Part shown: positions 1 to 64,000 of the stretch, piece after piece
Position numbering within the stretch: the first letter of the stretch is position 1
Layout of the letters: each line of letters opens with the position of its first letter
DNA from: Halanaerobium saccharolyticum subsp. saccharolyticum DSM 6643
GTDB lineage: Bacteria; Bacillota; Halanaerobiia; Halanaerobiales; Halanaerobiaceae
DNA: 64,000 nt
Direction: 5' to 3'
NCBI RefSeq assembly: GCF_000350165.1
Contig: NZ_CAUI01000021.1
Location: forward strand, 1 to 64,000
Position numbers and translations under genes: made by a program
The notes under the pieces: model-generated
The model's input: only the letters and a program-made list of their open reading frames with translations
Told to the model about the DNA's origin: nothing
Databases searched by the model: none

Positions 1-188
1 ATAATTACTTTTAAGTTTTAACACTCAAAGTATATTAACGTTGGCTTGCTGTTTAATTTTCAAGGTTCACTGAGCCTTCATTTTATTACGAATGGTCGGC
101 TCTGTACTTGGCCATCGAGGCCAGCGCACAAAATCTGCTTTTCTGCAAATTATCTTCTATATTTTCTGCCGCGTTTTTTATCAGCGAC
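1..188 (-). other. rRNA operon leader (16S gene lies beyond left edge)
   Basis: Read on the minus strand, this is the transcribed leader downstream of three tandem strong promoters. It contains a small GC stem (TGGCC/GGCCA at 109-123) and, at 48-76, a boxA-like stretch ending CTTGAAAATTAAACAGC, which resembles the antitermination leaders before 16S rRNA in Firmicutes. No mature rRNA sequence is visible; the 16S gene would start left of base 1. The position after gyrA matches rrnO of Bacillus subtilis. The leader identity is inferred from promoters, boxA-like motif and gene order. A 67-codon plus-strand frame across it has no ribosome-binding site and looks spurious. Confidence 0.7.
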
Positions 189-195
189 ATTTAAT

Positions 196-224
196 ATCTT
201 ATCAACTCTGCCACACTTTGTCAA
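196..224 (-). promoter_or_regulatory. rRNA operon promoter, copy nearest the leader
   Basis: On the minus strand TTGACA (219-224) and TAAGAT (196-201) are separated by exactly 17 bp. The same architecture and flanking sequence (GTCAAGAACTTTTTA upstream, GTCGC downstream) recur at 397-425, so the two are duplicated promoters. Transcription runs left. Confidence 0.8.
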
Positions 225-396
225 GAACTTTTTAGAAAAACTTTTTTAGAATATTTTTCTTGATTTTCAAAACTTTATTTTCTCTTATATATAAAGAAGA
301 GAAATATTTAAGCTTTAAAATTTAGCTCTTTTATAATCTCTATTTGAGCTTATTTTTGATCTCAAATTTTAGGAGATTATTTGTGCGACGTCTATT

Positions 397-425
397 ATCT
401 TATCAAGCTCTTTTTGCTTTGTCAA
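397..425 (-). promoter_or_regulatory. rRNA operon promoter, middle copy
   Basis: On the minus strand TTGACA (420-425) and TAAGAT (397-402) are spaced 17 bp. It shares the AAGTTCTTGACAAAG upstream element and the downstream GACGTCGC with the neighbouring copy. A tract with many A and T runs upstream would fit an UP element. Confidence 0.8.
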
Positions 426-484
426 GAACTTTTTAAAATAATTTTTGTCGGCCAAACATCATATCTTTTTCGGCGACAAGTAAT

Positions 485-513
485 AGAATAACATCTATTG
501 CCATATGTGTCAA
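485..513 (-). promoter_or_regulatory. rRNA operon promoter, distal copy
   Basis: On the minus strand TTGACA (508-513) and TATTCT (485-490) are spaced 17 bp, followed by a GTCGCCG discriminator-like stretch resembling the other two copies. It starts immediately downstream of the terminator of the small gene at 635-748, so the rRNA transcription unit is insulated. Confidence 0.7.
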
Positions 514-514
514 G

Positions 515-582
515 GAAAAAATAAAAAAACTTCCCTCAAGTAGATATTATTTTTCATTATCCAATCTACTATAAAGGAAGTT
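515..582 (-). terminator. intrinsic terminator of the 37-codon gene
   Basis: On the minus strand, AACTTCC (576-582) pairs with GGAAGTT (528-534), with a second paired segment AGTAGAT/ATCTACT inside. A U-rich run (seven T, then A, then six T) follows. It separates the small gene from the rRNA promoters. Confidence 0.75.
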
Positions 583-634
583 ATTATTATTTTTAATTTT
601 TGAACTCATTTTTTTACCTATTAATTTTCTTTTT

Positions 635-748
635 TTAACCAAAATAGTCTATATATTCATCAGAATTTTTATCAATCTTTTTACCTAGACCAAAACCAAG
701 TGAAGTTAACTCTGCAAAATCATTTAAAAATCTTTCTATTTTATTCAA
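635..748 (-). CDS. small 37-aa protein of unknown function
   Basis: This is a 37-codon frame starting at TTG (748), preceded on the minus strand by a good ribosome-binding site (AGAGGTGA, about 6 nt away) and ended by TAA. The peptide is MNKIERFLND... with a central GFGLGKK segment and an acidic, tyrosine-containing tail (DEYIDYFG). No signal peptide or membrane segment is evident. A terminator lies directly downstream (515-582) and the gyrA terminator upstream, so it is an isolated monocistronic unit. I do not recognise a family. The support is the ribosome-binding site, the terminator and the protein-like composition; a regulatory or signalling peptide is possible but unproven. Confidence 0.6.
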   Translation of the reverse strand: MNKIERFLNDFAELTSLGFGLGKKIDKNSDEYIDYFG

Positions 749-896
749 ACTTATCACCTCTTATTATTTTATAAAATTATAGGTTATATCAATTTATATA
801 GTTTTAATATCTTGTTGAAAATATTATATCGTATATAAATTATTATGATGTAAATTAATTAACATTTATTTTACTAACTACATTTTTTATTCACTT

Positions 897-938
897 AAAG
901 GCTCCACAAAATCCATCACTTTTTGTAGAGCCTTTTTT
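897..938. terminator. hairpin terminator between gyrA and the small gene
   Basis: AAAGGCTCCACAAAA pairs with TTTTTGTAGAGCCTTT around a short loop. The seven-T run follows on the plus strand; on the minus strand the tail is weaker (TTTAAG). By position it most likely ends the gyrBA transcript, although its shape favours plus-strand termination. Confidence 0.65.
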
Positions 939-957
939 TATATAAAATTATAATTAT

Positions 958-3573
958 TTATTCTTCTATATTTTCTTTTTCTTCATTTGCTTCTGTAGGA
1001 TCTTTTGTTTCATCTAGTTCATTTTCTTCATCTAATTTCTTTTCTCTTTCTTCTCTATCTATTTTTTCAACAATCTTATTAAAACGAGCTTCAGCTCTTT
1101 CCTCTGGAGTTAATTCTTCTTTTTCTTCCATCTCTTCTTCATCTTCTTCTATTATATCATCATTTATTCTTGCTAAAGAGACAACTTTATCATCTTCTCC
1201 AACATTTATTATTTTAACTCCCATAGTATTTCTGCCTGTAGTAGATATTTCATCTACATCAACTCTAATAATAATACCATCTTGAGTTATAACCATCATT
1301 TCCAAACCTTCTTCAACAATTCTAGCTGCAGCTAATTTACCGTTTTTATCAGTTATGTTAGCGGTTAGTATTCCTTTACCACCTCTATTTTGAATTCTAT
1401 ATTCAGAAATAGGTGTTCTCTTACCATAACCATTTTCAGTGATTACTAATAACTCATTACCAGCATAATCAATTCCCATATCAATTACTTTATCATCTTT
1501 TTCTAAATTAATTCCTTTTACTCCATAAGAATTTCTACCTACAGATCTAACATCATTTTCACTAAAGTGAATTGCCTTAGCATTTTTAGTAATTAAGAAA
1601 ATATTTTCATTTTCTTCTATAATTCTAACACCAATCAATTCATCATTTTCTCTTAAATTAACAGCAATTAAACCAGTATAATTAGTATCATACTCTTCTA
1701 AAGCCGTTTTTTTAATTAGACCATTTTTTGTAGCCATAATCAAATAAGCATCTTTGGGAAAATCTTTAACAGGAATTACAGTATTAATCTTTTCATCTTT
1801 TTCTAATTCTAAAAGATTTACAATTGCTGTACCCCTTGCCTGCCTTCCTGTTTCTGGAATTTGATATCCTTTTAATCTATAAACTCTGCCCTGATTACTA
1901 AAAAATAAGAATTTGTGATGAGTCGTTGTAGTAAAAATATTTTCTACAAAATCTTCTTCTTTGGTACTAATACCTATTACTCCCTTACCCCCACGACGCT
2001 GACTGCGATATAAATCAAGAGCCATTCGTTTAATATAACCCTGGTTTGTCATAGTAACCACAATCTGTTCTTCTTCAATTAAGTCTTCTAATTCTAAATC
2101 AGTAGCTCTATTCATAATTGAAGTTCTACGCTCATCATTATATTTATCTTTTATTGCAAGAATTTCATCTTTAATGATTTCTAATAATTTTGATTCATCA
2201 GCCAAAATAGATCTATAGTATGTTATTTTTTCTTGTAAATCTTTATATTCTGATTCTATTTTATCTCTTTCTAAACCAGTTAAACTCTGTAATCTCATTC
2301 TTAAAATAGCATTTGCCTGAGTTTCAGAAAGCTCATAATTCTCCATTAAATTAATTCTAGCTGTATCTACCTCATCAGCATTTTTTATCATTTCAACAAT
2401 TTCATCGATATTTGCTAGAGCAATTCTATAACCTTCAAGAATATGAGCTCTATCAAGAGCTTTATCTAAATCATATTTTGTTCTACGACTAATTACCTCT
2501 TTTTGATGTTCTAAATAATGTTCTAAAATTTCTTTTAAAGATAATACCTTTGGCTCTTTGTCTACAAGAGCTATCATAATTACACTAAAGGTAACCTGAA
2601 GTCTGGAATGCTTAAATAATTGATTCAAAACAACCTGTGGAGTAGCTTCTCTTTTTAATTCAATTACTATTCTCATTCCATCTCTATCTGATTCATCTCT
2701 AATATCAGAAATTGATTCTAATTTTTCATCTTTAACTAAATCTGCAATTTTTTTGATCAAACGCGCTTTATTAACCTGATAAGGAAGTTCATCTACAATA
2801 ATTTGTTTTCTATTAACAGATAAATCCTCAACTCTAGTTTTTGCTCTAACAGTAAGCTTACCTCTACCATTTTTATAAGCTTTATAAATACTGCCCCGCC
2901 CCATAATTTGACCACCTGTAGGAAAATCAGGTCCCTTAATAATTCCCATTAATTCCTTGGTAGTTATTTCAGGGTTATTAATTAATTTAATAACTCCATC
3001 TATTATTTCACCTAAATTATGTGGGGGTATACTTGTTGACATACCTACTGCAATCCCAGAAGTACCATTTACCAGTAGATTTGGAAATCTTGCTGGTAAA
3101 ACTTCAGGCTCTTTTAAAGAATCGTCAAAATTAGGAATAAAATCAACAGTATCTTTGTTAATATCTGTCATCAATTCGGAAGCGATGGATGACATTCTTG
3201 CTTCAGTATAACGCATAGCTGCTGCACTGTCTCCATCAATTGAACCAAAGTTACCATGGCCATCTACCAGCATATAACGATAAGAAAAGTCTTGAGCCAT
3301 TCTAACCATTGTATCATAAACTGCTGTATCTCCATGAGGATGATACTTACCCAGTACTTCCCCAACTATCCGGGCAGACTTTTTATGTGGTTTTGTATGT
3401 GTCATACCTAAGTCATTTAAAGCATATAAAATTCTTCTGTGTACAGGTTTTAATCCATCTCTAACATCCGGTAGAGCTCTTCCTACAATTACACTCATTG
3501 AATAATCGAGATAAGATGTTCTCATTTCTTTATCTATATCAATTTTTTTGACTCTTGCTGCTTTTTGATCCAA
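958..3573 (-). CDS. gyrA: DNA gyrase subunit A
   Basis: This is the breakage-reunion subunit of gyrase, which introduces negative supercoils with GyrB. The catalytic Tyr122 is seen in AMRYTEARM. The quinolone-determining region reads GDTAVYD (81-87), with Thr where E. coli has Ser83. The GyrA box QRRGGKG, which separates gyrase from topoisomerase IV, is present in the C-terminal domain. At 871 aa it is slightly long because the last 60 or so residues form a very acidic, lysine/glutamate-rich tail. The start is TTG with GGTGAG upstream. It is co-directional with gyrB, 32 bp downstream, and both run away from oriC. Confidence 0.97.
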
Positions 3574-3605
3574 AATATCTCACCAACCTTTATCTTTTAA
3601 TAAAA

Positions 3606-5788
<2,183 letters not shown>

Positions 5789-5797
5789 ATGTCTAAT

Positions 5798-6916
5798 TCA
5801 CCCTCTTTTTATTCTCCCATTTTTGACTTGATAAACATTATAGGAGTTATTTTTAAGTCCGGATAAATTTTCTCCATCTGTTGCTGTAATTATAGTCTGA
5901 ATTTTATCAGCTATAATATTAATTAATGCTTTTCTTCTCAAACCATCTAATTCCGAAAAAACATCATCTAAAAGCAGGACTGGATATTCTCCGGTCTCTG
6001 ACTTCATAAATTCCAGTTCTGCTAATTTTAATGCTAAAGCAGCAGTTCTCTGCTGTCCTTGAGATCCATATTTGCGTAAATCCATTTCATTTACCTTTAA
6101 AATTATATCATCTCGATGAGGACCAATAACTGTATAACCACGAGAAATTTCCTGGTCACGTTTTGCTATCAAACTGTCTATAAAAAGCTCTCTTAATTCA
6201 GCTTCTCCCAGTTTTTTAGAAAAATTATTTAAAGAGATATCATATTCAAGTTCTAAATTTTCTCTTCCCTCTGTTATTTTGCGTTGAGATAATCTAGCTA
6301 AAATTTTTAATTTATCTATAACTTCTATTCTTTTTAAAATTATTTTGGAACCAACTGCAGCAATCTGCTCATCCCAGACTGAAAGCATTTCTCGATCAGC
6401 TGATTTACCATCTCTTATTGACTTTAATAAATTATTTCTCTGTTTTAAAATATGATCATATTTATTTAAAAGATGATTATAATAACGACTGACCTGCGAA
6501 ATTTCAAGATCTATAAAATCTCTTCTGTGTGAAGGTCCTTCTTTAATCAGCTTTAAATCCTCAGGAGAAAATAAAACTGCATTTAAATATCCCAGCAGTT
6601 CTTTAACTTTATCCAGAGGATTATCATTAATTTCAACCTGGCGTCCACTTTTTTCTAAACGCATGGCTAACTTTATTTTACCTTCTCTGCGCCTTAAAAG
6701 CAACTGAACAAGTGCTTTTTCTTGATCCCAGCTTATCATTTCTGAAGTAATACTGCTTCTATGAGAATTAGCTGTGGCCATTAAATAAATAGATTCTAAA
6801 AAATTAGTCTTTCCCTGACCATTAGCACCCAAGAAAATATTTAAATTTGGATTTAAATCAATCATTAACTCTTCAAAATTACGAAAATTTCGGCAGAGAA
6901 CCCTTTCTAAATGCAT
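5798..6916 (-). CDS. recF: DNA replication and repair protein RecF
   Basis: This is an SMC/ABC-like ATPase that loads RecA at single-strand gaps with RecO and RecR. The Walker A motif GANGQGKTN (30-38), an ABC-like signature around YGSQGQQRTAAL, and Walker B LLLDDVFSELD are all intact. At 372 aa it has the usual family length. It lies 3 bp after the S4-domain gene, in the standard dnaN-yaaA-recF order. Confidence 0.97.
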   Translation of the reverse strand: MHLERVLCRNFRNFEELMIDLNPNLNIFLGANGQGKTNFLESIYLMATANSHRSSITSEMISWDQEKALVQLLLRRREGKIKLAMRLEKSGRQVEINDNPLDKVKELLGYLNAVLFSPEDLKLIKEGPSHRRDFIDLEISQVSRYYNHLLNKYDHILKQRNNLLKSIRDGKSADREMLSVWDEQIAAVGSKIILKRIEVIDKLKILARLSQRKITEGRENLELEYDISLNNFSKKLGEAELRELFIDSLIAKRDQEISRGYTVIGPHRDDIILKVNEMDLRKYGSQGQQRTAALALKLAELEFMKSETGEYPVLLLDDVFSELDGLRRKALINIIADKIQTIITATDGENLSGLKNNSYNVYQVKNGRIKRG

Positions 6917-6919
6917 TAA

Positions 6920-7138
6920 TTATCCCCGACTTACTTTATATTTATTATCTTCAGCTGTTAAAGAAACTATATCTCCAACTTTTAGAGTTTTTCCCCTCTT
7001 TAATTCTATTTCACCATTAACCTCTACTTCTCCTGCCTGAATTAAATGTTTAGCTTCTCCACCACTCATAACAAGATTAGCCCATTTTAAAAACTGGTCT
7101 AAATTAATTGTATCACTTTTTATTTTTATTTCTTTCAT
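6920..7138 (-). CDS. yaaA: S4-domain RNA-binding protein YaaA
   Basis: A 72-aa single S4 domain (LDQFLKWANLVMSGGEAKHLIQ, then VEVNGEIELKRG) is present. The family sits between dnaN and recF in most Firmicutes. S4 domains bind structured RNA; the B. subtilis homologue is implicated in ribosome assembly, a role inferred here. A TAATAAATAAATG-type start region with AGGAGG upstream supports the ATG. Confidence 0.9.
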   Translation of the reverse strand: MKEIKIKSDTINLDQFLKWANLVMSGGEAKHLIQAGEVEVNGEIELKRGKTLKVGDIVSLTAEDNKYKVSRG

Positions 7139-7223
7139 TTATTTATTACCTCCTAAATTAACTTAAGTGTACCTCTTGATAACTATTCACATTTCCACAC
7201 CCCAGTACACTTTCAAACTATAA

Positions 7224-8336
7224 TTATGATTGTGACCTCACAGGCATAATTAGATAAATAAACTTATCCCCAGCTTCTGTTTTCGATTTTACTACCAGGG
7301 GATTTAATGGTCCTATCATTTCTATATTAATTTCTTCAGAATCTAAAACTTTTAAAACATCAATGAAGTATCCTGCATCAATATTAATTTTTTGTTCAGG
7401 GCCTTCCATCTCAATTTTTACTTCTTCATGGGCATAACCTGAACTTCCCTCAGTTGAATTAATTTCCATTAACTCTTGGTCTGCAGAAAGAGTAATAATA
7501 TTTGCATCAAGTTTTGCAATTAAAGATGCTCTTTTTACAGATCCATGCAGTTGAGAAAGATCTGCACTAAATTTACTGTTTGATTCATCAGGAATAACCA
7601 GCTCATAATTAGGAAATTTACCTTCAATTAATCTCGAAATTACTTCTATACCAGCAAAATTAAAACGAACATAGTTGTTGTCAACTTCGATTTCTACAGT
7701 TCCTTCATCTTCTAATAAATTATTTAGTTCCTGTAAAGTACTTCCAGGTAAAATAACAGCAATTTTTTCATTAACTGAAGTTTTTAAAGGTGCTTCAATA
7801 TATGATAAACGATATGTATTTGTAGAAACCATCTTTACTTTTTCTGATTCAACTTCAAATAAAGCTCCTGTTAAAGCAGGCTGAGTTTCATCTTTTGAAG
7901 TAGAAATTCTAACTTTTTTTATCATTTCTTTAAATTTACTAGATGGAAGTTTAAAATTTGCACTTTCTTCAACTTGAGGTAAATTTGGAAATTCATCAGG
8001 ATCATAACCATTTATTTTAAATAAAGAATTAATGCATTTAATTTGAAGCTGCCATTTATCTTTATTTAATTCAATATTAATTGTTTCATTGGGTAATTCA
8101 CGAATAATATTTGAAAATTGGGTAGCAGGCAGGACAATTGATCCATCGATTTGACCTTCAACTTGTAACTTATATTCTATTCCTAATTCCAGGTCAGTTG
8201 ATTTTAAAGTTAATGTATTATTTTTTAGATTTAAAAATATTCCTGTTAAAATAGGTAAGGTTTGGTTTTTAGCTACAGCTCGTCTAACTATATTTAAAGC
8301 ATTATATAAATTCTTTTGATTTATTGAAAATTTCAA
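7224..8336 (-). CDS. dnaN: DNA polymerase III beta subunit (sliding clamp)
   Basis: This encodes the ring-shaped processivity clamp. The protein starts KFSINQKNLYNALN and ends with the conserved IMPVRS motif (YLIMPVRSQS). I set the start at TTG (8336) because GGAGGG lies 7 nt upstream; a longer in-frame extension of 11 codons would translate through that ribosome-binding site. This gives 370 aa, the family length. It is separated from dnaA by the unwinding part of oriC (8337-8650). Confidence 0.96.
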   Translation of the reverse strand: MKFSINQKNLYNALNIVRRAVAKNQTLPILTGIFLNLKNNTLTLKSTDLELGIEYKLQVEGQIDGSIVLPATQFSNIIRELPNETINIELNKDKWQLQIKCINSLFKINGYDPDEFPNLPQVEESANFKLPSSKFKEMIKKVRISTSKDETQPALTGALFEVESEKVKMVSTNTYRLSYIEAPLKTSVNEKIAVILPGSTLQELNNLLEDEGTVEIEVDNNYVRFNFAGIEVISRLIEGKFPNYELVIPDESNSKFSADLSQLHGSVKRASLIAKLDANIITLSADQELMEINSTEGSSGYAHEEVKIEMEGPEQKINIDAGYFIDVLKVLDSEEINIEMIGPLNPLVVKSKTEAGDKFIYLIMPVRSQS

Positions 8337-8650
8337 AATGTATCCCTCCAGATAAAAAGTTATTAACAAAATTACCGAAATATAATATTGGTTAATTTAT
8401 AAATAAAACTAGTAGTAGTAGTAGTAGGGGCTGTGAATATGTGTAAAAGCCTATTAAGACCAATGAGAGCATGATTTAGCCTGTAGATAAGTTGTTAACG
8501 AATAGCACAAGAGTTATCCACATATTAACATTTAAAAGTTATTAACAATCTATCAACAAGCCTCTTAATAATTATCCACAAGAAATGTTAATAATAAAAT
8601 ATAGTATATTATAAGGAAAAATATAAAAATAAATTTGGTTAAATTATAGA
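8337..8650. other. oriC, dnaA-dnaN part: DnaA-trio, AT-rich unwinding region, DnaA boxes
   Basis: There is no gene in these 314 bases. Read in the dnaA direction (minus strand) the order is: DnaA boxes TTATCCACA (plus-strand matches at 8572-8580 and 8514-8522), a variant TGTAGATAA at 8482-8490, a short G-rich run (8428-8430), six TAG repeats on the plus strand (8410-8427, read 3'-GAT-5' as DnaA-trios), then an AT-rich stretch to the dnaN start. This is the same order as the B. subtilis unwinding system, so this is the likely site of duplex opening. Confidence 0.8.
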
Positions 8651-10060
8651 TTATCCATGTTTAATAGTATCAATTAATCTTTCAATTTTATTACTAAAAT
8701 CATTTTCATTTTCTATTTTTTCTTGAATTTTATTATGAGCATGAATAACAGTAGTATGATCACGGCCACCAAATTCATCTCCAATATGTGGTAGAGAAAA
8801 ATCAGTTAATTCTCTACTTAAATACATCGCAATTTGACGGGGAAAAGCAATATTTTGGGTTCTTTTTTTAGATTGCATATCTTCCATTCTTAAATTATAG
8901 TCGTCTGTTATAATTTTTTTGATTCTTTCTATATTGACTTCAATTGATTCATTTTTCTTCTTGTTAACTAGATCTTTTAAAGCTTCTCTAGCTAGATCAA
9001 CGTCAATTTCTCGGTCAACAAGTGAAGAATAAGCAATTACCTTAACTAAAGCGCCTTCTAATTCTCTAATATTAGATTGAATCTTATTAGCAATATAAAT
9101 AACTACTTCATTTGGAATAGTTAGATTTTCTATATCTGCTTTTTTTCTTAAAATTGCAATTCTAGTTTCTAAATCAGGTTTTTGAATATCAGTAATTAAA
9201 CCCCATTCAAATCGGGAACGAAGCCTCTCCTCTAAGGTAGGAATCTCTTTTGGAGGACGATCACTTGATATAATTAGCTGCCTATTTGACTCATGCAATG
9301 TATTAAAGGTATGGAAAAATTCTTCTTGGGTTCTTTCCTTACCTGCTAAAAATTGAATATCATCAACCAATAAAATATCAATATTCCTGTATTTATCTCT
9401 AAAGTCTACAGTTGAATCATCTTTTATAGAGTTAATTAATTCATTCGTAAAGGTTTCCGAAGAAACATAAACAACCTTGTAATCAGGATTATTTTTAAGA
9501 ATAAAATGAGCTATAGCCTGCATTAAATGTGTTTTACCAAGACCAACATCACCATAAATAAAAAGGGGATTATATGCCTTTGCTGGAGCTTCAGCAACTG
9601 CAAGCGATGCCGCATGAGCAAATCGATTACTGTTACCTACTACAAAAGTATCAAAAGTATATTTAGGATTAAATCCATTTTGTTTTAATTCTGATTCAAC
9701 ATTATTTTCTTCTGTATTTTCATTTTCAACAGTTATTTCAGATTTTTCTTCTTTTTTATCATTAGAATTCTTTTTATTTTCTTTAAACTTTTTAACTTCT
9801 TCGGGAGTTAATAAGATTAAAGTCCATTTATTACCAGTTAAATTTTTCAAAATTTCTTCAATAAGATCTGTATACTGACTTTCAATCCATTCTTGAATAA
9901 AATTATTTGGAACCTGTAAGACAAGCTGATTTTCTGCTGTAGTCATAACTGCTTTAGTTTCTGAAAACCAGGTATTAAAACTTGGATTTGTTATTTTTTC
10001 TTTTATATTCTCTAAAGTTTTTTTCCAGATGTGATCTAATTCTTTTTGAGAGAAAGACAT
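8651..10060 (-). CDS. dnaA: chromosomal replication initiator DnaA
   Basis: DnaA binds oriC boxes and opens the duplex. Domain I (IWKKTLENI) is followed by a charged Asn/Glu/Lys-rich linker (about 95-125), the AAA+ domain with Walker [12 protein letters not shown] and Walker [10 protein letters not shown], and domain IV with the box-recognition signature [16 protein letters not shown]. At 469 aa the length is normal. An AGGAGG site lies 7 nt before the ATG. DnaA boxes flank the gene on both sides, consistent with autoregulation. Confidence 0.98.
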
Positions 10061-10605
10061 AAAATACCTCCTGTAATTCTAAAAAATTAAGCTTAAGTTA
10101 AAGTTATCCCCAATTAACGGGGATAAATAAGGTGTTATCCACAAAATTGTGGACAAGTGCAGATGTTATCCACAAAAATTACGAACAGCTCTTTACTGTT
10201 AATTCAGTAAAATTGCTTTTTTATTTTTAAAAAATAGTATAAAATTGTTAATAAAAGGATAAAAGATATCCACAGATGGTGATTGTTATTAACAGTTTGT
10301 GGATAAAAAATTAAGAAATTGTGGATAAGTAGCTGTATTTAGCTGTAATTTATAGTTTTGTTGATAATTTTATAAACAAATTGTTAATATTGTTTTAACT
10401 GTTGATTCAGTAAGGAATAAAATTAAATTAGAATAACCATATTAATAATAACAGATTATCAACAAATTATCAACAATGTCCTCAAAAATTTATCTTGTGG
10501 ATAAGATTAAAATTCCTTGACTCTACTATGTAAATAGCATATAATTTTAAATGTATGAATATAAAATCGTCTTAGTTGTGGATTATTTTAGCTGGGGGTT
10601 ATTTG
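10061..10605. other. oriC, upstream part: DnaA-box cluster between dnaA and rnpA
   Basis: These 545 bases hold no gene. Perfect boxes TTATCCACA or its complement lie at 10135-10143, 10166-10174, 10298-10306, 10320-10328 and 10496-10504. Near-matches lie at 10104-10112 (TTATCCCCA), 10148-10156 (TGTGGACAA), 10266-10274 (ATATCCACA), 10456-10464 and 10467-10475 (TTATCAACA twice, 11 bp apart). Genes diverge on either side, as expected of an origin. No rpmH reading frame is present. Confidence 0.85.
10517..10545 (+). promoter_or_regulatory. promoter of rnpA
   Basis: TTGACT (10517-10522) and TATAAT (10540-10545) are spaced 17 bp. A start near 10552 would give a leader of about 50 nt, too short to carry rpmH. 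A DnaA box (10496-10504) lies directly upstream. Confidence 0.8.
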
Positions 10606-10935
10606 GTGGAGAGTCTTAAAAAGAATAAAGAATTTAAAAAAGTATATGAAAATGGAAAATCATATGCTACAAGAAATCTTGTTATTTATTGTTTAAATTA
10701 TGAAAAGGGTAAAAAAAATCGATATGGTTTATCAGTTAGTAAAAAAATTGGGAATGCTGTTGTTAGAAATAAGTTAAAGAGAAGATTGCGTGAAATTATT
10801 AGAGAGTTTGAAAAAGAAAAAGAATTTAAAGGTTATGATATAATTTTTATTGCCAGAAAACCGGTTGTTCAAATTGGTTATCAACATTTAAAAAGAGATG
10901 TAAATAAATTATATAAAAAAATGAATATAATTTAA
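10606..10935 (+). CDS. rnpA: ribonuclease P protein component
   Basis: This is the protein subunit of RNase P, which matures tRNA 5' ends with the M1 RNA. The N-terminus LKKNKEFKKVYENGK and the conserved RNR-like helix (NAVVRNKLKRRLREIIRE) are clear. I chose GTG at 10606 because GGGGG lies 7 nt upstream; an in-frame TTG ten codons earlier would add a non-homologous extension. This gives 109 aa. It is normally preceded by rpmH, which is missing. Confidence 0.93.
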   Translation: MESLKKNKEFKKVYENGKSYATRNLVIYCLNYEKGKKNRYGLSVSKKIGNAVVRNKLKRRLREIIREFEKEKEFKGYDIIFIARKPVVQIGYQHLKRDVNKLYKKMNII

Positions 10936-11022
10936 TTACAAATAGGTAATAAGATCTATTATCTCAATTTAATTTTACATAATTATTAAATGATTATGAA
11001 ACTGGTTAAAAAAGGTGATAAA

Positions 11023-11232
11023 ATGAAAAAATTATTTTTATTTCTAATTAGAATCTATCAGAAGATTATTTCTCCCTGGACTCCAAAAAGTTGTCGTTTT
11101 TATCCTACTTGCTCTGAATATAGCAAACAAGCGATAATAAAATATGGAGCTTTTAAAGGTGGATGGATGGGATTTAAGAGAATTATTCGCTGTCATCCTT
11201 TCAATCCAGGCGGTTATGATCCGGTAGAATAG
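11023..11232 (+). CDS. yidD: membrane protein insertion efficiency factor YidD
   Basis: This is a small, 69-aa amphipathic membrane-associated protein that helps YidC-dependent insertion. The family motif is clear: YQKIISPW, then [11 protein letters not shown], and a C-terminal [13 protein letters not shown]. The ATG at 11023 follows AAAGGTGAT; an upstream ATG at 10990 has no good ribosome-binding site. It lies between rnpA and yidC as usual. Confidence 0.93.
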
Positions 11233-11246
11233 GAGGAATTTATTAA

Positions 11247-11897
11247 ATGTTTGATTGGTTAATTAATGGAATGGCGTATGCTCTAGATTTTATTTACAAT
11301 ATTGTTGGTAATTATGGTTTAGCAATAATAATTTTCACTTTATTGATTAAGATTGTTCTTTATCCACTGACTGCAAAACAGACGCGCTCAATGAGGGAAA
11401 TGCAGGAAATACAGCCTGAAGTAAAAAAACTTCAAGAAAAATATAAAGATGATAAAGAAAAGCAGCAAGAAGAAATGATGAATCTTTATCAGGAACATGG
11501 AGTTAATCCGGCTGCTGGTTGTTTGCCAATGATTGTTCAGATGGCTATTTTGATTCCTTTATACAGAACGATTTTTGCTTTAGGTGATAAAATGGCAAAT
11601 GAAGCCTTTTTATGGATTGGAACTATAACCAATGGTTCTTTAGCTGAACCTGATATTGCTATAGTTCTGTTAAATGCAGTTATTATGTTTGGACAAACAT
11701 ATATGACTCAACAAATATCTGGTGGAGATGGCAAAAGTAATAAGATGATGTATATGATGCCGCTTTTTATAATCTTTATTGGTTTTAGATTACCTTCTGG
11801 TGTATTATTATACTGGTTTACATCAACTCTATTTACTGTAGCACAGCAGTATTTCTTATCCAAAGAACCCAGCAGAATCAAGGGGGATGCAAAGTAA
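11247..11897 (+). CDS. yidC: membrane protein insertase YidC/Oxa1
   Basis: This inserts inner-membrane proteins alone or with SecYEG. At 216 aa it is the short Oxa1-type core. It has hydrophobic segments near 20-40, 95-115, 135-155 and 170-200, a charged cytoplasmic coiled region (about 50-80), and the conserved arginine-containing groove region (NPAAGCLPMIVQMAILIPLY). It lacks the large periplasmic domain of Gram-negative YidC, and there is no lipobox at the N-terminus. It follows yidD by 14 bp and overlaps the khpB operon. Confidence 0.93.
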   Translation: MFDWLINGMAYALDFIYNIVGNYGLAIIIFTLLIKIVLYPLTAKQTRSMREMQEIQPEVKKLQEKYKDDKEKQQEEMMNLYQEHGVNPAAGCLPMIVQMAILIPLYRTIFALGDKMANEAFLWIGTITNGSLAEPDIAIVLLNAVIMFGQTYMTQQISGGDGKSNKMMYMMPLFIIFIGFRLPSGVLLYWFTSTLFTVAQQYFLSKEPSRIKGDAK

Positions 11898-11899
11898 AT

Positions 11900-12535
11900 A
11901 TGAAAAGCATAAAAGTAGAAGCTAAAAATGTAGAAAAGGCAGTGAAAAAGGCTCTAGCTGAGCTTGAAATTGACAGAAAAGATGCTGAAATTAATGTTAT
12001 AGATAAAGGAAGTAAAGGATTATTAGGTTTAATTGGAGCAAAAGATGCTGTTGTAGAAGTGAATGAAATTTTTGATCCTGTAAAAAAGGGTAAAGAATTT
12101 TTAGAGACACTTTTAAATAAAGCTAATATAAATGTAGGTGTAGAAATACTAGAAGAAAAAAGTAATGAAGAACAGGTTGTCTATAACTTAACAGGAGAAA
12201 AAGAACTAGGATTAGTAATTGGTCATCGAGGAGAAACTCTTGATGCAATGCAGTATTTAACTTCTATCTATATAAATAAAGAACTGGAAGAATATTTCAG
12301 AGTTCTACTTGATGCTGAAGGATATCGTGATCGCAGGAAAGAAACATTAGAGAGATTGGCAGAAAGGCTTGCTTCTAAAGCAGAGAGAAAGAAGAGAAAA
12401 GTTGTGTTAGAACCAATGCCACCACACGAAAGAAGGATTATTCATATAACGCTTAAAGAAAATAAAAATGTTAAATCATACAGTGAGGGAAAAGAGCCCT
12501 ACCGTAAAGTTATGATAGAACCATTAGATAAGTAA
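11900..12535 (+). CDS. khpB: RNA-binding protein KhpB (Jag), KH and R3H domains
   Basis: An N-terminal Jag domain (EAKNVEKAVKKALAEL, about 5-50), a KH domain with the GHRGETLDAMQYL loop (about 105-150), and a C-terminal R3H domain (MPPHERRIIH) are in the standard order. The family binds RNA and affects cell division and envelope synthesis in Gram-positive bacteria. At 211 aa it follows yidC by 2 bp. Confidence 0.92.
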   Translation: MKSIKVEAKNVEKAVKKALAELEIDRKDAEINVIDKGSKGLLGLIGAKDAVVEVNEIFDPVKKGKEFLETLLNKANINVGVEILEEKSNEEQVVYNLTGEKELGLVIGHRGETLDAMQYLTSIYINKELEEYFRVLLDAEGYRDRRKETLERLAERLASKAERKKRKVVLEPMPPHERRIIHITLKENKNVKSYSEGKEPYRKVMIEPLDK

Positions 12536-12626
12536 TAAATTATCTAATATAAATAAAAGAGCTGTATCATTTATGGTGCAGTTATAATAAATAGAAAAAT
12601 TAAAGAAGCAGATGGCTTTTATCATT

Positions 12627-12662
12627 AACCCAGCAGGAAATTTCTCTGCTGGGTTATGTTTT
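12627..12662 (+). terminator. hairpin terminator or attenuator before mnmE
   Basis: AACCCAGCAG (12627-12636) pairs perfectly with CTGCTGGGTT (12646-12655), followed by ATGTTTTA. It lies between khpB and mnmE, and the mnmE ribosome-binding site (TAGGAGGTG) begins immediately after. It may end the rnpA-khpB transcript or attenuate read-through. Confidence 0.65.
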
Positions 12663-12677
12663 AGGAGGTGTTAAGTA

Positions 12678-14072
12678 ATGGATATTTTAAAAGAAGATAC
12701 AATTGCAGCAATTGCAACCCCATTTGGCACTGGAGGAACGGGTAAAATAAGAATTAGTGGTCCCCAGGCTTATGAAATTGGAGATAAAATTTTTAGTTCA
12801 ATAAAGAAAACAAAGAAGCTATCTAAACAGAAAACGTATACTGCTCATTATGGTCACATTAAAGATCCCGAAAATGATAAGACTATTGATGAAGTAGTGG
12901 CAATAATGATGAGACGACCGCATTCTTTTACAGGTGAAAATGTATTAGAATTTGACTGTCATGGGGGAATGACTCCCCTAAAGTCTGTTTTAGATTTAGT
13001 TTTAAAAAATGGGGCACGTCTTGCAGAAGCAGGAGAATTTTCTCAAAGAGCTTTTTTAAATGGAAGAATTGATTTGGCTCAAGCAGAAGCAATTATAGAA
13101 GTGATAAACTCGAAAACTGAAAAAAGTCTTGATTTAGCTGTAGATCAATTAAATGGTAAATTGTCCAAAAAAGTTGATCAAATAAAAGAAGAAGCTGTAG
13201 AAATACTTGCTCATCTGGAAGCGGCAATCGATTATCCCGAAGATGAAGTTGAAGGCTTTTCTCCAGCGAAGTTAGACGATAAATTCTATCATATAAAAGA
13301 AGAGATAGATAAGTTATTAAAAAGCAGCAAACAGGGTAAAATTTATAAAGAAGGCTTAAAAACAGTAATTGTTGGTAAACCAAATGTAGGAAAATCAAGT
13401 CTTTTAAATTATTTTTTAGAAGAAAAAAGAGCTATTGTTACTGATATTCCAGGGACAACCAGAGATGTAATTGAAGAATACGTTAATTTACAAGGAATAC
13501 CTCTTAAAATTATCGATACAGCAGGTATTAGAAAAACAGAAGATGCTGTTGAAAAAATAGGGGTAGAACGGACTAGAAAATCTGCAGAAAAGGCGGATCT
13601 AGTTTTGTTTATGTTAGATATTAGTCAGGGTATTACTGCTGAAGACAGAGAAATTTATAAATTAATTAAAGATAAACCTTTAATAGTTGTTGTTAACAAG
13701 ACTGATTTACCAGCAAAAACAAATAAGAAAAAAATTGAAAAAGAGTTTTCTGAGCATAGTGTTCTCTGGATATCATTATTAGCAGAAGAAGGTTTAAACC
13801 AGTTAAAAAATGATATTTTGAAAGAAATCTTAGATGAAGATATTGATATGGACTCTGAAACAATAGTTACTCAAAGCAGACATAAAGATGCTTTGGTTAA
13901 AGCTTTGGAAGCAATAGAGAGAGTAATTGTTTCACATGAAACAAATATGCCTTATGATTTTTTAACAATAGATTTAAAAGACTGTTTGGATGCATTAGGA
14001 AAAATAACAGGAGAAACTGTAGCTGATGATATTTTAGATAGAATTTTTAATGATTTTTGTCTTGGAAAATAA
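12678..14072 (+). CDS. mnmE: tRNA uridine-5-carboxymethylaminomethyl modification GTPase MnmE
   Basis: With MnmG this modifies U34 of tRNAs reading split codon boxes. The N-terminal formyl-tetrahydrofolate-binding domain (TIAAIATPFGTGG), the inserted G domain (GKPNVGKSSLLN, DIPGTTRD, DTAG, NKTD) and the C-terminal catalytic CLGK (last four residues) are all intact. At 464 aa the length is normal. A parS site lies in frame near codon 417 (13928-13943). mnmG follows 25 bp downstream. Confidence 0.97.
   Translation: MDILKEDTIAAIATPFGTGGTGKIRISGPQAYEIGDKIFSSIKKTKKLSKQKTYTAHYGHIKDPENDKTIDEVVAIMMRRPHSFTGENVLEFDCHGGMTPLKSVLDLVLKNGARLAEAGEFSQRAFLNGRIDLAQAEAIIEVINSKTEKSLDLAVDQLNGKLSKKVDQIKEEAVEILAHLEAAIDYPEDEVEGFSPAKLDDKFYHIKEEIDKLLKSSKQGKIYKEGLKTVIVGKPNVGKSSLLNYFLEEKRAIVTDIPGTTRDVIEEYVNLQGIPLKIIDTAGIRKTEDAVEKIGVERTRKSAEKADLVLFMLDISQGITAEDREIYKLIKDKPLIVVVNKTDLPAKTNKKKIEKEFSEHSVLWISLLAEEGLNQLKNDILKEILDEDIDMDSETIVTQSRHKDALVKALEAIERVIVSHETNMPYDFLTIDLKDCLDALGKITGETVADDILDRIFNDFCLGK
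13928..13943. promoter_or_regulatory. parS site inside mnmE
   Basis: The 16-bp sequence TGTTTCACATGAAACA is a perfect inverted repeat apart from the central CA/TG arrangement, differing at one base from the widespread consensus TGTTTCACGTGAAACA. It recurs exactly at 19253-19268. It is a predicted ParB loading site. Confidence 0.85.
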
Positions 14073-14097
14073 TTATTAATAAAAAGGGAGAGATATA

Positions 14098-16008
14098 ATG
14101 GATTTTCATAGATATCCAAAGGAGTATGATGTAATAGTAATTGGTGCAGGACATGCAGGCTGCGAAGCCTCCTTAGCCCCAGCACGTATGGGTTTAAAAA
14201 CTCTTACTTTAACAGTTAGTTTAGACCATGTAGCATTTATGCCATGTAATCCTTCGCTTGGAGGACCGGGAAAATCTCATATAGTAAGAGAAATTGATGC
14301 TTTAGGCGGAGAAATGGCTAGAAATATGGATGAAACAATGATTCAGATTAGAATGCTGAATACAAGCAAAGGACCAGCTGTTCATGGTTTGCGAGGTCAA
14401 TCAGATAAAGATGATTATCACAAAAGAATGAAACAAGTTTTAGAACAGGAAGATAATATTGATTTAAAACAGCAGATTGCTGAAGAAATAATTGTTGAAG
14501 ATGGTGAGGTAAAAGGTGTAGTTACAAAAACGGGAATATTTTTTCCAGGCAAAAAAGTTATATTAACAACCGGAACTTTTTTGAAAGGAAGAATAATAAT
14601 TGGAGAAGCTGAATTTAATGCTGGTCCTAACCAGCAGTATCCAGCTAATAAACTTTCAGGAAGTTTAAAAGATTTAGGAATTAATTTAAGAAGATTTAAA
14701 ACTGGAACCCCACCTCGTGTAAGTAAAAAATCACTTGATTTTTCTAAAATGGAACCTCAACCAGGTGAAGAAGGATTGAATTTTTCTTTTGAATCAAATC
14801 CACTTACAGGGGAACAAGTAATGTGCTATTTGACCTATACAAATGAAGAAACACACAGGATTATTGATCAAAACAAAGCAAGAACTCCTCTTTTTAGTGG
14901 AGTGATAGAAGGCGTTGGGCCTCGTTATTGCCCTTCAATTGAAGATAAGGTGGTTCGTTTCCCAGATAAAGATAGGCATCAGCTATTTTTAGAGCCCGAA
15001 GGTTTGGATACAGATGAATATTATGTTTCTGGTCTTCCAACCAGTTTACCATATGATGTGCAAATTGAGATGACAAAAACTATAGCTGGTTTAGAGAATG
15101 TAGAAATTATGCGTCCGGGTTATGCAATTGAATATGATTGTGTAGATCCAGAAGAGCTAAAACTTGATTTAGAGCTTAAAAAAGTTAAAGGTTTATACAC
15201 AGCAGGACAGATTAATGGTAGTTCTGGTTATGAAGAGGCGGCTGGACAGGGTTTAATTGCCGGAATTAATGCAGCCAGAAACTTACAGGAAAAAGATCCA
15301 ATTATTTTAAAACGTTCCCAGGCTTATATCGGAGTTTTAATTGATGATTTAGTTACTAAAGGCACACCTGAACCATACAGAATAATGACTTCTAGAGCAG
15401 AATATAGATTACTACTTCGACAAGATAATGCAGATCAGCGTTTAACTCCACTTGGCAGAGAAATTGGTCTTGTAAGTGATCAAAGATATGAGCATTATCA
15501 AGAAAAGGTTGAAGGTGTTAAAAAAGCTCTTGCATATTTAAGAGCAGATGAAAATCAGGTTAATCCAACTAAAGAGGTAAGAGCTAAATTAGAAGAATTG
15601 GAAAGCGGAAATTTAAGTAAACCAGTAAGTCTAGAGAAACTTCTAAGACGTCCAGAAATTTCTTATAAAGACCTTGAATTTTTTGCTGAAGATTTACCTA
15701 AAATTAAAAAAGATGTACAAGAACAAATTGAGATTCAGGTGAAGTATAAAGGTTATATCGACCGTCAGGAAGCTCAAGTTGAACAATTTAGAAAAATGGA
15801 AGAAAAGAAGATTCCGAAAGAATTAGATTATAATGATCTAGAAAATCTAAGACTTGAAGCAAGGGAAAAACTAAATAAAATAAGACCCATTTCAATAGGA
15901 CAAGCTTCTCGTATTTCTGGTGTGTCTCCAGCTGATATTTCAGCGTTAATGATTTATCTTGAGCAATACAATCGGCAGAAAAAGGATGATCAGAATGGAG
16001 ATCAATAA
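14098..16008 (+). CDS. mnmG: tRNA uridine-5-carboxymethylaminomethyl modification enzyme MnmG (GidA)
   Basis: This is the FAD- and NADH-dependent partner of MnmE. The N-terminal dinucleotide-binding motif [17 protein letters not shown], the conserved [12 protein letters not shown] region and RFKTGTPPR are visible, with a helical C-terminal domain ([12 protein letters not shown]-like). At 636 aa the length is typical. Its 3' end overlaps rsmG by 14 bp, suggesting coupling. Confidence 0.97.
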
Positions 16009-16726
16009 GGAGAAGTTTATTGAAAAATTAGAGTCAGGAATTAAAAAGTTAAATATATCTTATAGTAATGAACAGCTTGAACAGCTTTGGGAATATTACC
16101 TGTTCTTTATTCAAGAAAATAAAAAATATAATTTAAGTACAATTACAGAACCAGAAGCAGTTATAAAAAAACACTTCTTAGATTCTTTAGTTATTTTAAA
16201 TCAATTGGATCTTGGGCAAAGAAAAAGATGGTTAGATATTGGAACAGGAGCTGGTTTTCCAGGAATGGTTTTAAAATTATTTTTGCCCGGAGATAGTTTT
16301 TATTTATTAGATTCTTCTTCTAAAAAAGTTAATTTTTTAAACCAATTGAGTTATAAACTTGGCCTAACAGGTATTGATGCTACCCACGGCAGGGCTGAGG
16401 ATCTAGCACAAATAGAAGAATGGCGTGGCTCTTTTGATTATGTTTGTTCAAGAGCGGTGGCCTCATTAAATGTTTTATTGGAATATGCAGTTCCATTTCT
16501 AAAAATAGGTGGATTTGCTTATCTTTATAAAGGCCCTGAATATAAGGAAGAAATTAAAGAGGCTGAACAAGCTTTAAATATCTTAGGTGCAGAGATTAAG
16601 GAAACAATTGAGCTTGATGTTCCCGGGCTTAAAGCGGAAAGATACCTAATTGTAATAGAAAAAACTGATTTAACTGATAAAAAATATCCTAGACGGGCTG
16701 GAATACCTAAAAAGCGCCCTCTGTAA
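15995..16726 (+). CDS. rsmG: 16S rRNA (guanine527-N7)-methyltransferase RsmG
   Basis: This SAM-dependent enzyme methylates G527 of 16S rRNA. The conserved NLT/NLS-type segment (KKYNLSTI), the SAM loop [15 protein letters not shown] and the SRAVASL motif are seen. I chose ATG 15995, preceded by AAGGATGAT, giving 243 aa; longer frames run further into mnmG without a better ribosome-binding site. It is the last gene of the mnmE-mnmG-rsmG group. Confidence 0.95.
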
Positions 16727-16828
16727 ATTTTTTTAGAAAGCTTAATTAAGTTTAGCCAGCATTTAAATTATTATAAAGGATATTCAACTATTTTAGAGAA
16801 ATATATGTCTAAGTGGGGGTAATTTTTA

Positions 16829-17629
16829 ATGAAAATTCCTTTTTTGAATCAGGAAAATGAAAAAAACAAGGAACAAATTACAGAAATAAAAGTAGAAAAA
16901 ATAAAAACTAATCCATTTCAACCACGTCAAGAATTCAAACAGAAAGAAATTGAAGAACTAGCGCAATCAATTGACAATTTTGGTTTAATTCAGGCTATTA
17001 TTGTTAGAAAAATTGAAGGTGGATATGAATTAATTGCTGGTGAAAGAAGGCTTAGAGCTGCTAAATTTTTGGGAAAAGAAGTTATTCCTGCAGTAATTAA
17101 AGATTTTAATGATCAAGAAATGGCTGAAATAGCGCTTATTGAAAATTTACAGCGCAAGGATTTGAATTTTTTGGAAGAAGCACAAGCTTATCAGAGGCTT
17201 TTAGATGAATTTGATTTAACTCAAAATGAATTGGCTGCTAGAGTTTCTAAAAGTCAATCAACTATTGCTAATAAGCTGCGTTTATTAAAACTTTCAATTA
17301 ATGTCAGAAAAGAGATTTTAGCTGCTGATTTAAGTGAAAGACATGGAAGAGCTTTACTAAAACTTAAATCAGAAAAGGAACAGCTAAATATTATTGGGGA
17401 AATCAAGAAAAAAGATCTTAATGTTAGAGAAAGCGAAAATTTAATAAACAAAAAAATGAAACCTTCAAGAAACAAAAGTCAAATCAAACATATATCTGAT
17501 GATTTAAGGCTTTTTGCTAATTCTTTAGAAAAAAGGATTTCAGAAATTAAAGATTCTGGTATCAAAGTTGAATTAGAACGTAATGATGATCAAAATAGCA
17601 TAGAATATTATATTAAGCTTTCAAAATAG
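16829..17629 (+). CDS. noc: nucleoid occlusion protein Noc (ParB paralogue)
   Basis: This is a ParB/Spo0J-family CTPase-type protein that keeps division off the nucleoid by binding Noc sites. The GERRLRAA box is at 71-78 and the helix-turn-helix reads SKSQSTIANKLRLLKL (140-155). The residues at the four positions that separate Noc from ParB specificity are Gln143, Lys149, Lys154 and Arg171, as in B. subtilis Noc. The C-terminal region (RLFANSLEKRISEIKDSGIK) also resembles Noc. The N-terminus is short; a membrane-targeting helix is not obvious. A perfect Noc-binding palindrome exists at 24437-24450. Confidence 0.9.
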   Translation: MKIPFLNQENEKNKEQITEIKVEKIKTNPFQPRQEFKQKEIEELAQSIDNFGLIQAIIVRKIEGGYELIAGERRLRAAKFLGKEVIPAVIKDFNDQEMAEIALIENLQRKDLNFLEEAQAYQRLLDEFDLTQNELAARVSKSQSTIANKLRLLKLSINVRKEILAADLSERHGRALLKLKSEKEQLNIIGEIKKKDLNVRESENLINKKMKPSRNKSQIKHISDDLRLFANSLEKRISEIKDSGIKVELERNDDQNSIEYYIKLSK

Positions 17630-17649
17630 AGTTATAAAGAGGTGAAATA

Positions 17650-18426
17650 ATGGCTAAAAAAATAGCGATTGTCAACCAAAAAGGTGGGGTTGGCAAAAGT
17701 ACTACAGCAGTTAACTTAAGTGCTGGCCTGGCAGAGAAGAATAATAAAGTTTTGCTGATAGATATTGATCCTCAAGGTAATGCAAGCAGCGGTCTTGGAA
17801 TAGAAAAAGCAGAAGTTGAATTTACAATTTATGATTTATTAATTGAATCGGAGCCGCCTTCAAAAGCAATTTTGCATAGTAATAATGATAATTTAGATGT
17901 TATTCCAGCTAACATAGAATTGGCAGGTGCAGAAATTGAGTTAGTGTCTATTATATCAAGGGAAAGCAGACTAAAGAAGTCTTTAAAAACAGTTAATGAA
18001 AATTATGATTATATAATAATTGACTGCCCTCCTTCTCTGGGTTTGCTGACTTTAAATGCTTTAACTGCCGCTGATAGTGTGATGGTCCCTATTCAATGTG
18101 AATACTATGCTTTAGAAGGTTTAGGGCAGCTGATGAATACCATTGAATTGGTTCGAAAAAATTTGAATTCTGATTTAAGAATCGAGGGAGTTTTAATGAC
18201 AATGTATGATGCTAGAACTAATTTGTCTGAGCAGGTAATAGATGAAGTTAAAGATTATTTCTCAGAACTTGTTTTTGAAACAATTATTCCTCGAAATGTT
18301 CGGCTAAGTGAAGCTCCAAGTTTCGGTAAAGCAATACTTGATTATAGTTCTAACTCAAAAGGTGCAGAGGCATATAGAAAATTAGCAGAGGAAGTGATCT
18401 CTCTTGAGCAAGAAAAGACTTGGTAA
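17650..18426 (+). CDS. parA: chromosome partitioning ATPase ParA (Soj)
   Basis: This is a Walker-type ATPase that moves or regulates ParB-parS complexes and, in B. subtilis, controls DnaA. The deviant Walker A KGGVGKSTTAVN starts at residue 11, and switch motifs DIDPQGNAS and IIDCPPSLG are intact. At 258 aa it is a small chromosomal ParA without an N-terminal extension. AGAGGTGAAATAATG supports the start. The 3' end overlaps parB by 23 bp. Confidence 0.96.
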   Translation: MAKKIAIVNQKGGVGKSTTAVNLSAGLAEKNNKVLLIDIDPQGNASSGLGIEKAEVEFTIYDLLIESEPPSKAILHSNNDNLDVIPANIELAGAEIELVSIISRESRLKKSLKTVNENYDYIIIDCPPSLGLLTLNALTAADSVMVPIQCEYYALEGLGQLMNTIELVRKNLNSDLRIEGVLMTMYDARTNLSEQVIDEVKDYFSELVFETIIPRNVRLSEAPSFGKAILDYSSNSKGAEAYRKLAEEVISLEQEKTW

Positions 18427-19252
18427 AGGTTTAAGTGCGCTTATAAACAATGATGATAATATTGATCAAAGTAGAGTTGAAGACGTATTCACTGATCAAA
18501 TAGAACCCAATCCTTTTCAACCGAGAACCAATTTTGATGAAGATACATTAAAAGAACTTGCGAACTCAATTCAAGAAAAAGGCGTTATCCAACCAATTAC
18601 TGTTAGAAAAATTAAAGCTGAAAAATATCAAATTGTTACAGGCGAAAGACGCTGGAGAGCTTCAAAACTAGTTGGACTAAAAAAAATACCGGCTGTAATT
18701 AGAGATTTTAATGATCAAGAGATGCTGGAGGTTGCTTTAATTGAGAACATACAGCGTGAAGATTTAAACCCAATTGAAGAAGCTGCTGCCTATAAAGAGA
18801 TGATTGATAATTTTGGTATAACTCAAGCTGAACTTGCAAAACAAGTTGGTAAAAGTCGCTCTAATGTTTCAAATATGATTCGACTTTTAAAGCTTGCTGA
18901 AAAGGTTAAAAATCATCTACAGCATGGTGCAATTACAATAGGTCATGCACGAGCTCTTTTATCTTTAGAAGAGGAAGAAAAACAAGTTGCTGCCTGTGAA
19001 AATATAATTATTCAAGACCTGACAGTCCGGGAGACTGAAAAATATGTAGATAAATTAAAAAATCCTTTTGAAAACGAAAAAAAGAAAAATAAAAAACAAG
19101 AGTTAGAGCCTATTTGGCAGGAAGCAGCAGTTGAATTAGAGAAAAAATTGAAGACAAAAGTAAATATCAAGAAAAGAAAGAAAAACAACTTATTAACTAT
19201 AGAAATTGATAGTATAGAAAAATTAAATGACTTATTAGATAAACTGAATTAG
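18404..19252 (+). CDS. parB: chromosome partitioning protein ParB (Spo0J)
   Basis: This CTP-dependent clamp loads at parS. It begins KKRLGKGLSALI, the ParA-interacting N-terminus; the GERRWRAS box is at 80-87, and the HTH region GKSRSNVSNMIRLLKL is at 149-164 with Arg152 and Gly180 at ParB-type specificity positions. At 282 aa it has a usual dimerisation C-terminus. The start is TTG inside the end of parA, with AGAGGAAG upstream. A parS site begins directly after its stop codon. Confidence 0.96.
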   Translation: MSKKRLGKGLSALINNDDNIDQSRVEDVFTDQIEPNPFQPRTNFDEDTLKELANSIQEKGVIQPITVRKIKAEKYQIVTGERRWRASKLVGLKKIPAVIRDFNDQEMLEVALIENIQREDLNPIEEAAAYKEMIDNFGITQAELAKQVGKSRSNVSNMIRLLKLAEKVKNHLQHGAITIGHARALLSLEEEEKQVAACENIIIQDLTVRETEKYVDKLKNPFENEKKKNKKQELEPIWQEAAVELEKKLKTKVNIKKRKKNNLLTIEIDSIEKLNDLLDKLN

Positions 19253-19268
19253 TGTTTCACATGAAACA
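19253..19268. promoter_or_regulatory. parS site directly after parB
   Basis: TGTTTCACATGAAACA, identical to the site in mnmE, begins at the base after the parB stop codon. It is a predicted ParB nucleation site about 9 kb from oriC. Confidence 0.88.
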
Positions 19269-19302
19269 AATATCTATAAAGAGAGTAGATAGGTGATATT
19301 TA

Positions 19303-19989
19303 ATGATTGGAACTATTGTTAATATAGCAGCTGTATTAGGGGGAAGTACAGTCGGGGTTCTTTTTAGAGGTAGATTTCCTGAGAAAGTTCAAAACACAGT
19401 GATCCATGGAATTAGTCTGGCTGTAATTTTAATTGGAATGCAGATGGCTTTTAGTATAGAAAAAGATCCAGATATTTTGCTGGTTATTTTTAGTCTAGTA
19501 ATTGGAGCTGTTATAGGTGAGTCACTGCAGATTGAAAAACGTTTGAATAAATTTGGTGAGAGTTTAAAAGAAAAATTTGGTGGGGGGGACGATCTTTTTG
19601 TACAGGGCTTTGTGCAGGCCAGTCTAATCTATTGTGTTGGAGCTATGGCTATTATGGGGGCAATTCAAGACGGTCTGAACAGTAATCCAAGTATTTTGTA
19701 TACTAAATCACTTTTAGATGGAATAACTTCGATTGCGTTTGCAGCAAGCACTGGAATTGGGGTTGCTTTTTCTGTGATTCCTATTTTTATTTATCAAGGT
19801 AGTATAACTCTTGCATCAAGTTGGGCTGCTGTTTATTTAACTGAAGATATGATTAGGGTTATGACTGCTAGTGGGGGTCTTTTAATTACTGCTATTGGGT
19901 TAAATATGCTGGGAGTTAGCAAAATAAAAACAGGGAATTTATTACCGGCTTTATTAGTAGCTGTAATTTTATCTGCTTTTGTTTTTTAA
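19303..19989 (+). CDS. DUF554 membrane protein
   Basis: A 228-aa hydrophobic protein begins MIGTIVNIAAVLGGSTVGVLF, with GAVIGESLQIEKRLNKFG and a GAMAIMGAIQDGL segment, the pattern of the YdfK/YqgA-like DUF554 family. Six or so membrane segments are visible. The function of the family is not established. It has AGGTGAT before the ATG and follows parS; its 3' flank leads to the glycine riboswitch. Confidence 0.85.
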   Translation: MIGTIVNIAAVLGGSTVGVLFRGRFPEKVQNTVIHGISLAVILIGMQMAFSIEKDPDILLVIFSLVIGAVIGESLQIEKRLNKFGESLKEKFGGGDDLFVQGFVQASLIYCVGAMAIMGAIQDGLNSNPSILYTKSLLDGITSIAFAASTGIGVAFSVIPIFIYQGSITLASSWAAVYLTEDMIRVMTASGGLLITAIGLNMLGVSKIKTGNLLPALLVAVILSAFVF

Positions 19990-19991
19990 TT

Positions 19992-20020
19992 TTGCAATAA
20001 TTAAGAAAATGATATATAAT
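19992..20020 (+). promoter_or_regulatory. promoter of the glycine cleavage operon
   Basis: TTGCAA (19992-19997) and TATAAT (20015-20020) are spaced 17 bp, about 25-30 bp before the riboswitch aptamer. Confidence 0.7.
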
Positions 20021-20046
20021 TAAAATAGATAATTGAATTAAAACGG

Positions 20047-20140
20047 GTGAAGGCTGGATGAGAGATCATTACTGGCGCCGAAGGAGCAAGGGGAACTGAA
20101 ACTCTCAGGCAAAAAGAATTCAGCTGGACGTAACTCTGAA
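20047..20140 (+). ncRNA. glycine riboswitch (single aptamer)
   Basis: The core is recognisable: GGATGAGAGATC, then GGCGCCGAAGGAGCAA, then AACTCTCAGGCAAAAAG, followed by CTGGACGTAACTCTGAAC. Only one full aptamer is visible; the trailing CTGGACGTAACTCTG looks like the ghost-aptamer partner of singlet glycine riboswitches. It stands directly before gcvT with a terminator between, so glycine binding probably turns the operon on by preventing termination. Aptamer limits are approximate. Confidence 0.88.
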
Positions 20141-20154
20141 CATAATTTTTTATG

Positions 20155-20197
20155 AACAGGGAGTCGGATTTTTTCCGGCTCCCTGTTCTGTTTGTTT
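20155..20197 (+). terminator. riboswitch-controlled terminator before gcvT
   Basis: GAACAGGGAGTCGG (20155-20168) pairs with CCGGCTCCCTGTTC (20176-20189), one G-T wobble, followed by TGTTTGTTTTA. It is the expression platform of the glycine riboswitch. Confidence 0.85.
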
Positions 20198-20258
20198 TAG
20201 ATAAATTTCACAAATGGCTGTTAGTTTAAAAGGCTTTTTAATTAAAAGGGGGCTAATT

Positions 20259-21332
20259 ATGCAAAAAACACCACTTAATCAACTGCATAAAGAAATGGGA
20301 GCTAAAATGACTGACTTTGGTGGTTGGGAAATGCCGGTGGAATATAGTGGAATAATTGAAGAACATAAGGCTGTCAGAAATCAATGTGGTTTATTTGATG
20401 TGTCTCATATGGGAGAAATACTTGTCAGTGGCAAAACCGCTTCTGAATCTCTACAACAGATAATAACAAATGATATGCAGAAACTAGAGGTAGGAAAAAT
20501 TCTTTATACACCAATGTGCAATGAAAATGGTGGGATAATTGATGACTTACTTGTTTATTGTTTAAAAGATAATGAATATTTATTAGTGGTAAATGCTTCA
20601 AACATAGAAAAAGACTTTAATTGGATAAAAGAAAATATTCTTGATAAAACTGTGGCTGAAAATTTTTCAGATAAATATGCTATGATCGCTCTACAAGGTC
20701 CAGAGTCTAAAAAAATATTAACGCAGCTAACAGATATTGACCTAAACTCTTTAGATTATTATAAATTTAGGCAGGCTAAAGCAGCCGGAATAGAAATGAT
20801 AATTTCTCGCACAGGTTATACAGGTGAATTAGGCTATGAACTTTACTTTGAGACAGAAGAAGCGAAAAATGTGTGGAAGCAAATATTAGATGCTGGATCT
20901 GATTTTAGAATTAAAGCCTGCGGTTTAGGGGCTAGAGACACCTTAAGACTAGAAAAAATGTATGCTCTTTACGGTAATGATATTGATCAAAACACCAATC
21001 CTTATGAAGCAAATATGGGATGGACAGTTGCTATAAATAAAGGATATTTTATTGGAAGAGAGAAATTAATAAATATAAAGGCTAACTGCTGCCCTAGAAA
21101 ATTGACTCCCTTAAAAATTACAGGGAGGGGAGTAGCCAGGCATGGTCATGAAGTTTATATCGGAGATGAAAAAATAGGAGAAGTTACAAGTGGAAGTTAT
21201 TCTCCAACCTTAGAACAGGGAATTGCTATGGCGTATCTAAAATCTGAACACACAGCTTCTGGCACAGAAGTTGAAATTAAAGTTAGAAGCAGAAAAGTGA
21301 AAGCTAAAGTTATAAAAGGTCCTTTTGTTTAA
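20259..21332 (+). CDS. gcvT: glycine cleavage system T protein (aminomethyltransferase)
   Basis: This transfers the methylene group from the lipoamide arm of GcvH to tetrahydrofolate. It begins QKTPLNQLHKEMGAKMTDFGGWEMPV, with the conserved FDVSHMGEI and CGLGARDTLRLE segments. The ATG at 20259 follows AGGGGG and gives 357 aa; an upstream in-frame start at 20214 would cover the region after the terminator and lacks a ribosome-binding site. It is first in the gcvT-gcvH-gcvPA-gcvPB operon under the glycine riboswitch. Confidence 0.96.
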   Translation: MQKTPLNQLHKEMGAKMTDFGGWEMPVEYSGIIEEHKAVRNQCGLFDVSHMGEILVSGKTASESLQQIITNDMQKLEVGKILYTPMCNENGGIIDDLLVYCLKDNEYLLVVNASNIEKDFNWIKENILDKTVAENFSDKYAMIALQGPESKKILTQLTDIDLNSLDYYKFRQAKAAGIEMIISRTGYTGELGYELYFETEEAKNVWKQILDAGSDFRIKACGLGARDTLRLEKMYALYGNDIDQNTNPYEANMGWTVAINKGYFIGREKLINIKANCCPRKLTPLKITGRGVARHGHEVYIGDEKIGEVTSGSYSPTLEQGIAMAYLKSEHTASGTEVEIKVRSRKVKAKVIKGPFV

Positions 21333-21392
21333 GACCTTAAATATATAAATGGATAGTGAAATGTTATCTTAAAAATTAAAGGAGGCAAAAAA

Positions 21393-21776
21393 ATGAGTGT
21401 AAAAGAAGATTTATATTACTCAGAAGATCATGAATGGGTTAGAGAAGAGGAAGAGTGTTTAGTAATTGGGGTGACAGATTTTGCTCAGGAAGAATTAGGC
21501 GACATTGTATTTGTTGAATTACCAGAGGTAGATGAAGAATTTGATAAAGATGACAGTTTTGGAGTTTTAGAATCTGTTAAGGCTGTTTCGGATACTTTTA
21601 TTCCAGTAAGTGGTAGAGTTATTGAAGTTAATGAGGATTTATTAGATAATCCAGAACGAATTAATGATGATCCATATGGAGAAGGTTGGTTAATTAAAAT
21701 TGATCCTGCTGATGATTCAGAACTTGATGAACTTTTATCTGCAGAGGAGTATGCTGATTTTATAGAGGAGGAATAA
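21393..21776 (+). CDS. gcvH: glycine cleavage system H protein
   Basis: This lipoyl-carrier protein shuttles the aminomethyl group between P, T and L proteins. The lipoylated lysine is Lys63 in [12 protein letters not shown]. At 127 aa the length is normal and it is strongly acidic, consistent with a salt-adapted proteome. AGGAGG precedes the ATG. gcvPA starts 2 bp after its stop codon. No lipoate ligase or L-protein gene is nearby. Confidence 0.96.
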
Positions 21777-21778
21777 TC

Positions 21779-23116
21779 ATGGATTATATTTCCAATACAG
21801 CAGCAGAAAGAAATAAAATGCTTAAAGAAATCGGAATTAAAGAGGTTGAAGATCTTTTTTCGATGATTCCAGAAGCAGTAAAAGCTGATGATGAGTTAAA
21901 TATTGAAGCTGGTATTTCTGAACTAGAATTAATGAGAAAAGCTCAGAATATTGCTAAGAAAAACAAAAGTCTTGATCAGCAAATCTCATTTTTAGGGGCT
22001 GGAGCTTATGATCACTATGTACCAGGGGTCATTGATGCTTTAATATCTAGATCAGAGTTTTATACGGCATATACTCCTTATCAGGCTGAATTAAGTCAGG
22101 GGACACTAGAGGCTATTTATGAATATCAGAGTATGATTTCTGATTTAACCGGAATGGGGATTACAAATGCTTCTATGTTGGATGGAGCTTCAGCAGCAGC
22201 AGAGGCTGTAACTATGGGGGCTAGAATTTCTAGACGTTCTAAAGTGCTGCTGCCTGATACCATTAATCCTTCTTATCGAGAAGTTATAAAAACATATGGT
22301 TCTGGAGCAGAATTAGAATTTATTGATTTAGAAAGCAAAGCTAATATCATTGAACCTGAACTAATAAAAGAAAACATTGATGAAAAAACTGCAGTAGTTG
22401 TTTTGCAATACCCAAATTTTTATGGTTCTATAGAAAAGATGGAAGAAATTTCAAAAATAACCAAAGGAAATAAAAATATTATTTTTGTAGTGATAGTTAA
22501 TCCAATCTTACTGGGAGTTTTAAAGGCACCAGCTGAATTTGATGCAGATATAGTTGTTGGAGAGGCTCAGAATTTAGGGAGTGGGCTAAATTATGGAGGT
22601 CCTAACCTTGGTTTTATGGCTTGCAGGGACAATCGAAAAATGATGCGTCAATTACCAGGTAGAATTGTAGGAAAAACTACGGATATCGAAGGGAAAGAAG
22701 GTTTTGTTTTAACTCTACAGACACGAGAGCAACACATTCGTCGTGAAAAAGCAACCTCTAATATTTGTACCAATGAAGCTCTAAATGCTTTAATGGCTAC
22801 AATATATCTGTCTACCATGGGTAAAACTGGTTTAAAAGAGGTTGGAGAGCAGTGTTACCATAAAGCTCATTATCTGGCTAAAAAAATTGATAAAATATCC
22901 GGTTTTGAAGTAGCTAATAAGGATAATTTTTTCCATGAATTTGTAGTTAAAACAAAAGAGAAAAGTAGTCAGATTATAGATAAATTGCTTCAAAAAGATA
23001 TATTAGTTGGTTATGATTTAAAAAGAATTGACGAAGATGGGATTCTAGTTTGTGTTACTGAAAAAAGAACAAAAGCTGAAATGGATAATTTATTAGAAAA
23101 TTTGGAGGTGCTTTAA
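21779..23116 (+). CDS. gcvPA: glycine dehydrogenase (decarboxylating) subunit 1
   Basis: This is one half of the split P protein; together with subunit 2 it decarboxylates glycine on PLP. It begins [19 protein letters not shown], with the conserved [12 protein letters not shown] and [13 protein letters not shown] segments. At 445 aa it has the usual size of the split form. It overlaps the ribosome-binding region of gcvPB (TTGGAGGTGCTTTAA). Confidence 0.95.
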
Positions 23117-24550
23117 GTGGAGGAGAAACTAATTAAAAATTACAGCAGTCCTGGTCGTAAAGGATATTCTCTACCTCCACTTGAGGTAGAAAAAAGTGAG
23201 TTTAATCAAGAAATAAGTCATTATTTAAGAGAAGAGGTTGAACTACCAGAGGTTAGTGAAGTAGATGTGGTCAGGCATTATACAGCGTTAAGTGAACTTA
23301 ATTATGGTGTGGATTCTGGGATTTACCCCTTAGGTTCATGTACTATGAAATATAATCCAAAACGAAATGAAAGAATTGCTAGAATAGCTGAGTTAAGTAA
23401 TATACATCCTTATCAGCCGGAAGAGCAGCTGCAGGGTTCTTTAGAAATATTGTATCAATTGAAATTAGATTTAGCAGAAATTAGTGCTATGGATGAAATA
23501 ACATTACAACCTGCATCTGGTGCTCATGGAGAATTTACATCGCTAATGATAGCAAAAAAATATTTTGAAGATAAAGAAGAAAAAAGAACTAAAGTTATAG
23601 TACCTGACTCAGCCCATGGGACAAATCCTGCTAGCGCAACAATGGCAGGCTTTGAAGTTGTTGAAATAGCATCTAATAAAAAAGGGATGGTTGATTTAGA
23701 TGAATTAGCAGAAGCCCTAGATCAAGAGACGGCTGCTTTGATGCTTACTAACCCTAATACTCTTGGTATCTTTGAAGAAGATATTTTAAAGATTACCGAG
23801 ATGGTTCATAATGTAGGTGGGCTGGTTTATTATGATGGAGCAAATATGAATGCAATAATGGGTTATGCTAAACCCGGTTTAATGGATTTTGATCTCATGC
23901 ATTTTAACCTCCATAAAACATTTTCTACCCCTCATGGTGGTGGAGGACCCGGCTCTGGCCCGGTAGGAGTTAAAGATTTTCTGGCACCATATCTTCCAAA
24001 ACCACTGCTAAAAAAGGATGAAGAAAAATATTATTGGGATTATAATCGCCCTAAGTCAATCGGGAAAGTTCATAGTTTTTACGGTAATTATGGAGTAATG
24101 CTCAGAGCTTGGGCTTATATTAAAACAGTGGGAGGAAAAGGGCTTAAAAAGACAACAGAAAATGCTGTTTTAAATGCTAACTATTTAAAAGCCAGATTAA
24201 AAGATAAATTTGAACTTCCTTATGCAGAAGATAGTCTGCACGAATTTGTGCTTTCCGGTAGCCGCCAGAAAGCCGAAGGAGCTTCAACACTTAATATAGC
24301 TAAAAGACTTTTGGATTACGATCAATATGCTCCGACAATTTATTTCCCACTTGTAGTTAAAGAAGCAATGATGATTGAACCCACAGAGACAGAGAATATA
24401 GAAACTTTAGATCATTTCGTGGAAACTTTACTAACTATTTCCCGGGAAATAAAAGAAAATCCGGAACTTGTTAAAAATGCACCTCATTCAACGTCAGTTA
24501 GGAAATTAGATGAGACTGAAGCTGCTAGAAATCCTAATCTTCGCTGGTAA
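23117..24550 (+). CDS. gcvPB: glycine dehydrogenase (decarboxylating) subunit 2
   Basis: This is the PLP-binding half of the split P protein; Lys267 in [17 protein letters not shown] is the cofactor lysine, with the glycine-rich loop after it. At 477 aa the length is normal. The start is GTG directly after the gcvPA stop codon. A perfect 14-bp Noc-binding palindrome lies within codons 441-446. A terminator follows at 24627-24652. Confidence 0.95.
24437..24450. promoter_or_regulatory. Noc-binding site (NBS) inside gcvPB
   Basis: ATTTCCCGGGAAAT is a perfect 14-bp palindrome identical to the NBS consensus known from B. subtilis. The protein-coding frame here (TISREI) does not require it. It supports the assignment of the ParB paralogue at 16829-17629 as Noc. 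Confidence 0.8.
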
Positions 24551-24626
24551 TTAAAAAAAATAACATTATGGTAAAAGTAATTTTAATCTTTGGTTTTATT
24601 TTTTAACTTTAAGCTATAATAAATGC

Positions 24627-24652
24627 AAATGGCCCACTTGGGCCATTTTTGC
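24627..24652 (+). terminator. terminator of the gcv operon
   Basis: AAATGGCCC (24627-24635) pairs with GGGCCATTT (24640-24648) around an ACTT loop, followed by TT. It separates gcvPB from the TPR gene. Confidence 0.8.
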
Positions 24653-24713
24653 AGTTTAAGGTTGTTTTATGATATAATCTAAAATTGAAGTTAACTAAAA
24701 AGTGGGTGAAAAT

Positions 24714-25265
24714 ATGAAAGAGTCCTATTATAAAGAACAGCTTTCAGAAGAACAAGAGAAGAAATATCAAGAATGTGTAGAGTTAATAGAGCAAGGCAAA
24801 AGAAAAAAGGCTTCAAAAAAATTAAATGAATTTTTAGAAGAAAATTCTGATTTCCTGCCTGCATTGAATAAAATGGCAGTAGTTCATATTTATCAAAAAA
24901 AGCTTAATGAAGCACAAAAGCTGTTAATTAGAATATTAGATCAAGATCCTGATTATGCTCCAGCCATAACTAATTTGGGAAGTATTGCTCGAGAGATGGA
25001 AAACTTAGAAAGGGCAAAAGAGTTATATCATCAGGCAATAAAAGCTAATGAGGATTATGGTCCTGCTTATAATAATTTAGGAGTTATTTATCGGGAAGAA
25101 GGTAATTATGCTGAATCTGTTAAATATCTTAAAAAAGCAAGAAAAAAAGGGAGTATTAGTTATAAATTAAGTACAGACAAGCCTTTTTATAAAGAACCTG
25201 GATGTCTTTTTGTTGCATTCTTAGCAGTTGTTTTACTGATAATTTTATATATAATTTTAACATAA
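24714..25265 (+). CDS. TPR-repeat protein with C-terminal membrane anchor
   Basis: The protein has 183 aa from ATG 24714. Tetratricopeptide repeats cover about residues 30-145 (for example APAITNLGSIAREMENLERAKELYHQAI and GPAYNNLGVIYREEGNYAESVKYL). One hydrophobic helix lies at the extreme C-terminus (FVAFLAVVLLIILYIIL), so it is a tail-anchored protein with its repeats in the cytoplasm. TPRs mediate protein contacts; the partner is unknown. The start is preceded by GTGGGTG; an upstream GTG would add four residues. Confidence 0.8.
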   Translation: MKESYYKEQLSEEQEKKYQECVELIEQGKRKKASKKLNEFLEENSDFLPALNKMAVVHIYQKKLNEAQKLLIRILDQDPDYAPAITNLGSIAREMENLERAKELYHQAIKANEDYGPAYNNLGVIYREEGNYAESVKYLKKARKKGSISYKLSTDKPFYKEPGCLFVAFLAVVLLIILYIILT

Positions 25266-25315
25266 ATTTATATTTGAAAATTAAGAACAAAACCAAGTGA
25301 AAAGGAGGTCTTAAA

Positions 25316-25495
25316 ATGCCGAAAGATTATTCGGTTGGAGACAGAGTTGAGTTTAAAAAAACTCATCCATGTGGCGGCAAAACCTGGGAAATTTTAAGAG
25401 TAGGCATGGATTTTAAAGCGAAATGTGAGACCTGTGAAAGAGTAATTATGTTAGCAAGAAATAAATTTGAGAAAAGTGTTAAGAAAAAACTTTAA
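25316..25495 (+). CDS. DUF951 small protein (YyzM-like)
   Basis: This 59-aa protein begins MPKDYSVGDRVEFKKTHPCGG and has four cysteines, including CETCERVIMLAR; this is the DUF951 pattern. AGGAGG lies 7 nt before the ATG. It directly precedes ychF (24 bp), matching the yyzM-ychF pairing of Bacillus. The function is unknown; the cysteines may bind zinc. Confidence 0.88.
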   Translation: MPKDYSVGDRVEFKKTHPCGGKTWEILRVGMDFKAKCETCERVIMLARNKFEKSVKKKL

Positions 25496-25519
25496 TTTTT
25501 GAGGAAGGAAGATTATTTA

Positions 25520-26611
25520 ATGAAAATAGGAATTGTTGGACTGCCAAATGTAGGTAAATCAACTCTTTTTAATGCACTAACAGAAGCGGGTGCTGATGCA
25601 GCAAATTATCCTTTTTGTACAATAGATCCCAATATAGGAGTTGTACCAGTTCCTGATGAAAGATTGGAATGGTTGGCAGAAAAATATCAACCAGAAAAGA
25701 AAACTCCTACAGTGATTGAATTTGTAGATATTGCCGGCTTAGTTGAAGGTGCAAGCAGAGGTGAAGGGCTTGGTAATAAATTCTTAGCTCATATCAGAGA
25801 GGTAGATGCGATAGCCCAAGTTGTTAGATGTTTTGATGATGAAAATATTACACATGTTGATGGTAAAATCTCTCCTGATAGAGATATTGATATTATCAAT
25901 ACCGAATTAATGATGGCAGATCTAAGTCAAATTGAAAAAAGATTAGAAAAATCAAAAAAACAAGCTAAAAGTGGAGATAAAATCTATTTAAAAGAGTTAG
26001 CTGCTTTAGAAAAAATTTCAGATGCTTTAGAAGAAGGTAAAAATATTAGACAGTTAGAACTTGATGAAACTGCTAAGCGTTTAGTAAAAGAACTGCAGCT
26101 TTTAAGTGCTAAGCCAATAATTTATTTAGCAAATGTTAATGAGGAAGATATAAATACAGGCCAGAATAAACTGGTTAAAGACGTAAAGGCCCATGCTGAA
26201 AAAGATGGAGCCAAAGTTGTAGAAGTAAGTGCTAAAATCGAAGCTGATATTGCTGAGTTAGATGAAGATGAGAAAGAAATGTTTTTAGATGAATTAGGAC
26301 TTAATGATTCCGGTTTGGATCGAGTAATTAAGGCTGGTTATGAATTGTTGAATCTACTTACATTTCTTACTGCAGGTGAAAAAGAGTGTAGGGCTTGGAC
26401 AGTGGAAAAAGGCTCGACTGCTCCAGAAGCAGCAGGAAGAATTCACAGTGACATGGAAAAAGGGTTTATTAGGGCTGAAATAGTAAGCTTTAAAGATTTA
26501 AAACGTGTTGGTTCAATGGCTGAAGCTCGAGAGGAAGGCTTATTAAGACTAGAAGGCAAGGATTATATAATGCAGGATGGAGATATCTGTCATTTCCGTT
26601 TTAATGTCTAA
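25520..26611 (+). CDS. ychF: redox-regulated ATPase YchF (Obg family)
   Basis: This Obg-family P-loop protein prefers ATP and binds ribosomes. The P-loop GLPNVGKSTLFN (9-20), DIAGLVEGA and a C-terminal TGS-like domain (CRAWTVEKGSTAPEAAGRIHSDME) are present. The ATG at 25520 follows GAGGAAGGAAG and gives 363 aa, the family length; a TTG seven codons upstream is less likely. Confidence 0.95.
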   Translation: MKIGIVGLPNVGKSTLFNALTEAGADAANYPFCTIDPNIGVVPVPDERLEWLAEKYQPEKKTPTVIEFVDIAGLVEGASRGEGLGNKFLAHIREVDAIAQVVRCFDDENITHVDGKISPDRDIDIINTELMMADLSQIEKRLEKSKKQAKSGDKIYLKELAALEKISDALEEGKNIRQLELDETAKRLVKELQLLSAKPIIYLANVNEEDINTGQNKLVKDVKAHAEKDGAKVVEVSAKIEADIAELDEDEKEMFLDELGLNDSGLDRVIKAGYELLNLLTFLTAGEKECRAWTVEKGSTAPEAAGRIHSDMEKGFIRAEIVSFKDLKRVGSMAEAREEGLLRLEGKDYIMQDGDICHFRFNV

Positions 26612-26690
26612 TTAATACTTTAATCTTTAAATTTAAGCAAAGTTTTAGACAATATTTTTATTGTATTAGACACTAAATAAGGATAAAGAT

Positions 26691-27194
26691 ATGCTAAAAA
26701 AATTAGATCTAAAAATATTATTTAAATTATATAACTTTAATATTAATCACCGCCGACTTTCTAAAGCGGTGGTTTTTATTAGTCAATTTTCTTCTATATT
26801 TTTTTCAACAATATATTTTGCTGCAGTAATTTATTTAATATATAATGACAAAGTTTTAAAAGAATTTATATTAATTCCTGCTGTCTTTTATTTTTTGGCT
26901 AAGCTTATACCATACCTATATAATCGAATTCGTCCATTTGCAAAACATAATATCAAAGCTTTAGTAGAACAGAGAAAAGATCATTCTTTTCCCAGCACAC
27001 ATACTGGAAGCTCTCTAATTATTTCTTTAGCATTTTTAGAGATAAATCCAGAAATAGGAATAACAATGATTTTTTTAGCGATTTTAACTGCTCTTTCTAG
27101 AATAATGACGGCGGTTCATTATCCTTCCGATATTTTAGGAACCTGGCTCATAGTATTGATTTTACATTTTGGTTTTCTTAATTTTTTAATCTGA
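26691..27194 (+). CDS. PAP2-superfamily membrane phosphatase
   Basis: This 167-aa membrane protein has the three PAP2 motifs: KLIPYLYNRIRP, the PSTHTG segment (FPSTHTGSS) and SRIMTAVHYPSDILG. It has about five hydrophobic helices. The family dephosphorylates lipid phosphates, often undecaprenyl pyrophosphate; the substrate here is not determined. It lies between ychF and the rpsF operon. Confidence 0.85.
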   Translation: MLKKLDLKILFKLYNFNINHRRLSKAVVFISQFSSIFFSTIYFAAVIYLIYNDKVLKEFILIPAVFYFLAKLIPYLYNRIRPFAKHNIKALVEQRKDHSFPSTHTGSSLIISLAFLEINPEIGITMIFLAILTALSRIMTAVHYPSDILGTWLIVLILHFGFLNFLI

Positions 27195-27277
27195 ACCTAA
27201 ATGCTTTCAGTTTGACTAGAATGCTTCAAACATTGAGTTCTATAATAGTTATTATTATTCTTTTCAGCAAAATAAAC

Positions 27278-27306
27278 TTGCATCTAAAGCCAATAGATGC
27301 TATAAT
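27278..27306 (+). promoter_or_regulatory. promoter of rpsF-ssb-rpsR
   Basis: TTGCAT (27278-27283) and TATAAT (27301-27306) are spaced 17 bp, just upstream of the structured leader. Confidence 0.75.
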
Positions 27307-27323
27307 TTAGATTGGTTAAAAAT

Positions 27324-27361
27324 CCATGCTCTGCTAGCAGCAGGGCCATTAGTCCGTGTGG
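27324..27361 (+). promoter_or_regulatory. probable S6:S18 ribosomal-protein leader
   Basis: A strong hairpin, GCTCTGCT / AGCAGGGC with an AGC loop (27328-27346), sits above a weak closing pair CCATG/TGTGG, leaving an unpaired ATTAGTCCG on the 3' side. A hairpin plus a bulged CCG before rpsF is the hallmark of the S6:S18 autoregulatory motif. It lies 15 nt before the rpsF start, where S6:S18 binding could repress translation. The structure was drawn by eye. Confidence 0.6.
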
Positions 27362-27376
27362 AGGAGGTGACAGTAA

Positions 27377-27676
27377 ATGGAAATTAGAAAAAGAGATTAT
27401 GAAACAACTTTTGTACTTAAACCAGATCTTGAAGATGAAGAAAAGCAGAATATTCTTCAGCGTGTGAAAAATGCTATTTCAGACCACGATGGAGAGGTAA
27501 ATGAAGTTGATGCTTGGGGTAAAAAGCAATTAGCATATGAGATTAAAGATTATCGTTCTGGTGATTATACAATCTTAGAATTCAACGCTAAGACAACAGT
27601 AGTTAATGAGTTAGAAAGAATCTTTAAGATTATGGATGGTGTACTTCGTTATTTAGTAGTTAGAAATGATGCATAA
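27377..27676 (+). CDS. rpsF: 30S ribosomal protein S6
   Basis: A 99-aa S6 protein has the conserved YETTFVLKPDL start and the DAWGKKQLAYEIKDYRSGDY segment. It binds S18 in the 30S platform. GGAGGAGGTGA precedes the ATG. It is the first gene of the rpsF-ssb-rpsR operon. Confidence 0.97.
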   Translation: MEIRKRDYETTFVLKPDLEDEEKQNILQRVKNAISDHDGEVNEVDAWGKKQLAYEIKDYRSGDYTILEFNAKTTVVNELERIFKIMDGVLRYLVVRNDA

Positions 27677-27700
27677 TATAAATTTAGGTGGTGAATACTC

Positions 27701-28180
27701 TTGCTAAATAGAATTGTTTTAATCGGCCGCCTGACACGAGATCCTGAACTTCGCTATACCAGTAATGGAACTCCAGTTTGTAATTTTACACTGGCAGTAG
27801 AAAGAAATTATACTAACCGTGATGGAGATAGAGATGTTGATTTTATCAATATTGTAACCTGGCGGGGTCTGGCGGAAAATTGTGCCCGTCATCTCGGAAA
27901 AGGTAGACTGGTTGGAGTCGATGGGTCCTTACAGATTCGCAAAAGCGAAAACAACAATAGAACTTATATAAATCCTGAGGTTAACGCTGATAATGTGCGT
28001 TTTCTAGACTTCGGAAAAAATAACAGCCGCAGTAATAATCAGGGACAGACTCAAAATAATAGTAATCAGCAGAGAAATAATAAGAAGTCTGCTCAGCAGA
28101 ACAAAAAACAGGAGCAGGATGATTTTGATGCTCAATTTGATGATAATTTTGATGCTGATGATTTTGATGTACCATTTTAA
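27701..28180 (+). CDS. ssb: single-stranded DNA-binding protein
   Basis: The OB-fold begins LNRIVLIGRLTRDPELRYTSNG and ends around residue 105. An Asn/Gln-rich linker (about 108-140) and the acidic protein-interaction tip DFDVPF follow. At 159 aa it is a normal SSB. The start is TTG preceded by GGTGGTG. It lies between rpsF and rpsR as usual. Confidence 0.97.
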   Translation: MLNRIVLIGRLTRDPELRYTSNGTPVCNFTLAVERNYTNRDGDRDVDFINIVTWRGLAENCARHLGKGRLVGVDGSLQIRKSENNNRTYINPEVNADNVRFLDFGKNNSRSNNQGQTQNNSNQQRNNKKSAQQNKKQEQDDFDAQFDDNFDADDFDVPF

Positions 28181-28197
28181 AAAGGAGGTAAATTTTA

Positions 28198-28413
28198 ATG
28201 CCTAGAGGTAGAAATAAGTCATGCCATTTTTGTGCAAACGAAGATAAAAAAATAGATTATAAAGACTTAAGAACTTTAAATAGATATTTAACAGATCGTG
28301 GTAAGATTATGCCACGTCGTGTAACAGGAAATTGTTCTAAACATCAAAAATTAATTACTAAAGCAGTAAAAAGAGCTAGATCAGTTGCTTTACTGCCATA
28401 TGTAAAAGAATAA
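28198..28413 (+). CDS. rpsR: 30S ribosomal protein S18
   Basis: This 71-aa protein carries the S18 core [26 protein letters not shown]. It keeps cysteines in CHFC near the N-terminus and CSKHQ after the core, so it looks like the zinc-ligand type with His as a possible fourth ligand. AAAGGAGGT precedes the ATG. Confidence 0.96.
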
Positions 28414-28423
28414 GTATTTAATT

Positions 28424-28461
28424 AAGGAGGCAAAATCTATGATGGAGCCTCCTTTCTTTAA
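28424..28461 (+). terminator. terminator after rpsR
   Basis: AAGGAGGC (28424-28431) pairs with GCCTCCTT (28447-28454), followed by TCTTTA. The tail is short, so termination may be partial. Confidence 0.6.
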
Positions 28462-28503
28462 TAATGCTATTAATTTTTGCCGGCAGATGAGGTGATAATT
28501 TAG

Positions 28504-29382
28504 ATGGATATTAGAAGATATAAAGATAGTATTAGAACTTTGGCCTATATAGTTTTATTGACTGCAATTAATTATTTTATTCCATTTTTATCAATGGCAG
28601 TTATGATACTCTGGCCGGTACCCATAGTATATCTTGTTCAAAAAAAGGAGAGTAATGGGGTAATTGGAGTTGTTATAATAGCAGCTTTAATAAATGCTTT
28701 TTTATTTGGAACTGTTATGGGTTTGATGACTATAATTGGTTTTGGATTTGTAGGTTTTATTATCGGTAATGTAATTAAAGAAGGTTTATCGCCTTTTAAA
28801 ACTCTAATTGTAGCTGTAATTGCTGTAACAATTTCACAACTTTTGATTTTTTATGTTGCTTCTGGAATGTTAAACTTAAATTATCAAACATTATTACAGC
28901 AGGCAGTCCAAAATTTAAGTGGCGATCAACAATCATTAGAACAAATAATAACAACCCAAATGAATTTAATTAAGAAAATATTCCCATCTCTATTATTTGT
29001 TTCAGCAACAATTACAGGGGTTTTAAATTATTATGTTTCTGCCTGGTACTTAAGAAGAAGAGGCTTAAATATAGAATTATATAAACCCATAAATAGATGG
29101 TATTTACCACGTTGGATTGTATCAATTTTAATTGTAGTTTCTCTTTTATTTACTTCAAACTCGATTTTTTTGAACATAAATATATTTATGTTTTTCCTGG
29201 CATTTTTGCAGGGCTTTGCAGTTTTGATGTATTTTTTATCTAAGAAAAGTAGTTCTGTTTTAATAAAGTCATTTATGATTTTTTTGATTTTGATTTTTCC
29301 ACCAGTTCCGATGATTTTAATTTTATTAGGATTATTAGATATGTGGTTTAATTTTAGAAAGCAGAATAACCAACCTGGTTAA
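28504..29382 (+). CDS. DUF2232 membrane protein (YybS-like)
   Basis: This 292-aa polytopic membrane protein has about eight hydrophobic segments, with two soluble loops (near 130-155 and 188-200). Its position between rpsR and rplI matches YybS/DUF2232 proteins. The function is unknown. The start ATG follows GAGGTGAT. Confidence 0.8.
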   Translation: MDIRRYKDSIRTLAYIVLLTAINYFIPFLSMAVMILWPVPIVYLVQKKESNGVIGVVIIAALINAFLFGTVMGLMTIIGFGFVGFIIGNVIKEGLSPFKTLIVAVIAVTISQLLIFYVASGMLNLNYQTLLQQAVQNLSGDQQSLEQIITTQMNLIKKIFPSLLFVSATITGVLNYYVSAWYLRRRGLNIELYKPINRWYLPRWIVSILIVVSLLFTSNSIFLNINIFMFFLAFLQGFAVLMYFLSKKSSSVLIKSFMIFLILIFPPVPMILILLGLLDMWFNFRKQNNQPG

Positions 29383-29406
29383 AAATGATTAAGGAGGCAA
29401 GTTATT

Positions 29407-29850
29407 ATGAAAGTAGTACTAACAGAAGATGTTAAGAAATTAGGTTCTAAAGGCGATGTTGTTGAGGCAGCTGATGGCTATGCACGTAATTATTTAATGC
29501 CGCGCGGTTTAGCAGTAGAGGCAACTCAGCAGAAAATTAAAGAAATGAAAGAAAAAGAAGCAAAAAAGAATCGTCTTGAAAATGAAAAAAGAGAAGATGC
29601 TAATAAATTAAAATCTAAATTAGAATCTGAAAAATTTGAAATCAAGGTTAAAGCTGGCGAAAAGGGTAGATTATTTGGTTCAGTTAATACAAAAGATATT
29701 GCTGAAGCAGCTTCTGATAAAGGCTATGATATCGACAAGAGAAAGATCCAGCTTGATGATTCAATTAAATCTTTAGGAATGCATACTGTTGAAGTAAAAA
29801 TCTATGATGATATCACAGCATTATTAAAAGTTAATGTTAAAGAAAAGTAA
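29407..29850 (+). CDS. rplI: 50S ribosomal protein L9
   Basis: L9 is recognised by MKVVLTEDVKKLGSKGDVVEAADGYARNYL and the long charged helix (about 40-75) before the C-terminal domain (RLFGSVNTKDIAEA). At 147 aa it is full length. AGGAGG precedes the ATG. In many Firmicutes dnaB follows; here dnaB is about 10 kb away on the opposite strand. Confidence 0.97.
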   Translation: MKVVLTEDVKKLGSKGDVVEAADGYARNYLMPRGLAVEATQQKIKEMKEKEAKKNRLENEKREDANKLKSKLESEKFEIKVKAGEKGRLFGSVNTKDIAEAASDKGYDIDKRKIQLDDSIKSLGMHTVEVKIYDDITALLKVNVKEK

Positions 29851-29902
29851 GCTAGTAAGCTAAGTAATAAATTTAGATTCAAAATATTTTCTTGATATTC
29901 TG

Positions 29903-29942
29903 AGACTGCTATTAATATAATTATTAATGGTGGTCTTTTTTT
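29903..29942 (+). terminator. terminator after rplI
   Basis: AGACTGCTATTAAT (29903-29916) pairs with ATTAATGGTGGTCT (29923-29936), with wobble pairs, followed by TTTTTTT. Confidence 0.85.
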
Positions 29943-29994
29943 AATATTCACAGCATTTCTTTGGTAAAAAAATTAAGAAGCAGAAGGTGAAAAG

Positions 29995-30804
29995 ATGAAA
30001 AATAGTAATAGTTTAGAAATAAAGAATCTAAGCTCTCAAATTAACGGACAACAAATTTTAAATAATTTTAATTTAAAAATAAAAAAAGATAGTATTCATT
30101 CAGTCTTATTTAAAAATAAGCAGAGTAAAAATGAGTTATTAAAATTTTTAACAGCTAAAAAAGATTTTGAGAATGCAGAATTAATTATTGAGGGAGCAAA
30201 TATTAGCAGAGAGCAGCTTCAAAATTTAAATCAAAATAAAATTTACTTAATAGACCAATATTCGGCAGTTAATCCTGAAAAAGATCCACTAGGAGTTTTT
30301 CAATTCAATAAAAAAGGAAATACTGAAAAAAAATCTACAGTTTTTCCTGAAATGACGGTTGCTGAAAACATATTTTTTGGCAGAGAACCACTTAAATCTT
30401 TTTTGTTTTTTAAATCTATTGATAATCAGAAAATGGTTGAGCTAACAGAAGAACTAATTAGTCTGCTGACTATAGATTTATCACCAGACCAAAAAATGGT
30501 TGAATTGAGCCCATTAGAAAAACAGCTGGTAGCAGTGTTAAAAGCTCTTTCTTGTCGGGTAGAAATTTTAATAATTGATCAGGCAGTTGTTAATTTAGCT
30601 TCAGATAAAAAGAAAATATTTTTTAATTTTTTAAAAAAGTTAAAGGCAAAAGGAATCACTATAGTTAATTTTACTTCAGAAATCAAAGAAGTATTTATAA
30701 GTTCTGACTATGTTAGTGTATTAAAAGATGGTCAGAGTAAAGGGGAATACAAAGTATCTCAATTAGAATATAATGAGTTAGCCTTATTATTAATGGGGGA
30801 ATGA
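29995..30804 (+). CDS. degenerate ABC-type ATPase-like protein (predicted inactive)
   Basis: The fold and landmarks follow the N-terminal half of sugar-importer ATPases of the RbsA/MglA type: a late FPEMTVAENIFFGREP segment (117-132), a signature-like LSPLEKQLVAVLKAL (171-185) and a Walker B-like ILIIDQ (191-196). However, the Walker A position (38-47, LFKNKQSKNE) has lost the Gly-Lys-Ser core, and the catalytic Glu after Walker B is Gln, so ATP hydrolysis is unlikely. The frame is open over 269 aa with AGAAGGTGAAA before the ATG. No permease gene lies nearby. It may be a regulatory or scaffolding pseudo-ATPase. Confidence 0.7.
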   Translation: MKNSNSLEIKNLSSQINGQQILNNFNLKIKKDSIHSVLFKNKQSKNELLKFLTAKKDFENAELIIEGANISREQLQNLNQNKIYLIDQYSAVNPEKDPLGVFQFNKKGNTEKKSTVFPEMTVAENIFFGREPLKSFLFFKSIDNQKMVELTEELISLLTIDLSPDQKMVELSPLEKQLVAVLKALSCRVEILIIDQAVVNLASDKKKIFFNFLKKLKAKGITIVNFTSEIKEVFISSDYVSVLKDGQSKGEYKVSQLEYNELALLLMGE

Positions 30805-30856
30805 TAATTCAAACATATTTAATTTTAAGCCAAAAAGAGATTAATTAAAACTAAAA

Positions 30857-30872
30857 TGTTTCATGTGAAAAC
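30857..30872. promoter_or_regulatory. degenerate parS-like site
   Basis: Read on the minus strand, the site is GTTTTCACATGAAACA and matches the local parS in 14 of 16 bases, including the TTTCACATGAAA core. It is intergenic, between the pseudo-ATPase gene and the universal stress protein gene. Confidence 0.6.
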
Positions 30873-30970
30873 TTAAAATTACCGAATTTAATAATGTTAT
30901 TGATTCGACTAAAAGAAAAAAGGATTTTTTTGAGATATAGAGAACTATAATATTACAGGAGGTCGATATT

Positions 30971-31432
30971 ATGAAAAAAATTCTGGTAGCTGTTGATGGC
31001 TCGCAAAGTGCACAAAAAGCTGCTAAAAAAGCAGCCGAACTTGCTGAAAGTTTAGAAGCTGAAGTAACCTTGATTCATGTTTATACTGAAACTGCTCAGG
31101 TCCCAGTCAACCAGTTTAATGAAGTGGCCTCTTATCTATCTGCTGAGACTTTAGAAAATGTAATGCAGCAGCAGGAAGATACAATTAAAGCCAAAAGACA
31201 AGAAATACTTGATCAAGATGCAGAATTTTTCAAAAGAAAAGGAATAGAACCTGAAAAAATACTGGTTCATGGTGATCCTGCAGATGAAGTTTGTGATTAT
31301 GCAGAAGAAAATGATTTTGACTTGATTATTGTTGCAGATAAAGGCCATGGAAAAGTTGAAAGGTTCCTGCTTGGCAGTATTAGTGACAAGATTGTTAGAC
31401 ACTCCAAAAAAACAGTTATGGTTGTAAAATAA
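30971..31432 (+). CDS. universal stress protein (UspA family)
   Basis: This is a single UspA domain of 153 aa. The N-terminal strand KKILVAVDGSQSAQKAAKKA and the C-terminal ATP-binding loop KGHGKVERFLLGSISDKIVRH are intact. A coiled-coil-like charged helix lies in the middle (about 60-85). These proteins bind ATP and respond to stress or starvation. AGGAGG precedes the ATG; a strong terminator follows. Confidence 0.92.
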   Translation: MKKILVAVDGSQSAQKAAKKAAELAESLEAEVTLIHVYTETAQVPVNQFNEVASYLSAETLENVMQQQEDTIKAKRQEILDQDAEFFKRKGIEPEKILVHGDPADEVCDYAEENDFDLIIVADKGHGKVERFLLGSISDKIVRHSKKTVMVVK

Positions 31433-31485
31433 TTTTTTGATAGACTCATTAAACTATTTTATTAAATCTTTTTTAAAATTATATT

Positions 31486-31548
31486 ATACTTCCAAGTAGA
31501 CGGTCTAATTGATTTAAATTGACTGTTTGCTTGGAAGTATTTTTTTTT
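31486..31548 (+). terminator. strong terminator after the universal stress protein gene
   Basis: ATACTTCCAAGTAGACGGTC pairs with GACTGTTTGCTTGGAAGTAT in about 20 pairs with wobbles, followed by eight T on the plus strand. Confidence 0.88.
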
Positions 31549-31600
31549 GTATTATTTTAATAATTATAAAATTCAAGATGACAAAATGGGAGGAATTTAA

Positions 31601-32593
31601 ATGAAAAAGGTATGTTGGGGTATTATTGGTTGTGGTGACGTAACAGAAAAGAAAAGTGGACCAGCCTTTAATAAAATAGACAAATCATCATTAGTAGCAG
31701 TTATGAGGCGTACAGGAAGATTGGCAAAAGATTATGCTGATCGTCATAAAGTAGCACGTTGGTATGATCAGGCAGAAGATCTAATAAAAGATTCCGAGGT
31801 TAATGCTGTTTATATAGCAACACCACCATCTACTCATAAAAAGTATACAGTTATGGCAGCTGAGGCGGGACTGCCTGTTTATGTCGAAAAGCCTATGGCC
31901 CGAAATCACAAAGAAGCTCAAGAAATGATCAAGATCTGTAACGATAATGAAGTCCAACTGCATGTGGCTTATTATAGGAGAGCAATGCCTAGATTCTTGA
32001 AAATTAAAGAGCTGCTAGAAACTGGGGCAATTGGTGAGGTTAGAGCAGTAAATATCAAGTTAGCTCAGCCGCTGCAGGAAAACGAAAAAAAAGAAGAGAA
32101 TCTTCCCTGGAGAGTCATACCTGAAATTGCAGGTGGAGGCAAATTTCTAGATCTGGCAGCACACACACTTGATTTATTTGATTACTATTTTGGGCCAATC
32201 GAGTCAGCAGCTGGTTTTGCTATCAATCAGGGAGGATATTATCCTGCTGAAGACAATGTTGTAATGAGTTTTAGATTTGAAAATTATATCCAGGGAACTG
32301 GGAGTTGGACTTTTAATGGCTATCATAATCTTGATCAAAATGAGATTATTGGTAACAAAGGACGAATCCAATTTTCTTCTTTTAGTGAGGAAGCAATAAC
32401 CTTGGAGAATGAAAATGGACTAAAAAAAATAGAATTTTCTTATCCAGAACATGTACAACAGCCTCTTATAGAAAAAGTGGTTCAGAGTTTGCTTGGCATT
32501 GGGGAGTCTCCTTCTACAGGGAAAAGTGCAGCTAGAACAACTAAAATTATGGATAAAATAATTGCAGATTACTATAACAATAAAGCATATTAA
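31601..32593 (+). CDS. Gfo/Idh/MocA family oxidoreductase
   Basis: This is a predicted NAD(P)-dependent sugar or inositol-type dehydrogenase. The Rossmann start is WGIIGCGDVTEKKSGPAFNKI; the EKPMARNHKEAQ motif with the conserved EKP lysine is at about 95-106; and the C-terminal GGGKFLDLAAHTLDLFDYYFG element is present. At 330 aa the family length is normal. The substrate cannot be told. A ribosome-binding site GGGAGGAA precedes the ATG. It has no pathway neighbours and is followed by the TetR operon. Confidence 0.88.
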   Translation: MKKVCWGIIGCGDVTEKKSGPAFNKIDKSSLVAVMRRTGRLAKDYADRHKVARWYDQAEDLIKDSEVNAVYIATPPSTHKKYTVMAAEAGLPVYVEKPMARNHKEAQEMIKICNDNEVQLHVAYYRRAMPRFLKIKELLETGAIGEVRAVNIKLAQPLQENEKKEENLPWRVIPEIAGGGKFLDLAAHTLDLFDYYFGPIESAAGFAINQGGYYPAEDNVVMSFRFENYIQGTGSWTFNGYHNLDQNEIIGNKGRIQFSSFSEEAITLENENGLKKIEFSYPEHVQQPLIEKVVQSLLGIGESPSTGKSAARTTKIMDKIIADYYNNKAY

Positions 32594-32678
32594 AATTACT
32601 TATAACTTTAAATTTATTTTATAAAATTAATTTAAGAAGAAGGAGCAGCAGCTTTTTTCTTAAAGTCTTCAAAAAAAA

Positions 32679-32707
32679 TTGACAAATTAAAATTAAAGGA
32701 ATATAAT
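32679..32707 (+). promoter_or_regulatory. promoter of the TetR/envelope operon
   Basis: TTGACA (32679-32684) and TATAAT (32702-32707) are spaced 17 bp, a consensus promoter. The two operator palindromes start two bases after the -10 box. Confidence 0.85.
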
Positions 32708-32708
32708 A

Positions 32709-32738
32709 TGACTACGAAGTCACATGACTATAAAGTCA
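32709..32738. promoter_or_regulatory. twin palindromic operators for the TetR regulator
   Basis: TGACTACGAAGTCA (32709-32722) and TGACTATAAAGTCA (32725-32738) are two near-identical 14-bp inverted repeats with centres 16 bp apart. They cover the predicted transcription start, so binding would block the promoter at 32679-32707. The regulator gene follows 45 bp downstream, which suggests autorepression. Confidence 0.8.
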
Positions 32739-32783
32739 TATTATTTCTGAAAACTAACATAAAATAAAAAAGAAGGTGAGGCA

Positions 32784-33422
32784 ATGCCTAAACAAACTTT
32801 TTTTAATCTTGAAGCTGAAAAGAAAAGCCGAATTATAGATGCTGCTTTAAAAGAATTTGCCGCTTATCCATATTTAAAAACGAGTATTAACAGAATAATT
32901 GAAAAGGCAGATATTTCTAAGGGAAGTTTTTATCAGTATTTTCAAAATAAAAAGGATCTCTATAAATATATTATTGATCAGGCAACAGCTGAGAAAATGA
33001 AATTTCTTTCTCTGAAATTACAGGATTATCAGAAACTGGAGTTTTTTGAGCTTTTAAGGAAGCTTTTTATTGCCGGCATTCAGTTTAAAAAAGAATACCC
33101 ATTATTTTCTGAAATTGGTAATAAATTGTTGAATGGAAATAATGAAAGACTGAAAGAAGAAATTTATGCTGATAGCCGGCCTAAAAGCAATGAGTTTTTT
33201 TTACAGTTATTAGAAGAAGCTGTTCATAAAGGAGAAGTTGATCCAGAGATTGACATTAAATTTACTGCTCATATTTTAACTGATTTTTCAATCAGTATTG
33301 TCAGTTATTTTTTTGAAAATCACAATCCTGATAATTTGGATGAAATTATGAAGTATGTAGATAAACTGCTTTATATTATGAAAAATGGTATAGCAAAGGG
33401 GGATAAAAATGTCACTAATTAA
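32784..33422 (+). CDS. TetR/AcrR-family transcriptional regulator
   Basis: The N-terminal helix-turn-helix (AALKEFAAYPYLKTSINRIIEKADISKGSFYQYFQNKKDLY, about 20-60) is typical of TetR proteins; the C-terminal half is a helical ligand and dimer domain. At 212 aa the length is usual. It begins a co-directional operon, overlapping the ABC ATPase gene by 14 bp. The likely operator pair is upstream. The inducer is unknown; membrane-active or lipophilic compounds would fit the envelope genes behind it. Confidence 0.9.
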   Translation: MPKQTFFNLEAEKKSRIIDAALKEFAAYPYLKTSINRIIEKADISKGSFYQYFQNKKDLYKYIIDQATAEKMKFLSLKLQDYQKLEFFELLRKLFIAGIQFKKEYPLFSEIGNKLLNGNNERLKEEIYADSRPKSNEFFLQLLEEAVHKGEVDPEIDIKFTAHILTDFSISIVSYFFENHNPDNLDEIMKYVDKLLYIMKNGIAKGDKNVTN

Positions 33423-34098
33423 ACTAATTGGGCTGGAAAAAATTTATCAACAGGGTAAAATAGAAGTGCCTGCTTTGAGAGGTATAGATATGGAGATTAA
33501 ATCGGGAGAATTCACAACTATCTTTGGTCCTTCAGGTTCTGGGAAAACTACACTTTTAAATATGATAGGCTGTCTTGATAAGTCAACGGCTGGAGAAATT
33601 ATTTTTGATGGTCATTCAATCAATGATCTAAAGAATAAAGAATTGGCAGAGATAAGACGCTACAATTTAGGTTTTGTTTTTCAGAGTTATAATTTAATAC
33701 CTGTTTTAACTGCTTTTGAAAACGTTGAATTTGCAATCAGATTAATAGATAAACACAGCAAAAAAGAAAGAAAAGATAAAGTTATGTCACTTTTAGAAGA
33801 AGTAGGACTTGGGGATATGGCTAACCGTCGTCCAAATGAACTTTCTGGCGGTCAAAAACAGAGAGTGGCAATTGCAAGGGCTTTAATTAAAGAACCAAAA
33901 CTTGTTTTAGCAGATGAGCCAACAGCAAATCTTGATTCGGAAACTAGTAAAGAGGTTTTAGAATTAATGAAAGAAATGAATCAAGAATTAAATACAACCT
34001 TTATTTTTTCAACCCATGATCCTCAAGTGATGGATTATGCCCGTCGCTTAATTGAAATTAAGGACGGAAAAATTAGTAAAGATCAGAGGAGGGATTAG
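33409..34098 (+). CDS. ABC transporter ATP-binding protein, LolD/MacB type
   Basis: A complete ABC ATPase of 229 aa has Walker A GPSGSGKTTLLN, Q-loop FVFQSYNLIPVLTAFEN, signature LSGGQKQRVAIARAL and Walker B LVLADEPTANLD. The FQSYNL and ENVE segments are characteristic of the LolD/MacB/FtsE group. It works with the two following permeases, and its stop overlaps the GTG that precedes the first permease. Confidence 0.93.
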   Translation: MSLIKLIGLEKIYQQGKIEVPALRGIDMEIKSGEFTTIFGPSGSGKTTLLNMIGCLDKSTAGEIIFDGHSINDLKNKELAEIRRYNLGFVFQSYNLIPVLTAFENVEFAIRLIDKHSKKERKDKVMSLLEEVGLGDMANRRPNELSGGQKQRVAIARALIKEPKLVLADEPTANLDSETSKEVLELMKEMNQELNTTFIFSTHDPQVMDYARRLIEIKDGKISKDQRRD

Positions 34099-34100
34099 TG

Positions 34101-35336
34101 ATGTTTTTTCTGAAAATGGCATTTAAAAATCTGACTCGTCACAAAAGAAGAACTCTGATCACTGCTCTGATAATTGCTTTTGCTATTTTAATTTATGTGA
34201 TGACAGAAGGCCTAATGTTAGGTATGACCGAGATGTCATTTGATAATATTATTAATTTAGAAAGTGGTCATCTGCAGGTAGCAGATCAGAGTTATTGGGA
34301 AGATAGAAAAGAACTTCCCTTAAAAAATTTAATAATACCTTCAGCAGAACTTGAAAATAAGATAAAAGAAACTGAAGGTTTTGAAGCTATGACAGAGAGG
34401 CTTAATTTTGCTGTTAATTTAAACAACGGAATAGACGAACTCCCGGTGACTGGAGTTGGGATTGATTTAAAAAAAGACAGCACTGTCTTTGAATTGGAAC
34501 AGTATCTAGTAGAAGGAAGAATGCCCAGACAGGCCAGCAGCGAAATTATAATGGGAGCAAAGCTGGCCGAATTAATGGAATTTAAGCTTGGAGATTATGC
34601 CGTAATGCTGATTAGAACAGAAGAAAAAACATTTAATACAATTGATGGAGAGATAGTAGGTTTATTTAACACTCCTCACCCAAGTTTAAACGAAAGCAAT
34701 GTCTTTTTGCCTTTATCTACCGCTCAAAATCGTTTAAATATAGAAAATAAAATTAGTCATTATGTAGTTAGATTAGAGGACCAGGATCAGGCAGTGGCTG
34801 CAGCAGAAAGTCTAAGTGAAAGCTTAGAATCACCTTTTAAAGCTTATTCTTGGAAAGATGCAGCCAGAAGTTTGGTAACTATGATTGAAATGCAGGATAT
34901 TGAAACACAGGTTGTACTGGCGGTAATCCTGACGCTAGCAGCAGTTGGAATTATCAACACAGTTATTCTATCTGCCTTAGAACGGATGGAAGAACTGGGA
35001 ATGATGAAAGCTCTGGGAATGCATGAAAGAGAAATTGTATATACCTTTATGGGAGAAGCGGCTGGTATAGGCTTTATTGGAGGTATAATGGGAATCATTA
35101 TGGGAATAATTGGACTTGCTATTTTCAATATTAATGGAATTGATATGTCTACCATAACGGCTGGGGGAGATATGAATTATGGGTTTCCTTTAACAGGTAC
35201 AATATATGCCGGCTGGGAAATTAATTCTTTTGTCTTTGTTTTTTTCTATGGAGTAGCAATTTCCGTTTTGGCAAGTGTTTTCCCTGCTTTATGGGCTGCA
35301 AGAAAAGACCCCGTAAAAGCAATTTATCATCGCTAA
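34101..35336 (+). CDS. ABC permease, FtsX/LolC-E type (first of pair)
   Basis: This has one N-terminal membrane helix (LITALIIAFAILIYVM), a large extracytoplasmic domain (about 45-270) and three C-terminal helices (VVLAVILTLAAVGIIN, GFIGGIMGIIMGIIGLA, FVFVFFYGVAISVLASVFPA). This is the LolC/LolE/MacB-like layout. The AARKDPVKAIYHR tail is typical. AGAGGAGGG lies 7 nt before ATG 34101, giving 411 aa. It pairs with the next gene. Confidence 0.88.
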   Translation: MFFLKMAFKNLTRHKRRTLITALIIAFAILIYVMTEGLMLGMTEMSFDNIINLESGHLQVADQSYWEDRKELPLKNLIIPSAELENKIKETEGFEAMTERLNFAVNLNNGIDELPVTGVGIDLKKDSTVFELEQYLVEGRMPRQASSEIIMGAKLAELMEFKLGDYAVMLIRTEEKTFNTIDGEIVGLFNTPHPSLNESNVFLPLSTAQNRLNIENKISHYVVRLEDQDQAVAAAESLSESLESPFKAYSWKDAARSLVTMIEMQDIETQVVLAVILTLAAVGIINTVILSALERMEELGMMKALGMHEREIVYTFMGEAAGIGFIGGIMGIIMGIIGLAIFNINGIDMSTITAGGDMNYGFPLTGTIYAGWEINSFVFVFFYGVAISVLASVFPALWAARKDPVKAIYHR

Positions 35337-35348
35337 GGAGGTTAGGAG

Positions 35349-36599
35349 ATGAAGTTTTTAATAAATATTGCTTTCAAAAATATGTTTAGAAACAAATTGA
35401 GGACTGTAGTTTCTATCCTGGCTATTGCCTTTGCAGTGCTGGTAATTGTTTTTACAAGGGGCTTAATTGATGGTATGATTGAGGATACTTATTCACTTTA
35501 TATCCACTATGATACAGGTCATATCAAAATAATTGATCAGGAATATGAACAAAAAGAAAAACTGCTTTCTTTAAATTATACTGTTAATGGTTTAGAAAAT
35601 AAGTCGCTAGCAGAGATGGAATCAGACTTAATTAGTCTAGAAGGAATTGAAATGGTAATTCCCCGGTTGAAATTTGGAGCGGCAGTAAGTACTGAAGAAG
35701 AATTAGTTCAGATGCTGGCCTGGGGAGTTGAGGGAGACAAAGAAATTCAATTTACCAATATCGGTCGTGAATTAACTACAGGTAGAATGGTAGAAGCCGG
35801 CAAAAGAGAAGTTGTGATGGGGACAGATTTGCTGGATAAAATTAATAGAAGTGTCGGCGAAAAAGTGACAATGGTCTATACTACAGCCTTCAGTTCATTT
35901 CAGGGAGCAACTTTTGAGATAGTTGGTAAACTAGAGAGTAATCTGCCTTTATTAAATGAACAGGTTGTTTTTATGCCACTTGATACGGCAAGACAGCTGT
36001 TGTATTTAAATGGAGAAAGTACAGAATTGCTTTTAGTGACTGATGATAGAGATCAGGTTATGAGCTATCTTCCTGCTGTTAGAAATTATTTAGATCAAAA
36101 TGGAGGAGAAAAGTATCTGGCCCAGAGCTGGAAAAATGGAAACAGCTTTATTCAGCTATTAGAAGTCAGTGAGACAATCTATAATTTTATTTATCTTTTC
36201 TTAGTCCTTTTATCCTCAATAGTAGTAATTAATACTCTTGTAATGATAGTTAAAGAAAGAACTCAGGAGATTGGAATGATGAGTGCACTCGGCCTAAAAA
36301 GTAGAGAAATTTTACAACTTTTTATTCTAGAAGGTTTTGCAATGGCAGTTATCGGCAGCTTTTTAGGAGCTCTTGGCGGAGGTGCTCTAAACTATTATTT
36401 ATCTAAAGTAGGTTTTGATTATAGTGCAGCTTTTGAAGATATTGATGTTTTGATGAATCCAATTATTTATCCGACCTATAAATTTGAGCATATGGTATTT
36501 GCTTTTATAATTGGAGTAGTTGTCACAACTTTAACTGCGATTATTCCGGCACGAAGGGCAGCAAAACTTGATCCAACTGAGGCTCTGCGTGAAATCTAA
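35349..36599 (+). CDS. ABC permease, FtsX/LolC-E type (second of pair)
   Basis: At 416 aa it has the same topology as the previous permease and a related sequence: N-terminal helix LRTVVSILAIAFAVLVIVF, periplasmic domain (about 40-275), then three helices and a PARRAAKLDPTEALREI tail. The pair plus the ATPase form a LolCDE-like or MacB-like complex that would pull lipoproteins or lipids out of the inner membrane. It follows the first permease by 12 bp. Confidence 0.88.
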   Translation: MKFLINIAFKNMFRNKLRTVVSILAIAFAVLVIVFTRGLIDGMIEDTYSLYIHYDTGHIKIIDQEYEQKEKLLSLNYTVNGLENKSLAEMESDLISLEGIEMVIPRLKFGAAVSTEEELVQMLAWGVEGDKEIQFTNIGRELTTGRMVEAGKREVVMGTDLLDKINRSVGEKVTMVYTTAFSSFQGATFEIVGKLESNLPLLNEQVVFMPLDTARQLLYLNGESTELLLVTDDRDQVMSYLPAVRNYLDQNGGEKYLAQSWKNGNSFIQLLEVSETIYNFIYLFLVLLSSIVVINTLVMIVKERTQEIGMMSALGLKSREILQLFILEGFAMAVIGSFLGALGGGALNYYLSKVGFDYSAAFEDIDVLMNPIIYPTYKFEHMVFAFIIGVVVTTLTAIIPARRAAKLDPTEALREI

Positions 36600-36679
36600 A
36601 ATCTAAAAGAACAGTTTTTCAATTTTGAGACAGAAAAATAAATTTTAATATAAAGGGTATTCAGAAAGGAGATAGAATT

Positions 36680-37462
36680 ATGTTTAATTATTTTAAAAAT
36701 CAAAAGCATAGAAAATCAAAAGTCTTATTTAATATTTTATTGTTTTTGATTATTTTAGTTATGGTCAACTTTTCTGCAGCGGCAGAGGACTTAACTGCAG
36801 AAGAAATAATTAACCGCCGAGATGAAAATGAATATATAATTACTGCTTATTCAGAGGCGGAAATGATTATTAAAAATAGTGGCAGAACTCAGACAAAAAC
36901 TATGCGCAGTTGGCAGGATGAAGAAAAAGCGCTGGCAGAATTCACAAATCCGCGAGATAGAGGAACCAGATTTTTAAAAAGAGATGATGATCTTTGGATG
37001 TTTTTTCCTCAGGCTGAGGATCTAGTTAAGATCTCAGGCCATATGTTAGAGCAGGGGATGATGGGTAGTGATTTTTCCTATCAGGATATGCTTGAATCTG
37101 ACAAGTTGACAGATCTTTATAACTTTGAAATTATTGCTGAAGAAGAATATAAAGGGAGACCTACCTATAAATTAGAAGGGGTAAAAGTTCCCGGTAAAGA
37201 GGTTAGTTATTACAGAAGAGTAGTCTGGATTGACAAAGAGAGATTTGTTGGTTTAAAAGAAGAGCTTTACGCAGAAAGTGGCAGACTGCTTAAAGAGGCT
37301 TATATTTTAGAGGTAGAAGAAATTGAAGGCCGCTGGTATCCAGTGCATATGGTAATGGAAAATAAACTGCGGCAGAATACAAGTACTGAATTTATAGTAA
37401 ATAAAATCGAATTTAACCCTGAATTGCCCGATAATATCTTTACTCTGGAAAGATTACGCTAA
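36680..37462 (+). CDS. LolA-like outer-membrane lipoprotein-sorting protein
   Basis: A signal peptide (about 1-36, hydrophobic NILLFLIILVMVNFSAAAE) precedes an about 225-aa periplasmic domain. The segments RDRGTRFLKRDDDLWMFFPQAEDLVKIS and GMMGSDFSYQDM are diagnostic of the LolA-like family called outer membrane lipoprotein-sorting protein. AGAAAGGAGAT precedes the ATG. Its place between an ABC transporter and a beta-barrel suggests a chaperone carrying cargo between the two membranes. Confidence 0.85.
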   Translation: MFNYFKNQKHRKSKVLFNILLFLIILVMVNFSAAAEDLTAEEIINRRDENEYIITAYSEAEMIIKNSGRTQTKTMRSWQDEEKALAEFTNPRDRGTRFLKRDDDLWMFFPQAEDLVKISGHMLEQGMMGSDFSYQDMLESDKLTDLYNFEIIAEEEYKGRPTYKLEGVKVPGKEVSYYRRVVWIDKERFVGLKEELYAESGRLLKEAYILEVEEIEGRWYPVHMVMENKLRQNTSTEFIVNKIEFNPELPDNIFTLERLR

Positions 37463-37558
37463 AATTTTAAAAAAAGAAAATGAAAAAGAAAATAAAAAAA
37501 GTAGATAATCTGATTAAAATAATAGTTTCGGCAAAGTTATGGGGAAGTGATTTTAAAA

Positions 37559-38662
37559 ATGAAATTTTCAACTAGGAGCCAGAGCTTTTTATTAATAATA
37601 TTGATCAGCTTGGTTATTTTATTTTCAAAGCCGGTGCTAACTGCTGATATTGGTGGTAAGGCTAGTTTGAACAGTAATTTAACTTATGCTGATTCAGAAC
37701 TGAATAATTCTCTGGCAGCAGAATTGGAGTTAGAATGGTATTTACCGTATGATTTTCCGCTCGACATTCAAAATCGGACTGTTATTAGCCTTGATGAAGA
37801 AGCTGAAGATCAAGTTGAACTCTGGTTTAAAAAGCTCTATTTAAGACAAAAGCTAGGTCCTCTAACTGTAAAATTGGGGAAACAGCCTGTTTCCTGGTCT
37901 TATGGAGCCTTAATTAATCCAGTTGATTACAGTTTGGGTGCAGAAAACTTAGAAGAAGAAAGTAGGGCTAAATATGTAAATGGAATTGAATTATACTATC
38001 CGATTAACTGGGGCAGTGGTTTGACTTTTGTGGCCTCTGACATAGATGGTAAAGAGCACAAATGGGCCTTAAGAGGAAGGACTACTTATAAAGGTTATGA
38101 TTTAAGTGCCAGTTATGTGCAGACTCCTGTGGCAGATAATGCTGATTTTGAACGTTATGGCCTGACAGCCAAAGGTGATCTTGGGCCGCTTGGAGTTTAT
38201 GGCGCTTATGGGCTCTGGCGGGATAGTGAAATTGACTATGATATCTATCAGCTTGGAGCAGATTACAGCTATCATTTTCTTGCCGGCAGCCAGCTTTTTC
38301 TGCAGGGGGAGTATTTAAGATTAGAAGGTGCAGCAGGAGATATTTCAGCTTTTGATTTTTTCAATCTTGGTACAGAAAATGGAGCAGAGCAGCCTGCTGC
38401 AGACTCAGGTTCTAGTTCTTTTGAAAATTTAGATTTTTTCAATACAAATATAAGTTATGAACTTGATGAGTTTTCTTCTATTGGAATTATGACAGTTAGT
38501 TATTTAGATGATGGCAGTACAATTTTCATCCCTAATTATTCTTATCTTTTTGGCAGCAATCTTTTACTTGAGCTGAGGGGCAGCATTGCCGCTGGTAAAG
38601 AAGATGAGGTGCTTGGTGGAGAGGCTAAAGCTGTAGAAATTAATTTAAGCTACACTTTTTAA
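37559..38662 (+). CDS. outer-membrane beta-barrel protein
   Basis: A signal peptide (to about residue 29, LIILISLVILFSKPVLTA) is followed by a strand-rich region with alternating hydrophobic and polar residues. The sequence ends NLSYTF, a C-terminal Phe signal used by the BAM machinery. A GKQPVSWSYGALINPVDYSL segment (about 105-125) resembles porin families with GRQ..W..G...NPVD motifs. From ATG 37559 it has 367 aa; a GTG four codons upstream is also possible. It is the last gene of the TetR operon and its likely outer-membrane endpoint. Confidence 0.8.
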   Translation: MKFSTRSQSFLLIILISLVILFSKPVLTADIGGKASLNSNLTYADSELNNSLAAELELEWYLPYDFPLDIQNRTVISLDEEAEDQVELWFKKLYLRQKLGPLTVKLGKQPVSWSYGALINPVDYSLGAENLEEESRAKYVNGIELYYPINWGSGLTFVASDIDGKEHKWALRGRTTYKGYDLSASYVQTPVADNADFERYGLTAKGDLGPLGVYGAYGLWRDSEIDYDIYQLGADYSYHFLAGSQLFLQGEYLRLEGAAGDISAFDFFNLGTENGAEQPAADSGSSSFENLDFFNTNISYELDEFSSIGIMTVSYLDDGSTIFIPNYSYLFGSNLLLELRGSIAAGKEDEVLGGEAKAVEINLSYTF

Positions 38663-38801
38663 TCTTCAACTAACATTCCTGTCTGTTAATTTTTTTAAAT
38701 TTGTTTTATAATTAAATAAAGAAACAAATTAAAAACCTCCACTTTTGTGTGGAAGTGTGGAAGAAAAAGAACTATTAATCTAAATAAAGAGGTGAATAAT
38801 A

Positions 38802-39107
38802 ATGAAAAAACTTTATCGTTCCCGAAAAAACAAAAAAGTTGGTGGAGTCTGTGGTGGAATAGCAGAATACTTTGACCTTGACCCAACTCTGGTTCGTTTG
38901 GGAGCAGTAATTTTAATATTTATCTGGGGAGCAGGCCTTATGGCTTACATTGTAGCCTGGGCCATCATACCAGAAAGACCAGAACACATAGATGTTGATT
39001 ATGATATAAGCTCTGAGCCAGTGTATGAAGAACAGGAAAAAGAGGAAAGCAATTCTGATCAGGACAAAAATGGTAATGATGATGACTCCAAATATTATGA
39101 TATTTAG
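38802..39107 (+). CDS. PspC-domain membrane protein
   Basis: At 101 aa the PspC domain is clear: [37 protein letters not shown], then a second helix ([13 protein letters not shown]). The C-terminal 35 residues are acidic and Asp/Glu/Ser-rich. PspC proteins are linked to envelope stress. AGAGGTGA precedes the ATG. It is convergent with the primosome operon, sharing the terminator at 39115-39142. Confidence 0.92.
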
Positions 39108-39114
39108 CAGCAAA

Positions 39115-39142
39115 AAAACTCCAGCTTAGTGGCTGGAGTTTT
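39115..39142. terminator. bidirectional terminator between pspC and the primosome operon
   Basis: AAAACTCCAGC pairs with GCTGGAGTTTT around TTAGTG. A-runs and T-runs flank the stem on both sides, so it can work in either direction. Confidence 0.85.
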
Positions 39143-39190
39143 CAACTTCAACATAAATATAATTTGAGTGCTTCCCGGTGCGTATACGCT

Positions 39191-39385
39191 TTAAAAATCA
39201 CTTTTAGGAAAAATCTCATGTAATCGTTTTTTAAATTCATCTGGAGCAAAGCTTTGATAATTTTCAACTAATTTCATAACCTCTTTTAATTGTTGATCAC
39301 TAATTTCTCCTTTTTCATTGAGGCGGCGATAGGCGTTTGCAAAAGAAAGAACCAGTTTTAAATCTAAACTGCCTAAATTAGCCAT
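39191..39385 (-). CDS. 64-aa helical protein of unknown function after dnaB
   Basis: The protein has 64 aa from ATG 39385, which overlaps the dnaB stop in ATGGCTAA; GGAAGGA about 10 nt upstream is a plausible ribosome-binding site. The sequence (for example LDLKLVLSFANAYRRLNEKGEISDQQ) is predicted largely helical, with no membrane segment. An in-frame extension further into dnaB looks like a shadow. I do not recognise a family. The overlap suggests translational coupling to the replicative helicase. Confidence 0.65.
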   Translation of the reverse strand: MANLGSLDLKLVLSFANAYRRLNEKGEISDQQLKEVMKLVENYQSFAPDEFKKRLHEIFPKSDF

Positions 39386-40760
39386 GGGGAATCGTTCCTT
39401 CCAGTGATAGATTTTCCGGATCAACAAAGCGAATAAATTCTTCTTCAAAAAAGAGTTTTATTGCTCCAGTTTGACCTGTACGCTGCTTAGCAATAATTAT
39501 ATCTGTGTCACTTTCTGTACCTTCGGCCTCAGCTTCTTCGCGGGCTTTGGCAGAGGTATGCGCATGACGATAAAGGAAAATAACACCATCAGCAACCTCC
39601 TCAATATTACCGGAGTCTCTTAAATCAGATAAAACAGGTCTTTTATCCTGACGGCTTGTAAAACTACGAGAAATCTGCGAAATTAGAATAACAGGTATAT
39701 CAAGTTCCGAAGCTAAATTTCTAAGCTGTAGTACAATTTGACCAACAGCACGCGAAGTGTTTTGGGCATGTTCTTCTGGCAGCTGAATCATCTGCAGGTA
39801 ATCAACAATAGCTAAATCTAGGCCATCCATTTGAGCCTTAAATTTCCGTAATCGAGCTCTTATTTGAGCAGTATTGAGTCCGCGCTCATCAGAAATCATT
39901 AAAGGCAGCTCATGTAAATTATCTAGAGCTTTGGAAACTCGTTGGTCTTCTTCATCATTGGTTTCTCCTTGAGTATATTTCCAGGCATTAACCTGAGATT
40001 CCTGGACAACCATTCTATCTACAACTTCAGTTGCATCCATCTCAAGTGAAATTACAGCAACCTTAGCCTTTCTTTTTAAAACATTTTTAGCAATGTTAAT
40101 AGCAAAAGCTGTTTTTCCCATAGAGGTGGAAGCCGCAATGACAGTTAAATGACCTCTTTTAAAACCTCCAATTAGATTATCAAGAGAAATAAAACCACTG
40201 CGTAAACCAACATCCGCCTTTTTATGTTTACGATCCATGTAGTTGGAAAAAGATTCCATAAGGACTTCTTCCATATTGTAGATATGTTTTTCTAAGTCAT
40301 TACTTTCATTTGTTGCTTGAAAAATTATCTCTTGAGCGCGAGCCTGATAATCATCAATTGTTAAATCATTAGCTTGAGTCAATTCCTGCAGCTTATTTGA
40401 TGCTCTTTTTAAAAGTGAGCGCTGATAATCCTTTTTAATTAAATCAATTGTTGGCTTTAGCTCATCTATAGTATTAAAACCAGAAGTAAGCCTTTCTATG
40501 ATTTCTTCAGCCTGATCAACAGCGTTCTGGTTCTGAAGATCTATTAATAGTTTTGTTCGGGAAATTTGATTATCCTGCTGGTATTGTTTTAGTAATAGAT
40601 CAAAAATAATTTGAGCCTGAGGATCAAGAAAATGTTTGACCTCAAGTAGATCAGCAACTTCATCAATTTTATCAGGATACTGCAGCAGGATGCCTAGTAG
40701 CTGATATTCATTTTTATTATATCTATCATCTTTTTTTACACTTTGTACTTTTGCTGACAT
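39378..40760 (-). CDS. dnaB: replicative DNA helicase DnaB
   Basis: This is the hexameric fork helicase. The N-terminal domain (NEYQLLGILLQYPDKIDEV) and the RecA-like C-terminal domain are both present, with Walker A ASTSMGKTAFAIN and Walker B LAIVDYLQMIQ; QISRSFTSRQDKRPVLSDLRDSGNIEEVAD is conserved. At 460 aa it is normal. Unusually for a Firmicute it sits behind its loader genes rather than after rplI. It starts 2 bp after dnaI. Confidence 0.96.
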   Translation of the reverse strand: MSAKVQSVKKDDRYNKNEYQLLGILLQYPDKIDEVADLLEVKHFLDPQAQIIFDLLLKQYQQDNQISRTKLLIDLQNQNAVDQAEEIIERLTSGFNTIDELKPTIDLIKKDYQRSLLKRASNKLQELTQANDLTIDDYQARAQEIIFQATNESNDLEKHIYNMEEVLMESFSNYMDRKHKKADVGLRSGFISLDNLIGGFKRGHLTVIAASTSMGKTAFAINIAKNVLKRKAKVAVISLEMDATEVVDRMVVQESQVNAWKYTQGETNDEEDQRVSKALDNLHELPLMISDERGLNTAQIRARLRKFKAQMDGLDLAIVDYLQMIQLPEEHAQNTSRAVGQIVLQLRNLASELDIPVILISQISRSFTSRQDKRPVLSDLRDSGNIEEVADGVIFLYRHAHTSAKAREEAEAEGTESDTDIIIAKQRTGQTGAIKLFFEEEFIRFVDPENLSLEGTIPHG

Positions 40761-40762
40761 AA

Positions 40763-41785
40763 TTAGGCCTCCTGTCTTTCTTCAATTTTTTTAACTCGTA
40801 CATTACCTGCAAGTTCTAAATATTTATTCATTTCTAAAAGACGCTGAAAAATACGCTCTCCCATTACTGGGAAACGATTTTTTAAATTTTTAACTGAATA
40901 ATTTGTTGATAAAATAATAGGTTTTTCCTCTCTGTAGCGGTGATCAATAATTTGATAAAGGGTAGAAGATGCAAATTCTGTTGCTTTTTCTGTCCCCAGA
41001 TCATCTATTAAAAGTACAGGTATTTGTTGAACTGTACTTAAAATTTGTTTTTCGTCGGCCTCAGGACTATCCTGATTATAGCTGCTCCTTATTTTCTGGA
41101 GCAGATCTGAATAAACTATATAGCGAAAATGAATACCCCGATCAATTAAAGCATTGGCAATAGATCCCAAAAGGTATGATTTGCCACTTCCTATTGGTCC
41201 TTCAATAATAAGACCTTGGCTGATACCATCTGAATTAAATTTTTGGACAAAAGAAGAAGCTAAACTATATATTTTCTGGGCATTTTCACGGTAGTTCATG
41301 CCGCTATCAGTTATTAAATCAGCTTCATAGTAGTTCAAATTGGCATTAGCAAAGGTAGCTGTGTGTAGGTGGCGGGGTAAATTACCATTTTTTTGTTTTC
41401 GTTTTCTTAAATCACTTTTAGCACAGCTGCAAACAAGATACTGATTGTTTCTGTAAATGCGGCCAGTATCATGACATTTTTCACAGTCCCAGTTAGGCTC
41501 TTTATAGTCTAGAGGAATATCGTGTTTTTTAAGAAGCTCGTGATAGTGAGATTCAAGATGATCAATTTCATTTTTTAATTCTTCAATTGAATTTTGCTCA
41601 TTTTTTTCTTGGCTGAATAAGCCAACTTTTAGCATTTTATATTCTCTTTTGAGGGAATTCAAATAACTATATGCCTGCTTAACATCAGGATATTGGTTAT
41701 GAATTTTTTGTATTCTTTTTTCAGCTTCTAAGTATTTTTCTCTGGCCTTACCCTGATATTTATTTGAATTAAACTGTAGTGGCAT
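40763..41785 (-). CDS. dnaI: helicase loader, DnaI/DnaC-type AAA+ ATPase
   Basis: This loads DnaB at the origin and at restart forks. The N-terminal half has a zinc cluster (CEKCHDTG at about 105-112 and CSCA) as in B. subtilis DnaI. The AAA+ half has Walker A GPIGSGKSYLL, Walker B VLLIDDLGTE and the arginine-finger region (NRFPVMGERIFQRL). At 340 aa it is somewhat longer than DnaI. It is between the DnaD-like gene and dnaB. Confidence 0.9.
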   Translation of the reverse strand: MPLQFNSNKYQGKAREKYLEAEKRIQKIHNQYPDVKQAYSYLNSLKREYKMLKVGLFSQEKNEQNSIEELKNEIDHLESHYHELLKKHDIPLDYKEPNWDCEKCHDTGRIYRNNQYLVCSCAKSDLRKRKQKNGNLPRHLHTATFANANLNYYEADLITDSGMNYRENAQKIYSLASSFVQKFNSDGISQGLIIEGPIGSGKSYLLGSIANALIDRGIHFRYIVYSDLLQKIRSSYNQDSPEADEKQILSTVQQIPVLLIDDLGTEKATEFASSTLYQIIDHRYREEKPIILSTNYSVKNLKNRFPVMGERIFQRLLEMNKYLELAGNVRVKKIEERQEA

Positions 41786-41843
41786 AATCTATCCCCTTTC
41801 CAAATTTTGTGCAGATACCATTTGTCGATTTAAGAAATTATTT

Positions 41844-42968
41844 TTATTCTTTATATTTATCGAAATCAATGAAAAAATCCTTCCATTTGTAATTATCCTT
41901 ATTTTCATCTGAATTTTTTGTTTTAGATTTATCAGCTTTGTTTTTATCTTCTTTTTTATTTTTGTTTTTAGAAGTGTTTTGATCTCGTTGGTCGGGTTCA
42001 GAAGATTTTTGGTCCATTTCTTTCTGCAGCCAGCGTCTAAAATCAGCAAGGCTGCTGATACCGAGTTCTTTAATTGGATTAATAAAATTATCTTCAACAT
42101 ATTTTAAAGAAGGCTGACCGTCTCTTTTGCGGCGTACAGCTTCTCTAATTGCAGCAAGAGCAAGTTCTTTGCTTAAAGCCTGCTCTCCACTTAACCAGCT
42201 CTGAAAAGTTTTTAGTTGAGCTGTATTAGAAGAAAAAGACCTAATACCATAGGCGCGGGCTAGTTCTTTAGTTTCTCGATGTAGTTTATCTTGTTTTTGT
42301 AATTTTTCATAAGTTGTAATTTCTTCTTGATACCAGTTATCTATAATAGCTTTTAAATAGGCATAAGCACCCTGAAGATGATCACTTCCACCCTGGCGTT
42401 TAAGCCATTTATCAACTCTGCGAACTAACTCTTTAAGCATCTTATTTTCGAAATCATTGAGCCAGCTTTTTATTTCTTCTCGACGATGTATATTTCTATT
42501 ATTAGGTGGTAAAAAAGAGATTAAAGCCGCAGCAATCTCATTTTCAGAAGCGGAATTACTGTTAATCAACTGTTTTCTTACTTCTGATCCAGCTCCAGCT
42601 GTAGAAACATTTGTAAACTGCTCTGATTCTTCTTTTTTCTCAATAACAGCTTTTAAATTTAAATAAGAATTAAAAAAACTTTCTCCTTCAGCAGTTTCAC
42701 GATTAATAATTCCGGTCACAGCTAAATTAGAAATTATTTTTCTGAGATTTTTTATTTTAAGGCCAAGAGCTCCGGCTGCCAGAGGTAATTCAATTTCTAT
42801 TTCATTGTCTTCTTTAAGGTGAGTTAAAAGATAAATTAAAACCTTAGTTTCGTCACCAGAAAATTGACGCAAAAACCCTTTTTCAATTAAACTGTCCCCA
42901 AAAGTTAAAAGTTGTCTACTCTCAGGTTCACTTAAATCTATATTTTTTTTATAATAAATTTTCTTCAT
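41844..42968 (-). CDS. DnaD-domain primosome protein
   Basis: At 374 aa it has an N-terminal winged-helix-like region (about 35-95) and a DnaD/DnaB_2-type helical part with AYAYLKAIIDNWYQEEITTYEKL (about 205-230) and a second related stretch (PSLKYVEDNFINPIKELG). A very lysine/asparagine-rich linker (about 325-360) follows, ending YKWKDFFIDFDKYKE. It leads the operon with dnaI and dnaB, so it probably recruits the loader as DnaD/DnaB do in B. subtilis. The identity is by pattern and context. Confidence 0.75.
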   Translation of the reverse strand: MKKIYYKKNIDLSEPESRQLLTFGDSLIEKGFLRQFSGDETKVLIYLLTHLKEDNEIEIELPLAAGALGLKIKNLRKIISNLAVTGIINRETAEGESFFNSYLNLKAVIEKKEESEQFTNVSTAGAGSEVRKQLINSNSASENEIAAALISFLPPNNRNIHRREEIKSWLNDFENKMLKELVRRVDKWLKRQGGSDHLQGAYAYLKAIIDNWYQEEITTYEKLQKQDKLHRETKELARAYGIRSFSSNTAQLKTFQSWLSGEQALSKELALAAIREAVRRKRDGQPSLKYVEDNFINPIKELGISSLADFRRWLQKEMDQKSSEPDQRDQNTSKNKNKKEDKNKADKSKTKNSDENKDNYKWKDFFIDFDKYKE

Positions 42969-43276
42969 TTTATCACCGTCAACCCTTCAGAAATTAAATT
43001 CTTATTATCATTATATCAGATTTGAGAGATTTTTTAAGAGAAATCCAATAAATTTCTTAACTGCAGTTAATAATTATATGTGTTATTGACTTAAAATTCA
43101 ACTACAGAGGCTGATAATCTTGACAGCACCTACTGCATCTGCTAATATTAAACTGAAAAAAAGAGAATAACTTAATTTATGGCTTATCAGCACTAAAAAT
43201 GACGAAATAAGCCTAATATTAATTTAAAAGTAAATATAAACTAAATAAGGAAAAAAAAGAAAGGGAGATTATTTAT
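42969..43276. promoter_or_regulatory. divergent promoter region, primosome operon / purB
   Basis: The 308 bases hold no gene. The purB promoter is TTGACA (43120-43125), a 17-bp spacer, TAATAT (43143-43148). The purB leader contains a hairpin with GGCTTAT (43183-43189) pairing with ATAAGCC about 20 bases later, a possible regulatory stem. No purine riboswitch core was recognised. The dnaD-side promoter is not obvious in the AT-rich left part. Confidence 0.65.
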
Positions 43277-44575
43277 ATGCTTTCAAGATATAGTAGAGCA
43301 GAGATGGAAAATATCTGGAGTGAGGAAAACAAATACGAAATTTGGCTTGAAATTGAACTAGCTATTTTAAAGGCAAGAGCTGAGCTAGGAGAAATACCAA
43401 TTAGTGCAGCCGAAAAAGTTGAAAAAGAAGCTGAAGTTAATCTAAAAAGAATCAAAGAAATTGAAGCTAAAACACGTCATGACATGATTGCTTTTATTGA
43501 AGGGGTTTCTGAAAAATTGGGCGAGGAATCTCGTTTTATACATGAGGGAGTTACTTCTTCAGATATTAAGGATACTGCTCGTTCTATTCAAATGCAGCAG
43601 GCCTGCAAAATAATTTTAGAAGATTTAGAGAAAGTACATAATGTATTAGCCGAAAAAGCATTGGCTGCTAAAGATACAATAATGGTGGGAAGAACTCATG
43701 GGGTTCATGCAGAGCCAATAACCTGGGGCTTAAAACTTCTAAACTGGTATCAGGAAATCGAGAGACAGATTAAGCGTTTTAAACAACTGGAAGAGGTGGT
43801 TGCTGTTGGACAAATTTCGGGAGCAGTTGGTACTTTTGCTACTATTGATCCAGCAGTTGAAAAAAGGGTATGTGAAATATTAGGTTTAAAAAATGCTGTA
43901 GTCAGTTCTCAGATTTTGCAGAGAGACAGACATGCTGATTTTATAGAACGAATTGCACTTGCAGCAGCTTCTATAGAAAAATTTTCTACAGAAATTAGAA
44001 ATCTCCAGCGGACTGATATTTTAGAGGTGGAAGAAGGATTTCGCAAGGGGCAAAAAGGTTCTTCTGCCATGCCTCATAAAAAAAATCCTATAGTTTGTGA
44101 GCGCTTAAGTGGGCTGGCCCGGGTTATTCGTGGTAATGTGGTTCCGGCCTTAGAAAATATCACTCTCTGGCATGAAAGAGATTTAACTCATTCTTCAGTT
44201 GAGAGGGTAATCCTGCCAGATAGTGCAATTTTATTAGATTATATGCTTTATAAATTTAAGGGTGTGATTGAAGAGTTGGTAGTTAATGAAGATAATATGA
44301 AATTAAATCTTGAAAAGACTTTGGGCCTAACTTTTTCTCAACGTCTAATGTTGGCTTTAGTTGAAAAAGGACTTCGTCGTGAAGAAGCTTACGAACTAGC
44401 ACAGCGAAATGCGATGACTGCCTGGGAAGAAAAAAAGGAATATAAAAAATTAATTGCTGCTGACCAAGAAATTAGTAAATATTTAAGTAATGAGGAGCTT
44501 GAAAGAATTTTTGACTGGCAGGTTTATCTTAAAAATATTGATCAAATTTTTAAGCGCACCGGTCTTTTAGAGTAA
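43277..44575 (+). CDS. purB: adenylosuccinate lyase
   Basis: This catalyses two steps of purine synthesis (SAICAR to AICAR, and adenylosuccinate to AMP). The fumarase/aspartase signature KGSSAMPHKKNPIVCER, the catalytic HGVHAEP segment and the N-terminal MLSRYSRAEMENIWSEENKY are clear. At 432 aa the length is normal. AAAGGGAG precedes the ATG. Confidence 0.97.
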   Translation: MLSRYSRAEMENIWSEENKYEIWLEIELAILKARAELGEIPISAAEKVEKEAEVNLKRIKEIEAKTRHDMIAFIEGVSEKLGEESRFIHEGVTSSDIKDTARSIQMQQACKIILEDLEKVHNVLAEKALAAKDTIMVGRTHGVHAEPITWGLKLLNWYQEIERQIKRFKQLEEVVAVGQISGAVGTFATIDPAVEKRVCEILGLKNAVVSSQILQRDRHADFIERIALAAASIEKFSTEIRNLQRTDILEVEEGFRKGQKGSSAMPHKKNPIVCERLSGLARVIRGNVVPALENITLWHERDLTHSSVERVILPDSAILLDYMLYKFKGVIEELVVNEDNMKLNLEKTLGLTFSQRLMLALVEKGLRREEAYELAQRNAMTAWEEKKEYKKLIAADQEISKYLSNEELERIFDWQVYLKNIDQIFKRTGLLE

Positions 44576-44656
44576 GAAGAGTAAGAAAAGATGCACTTTA
44601 CGCAAATCTTTGTTAAACTATAGTTAAGAGATAATAAATATGTGAGGAGAATTCAA

Positions 44657-45928
44657 ATGTCTAATAAAATAGTTGTTGGTGCACAATGGGGAGATGAAGG
44701 TAAGGGTAAAATTACTGATATGCTTGCCAAAACTGCTGATTTAGTAGTTCGTTATGGTGGCGGTAATAATGCTGGCCATACTGTAATAGTTGGAGAAAAC
44801 AAATTTGAACTGCATTTAATACCCTCGGGAATTTTATATGAAGATAAGAAATCTGTACTTGGTGGTGGAGTAGTAATAGATCCAGAGGCCATGGTTGAGG
44901 AAATGGATGGTTTAGAAGAAAGAGGGATTTCTTTAGCTAATCTTTATATATCAGAGACTGCTCATGTTATTATGCCTTATCACAGAAGGCTCGATGCTTT
45001 AGAGGAAAAAAGAAAAGGTGACAGTAAAATTGGAACTACCGGTAAAGGAATCGGTCCATGTTATACTGATAAAACAGCTCGTCGCGGTATTCGGATAGCT
45101 GATTTATTGGATGAAGGAAGGTTTAGAGCAAAATTAGAAAAAGCATTGGATTACCATAATGAATTATTAGAAAAAGTTTATGATTCCAAAAAGCTAACGG
45201 TAGAAGAGATTATTAAAAATTATCAACCTTATATAGAAAAGTTAAGACCATATGTAACAAATACTTCTTTGCTGCTGAATGAAGCACATAAAAATAATAA
45301 AAAAATATTTTTTGAAGGTGCACAGGGAACCTTGCTTGATATAGATTATGGTACATATCCATTTGTTACTTCTTCTAATCCAACAGCAGGTGGAGTCTGC
45401 ACCGGAAGTGGAATGGGACCAACAACTATTGATGATGTAATAGGTGTTACTAAAGCTTACTTAACAAGAGTTGGAGCTGGACCATTTCCTACAGAATTAG
45501 ATAATGAATGGGGAAAATTTTTAAGAGATAAAGGTCATGAATATGGAGTAACAACAGGTCGTCCTCGGAGATGTGGTTGGCTTGATATTCCTATTTTAAA
45601 ACATGCAGTTAGAGTTAATGGACTAACCGAGATAGCTTTAACTAAAATAGATGTTTTAACTGGTCTGGATGAAATCAAAGTATGTACAGCTTATAAACAC
45701 GGAGAAGAAGTTGTAGAAGAATTCCCACCTTATTTAGAAAGCGAAATTCCTTATGAGCCAATTTATGAAAAATGGCCCGGTTGGGAAGAAGATATTACAA
45801 ACATTAGAGATTACGATCAACTTCCTGAAAATGCAAAAAAATATATAAAAAGAATAGAGGAATTAATTGGAATCCCGGCCAAAATAATTAGTGTTGGACC
45901 CGGTCGGAAACAAGCAATCATTAGATAA
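44657..45928 (+). CDS. purA: adenylosuccinate synthetase
   Basis: This GTP-dependent enzyme converts IMP plus aspartate to adenylosuccinate, the substrate of PurB. The P-loop GAQWGDEGKGK, GNNAGHTV, and TTGRPRRCGWLD are intact. ATG 44657 follows AGGAG and gives 423 aa; five extra codons upstream are less likely. It lies 81 bp after purB and 22 bp before purD. Confidence 0.97.
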   Translation: MSNKIVVGAQWGDEGKGKITDMLAKTADLVVRYGGGNNAGHTVIVGENKFELHLIPSGILYEDKKSVLGGGVVIDPEAMVEEMDGLEERGISLANLYISETAHVIMPYHRRLDALEEKRKGDSKIGTTGKGIGPCYTDKTARRGIRIADLLDEGRFRAKLEKALDYHNELLEKVYDSKKLTVEEIIKNYQPYIEKLRPYVTNTSLLLNEAHKNNKKIFFEGAQGTLLDIDYGTYPFVTSSNPTAGGVCTGSGMGPTTIDDVIGVTKAYLTRVGAGPFPTELDNEWGKFLRDKGHEYGVTTGRPRRCGWLDIPILKHAVRVNGLTEIALTKIDVLTGLDEIKVCTAYKHGEEVVEEFPPYLESEIPYEPIYEKWPGWEEDITNIRDYDQLPENAKKYIKRIEELIGIPAKIISVGPGRKQAIIR

Positions 45929-45950
45929 ATATTATTGAGGAGGATCGGTT

Positions 45951-47243
45951 ATGAAGGTATTAATAGTAGGAAATGGAGGCAGAGAGCATGCCTTAGCCTG
46001 GAAACTTTATCAGAGTGATAATGTTGATAAAATTTATGCAGCGCCAGGTAATGATGGTATGTTAGAAATTGCAGAAAGAGTAGAAATTAAAGCAAATGAC
46101 ATAGAAAGCTTAGCAAAATTTGCTAAGGAAAAAGAAATAGGAATGACTGTAGTTGGCCCCGAAGAACCACTTGTTGCAGGGATTGTCGATTATTTTGTCG
46201 AACGGGGTATACCGATCTTTGGACCTAAAAAACAGGCAGCATTATTGGAAGGTAGTAAAGCATTTGCTAAAGATATTTTAAATAAATATGATATACCAAC
46301 AGGTGAATATGAGGTCTTTACTGATCCTGATAATGCCCTTAATTATTTAGAAAATGCAGAATATCCACTTGTAATCAAAGCTAATGGTCTTGCAGGAGGT
46401 AAAGGAGTAATAGTTGCTTCTAATTATCAGGATTCTCAAGATGCTGTTGCTAGAATTATGGAAGACAAAGCTTTTGGAGATGCGGGAGATAGAATTGTAG
46501 TAGAAGATTTTATTGAAGGAGAAGAGGTTTCAATTTTTGCTCTGACTGATGGGCAGACAATATTACCTGTAACCAGTACTAGAGAGCATAAAGCTATTTT
46601 TGAAGGAGAAGAAGGCCCAAACACTGGTGGTATGGGTTCGTATTCCCCTTCGCCATATGTTGATGCAGAAATGATGGATAAGATCTGCAGAGAAATTTTG
46701 CGACCGACTCTTCACGCACTTAATAGTGAGGGGATAGATTACAGAGGAGTAATGCATGTTGGTATAATTTTAACTGAAAGTGGGCCTAAAGTAATTGATT
46801 ATAATGCTCGTTTTGGGGATCCAGAAACTCAAGTTATTATGCCCCTATTAGCTGAAGATTTGATTGAGTTAATGCAGAAGACTAATGATGTTAAATTAAA
46901 ATATAAAAAGGAAATAGAAATTTATGATAGTGATGCAGTGTGTGTTGTACTTGCTTCAGCAGGTTATCCATTAACTTATAAAACAGGATATGAAATAAAA
47001 GGTCTTGAAAACTTAAAATATCATGATGACTTAATAGTCTTTCATTCTGGAACTAAATTTGAGAATGGCAAATATTATACTGACAGTGGTCGGGTAATCG
47101 GGATGACAGTAGTTGGAGAAGGTATACTAAGTGTAATAGATACTGTTTATAATTATATTAATGATGTAGAATTTAAAGATATGCATTATAGAACAGATAT
47201 AGGATTTACTATTTCTGATGTACCAGATATCTCAGTGGACTAA
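45951..47243 (+). CDS. purD: phosphoribosylamine-glycine ligase
   Basis: This is the ATP-grasp GAR synthetase, second step of purine synthesis. The start MKVLIVGNGGREHALAWKL, the ATP-grasp loop KANGLAGGKGV and the metal-binding DYNARFGDPETQ are seen. At 430 aa it is normal. GAGGAGGAT precedes the ATG. It uses glycine, as does the gcv operon. Other purine genes are not in this window. Confidence 0.97.
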   Translation: MKVLIVGNGGREHALAWKLYQSDNVDKIYAAPGNDGMLEIAERVEIKANDIESLAKFAKEKEIGMTVVGPEEPLVAGIVDYFVERGIPIFGPKKQAALLEGSKAFAKDILNKYDIPTGEYEVFTDPDNALNYLENAEYPLVIKANGLAGGKGVIVASNYQDSQDAVARIMEDKAFGDAGDRIVVEDFIEGEEVSIFALTDGQTILPVTSTREHKAIFEGEEGPNTGGMGSYSPSPYVDAEMMDKICREILRPTLHALNSEGIDYRGVMHVGIILTESGPKVIDYNARFGDPETQVIMPLLAEDLIELMQKTNDVKLKYKKEIEIYDSDAVCVVLASAGYPLTYKTGYEIKGLENLKYHDDLIVFHSGTKFENGKYYTDSGRVIGMTVVGEGILSVIDTVYNYINDVEFKDMHYRTDIGFTISDVPDISVD

Positions 47244-47272
47244 AATTCAAAGGGGTTATTTGTTAAATATAT

Positions 47273-47301
47273 TTGCATTTATCTTCTAGGATTTGTATAA
47301 T
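47273..47301 (+). promoter_or_regulatory. promoter of cysE
   Basis: TTGCAT (47273-47278) and TATAAT (47296-47301) are spaced 17 bp, with TG just before the -10 box (extended -10). Confidence 0.75.
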
Positions 47302-47378
47302 TAACTTGAGTAAATAACTTGGTTTTTAAATAATTAGATATTACCTGTCGATTTATATTGAATTCAGGAGGTAAATAA

Positions 47379-48035
47379 ATGTTTAAAACACTTAAATGTG
47401 ATATTAATGCAATTTTTGATAGAGATCCGGCTGCTGATAATTTGCTAGAAGTAATTTTATCTTATTCTGGTTTGCATGCACTTTTATTTCATCGTTTTTC
47501 CCATTGGTTATATAAAAAAGGATTGCACACTATTCCGCGTTTGATCTCACAGTTTGCAAGGTTCATGACTGGAATTGAGATTCACCCAGGTGCAGAAATC
47601 GGCTGTGGATTCTTTATTGATCATGGTATGGGAGTAGTAATTGGTGAGACTGCTGAAATTGGAGATAATGTGACACTTTTCCAGGGAGTTACTCTCGGTG
47701 GAACTGGTAAAGAAAGAGGTAAAAGACACCCAACAATTGGCAACAATGTAGTTGTTGGAGCCGGAGCTAAGGTTTTAGGCTCAATAACAATTGGTAATGA
47801 TGCAAAGGTTGGAGCAGGTTCTGTAGTTTTAAAGGATGTAGCAGAAAATTCTACAGTAGTTGGTATTCCGGGTAGAGTTGTAAGTAGAGATGGGCGTAAA
47901 GTTCATCCTGAAAGAGATTTAGAACATGCTGATTTACCGGATCCAATTAAAGATAAATTAAGTGAATTGGAAGAAGAATTTTTAAAGTTAAAAAAAGAAA
48001 TTATAACTAAGGATTCATTTGAAGATGTCGGTTAA
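47379..48035 (+). CDS. cysE: serine O-acetyltransferase
   Basis: This makes O-acetylserine for CysK. The N-terminal helical part ([16 protein letters not shown]) is followed by the hexapeptide-repeat left-handed helix ([40 protein letters not shown]). At 218 aa it is the short type common in Firmicutes, with a C-terminal coiled tail. AGGAGGT precedes the ATG. Its partner cysK lies 7 kb away on the other strand. Confidence 0.95.
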
Positions 48036-48057
48036 AATTTAAATAAATAATTAAGTC

Positions 48058-48090
48058 AATGACAGTTTCTTGATTGAGCTGTCATTTTTT
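48058..48090 (+). terminator. terminator after cysE
   Basis: AATGACAG (48058-48065) pairs with CTGTCATT (48079-48086), followed by a T-run. Confidence 0.8.
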
Positions 48091-48167
48091 TCTTGCTGTG
48101 ATATAATAAAAGTAGATGTGAAAAATTAACTGAATATTTCAAAATTTTAAATCGAGGAAGTGAAATA

Positions 48168-51100
48168 ATGTTTTTAAAAGAAGAAAAAATTAAAAGATAC
48201 TTAAAAGATTTAAAATCTTCACTTAATCAAAAAGAAATAGCTTCTGGACATTTAAAAAAATATCCAGCTAAAATTAAAGAAAAAACATTACCCGATTTTT
48301 CAAAACTCAAGGGGGAAGATTTTAAAGTTGGAACAAAATGGGGTGGTAAAGATATCAGCTGTTGGTTTAGAACTCAGATAAATGTACCTGAAACTTGGGA
48401 AATAGAGCCGGGAAATTTTTATTTAAAAATTATAGCTGGCAGAGGGGATTCTGGTAATTTAAAAGGGTCTGAATCTCTGCTCTATCTGAATGGTAAAGTT
48501 ATTCAGGGTCTTGATTGTAAGCATTCTTTAGTTAAATTAGAAAAAAAAGAATTAGAAAACAAGAATTTAGAGGTAGTGCTCAAAGCATTTAGCGGTCTTA
48601 AAGAAGGGAAACAAGAATTTAAAAAAATTGCTTTAGTGTATAGAAATAAAAATGTAGAAAAATATTATTATCTGGCTGAGACTCTTTATCAATCTATTAA
48701 AACAATGCCTTCTGGAAATAATTTACGCGAAAAACTTTTAAATATTCTTAATAATTCTTTAAACATTATCGATTTTAGGCAAGTTAAATCCAAAAAATTT
48801 TTACAGACAACAGCATCAGCCTATCAGTATCTTCAAGAATCGCTGGCTGAGTTAAATACTGAATTTAATTTGCCTAAAATTACTGTAGTTGGTCATTCTC
48901 ATATTGATGTGGCTTGGCTTTGGAAATTGCTGCATACACGAGAAAAATGTTCTCGCAGCTTTTCAACAGTTTTAAAATTAATGGATGAATATCCAGAATA
49001 TACTTTTGTCCAGTCAAGTCCCCAATTATATAAATTTATTAAAGAAGACTACCCAGAAATTTATGCCAAAATCAAAGAAAAAATCAAAGAAGGGAAATGG
49101 GAAGTTACTGGAGGGATGTGGGTAGAAGCAGATTGTAATCTGACCTCAGGAGAATCTTTAGTTAGACAGTTTTTACACGGCCATCAATTTATTAAAGAGG
49201 AATTTGAGATAGATTGGAATATTTTATGGCTGCCGGATGTATTTGGTTATTCTTGGGCTTTACCACAGATAATTAAAAAAAGTGGAATGAAATATTTTAT
49301 GACAACTAAAATTAGCTGGAATCAATTTAATAGTCCTGAATATGATACTTTTAATTGGAGGGGTATAGATGGAACAGAAGTTTTAACTCATTTTATTACA
49401 ACACCTGAAGTTAATCATAATGAATCATTTTATACCTATAATGGTTTGTTGAATCCAGAATCAGTTAAAGGAATTTGGGATAATTATCAACAGAAAGATA
49501 TTAATGATGAACTTCTTTTAGCCTATGGCTGGGGAGATGGTGGGGGTGGGCCTACTAGAGAAATGATTGAAGCAGGAAAAAACATGAAAAAGATACCAGG
49601 AATCCCGGAAATAAGATTTGGCAAAGCAGAATCTTATTTTGACAGGCTGGATCAAAGAGTCAGTTCTAACAATAATTTACCTGTTTGGGATGGAGAATTA
49701 TATTTAGAATACCACCGGGGTACCTACACTTCTCAAGCTGAGATTAAGAAAAATAATAGAAAAGCTGAAATTTTACTCCATGATGCTGAATTTTTTAATT
49801 CTTTGGCTTCAGCCAAAAATTATCTAGAATATCCAGAACTGATCTTTAATCAGAACTGGGAAATAGTACTTAAAAATCAATTTCATGATATTCTGCCTGG
49901 CTCATCAATTAAAGAAGTTTATCAGGATAGTGCAGCTGAATATAAAGAAGTTTTTGCGAGCACCAAAGCAACCTTAAACTCGAGTTTAGAAAAAATTGCA
50001 GCTCAAATCAAAGGTGATCAAAAGAAATTAGTTGTCTTTAATTCTCTACCTTGGCAGCGCTCTGACTATATTGAATTTGATGGTAGAGAAATATTGCTCG
50101 ATAACATACCTGCCAACGGTTATAAATCATATAATATCGTTGAAAGTAATAATGGTTTAAAACTGGAAGCAGAAATTGCTGCTAAAAAAGAAGCCGATTT
50201 TAGAGAAAGACAAATTCAATATTTAAAATCAAAAAGTAATTCTAATAATGTCGGGGCTGCCAGCAAGAAAAATTTGCTTAAACTTAAAGATGATAAAAAA
50301 ATGATAGAAAACAGATATTATAGGATAAAATTTAATGAGCAGGGGCAGATAATTTCAATTTTTGATCGGCAGTATCAAAGAGAAATACTTCCAGAAGGCA
50401 GCAAAGCTAACCTTCTGCAGGCTTTTGAAGATCGCCCAATTCGATTTGATGCCTGGGATATTGATATTTACTATCAGGAAAAAGAGTATCAAGTTAACGA
50501 TTTAAAAGAAATGAAAATAAATAAATTTTCAGATAGAATAATAGTAAACTTAGATTGGCAACTTTTAGATTCAACTATAAAACAAAAAATGATAATTTAT
50601 GCCAATCAACGGCGAATCGACTTCAAAACAAATATTGACTGGCGGCAAAAACAAATCCTTCTTAAAACAGCTTTTCCAGTTGACCTTAGAACAACTAAAG
50701 CAACATATGAAATTCAATTTGGAAATGTTGAAAGAAATACGCACTGGAATACAAGTTGGGATTATGCTAAATTCGAAACAGTTGGCCATAAATGGGCAGA
50801 TTTATCGGAGAGAGATTATGGAGTCAGCCTCTTAAATGATTGTAAATATGGTTATGATATTAAAGATCAAACAATGCGTTTAACATTGATTAAATCAGGA
50901 ATTTATCCAGATCCAGAAGCTGATCAGGGCCAACACAGCTTTACTTATAGTCTTTATCCACATGGTGGGGACTGGTTTGAAGGAGAAACAGTAAAGGAAG
51001 CTTATCAGCTGAACTATCCCCTGCAAACAGTAATTTCCTCAATTTCTTTAGGGGAGCAGCCACAGCAGAAGTCATTTATAGAAATTGATGCTGAAAGTAC

Positions 51101-51329
51101 TATTTTAGAAACAGTTAAAAAGGCTGAAAAAAGTGAAGCCCTTATTCTAAGATTTTATGAATATGGAAATAGAAGAGAAACAGTAAATGTTGAGTTAGAT
51201 TTTGATTTTAAAGAAATAAAAGAGTGTAATTTAATTGAAGAAGATATTGCTGAAGTAAAATTTGAAGCTGATAGTTTTGAATTTGAGATAAAACCTTATG
51301 AGATTAAAACTTTTAAGGTTAGTTCGTGA
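48168..51329 (+). CDS. alpha-mannosidase, glycoside hydrolase family 38
   Basis: This large 1053-aa enzyme has the GH38 catalytic domain at about 235-560. The zinc-binding HSHIDVAW is at 243-250 and the nucleophile Asp357 lies in WLPDVFGYS. The middle and C-terminal beta domains are complete. No signal peptide is seen, so it is cytoplasmic and would act on imported oligosaccharides or mannosylated solutes. GAGGAAGTGA precedes the ATG. No mannose transporter or kinase is beside it. Confidence 0.93.
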   Translation: MFLKEEKIKRYLKDLKSSLNQKEIASGHLKKYPAKIKEKTLPDFSKLKGEDFKVGTKWGGKDISCWFRTQINVPETWEIEPGNFYLKIIAGRGDSGNLKGSESLLYLNGKVIQGLDCKHSLVKLEKKELENKNLEVVLKAFSGLKEGKQEFKKIALVYRNKNVEKYYYLAETLYQSIKTMPSGNNLREKLLNILNNSLNIIDFRQVKSKKFLQTTASAYQYLQESLAELNTEFNLPKITVVGHSHIDVAWLWKLLHTREKCSRSFSTVLKLMDEYPEYTFVQSSPQLYKFIKEDYPEIYAKIKEKIKEGKWEVTGGMWVEADCNLTSGESLVRQFLHGHQFIKEEFEIDWNILWLPDVFGYSWALPQIIKKSGMKYFMTTKISWNQFNSPEYDTFNWRGIDGTEVLTHFITTPEVNHNESFYTYNGLLNPESVKGIWDNYQQKDINDELLLAYGWGDGGGGPTREMIEAGKNMKKIPGIPEIRFGKAESYFDRLDQRVSSNNNLPVWDGELYLEYHRGTYTSQAEIKKNNRKAEILLHDAEFFNSLASAKNYLEYPELIFNQNWEIVLKNQFHDILPGSSIKEVYQDSAAEYKEVFASTKATLNSSLEKIAAQIKGDQKKLVVFNSLPWQRSDYIEFDGREILLDNIPANGYKSYNIVESNNGLKLEAEIAAKKEADFRERQIQYLKSKSNSNNVGAASKKNLLKLKDDKKMIENRYYRIKFNEQGQIISIFDRQYQREILPEGSKANLLQAFEDRPIRFDAWDIDIYYQEKEYQVNDLKEMKINKFSDRIIVNLDWQLLDSTIKQKMIIYANQRRIDFKTNIDWRQKQILLKTAFPVDLRTTKATYEIQFGNVERNTHWNTSWDYAKFETVGHKWADLSERDYGVSLLNDCKYGYDIKDQTMRLTLIKSGIYPDPEADQGQHSFTYSLYPHGGDWFEGETVKEAYQLNYPLQTVISSISLGEQPQQKSFIEIDAESTILETVKKAEKSEALILRFYEYGNRRETVNVELDFDFKEIKECNLIEEDIAEVKFEADSFEFEIKPYEIKTFKVSS

Positions 51330-51414
51330 ACATCTTCCATTAAATCAAAGATTTAGAAGCTATTTTCTTTCGACAAACTTGATAAATTTAGTTCAAGCAA
51401 GAGGAGGAATAATC

Positions 51415-52533
51415 ATGGAAAAAAGGAAACTTGGAAAAACCGGTCTAGAAGTCAGTTTGCTTGGTTTTGGAGGCTTTCATTTAATAGAAATTCCAGCTGA
51501 TAAAGCGGCTGATCTATTAGACAATTATCTAGAGCAAGGTGGAAATTATTTGGAAACCGCAGCTTCCTATGGTGATGGAGAATCTGAAAAAAAGATTGGT
51601 GAAATAGTAAAAGATAGAAGAGATGAGCTTGTTCTAGCAAGCAAAACTGGAGTTAGAGATGCTGAAGGAGCAATGACTGAGATAAATCGCAGTTTAAAAA
51701 ATTTACAGACTGATTACCTTGATATAATTTTTATGCATGGGGTTAAAGATAAGGCTGATTTAGAAGAAATATTAAAACCAGGTGGATCATTAGAAGCAGC
51801 TAAAGAGGCAAAACAAATGGGGAAAGTCAAACATATTGGGATTACGGCTCATGGACAGCCTGATGTTTTAATTGAAGCTTTGAAAACAGGTGAATTTGAG
51901 GTAATGATGACTCATTTTAATTATTTTGATAACTTTAACTTCCCCAAGCTAGAAGATGAAGTGCTGCCATTAGCTAAGAAAAAAAATATCGGTACACTCT
52001 GTATGAAACCCCTTGCAGATGGATTTTTGTGGAAAAATGTGGAAGATGCGTTTCGTTATGTTTTTTCTTTGCCAGTTGACGCAGTAGTAACAGGTATGAA
52101 TAACAAAGAAATGCTGGAAATGGATTTGAAATTAGCTGAAGAGTTTGAGCCGATGTCTGAGGAGGAAAAGGAGGAACTATTTTCTAACGCAGAAGAATTA
52201 GGTGATTATATTTGTCGTCAATGTGATAGCTGCAGTGTTTCTAAGGAATTTGGCGAGAATATAAAAGAGGTATTTAAAATGGAGGGTTATTATGACCGTC
52301 AGATGTATGATGGTAGACCACGCAACCCTGCTGATTATGCTTTAAGGGATCGGCTTCGTTTTTGGTTTGGTGATAAAGAAATGGCAGTTGAAAGATACAA
52401 TGAATTAAAAATAAAAGCTGAAGACTTATTAAAAGAAACAGCTGATTTTAAAGCCTGCAAATATGGTCTTGATGTAAAAAACAAATTAGAGATAGTAGAT
52501 TATAAATTAGGTGAAAGCGATATTATGAAATAG
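51415..52533 (+). CDS. aldo/keto reductase with C-terminal cysteine cluster
   Basis: The TIM-barrel aldo/keto reductase begins MEKRKLGKTGLEVSLLGFGG with conserved ETAASYGDGESEKKIG and HGVKDKADLEEI-type segments. The C-terminal extension holds CRQCDSC and one more Cys in DFKACKYGLD, a reduced form of the 4Fe-4S motif found in COG1453-type reductases; the usual fourth Cys-Pro is replaced. ATG 51415 follows AGAGGAGG and gives 372 aa; the longer open frame overlaps the mannosidase gene and is not likely translated. The substrate is unknown. Confidence 0.88.
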   Translation: MEKRKLGKTGLEVSLLGFGGFHLIEIPADKAADLLDNYLEQGGNYLETAASYGDGESEKKIGEIVKDRRDELVLASKTGVRDAEGAMTEINRSLKNLQTDYLDIIFMHGVKDKADLEEILKPGGSLEAAKEAKQMGKVKHIGITAHGQPDVLIEALKTGEFEVMMTHFNYFDNFNFPKLEDEVLPLAKKKNIGTLCMKPLADGFLWKNVEDAFRYVFSLPVDAVVTGMNNKEMLEMDLKLAEEFEPMSEEEKEELFSNAEELGDYICRQCDSCSVSKEFGENIKEVFKMEGYYDRQMYDGRPRNPADYALRDRLRFWFGDKEMAVERYNELKIKAEDLLKETADFKACKYGLDVKNKLEIVDYKLGESDIMK

Positions 52534-52557
52534 CTTTAAGAAATCACTAGATATTAA

Positions 52558-52590
52558 AAAGGCTCAGCAAATGCTGAGCCTTTAATTTTT
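52558..52590. terminator. bidirectional terminator
   Basis: AAAGGCTCAGCA pairs with TGCTGAGCCTTT over 12 bp, followed by AATTTTTTTT on the plus strand and by A-derived T-runs on the minus strand. It serves the reductase gene and the convergent DUF362 gene. Confidence 0.88.
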
Positions 52591-52599
52591 TTTAATCTT

Positions 52600-53703
52600 T
52601 TATAAGTCAATTAATTCATATTCTCTGCTGCCCATTCCAATTTCGGCAGCATATTCAATTTGTCTTAAACCTCCATCGGTATTTGGGTGAACTGCCTTAA
52701 ATTTATTATCCCCGGGATTTAAGTCCCGATTTTCGAGCATACCCTTTGGCTTAGCTTGATTAACTAAATCTAATGAAGCCTGTTCTAAAGCAACTGGATC
52801 TTTAGAAGCAAGTATGCCAATATCATTAACAATTGGTCGGTCACTCCAGCCAGCACAGTCACAATCAGGTGAGACATTAGTAATGAAGTTGATATATACA
52901 TTTTTTCTATCCTTAACGATTCCGTAAGTAAATTCAACCTGTCGTTCTTCCATACCTTCACTAGTAGATTCCCATTCTACTGAAATTGCATCAGTTGGGC
53001 AGGTCACAACACATTCTCCACAGCCAATACAGATTTCATGGTTAATGCTGCTTTCTTGGTCATTTATTGTTATACAATCTTCTGGACAGTGTTTTACACA
53101 CTGCATACATTTAATACATTCTGACTCTGTAATTTCTGGTAGTACTGCTGAATGCATCATTTGTTTTCCTGCTCTGCTTCCGAGCCCCATACCGATATTT
53201 TTAAAAGTTCCACCAAATCCTGATAGTTCGTGGCCTTTAAAGTGTGCTAGACTAATTAAAACATCAGCTTCAAGAATTTCTGAAGCAATTTTGACCTTTT
53301 CAAAATGCTTTAAATTTACTTCTACTTCAGTTGAAGCTTTTCCTTTTAATCCATCAGCTATAATAATTGGGGCTTGAACAGTAGCATAAGAAAAGCCATT
53401 TGCTATTGCTGCATTTAAATGATCTACTGAATTAGAACGCTCACCAGTATAAAGTGTGTTAGCATCAGTTAAAAATGGTTTACCATTTAGTTTCTTTGCA
53501 ATTTTTACAATTTCTCTGGTGAATACTGGTCTAATAAAAGCAGTATTACCAGGTTCTCCAAAATGCTGTTTAATAGCTACAAAATCATCTGCGTCAATTA
53601 GTTTATGAAAACCTGCTTTATAGAATATTTTAGCTAGCTTTTTAACAAGACTTTCACTACCAGAAGATGCCTTCATATTTGCTCGAAAAACTTTAGTTGT
53701 CAT
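52600..53703 (-). CDS. DUF362 / 4Fe-4S ferredoxin-domain protein
   Basis: At 367 aa it has an N-terminal DUF362 region (about 1-190) and two ferredoxin-type clusters, CIKCMQCVKHCP and CIGCGECVVTCP (about 190-235), followed by a C-terminal part rich in conserved Asp/Gly (NVSPDCDCAGWSDRP). Proteins of this type are annotated as iron-sulfur proteins of unknown reaction. The upstream gene on the same strand is the EAL/HDOD protein, 47 bp away. Confidence 0.9.
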   Translation of the reverse strand: MTTKVFRANMKASSGSESLVKKLAKIFYKAGFHKLIDADDFVAIKQHFGEPGNTAFIRPVFTREIVKIAKKLNGKPFLTDANTLYTGERSNSVDHLNAAIANGFSYATVQAPIIIADGLKGKASTEVEVNLKHFEKVKIASEILEADVLISLAHFKGHELSGFGGTFKNIGMGLGSRAGKQMMHSAVLPEITESECIKCMQCVKHCPEDCITINDQESSINHEICIGCGECVVTCPTDAISVEWESTSEGMEERQVEFTYGIVKDRKNVYINFITNVSPDCDCAGWSDRPIVNDIGILASKDPVALEQASLDLVNQAKPKGMLENRDLNPGDNKFKAVHPNTDGGLRQIEYAAEIGMGSREYELIDL

Positions 53704-53750
53704 AATATATCCCCTTTTTTAGTGTTTTAATTATAAAATAAAATATTTTT

Positions 53751-54977
53751 TTACTTTTGAATTAGAATATTCATTGTTTCATAGGAAAAATCAACTGCTT
53801 TAAGATATTTATTATATATTTTTTTTGAATCAAGCTGATTTTTCTTTTCAATTAAAGCAACCTGATTCCATTTAACTCTTTCGAAAGCTATAATTAAATT
53901 CAAAATTTCTCCCATAACTCCTTCGCGAATTAACAAGGCTTCTTTTATTTCTTTAGTTAAAGAAATTTCTTCAAGTATATCTGCCAAAGGTTTGTTTAAA
54001 AAGGCATTCATCATTGAAAAGATACCCATAGTAAATAGATCTCCACTTTTTTCTGCTATATCAAAATCTTCTGCCAGCAGCTCAGCAAATTTAGCTCTGG
54101 TTAGAGTATTAACAAAAAGAATATCAGGCTTATCATCTCTTAAGCCTTTAACCAGATAAATTAAACTCCATTTTTTTAATCCCTTAACTCCTAAAAGAGT
54201 AGAGGCCTGTTTAATTGATGACACATTATAGCCATAAGAAGACGCATTGATTGTTTTTAAAAGACTAAATGTCATTGATATATCATTTTTAATAATTTTT
54301 TCCAGTTTTTCAAAATCAACATCTTCTTTATCTAATTCTTTTAAAACATTAAGATAATTCACTTTATAACCGGGTGTTCCACCATCTTCAATTAAATCAG
54401 CTTTGGTAAAGAAAACACCCTGAAAATAGTCGAAGCCAGCATTCTTGGCAGCTTTAAATTCTTGAGGCTCATTAATATTTTTAGCTATAAATTTAAGATT
54501 AGAAGAGTAATTTTCTTTTAAATATTTAAGCTGCTTTTGATGTTTTTCTCTAGTAGACTTTTTATAGTCTAACTTAATTATATCAGCATATTTCAATAGA
54601 GGGTTTTCTGGTGTAGAAAAATTTATGTTATTTAAGATAATGAGATAGCCTTCTTTTTTTAACGCCTTTATTTCTTCGACAATTTCTAAGGCTGAGTTTC
54701 CTGATTCAGAAATTTCAATTCCTATATTTTCTTTTGATAATAGAGCAGCAATTTCTTTTTTGATAAGTTCAGAATTAAAATCAACAAAAATCTTTTTACC
54801 ATCAGCTAAGTTGCTTTCTTCGAAGAATTCCAGATCATTACTGATTTCTTCAACACTTAGCTTATGCATAGATGATTTTCTTTTTTCTTTAAAGGAATCT
54901 TTAAAGACAATTTCATAAGCAATGACTTTTTGACTTGAATCAAGTACTGGCTGTCTGGCCGCAATTGATTTTCTCAT
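53751..54977 (-). CDS. EAL-HDOD signalling protein (YuxH type), EAL degenerate
   Basis: The protein has 408 aa from ATG 54977. The N-terminal half follows an EAL fold (AARQPVLDSSQKVIAYEIVFKD) but the EAL triad reads EIV and other catalytic acids are not evident, so cyclic-di-GMP hydrolysis is unlikely. The C-terminal half is a HDOD domain (SMTFSLLKTINASSYGYNVSSIKQASTLLGVKGLKKWSLI). Such pairs act as signalling scaffolds. GTGAG precedes the ATG; a TTG three codons upstream is possible. It lies upstream of the DUF362 gene in one transcript. Confidence 0.85.
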   Translation of the reverse strand: MRKSIAARQPVLDSSQKVIAYEIVFKDSFKEKRKSSMHKLSVEEISNDLEFFEESNLADGKKIFVDFNSELIKKEIAALLSKENIGIEISESGNSALEIVEEIKALKKEGYLIILNNINFSTPENPLLKYADIIKLDYKKSTREKHQKQLKYLKENYSSNLKFIAKNINEPQEFKAAKNAGFDYFQGVFFTKADLIEDGGTPGYKVNYLNVLKELDKEDVDFEKLEKIIKNDISMTFSLLKTINASSYGYNVSSIKQASTLLGVKGLKKWSLIYLVKGLRDDKPDILFVNTLTRAKFAELLAEDFDIAEKSGDLFTMGIFSMMNAFLNKPLADILEEISLTKEIKEALLIREGVMGEILNLIIAFERVKWNQVALIEKKNQLDSKKIYNKYLKAVDFSYETMNILIQK

Positions 54978-55262
54978 TAATATCAACTCACTTTATAAGT
55001 ATTTAAAATATAGTTTAATTATTGTTAAGAGACAAGTTAGCTTAAAAGGGCAAAAGTTTAACTTTTTTGAACTCTAAAATACCATTTATGTAAATTATAC
55101 ACTAAAAACTATATTTTTACAAAAAAAATAGCCCGGGAGGTTGGGGGTCCTCCGGGCCTTTCACAGGGGAAATTCTTCAGTCAATTTATATTGAATTATC
55201 GGGGAAAAATTTTTAAAAAATATAAAAAAATTGTTTAAAAGAAAATAGATGAAGTGTGTAAT
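54978..55262. other. intergenic region upstream of the EAL-HDOD gene, with cysK 3' untranslated part
   Basis: No gene is seen in these 285 bases. It contains the cysK terminator (55121-55158) and, between it and the cysK stop, a roughly 100-base 3' leader-free stretch with a GGGGAAATTC... element but no recognisable RNA family. The AT-rich left part should hold the promoter of the EAL-HDOD gene; none stood out clearly. Confidence 0.6.
55121..55158 (-). terminator. terminator of cysK
   Basis: On the minus strand GCCCGGAGG (55148-55157) pairs with CCTCCCGGGC (55131-55140) around an ACCCCCAAC loop, followed by TA and eight T. It is about 100 bases beyond the cysK stop. Confidence 0.85.
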
Positions 55263-56174
55263 TTAAGTGAATACGCCTGTACTCAAATATCGTTCACCTG
55301 TATCTGGAGCAATCACTACAATCCTTTGTTTACTATCGATTTCTTTAGCTAATTTTAGTGCAGCGGCTACTGCAGCTCCAGTTGAAATTCCAGCAAGAAT
55401 GCCTTCTTTAAGAGCTAAATTCTTAGCTGTTTTAAAAGCTTCCTCATTTTTTACTTTTTCTATTCTATCAATAACATCAGTTTTTAATACTTCAGGTATA
55501 AAACCAGCACCAATCCCCTGAATCTTATGAGAACCAGCTTGATCACCGGATATAACAGCTGAATTTTCTGGCTCAACTGCTACTACTTTGAGGTTATTAA
55601 TGATTTCTTTTAATTTTTCTCCAGTTCCAGTTAGAGTTCCACCAGTTCCAACTCCTGCTACAAAATAATCAATTTCACCATTGGTGTCTCTAATTATTTC
55701 TTTGGCAGTTGTTTTGCGATGTATATCTGGATTTGCTGGATTATTAAATTGAGATGGAATAAAACCATTTCTTTCAGCAGCAATCTTTTCTGCTTTGGCG
55801 ATTGATCCCTTCATTCCTTCGGAAGCGGGGGTTAAAATTAATTCTGCTCCATATGCCTTGAGCATTTGTTTTCTTTCTTCACTCATTGATTCTGGCATAG
55901 TTAAGATTACCTTATACCCTTTAGCAGCACCAACCATAGCAATGCCAATTCCAGTATTACCACTAGTGGGTTCGACCAGAACACCACCTGGTTTAATATC
56001 TCCTGACTTTTCTGCCTCAGTTATCATATTAAAAGCAATTCTATCTTTGATACTACCGCCTGGATTAAAACTTTCTAATTTTAAAACAACCTCAGCCTCA
56101 TTTTCAGAAACCAAGTTATTTAATCTAACTAATGGGGTATTACCTATTAGTTCGGTTACATCATTAAAAATCAT
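55263..56174 (-). CDS. cysK: cysteine synthase A (O-acetylserine sulfhydrylase)
   Basis: This PLP enzyme makes cysteine from O-acetylserine and sulfide. The cofactor lysine is Lys43 in NPGGSIKDRIAF; PTSGNTGIGIAMVGA and GTGGTLTGTGEKLKE are intact. At 303 aa it is the standard length. AGGAGGTAA precedes the ATG. The promoter holds a palindrome in its spacer. Confidence 0.97.
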   Translation of the reverse strand: MIFNDVTELIGNTPLVRLNNLVSENEAEVVLKLESFNPGGSIKDRIAFNMITEAEKSGDIKPGGVLVEPTSGNTGIGIAMVGAAKGYKVILTMPESMSEERKQMLKAYGAELILTPASEGMKGSIAKAEKIAAERNGFIPSQFNNPANPDIHRKTTAKEIIRDTNGEIDYFVAGVGTGGTLTGTGEKLKEIINNLKVVAVEPENSAVISGDQAGSHKIQGIGAGFIPEVLKTDVIDRIEKVKNEEAFKTAKNLALKEGILAGISTGAAVAAALKLAKEIDSKQRIVVIAPDTGERYLSTGVFT

Positions 56175-56231
56175 TAAGTTACCTCCTAAACTTGATACAA
56201 GTATAAAGTTGACTACTTTACTTTGAATTAT

Positions 56232-56260
56232 ATTATAATATAGTATTTCAATACTGTCAA
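56232..56260 (-). promoter_or_regulatory. cysK promoter with palindromic operator
   Basis: On the minus strand TTGACA (56255-56260) and TATAAT (56232-56237) are spaced 17 bp. The spacer contains AGTATTGAAATACT (56242-56255), an inverted repeat with a GA centre, placed where a repressor would block polymerase. A cysteine-responsive Rrf2 (CymR-like) regulator is a natural candidate but is not shown. Confidence 0.7.
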
Positions 56261-56433
56261 CTATATCTAAAAAAAAGAATATAAATGACCTGTTAATCTA
56301 AAAAAATTATTGAAATTCTTTTATTATTATAAATAAAAAGGTATAATATAATTACTATAGAAATAAGATAATAAGAAAGTAATGGGAATATATTAAAATT
56401 ATAAAATGAAAATCATAACTGGAGGTAATATTT

Positions 56434-56775
56434 ATGACACATTTTTTTGCTAAAGTGTTTTCAACAATGGTTGCTTTGTTAGTGGCGGCTTATCTTTTGC
56501 CTGGAATAACTGTAACAGGTATTTGGACAGGTTTTTTTGCAGCAATCGTTTTAGGATTTGTTAATGGTTTTATCAGACCAATTTTTACAATTTTAACTAT
56601 ACCCTTTACTATATTAACTTTTGGACTTTTTTTACTGGTGATTAATGCAATTATGATATCTTTAACTTCAGTACTTGTACCTGGTTTTATAGTAAATGGA
56701 TTCCTATCTGCTATTCTAGCGTCAATAATTATTAGTTTTGTTTCCAGTATCTTGCACAGTATGTTTGAAGAGTAA
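56434..56775 (+). CDS. YvlD-like four-helix membrane protein (phage holin 4 superfamily)
   Basis: At 113 aa it has four hydrophobic helices with the family segment FVNGFIRPIFTILTIPFTILTFGLFLLVINA. It resembles YvlD of B. subtilis, which is in the sigma-W envelope-stress regulon; here the function is unknown. AGGAGGT-like GGAGGTAA precedes the ATG. The upstream 259 bases hold only the cysK promoter and an AT-rich stretch with GGTATAATATAATTAC, a possible -10 for this gene. Confidence 0.88.
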   Translation: MTHFFAKVFSTMVALLVAAYLLPGITVTGIWTGFFAAIVLGFVNGFIRPIFTILTIPFTILTFGLFLLVINAIMISLTSVLVPGFIVNGFLSAILASIIISFVSSILHSMFEE

Positions 56776-56822
56776 TTAATTTTAGTTTTACAGTACGTTT
56801 TATCTTCAGGGGGTCAAAAAAA

Positions 56823-57455
56823 ATGAAAAATAGATACTTAGTAGTATTAACTATTTTATTCATCTTAACTTTTACAACAGTCATTTCTGCAGATCAAATT
56901 AAATTACAGAACGGCCAATCATTCAGAGGTGAAATAAGAAACAGCAGTATCAAAATTAGAACTTCTTACGCTGAAATTAGTATTCAAAGTCGATTTCTGA
57001 AAAATATAAAAAAAGAAGCTGGGAACTTTGTATTTAGTTTATCTGAAAATAATAGATTTAGTGGAGAATTATTGGATGAGATAACCATTGCATTAGATTC
57101 GAGTCAAAGCAGTTATAGTTCAGCTGAAATTGAAGCTGTTAATTTTTCAAATACCAGTAGCTTTAAGGATAATAAGGCAGTTAATATTACAACTACAAAT
57201 GGTGATTTTTTCTTTGCTAATACTGTAGAAGATAGCATTAGTATTAAAACTTCTTTAGGCAGTCCGCTTAATATAAAATATAGTAATATAAGCAGTATTG
57301 AGTATTTAAACAACGAAAATATATATTTAATTAATAGGAAAAATGCTTCTGAGATTAAAGCTAATTTTTCTCAACAAAGTTTAATACTTTGGCCATCTGC
57401 AGGAGAAATTTTTGAGTTGAATTTAAATTATTTACAGAAATTGGTTGTTAACTAA
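56823..57455 (+). CDS. secreted protein of four degenerate repeats, unknown function
   Basis: A signal peptide (1-23, hydrophobic LVVLTILFILTFTTVISA) precedes a 187-aa region that divides into four related units of about 40 residues at 25-64, 69-110, 118-162 and 167-209. Each unit runs roughly as N-G-x-x-F-x-G, then S-I-x-I-x-T-S, then I-x-x-I. The strand-rich pattern recalls the small barrel repeats in some envelope proteins. GGGGG precedes the ATG. It sits between the YvlD-like and Wzz-like genes, suggesting an envelope role. Confidence 0.75.
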   Translation: MKNRYLVVLTILFILTFTTVISADQIKLQNGQSFRGEIRNSSIKIRTSYAEISIQSRFLKNIKKEAGNFVFSLSENNRFSGELLDEITIALDSSQSSYSSAEIEAVNFSNTSSFKDNKAVNITTTNGDFFFANTVEDSISIKTSLGSPLNIKYSNISSIEYLNNENIYLINRKNASEIKANFSQQSLILWPSAGEIFELNLNYLQKLVVN

Positions 57456-57544
57456 AGAATTATTTTAAATATAATCTTGATTTTTAGTTAATAGTAAGTT
57501 AAAATAATTCATGTTAAATTGTATATACTTTGGAGGGGTAGTTG

Positions 57545-58399
57545 ATGAGTCAGAAAGAAAACCAGAGGCCGGATTATTATGATGAATATGAAATAGATTT
57601 AAGAGAATATGTGCTTCTGCTGTGGGAGCATAAATATTTTATAATTGGTTTAACAGTTTTATCAGTGTTGATTTCATATGTTTATTCTGCTAATTTTATT
57701 ATACCAAACTATCAAAATTCCTTGACAGTACAATTGTCTAACACAAAAGGAAATTATAGTGAAACTGAGTCAATAAATGAATTATTAAAAAGTGATGAAT
57801 TGATTGTTCCTGCTTTAAAAAATGTTGATTTAAATTCTAACAGTATAAATAATATTAATACTAAAATTATTTCTAACTTGAGATTAACAGAACAAGGAAT
57901 GCAGGGCGCGGTATATGGGGGTATTATTAGTCTTCAAGCTGAAAGTGCAGATCAAGAAAAATTATATATTGCCTTAAATGCTATTATAAATGAATTTGAA
58001 AGAAGATCAAATAGTTATTTTGAAGAAATTTTGGAAGAAAAGAAAAGAAACTTGACTATGATTAATAATGAAATTGAAAACTTAGATAAAGAAATTGATA
58101 AAACTAATGAAATTTTAAATAATTTTCAAGATGTTTCAATTGATAAAGCATTCATTATTTCAAGTGTTAATTCTAAATTGAATATTTTGTCAAAAACTAA
58201 AAGAGAATATTTGGCTGATTATCGAAAATTAAAAGGAGAAATAAATGATCACAGAGCATTTAGAGTTTTAAACTTCCCTCCAAAAAAATCTAATAAAATT
58301 AGTCCTAATATAAGATTAAATATTGCAATTGCAGCAGTTTTAGGATTAATGTTGTCAGTTTTTATAGTATTCTTTAAAAAATTTATGAAAGAAGAATAG
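57545..58399 (+). CDS. Wzz-like chain-length determinant protein
   Basis: At 284 aa it has an N-terminal cytoplasmic stretch (DEYEIDLREYVLLLWEHKYF), a first membrane helix (about 34-52), an extracytoplasmic coiled-coil region (about 150-215, with charged heptads) and a second helix near the C-terminus (IAIAAVLGLMLSVFIVFF). This is the Wzz/polysaccharide copolymerase layout. No kinase domain is fused. TGGAGGGG precedes ATG 57545. No glycosyltransferases are beside it; UDP-glucose dehydrogenase lies 1.5 kb downstream. Confidence 0.85.
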   Translation: MSQKENQRPDYYDEYEIDLREYVLLLWEHKYFIIGLTVLSVLISYVYSANFIIPNYQNSLTVQLSNTKGNYSETESINELLKSDELIVPALKNVDLNSNSINNINTKIISNLRLTEQGMQGAVYGGIISLQAESADQEKLYIALNAIINEFERRSNSYFEEILEEKKRNLTMINNEIENLDKEIDKTNEILNNFQDVSIDKAFIISSVNSKLNILSKTKREYLADYRKLKGEINDHRAFRVLNFPPKKSNKISPNIRLNIAIAAVLGLMLSVFIVFFKKFMKEE

Positions 58400-58414
58400 T
58401 TAAATATTAACTAA

Positions 58415-58460
58415 AAAGCCCAGTGGACTTCAACTATCAAGTTGAAATCACCTGGGCTTT
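58415..58460. terminator. bidirectional terminator
   Basis: AAAGCCCAGTGGACTTCAAC pairs with GTTGAAATCACCTGGGCTTT, about 18 pairs with wobbles, with A/T runs on both sides. It serves the Wzz-like gene and the convergent ligase gene. Confidence 0.85.
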
Positions 58461-58464
58461 CATT

Positions 58465-59727
58465 TTAGTTTAATAAACACCAGTTAAGCGCTTCTTTTTT
58501 TCCTTTGTCTAAATTATTTAAAGTCTTAAATTTAAGTGGACCATATTTCAAATAACTTGCCTCTAATATTTTCAGAAAGTCTAATTCATACTTAGTAGCG
58601 GTATTCTTTGTCTTTTTTAAAATCTCTGCTATGAATTCACTTCTTTTAGTACTTTTTTTATCTTCAACCATTTCCTTTTTAAAATTTATAAACTTTTTTT
58701 GGTTATATTTCAAAGAGCGTTGATATAAATAATTTAAATTCTTCTGATTATAAAATATATTTTTTAATAAAGTTATAAAAGCAAAATTATAGGGATAAGG
58801 AAGAGCATCAGCTGCTCTAAACTCTATGTATTTTTGGGTTCTTACATCAGGAAAAACCATAGATAGAAAGTGTTCAATTTCTTTGGTTTTATCATTCTCC
58901 ATTACATCTTTTAGAACTTTATTATCTGTATAAATTAGTTTCCCATTTTTCTTTTTTATAATAGGAGGTATTTTTAAAAGATATTCTGCATAATCATTAT
59001 AGCCATATTTTTTATCAAATATATCATTAATAGTTCCTGATCTCTGGCTGTCACAGTTAGTCCAAATATTTTCTCTAGCACTTGATTTATCTGCTTTTTT
59101 ACCTTCAAAAAAAGGTGTGTTGTCAAAAAGATAATAAATTACAGGAGAGATAAAATATCCAACTCTCATCTTTTTAATATAATCTTCTTCATTAATATAA
59201 TCAATGCTCATTTGGACTGAAGCAGTTCCCTTCATCATATTATGAGCATATTTCCCCTTATCTTTAAAATATTTATACATAAAATCATAACGTTTTTTAG
59301 GTAAAAGTGGAATATTATTAATCAGACTGTGAGGTTGATAACCTAAAACAGCTATTTTTTGGTCCCATTTATTTAAAATATTTACAAGCTTTTCGATAAA
59401 GTCAAGATAAATAGTTTCTATTTGCTTTAGATCAGCAAAGGGAATAATACTTAATTCTAACTGCCCACCTGGTTCAAGAGTAATAGCTTTATTATTACTA
59501 TTTAAACCAATTAGATGTTTTCCCTCATAAACTTTTTCCCAATCCGACTTTTTGCTTAGTTCTTCGAGTAATTTTTCTATTCCATTTTTTTCAAAATAAG
59601 AAACAGCAGTTAAATCTTCATGAAGAATTAAATGTTCAAACTCCACACCAATTTTATGAGTTTCTTTTTTGCTTTCAGCATTTTTAAAGTAACTGCTTAA
59701 TGTTTCAAGCTGTTTTTTATAATCCAT
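58465..59727 (-). CDS. glutamate-cysteine ligase (GCS2-type, GshA-like)
   Basis: At 420 aa it has the motifs of the proteobacterial/plant-type ligase: GVEFEHLI at 27-34, ITLEPGGQLELS, and MMKGTASVQMSIDYINEEDYIKKM. It would make gamma-glutamylcysteine from Glu, Cys and ATP. No glutathione synthetase gene is seen in the window. Its stop lies against the terminator at 58415-58460. Whether glutathione is made is unknown. Confidence 0.82.
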   Translation of the reverse strand: MDYKKQLETLSSYFKNAESKKETHKIGVEFEHLILHEDLTAVSYFEKNGIEKLLEELSKKSDWEKVYEGKHLIGLNSNNKAITLEPGGQLELSIIPFADLKQIETIYLDFIEKLVNILNKWDQKIAVLGYQPHSLINNIPLLPKKRYDFMYKYFKDKGKYAHNMMKGTASVQMSIDYINEEDYIKKMRVGYFISPVIYYLFDNTPFFEGKKADKSSARENIWTNCDSQRSGTINDIFDKKYGYNDYAEYLLKIPPIIKKKNGKLIYTDNKVLKDVMENDKTKEIEHFLSMVFPDVRTQKYIEFRAADALPYPYNFAFITLLKNIFYNQKNLNYLYQRSLKYNQKKFINFKKEMVEDKKSTKRSEFIAEILKKTKNTATKYELDFLKILEASYLKYGPLKFKTLNNLDKGKKEALNWCLLN

Positions 59728-59959
59728 AATTTATCCTTTCTGAATATTTTTTTAAAAATTAAGTTTACGTATTTACTTATATTAATATATTATAAATAAA
59801 TCAACTTTTTCCTGCATTTTAAGCCGATTTTAAAAACACAGCATATTAAATAGCAAAATATGTCGATCTTTTTGTTTGAATATAAAAGACATTTATAATA
59901 GAATTAGATTGAGAAATTATTCATCAATATAAAATTTACATATAGGGGAGAATGATAAA

Positions 59960-61126
59960 ATGAAAATAACAGTTGCAGGGGCTGGTTATGTTGGACTTTC
60001 AAATGCAGTTTTACTTGCGCAAAATCATGAGGTAACTGCTGTAGATGTCATAGAAGAAAAAGTTGAAATGATTAATAGGAGAGAATCTCCAATTGTTGAT
60101 GCTGAGTTAGAAGACTATTTAGCTAATAAAGAACTTAACTTAAGGGCGACAACTGATTCTTTGAAAGCTTATCGAGAAGCTGATTATGTTATAATTGCAA
60201 CACCTACTAATTATGACCCAGACCAAAATTATTTTAATACAAGAACAGTAGAGGCGGTTGTGGCAAATGTACTGTCTTTTAATGAAGATGCTGTAATGAT
60301 TATAAAGTCAACTGTTCCGGTTGGCTATACTAAGGAATTAAGAGAAAAATTTGATACAGAAAACATTATTTTTTCTCCTGAATTTTTAAGAGAAGGAAAA
60401 GCTCTTTATGATAATCTTTACCCTTCGCGAATTATTGTAGGAGAACAATCTGAAAGAGCTAAAGAATTTGCAGATCTTTTAGTTAAAGGTGCAGAAAAAG
60501 AAGATATAGAAGTTTTATTTACCGATTCAACCGAAGCAGAAGCAATTAAGTTATTTGCAAATACTTATCTTGCTATGCGGGTTGCTTTCTTCAATGAGTT
60601 AGATACTTATGCTGAAGTTAGAGATTTAGATAGTAAACAGATAATTGAAGGTGTTGGCTTAGATCCACGAATTGGAGATCACTACAATAATCCATCTTTT
60701 GGTTATGGTGGTTATTGTCTGCCAAAAGATACAAAACAGCTGCTCGCTAATTACGAAGATGTTCCAAATAATATTATGCAGGCAATTGTAGATGCCAACA
60801 GAACTAGAAAGGATCACGTTGCCGAAATGATTGTCAAACAGCAGCCTGAAAAGGTTGGCATTTATAGGTTGACAATGAAGAAAAACTCGGATAATTTTAG
60901 ACAATCTTCGGTTCAGGGTGTAATGAAAAGAATTAAAGCAAAAGGGATAGAAGTAGTTGTTTATGAGCCTGTTTTAGAAGCTGAAGAATTTTATAGATCA
61001 AAAGTCATTAAAGATTTAGATCAATTTAAAGCAGAATCCGAAATTATTGTAGCAAATAGAATGGCTGAAGAAATAGAAGATGTAGCAGAAAAAGTTTATA
61101 CTAGAGATTTATTTAATAATAATTAA
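59960..61126 (+). CDS. UDP-glucose 6-dehydrogenase
   Basis: This oxidises UDP-glucose to UDP-glucuronate with two NAD. The Rossmann loop [13 protein letters not shown] (7-19), the KSTVPVG segment and the catalytic Cys253 in [13 protein letters not shown] are intact. At 388 aa it is the short (E. coli Ugd-like) type. TAGGGGAG precedes the ATG. It may feed an acidic polysaccharide; only the Wzz-like gene hints at one nearby. Confidence 0.93.
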
Positions 61127-61156
61127 AGCTTAACTTTCAGTTGCTCAGCCAAATTT

Positions 61157-61182
61157 ACCTCCCGTAATTTTTTACGGGAGGT
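61157..61182. terminator. bidirectional terminator
   Basis: ACCTCCCGTAA pairs with TTACGGGAGGT over 11 bp, followed by TTTTT on the plus strand. It lies between the dehydrogenase gene and the convergent small barrel gene. Confidence 0.88.
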
Positions 61183-61184
61183 TT

Positions 61185-61664
61185 TTAAAATTCTAAGCCT
61201 CCGGTAATAATAATTCCTGCATCAGCAAAAGGAATTATTTCTAATCGATAAGGTTTTTTTCTGAGGCCAACAGCAAAAACTAAAGCTGGGAATGTCCCCA
61301 TATCATGCATCCATGTGCTATACTTTCCATTCTCATCATCATAGCCATGAACAATTCCATAGGTTAATTTAGCAGTGATTTCTGTGTTCCCAAGTTTAGA
61401 TAAATAATAGTTTTTGCCGCTGTAAATATAGATGGTATTTTGATCATAAGTGTTTTTAAAAAAAGCAATACCATTTAATTGATTATTTGAATAATGTCTT
61501 TCAATACCGATTAAATTCTGTTGATTATTTTGATATTCCTTATTGCTATAATGGTGGGTATAAAAACTTGTCTGTAGATAATAATTTTCTAATTCAGCTG
61601 CGCTTAAAGGATTGACTATAAAAATAATAAGTAGTGTGCTTATAAATATTTTTCGAAACCACAT
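61185..61664 (-). CDS. small outer-membrane beta-barrel-like protein
   Basis: At 159 aa it has a signal peptide (1-22, STLLIIFIVNPLSAAE) and eight or so amphipathic strands, ending GGLEF with a C-terminal Phe. The run LIGIERHYSNNQLNGIAFFKNTYDQ, then a YSGKNY-LTYGIVHGY element, resembles short barrel proteins of gammaproteobacteria, some of which carry unreliable transporter annotations. It follows the gene at 61703-63046 by 38 bp, in the same operon. Function unknown. Confidence 0.7.
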   Translation of the reverse strand: MWFRKIFISTLLIIFIVNPLSAAELENYYLQTSFYTHHYSNKEYQNNQQNLIGIERHYSNNQLNGIAFFKNTYDQNTIYIYSGKNYYLSKLGNTEITAKLTYGIVHGYDDENGKYSTWMHDMGTFPALVFAVGLRKKPYRLEIIPFADAGIIITGGLEF

Positions 61665-61702
61665 CTTTAAAACCTCCTCTAGATTTTAGAGGTAGCTTAA
61701 TC

Positions 61703-63046
61703 TTATTTGTCTTTTAACCAGAAATGGGTTCTTTCATCATTCAATTTGCCATCACTGCTAACTACAATACCATTATATGGAGTCCAGCCAACTATTTCTG
61801 TTACATAGAAGACGTCTCTGATACTTATTAGAACTGGCATTTTATCTATAGGATCTCTCATTGCTATGTGTGCTTCTTTACTGCTGTATCCTTTAACTGT
61901 AATCTTTTGGCCTTCAGCATCAAAGTTAGTAATTATTTTATTTGTACGGGCACTAAATAAGGCTTTACCGTTAATTGAACGAGCTAACCAGGGGTGCATT
62001 CTACTTCCCATTCTCATTTCTGCTACACCCGAAATAGTCTCTATTTCTTTTTCGCTAGAATAAGGATAATTTTTTTCAGCCTGCACATCTATAAAAGTAG
62101 TCCCCTGATAAATTATTTCATTTTTAAGCAGCCCTTCTATTTTACTATCAACTAGTAAATCAGAATTAAAGTTAGCTAAGTTATCTTTTATCGACCAGTT
62201 TAAAAGTCGAGTATTTGAACTTGCGATTAGAAAATCATCAGATTTTTCAGTGAACAAATCATCAATATCTTCTGAAATATAGGCTAAATCAACGATGCTT
62301 AATTCAACAGCTGGAGTTCTTTCGATAATTCTGTCCTTTTCGATTCCATTATAATTAATAAGATTTTGGTCTGTCAAAATAAACAGACTGATTTCGCTGA
62401 CACCATGGTCTGATTTAGTTATTTCTAGAGGATAATAAAGTTTATCGGTTTTAAATGTATAAGAAATTGCTTCATTCATCTCAGGATCTGGACTGACTTC
62501 AATAGTATCAAAAACAAAATAATTATAACCACGATTAATATAATTATTAATTGTTTCTTTTAATGTTTCAGGAATTTGAGGAGCTTTTTCTCCTTTTTCC
62601 TTTAAGTAATTATTGACCCAGTTAACAAAATAATTCTGATTTAAAACTTCAACTACAAGGATATCATGAGATCCAATGACAACTTCTTCTTTAATTTCAG
62701 CAGCAGGAGTTTCTGGCATATCGTTTCTGAGCACAGGCTGTCGTAAATCATCAAAAATTTTCTGCATAACAAATTCATTGGCCCTTCTTAGAACATCCCG
62801 GCTTGATTTTTTAACCTCAGGTTCAGATGGTAGGGGTAGGACCTGTAAAATTTTGGTTTTTTCTGAAGCATATAATTCAGTTGCCAGGATTAGAATTTCC
62901 TCTTCGCCATTCCAGGCGATTAAAGCATCCTGACTCGGTTCAAAAATTCTAACTCCTGGGATATAAGGTATGGATCCCCTGTCAGCAGAAGCAGCTGCTG
63001 GTAATAGTAATAAAAATATTAATAATAACAAAATGATTTTTTTCAA
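61703..63046 (-). CDS. secreted protein of unknown function (possibly DUF2330-like)
   Basis: From TTG 63046 (AGGAGGGA 7 nt upstream) the protein has 447 aa with a clear signal peptide (KKIILLLLIFLLLLPAAASA). The segment IPYIPGVRIFEPSQDALIAWNGEEEILIL followed by VLPLPSEPEV is characteristic of a family of exported proteins in anaerobes that I associate with DUF2330, though not certainly. A longer open frame upstream lacks a ribosome-binding site. It is the first gene of an operon with the small barrel and is presumably periplasmic or surface-exposed. Confidence 0.7.
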   Translation of the reverse strand: MKKIILLLLIFLLLLPAAASADRGSIPYIPGVRIFEPSQDALIAWNGEEEILILATELYASEKTKILQVLPLPSEPEVKKSSRDVLRRANEFVMQKIFDDLRQPVLRNDMPETPAAEIKEEVVIGSHDILVVEVLNQNYFVNWVNNYLKEKGEKAPQIPETLKETINNYINRGYNYFVFDTIEVSPDPEMNEAISYTFKTDKLYYPLEITKSDHGVSEISLFILTDQNLINYNGIEKDRIIERTPAVELSIVDLAYISEDIDDLFTEKSDDFLIASSNTRLLNWSIKDNLANFNSDLLVDSKIEGLLKNEIIYQGTTFIDVQAEKNYPYSSEKEIETISGVAEMRMGSRMHPWLARSINGKALFSARTNKIITNFDAEGQKITVKGYSSKEAHIAMRDPIDKMPVLISIRDVFYVTEIVGWTPYNGIVVSSDGKLNDERTHFWLKDK

Positions 63047-63195
63047 TTCAATCCCTCCTGTATAAGTATAATTTGTTACTAATATAGTTCTGCACCGGTC
63101 CATTTTATTCCTGCTTAAAGGTAAAAACTTAACTTAAAAAAGCAAAATGTTAATATTTGAAATTTGTGATATAATGATTCTAAGAGGTGAGATAA

Positions 63196-63804
63196 ATGGA
63201 TTTATTTACATTGGCAGCCCCTTTCTTTGATTTAGCAATGAAAATATCCGGTCATCATAAAGTTTTAGTTGAACTTGGTGAAAGAATTAAAAAAGAAGAG
63301 CTAAAGTCAAACTTTGAAAAAAAGAATAAAAGTCTGCTTGATTTGGGTGGTGGAACTGGAGAATTGGTTAATCACCTGCCTCAAAATTTAGAGATTACAA
63401 TAGTTGATCCATCAAAGGCAATGTTAAAAAAGGGGCAGAAAAAAAGCTTTTCCCAACCAGTAAACCATATACTTGCTGATGCAGCAGATTTACCTTTTAA
63501 TGATGATCTTTTTGATTATCTTATTATTTCTGATGCTTTACATCATTTTAGACGTGTTGAGCCTGCTTTAAAAGAGGCAGCAAGAGTGCTCAAACCGGGA
63601 GCAAAAATTTACATTTTGGAATTCGATCCAAGTTCTTTTTTTACCAGATTAATTGTGTTTTTTGAAAAATTAGCAGGGGAACCGGTTAACTTTTATCAAC
63701 CGCAAAAATTAGTCTCTATGCTTGGCAAAAATGAATTAAAAACTGAGCATGAGTATCTAAATAAATCACTCTATATTATTCAAGGAAAAAAGTCTTTTGA
63801 ATAG
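63196..63804 (+). CDS. class I SAM-dependent methyltransferase
   Basis: The SAM-binding loop LLDLGGGTGELVNHL (about 46-60), the acidic IVDPSKAML (about 69-77), DAADLPFND and the LIISDALHHF motif show a UbiE/Methyltransf_11-type enzyme. At 202 aa it is a bare domain. The substrate is unknown; hydrophobic C-terminal residues (LIVFFEKLAGEP) would fit a small or lipid acceptor. AGAGGTGAG precedes the ATG. Confidence 0.85.
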   Translation: MDLFTLAAPFFDLAMKISGHHKVLVELGERIKKEELKSNFEKKNKSLLDLGGGTGELVNHLPQNLEITIVDPSKAMLKKGQKKSFSQPVNHILADAADLPFNDDLFDYLIISDALHHFRRVEPALKEAARVLKPGAKIYILEFDPSSFFTRLIVFFEKLAGEPVNFYQPQKLVSMLGKNELKTEHEYLNKSLYIIQGKKSFE

Positions 63805-63895
63805 AGAAATATCATGGCTTGGTGAATAGCTTTCTTATTTAAATAATTCTAACAATTCAGAAAGCGAAAAAGTTATAATAAAAGATGTGAAAAAT

Positions 63896-63924
63896 TTGAC
63901 AGTAGAATTGTAAAGTATTATACT
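63896..63924 (+). promoter_or_regulatory. promoter of the gene at the right edge
   Basis: TTGACA (63896-63901) and TATACT (63919-63924) are spaced 17 bp. The ATG of the edge gene is at 63978. Confidence 0.75.
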
Positions 63925-63977
63925 TAAAGAGGAAATAATAATACAAATCTACCTTAATAATAGGAGGGAAAATTATA

Positions 63978-64000
63978 ATGGCAAAACAAATGAAAACAAT
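63978..64000 (+). CDS. 5' end of a gene, probably pyruvate:ferredoxin oxidoreductase
   Basis: Only seven codons and two bases are inside: M-A-K-Q-M-K-T and an eighth codon starting AT. A strong ribosome-binding site (TAGGAGGGAA) and a consensus promoter precede it. The start MAKQMKT followed by Met or Ile matches the usual start of pyruvate:ferredoxin oxidoreductases (MAK-x-MKTMDGN), which are highly expressed in fermentative anaerobes. Too short to be sure. Confidence 0.5.

Follow-up and report, generated by a model that had tools for sequence, protein, structure and literature searches.

A TetR-controlled operon of Halanaerobium saccharolyticum as a putative accessory export line from an ABC pump through a LolA-fold carrier to an outer-membrane barrel

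INTRODUCTION

Lol sorting in diderm Firmicutes is an open question. A cluster of LolA, LolC/E and LolD genes, found in most Halanaerobiales, was put forward as a Lol system by Antunes et al. (2016; PMC5007114). That cluster is very probably the operon described here or its ABC paralogues. The operon lies in a stretch of 64 000 nucleotides, hereafter the window, comprising positions 1 to 64 000 of contig NZ_CAUI01000021.1 of the halophilic diderm H. saccharolyticum subsp. saccharolyticum DSM 6643. An earlier note on this DNA had read the genes as an inner-membrane pump, a periplasmic carrier and an outer-membrane endpoint under TetR control. Is the operon a housekeeping Lol locus, or an inducible line for another cargo?

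RESULTS

Gene order and transcription

Six genes, encoding a TetR regulator, an ATPase, two FtsX permeases, a LolA-like carrier and a barrel in the order described before, lie with their promoter at 32679-38662. The features are:

32679..32707, + strand: promoter TTGACA-17-TATAAT, 12/12 match to the sigma-70 consensus; a like arrangement lies 5' of most TetR orthologues read
32709..32722, + strand: operator palindrome 1, TGACTACGAAGTCA, 14 bp, starting one base past the -10; place and spacing conserved
32725..32738, + strand: operator palindrome 2, TGACTATAAAGTCA, 14 bp, 16 bp on from palindrome 1; place and spacing conserved
32784..33422, + strand: predicted TetR-family autoregulator (PF00440, E 7e-14)
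33409..34098, + strand: ABC ATPase of the LolD/MacB/DevA type (PF00005, E 3e-37)
34101..35336, + strand: FtsX-type permease 1, with FtsX and MacB_PCD domains (TIGR02212 LolCE, E 8e-33, below cut-off)
35349..36599, + strand: FtsX-type permease 2, with FtsX and MacB_PCD domains (TIGR02212, E 7e-38, below cut-off)
36680..37462, + strand: periplasmic LolA-fold carrier (PF17131, E 4e-58)
37559..38662, + strand: predicted outer-membrane beta-barrel, 18 strands, C-terminal Phe (AF2 pLDDT 80.6)

Permease 1 probably starts at ATG 34101, with GTG 34098 also possible, and the barrel probably at ATG 37559, which was preferred over GTG 37547 because of the ribosome-binding spacing. The TetR and ATPase genes overlap by 14 nt, the ATPase and permease 1 genes either overlap by 1 nt (GTG start) or are 2 nt apart (ATG start), and 12 nt separate the two permeases. 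The gaps to the carrier (80 nt) and to the barrel (about 84-96 nt) are longer, so that the earlier description of short gaps and overlaps throughout suits the last two genes less well than the first four. A check for separate promoters of the later genes found no strong + strand promoter in the intergenic gaps, nor was a forward terminator found there, which points to a single transcript as the likely arrangement. No substrate, biosynthetic, catabolic or lipoprotein cargo gene was seen in the operon. Elsewhere in the window, an ABC ATPase-like ORF lies at 29995-30804, with no Walker A motif evident by eye, and congeners carry extra genes nearby.

Promoter and operators

The one promoter with two matching palindromic operators was confirmed: the palindromes are at the exact coordinates, and the arrangement is conserved in orthologues. 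Both palindromes read TGAC(N6)GTCA. Most TetR orthologues read, from Halanaerobium and other Halanaerobiales, have tandem palindromes with the same 16-bp register immediately 3' of the -10 of a near-perfect promoter; they are absent from two distant orthologues among those read. The arms are TGAC/GTCA in Halanaerobium and of TGAC or TGAA types elsewhere, and the middle bases are variable. Within the 2.87-Mb genome, palindromes 1 and 2 are the only matches to the operator with at most one mismatch. Since the register is kept in most orthologues and the sites are genome-unique at this threshold, the palindromes are beyond chance. The operon that encodes the regulator thus carries, at its promoter, the palindromic operators expected of a TetR autorepressor, and their conservation and uniqueness mark it, as judged from sequence, as a dedicated autoregulator. 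The further matches in the genome all carry three mismatches and do not exceed the count with a reversed-pattern control, so we claim no wider TetR regulon.

Pump

The best NCBIfam match of the ATPase is LolD (TIGR02211; 244.9 bits, below the cut-off of 307.75), and the permeases score 114.0 and 130.6 bits with the LolC/E model TIGR02212, against a cut-off of 362.45; neither LolD nor LolC/E is therefore present at a curated equivalog score. The nearest solved permease by sequence is LolF for both permeases, followed by LolC for permease 2; overall, LolC, LolE and MacB come next in varying order. Compared with LolC and LolF, permease 2 is short of a few residues along the stretch of the LolC hook hairpin, which binds LolA, in a weak part of the alignment. 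The best scores, with LolD and LolC/E, and these nearest relatives assign the pump to the LolCDE/MacB group of type VII ABC transporters; its two permeases differ from each other.

Carrier

The carrier has a hydrophobic signal segment at about residues 13-35 and, as read from the sequence, no lipobox Cys; it is thus a LolA-fold periplasmic protein without a lipobox, as in the known systems of pump, carrier and DUF1302 barrel. Its AF2 model (pLDDT 91.0) gives Z scores of 25-27 to 4z48 (DUF1329), 9tp6 (Porphyromonas gingivalis LolA3), 3buu and 3bk5, of at most ~15 to LolB and of ~12-14 to canonical LolA. The model places the carrier, whose family is PF17131 and not the canonical PF03548, in the LolA3/DUF1329 branch; the label 'LolA-like' holds for the fold and not for the canonical family. 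This placement makes no use of the LolA Arg43 and LolB Leu features, for which the model allowed only a count of strands. PF17131 also matches in archaea among the control genomes. Archaea lack a classical outer membrane, and the carrier family is therefore not tied to one.

Barrel

The barrel ends in Phe, as reported before, and its AlphaFold model has 18 strands. The model gives Z ~22 to the OprD/Occ porins and to the alginate exporter AlgE across the full strand range, which is consistent with a closed barrel, and the predicted fold resembles uptake porins as well as an exporter. Neither Pfam nor a profile search against PDB sequences gave a match for the barrel. With hhalign, it aligned to the barrels that neighbour paralogous carriers (L004, E 1e-21; L003, E 3e-21; L002, E 5e-7), two of which match DUF1302 (L003, E 5e-8; L002, E 9e-13); through the L002 and L003 barrels it is related to DUF1302.

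Conservation of carrier loci

A scan of genome contigs gave 37 loci, and a PF17131-type carrier is present in 37 of the 38 genomes of Halanaerobiales. The order ATPase-permease-permease-carrier-barrel is found in most loci of Halanaerobiales and in some Atribacterota-labelled records; the gene order proposed earlier for a conservation check thus recurs through the order and beyond, and not in one strain only. Versions with an ABC pump and a carrier also occur in Atribacterota, Cloacimonadota, Bacteroidales, Neomarinimicrobiota and Margulisbacteria records, where the MAG labels may be wrong, and several more distant records have the carrier and pump with no recognised barrel.

The locus survey covered 60 PF17131 carrier loci in 24 genomes. 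A related barrel lies next or next but one 3' of the carrier in 55 of them. By pump, 33 loci have RND/MMPL genes and a barrel, 18 have ABC genes and a barrel, and four have ABC genes without a recognised barrel, all four belonging to one distant family (f4); the remaining five, four of which have a barrel, are at contig edges or unresolved. The carrier tree, made by a quick method, with long branches and with distant rows found by using the window's carrier as query, and hence to be read with caution, joins the 31 ABC-linked carriers in one supported group and leaves the RND-linked carriers outside it.

The genome itself has two paralogous carrier-barrel loci, G000:C22:137790-138593 (L002, L059) and G000:C18:37553-38326 (L003, L060); one adjoins an MMPL/RND pump and the other has TetR and an MMPL-like gene. 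TetR genes lie near many RND-type carrier-barrel loci of the order, which contradicts the earlier remark that a LolA-like protein in an inducible operon is unusual. Two congeners (G011 and G013) carry a second, more distant ABC-type copy (L062 and L070) that falls with a different family of the order in the tree, which suggests transfer or an old duplicate. In L008 (10024-10870), an MntA-like nucleotidyltransferase and HepT pair (Pfam) lies between the barrel and PspC genes, and pairs alike, judged by size and place only, are seen in L004, L005 and L006. The L008 pair was considered as part of the system and rejected, these being unrelated genes.

Absence in close relatives

Three congeners and one related genus (G010, G014, G018 and G022; sites L115, L116, L117 and L118) lack the six-gene block at the syntenic site. 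Between DnaB/PspC and MocA/USP the six genes are gone, and the neighbours that remain are DnaB with portions of the PspC side and of the MocA/USP side; G014 is a single contig. None of these four genomes has a close carrier orthologue. The LolC/E model TIGR02212 had no match in G014, G018 or G022, and a single match in G010; the contig concerned has no carrier match. A related carrier-barrel pair is retained in all four, with an RND pump visible in three. The block is dispensable across species, and its absence in close relatives is expected of an accessory function.

Canonical LolA (PF03548) was found neither in this genome nor in nine relatives, which include all four block-less ones, and this genome has no LolC/E pair that we could find besides that of the operon. 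Lnt is present here and matches in all four block-less relatives, below the model cut-off in G014. The earlier contrast between an inducible operon and a housekeeping Lol locus was right as to TetR control, and presumed a Lol locus of which this genome shows neither PF03548 nor another LolC/E pair.

DISCUSSION

We favour, at slightly better than even odds (about 55%), a reading of the operon as an accessory line, under inducible control, that exports a putative lipid-like or otherwise hydrophobic molecule across the envelope. It is best read as the ABC counterpart of systems that combine an RND/MMPL pump, a LolA-superfamily protein and a DUF1302 barrel, and that have paralogues in the same genome. 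TetR, bound to the two operators beside the -10, would keep its own operon repressed until released by a ligand, as the conservation of the site suggests. The ATPase with FtsX1 and FtsX2 would, going by their family, take the substrate out of the inner membrane's outer leaflet and load the LolA3-type carrier, whose modelled fold could shield the hydrophobic part of a cargo across the periplasm. From the near-constant pairing of carrier and barrel, the carrier would then deliver to the co-encoded 18-stranded barrel and not to a LolB lipoprotein. Families, folds and conserved order all support the pump, carrier and endpoint scheme of the earlier note. Of the cargoes it listed (lipoprotein, lipid or toxic compound), the last two stand; lipoprotein is less likely, given that close relatives do without the block. 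The RND precedents (PMC6394551, PMC10866462) and the dispensability favour a hydrophobic non-protein cargo, and lipoprotein cargo, efflux and inward transport are given lower weight. Several observations stand against this reading: the operon has no substrate or biosynthetic gene, the barrel is like uptake porins as well as an exporter, the growth phenotype on Tween 20 of the Pseudomonas putida genes described below would also fit uptake, and the four ABC loci of family f4 have no recognised barrel.

That the operon is the lipoprotein-sorting Lol system of Halanaerobiales (Antunes et al. 2016), with the barrel replacing LolB, we consider unlikely, although the ATPase and permeases match LolD and LolC/E/F best, the genome has Lnt and no alternative LolA or LolC/E pair, and the available part of that paper suggests it (PMC5007114). 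All three pump subunits fall below the curated Lol cut-offs, and a dedicated TetR is odd for a constitutive need. A housekeeping system should be kept in relatives of the same envelope, whereas four lack the block cleanly and keep their Lnt matches; three of these are also without TIGR02212 matches and all four without PF03548. The clean absences at the syntenic site led us to reject housekeeping Lol as the main reading. The carrier, moreover, belongs with LolA3, and in P. gingivalis the interaction between LolA3 and LolB is only very weak (PMC13103446).

The domains of both permeases, the place of MacB among the nearest solved structures and a mode of control typical of efflux could bring to mind a MacAB-TolC-type pump for drugs or toxic compounds, in which the carrier would serve as an atypical adaptor. 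This is improbable: the operon has neither a MacA-type adaptor nor a TolC-type duct, its ATPase and two permeases are separate where MacB is fused, a LolA-fold protein is a soluble carrier and not a hairpin adaptor, and the barrel is porin/AlgE-like. On gene content (MacA adaptor, fused MacB), the MacAB-TolC identity was rejected. The line might also run inwards, with the barrel importing a hydrophobic nutrient or removing misplaced lipid and the carrier bringing it to the inner membrane; the Z score to the OprD/Occ uptake porins would fit this. To our knowledge, however, the known FtsX/MacB/LolCDE family members act outwards or as signal relays, and it is on this knowledge of the ABC family that the presumed outward direction rests. 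The P. putida DUF1302, DUF1329 and RND genes needed for growth on Tween 20 (PMC10866462) speak for import, whereas the operon has no catabolic genes and Ame is described as efflux (PMC6394551); we hold inward transport to be very improbable.

More broadly, and as a tentative proposal on which we would put less than even odds, the LolA3-type carrier and the 18-stranded DUF1302/AlgE-like barrel may form one delivery module to which ABC and RND pumps are each coupled. Diderm Bacillota and other deep lineages would thereby have inducible lines that bring lipid to the outer membrane, with the barrel, not LolB, as endpoint. One carrier-barrel pair would tie ABC- and RND-driven systems together. A cluster that is very probably this one was a published suggestion for Lol; the links to TetR and to a barrel, and the finding that close relatives lack the block at one constant site, weaken that suggestion and make it testable.

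Comparison with known systems

Literature searches on LolA-like proteins of diderm Firmicutes and Halanaerobium and on the gene combination turned up no other useful source beyond the systems compared here. The cluster of Antunes et al. likewise has a LolA homologue with LolC/E and LolD, together in one cluster conserved within the same taxonomic order, whereas the operon here is dispensable and its carrier is not PF03548; the part of that paper available to us makes no mention of TetR, tandem operators, a barrel, RND paralogues or absences (PMC5007114). Escherichia coli LolCDE-LolA-LolB shares the ABC subunit layout and the LolA fold, but the operon here has no LolB lipoprotein, has a barrel and TetR, and its carrier is far from canonical LolA. 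P. gingivalis LolA3 (9tp6) and the DUF1329 protein 4z48 are the nearest solved folds to the carrier; unlike here, the portion of the source at hand (PMC13103446) does not establish a pump or a barrel as their partners. Deletion of LolA3 in Flavobacterium johnsoniae gave no observed phenotype (PMC11885536).

The independently described Borrelia cluster BBJ23-29 (PMC13078400) likewise unites a MacB-like ABC permease, a separate ATPase, a LolA-like carrier and an outer-membrane barrel, but it has a homodimeric permease, an Omp85-type barrel and TPR chaperones, and is plasmid-borne. Castellaniella defragrans AmeABCD, for monoterpene efflux (PMC6394551), and the P. putida set, in which PP_0765 (DUF1302) and PP_0766 (DUF1329) are needed on Tween 20 with the efflux transporter PP_2018/PP_2019 (PMC10866462), likewise comprise an inner-membrane pump, a LolA-fold periplasmic protein and an outer-membrane barrel, theirs being DUF1302. 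They differ in their RND/MMPL pump, where the operon here has a type VII ABC transporter and no RND/MMPL pump; its barrel lacks their Pfam match, and its carriers form a separate group.
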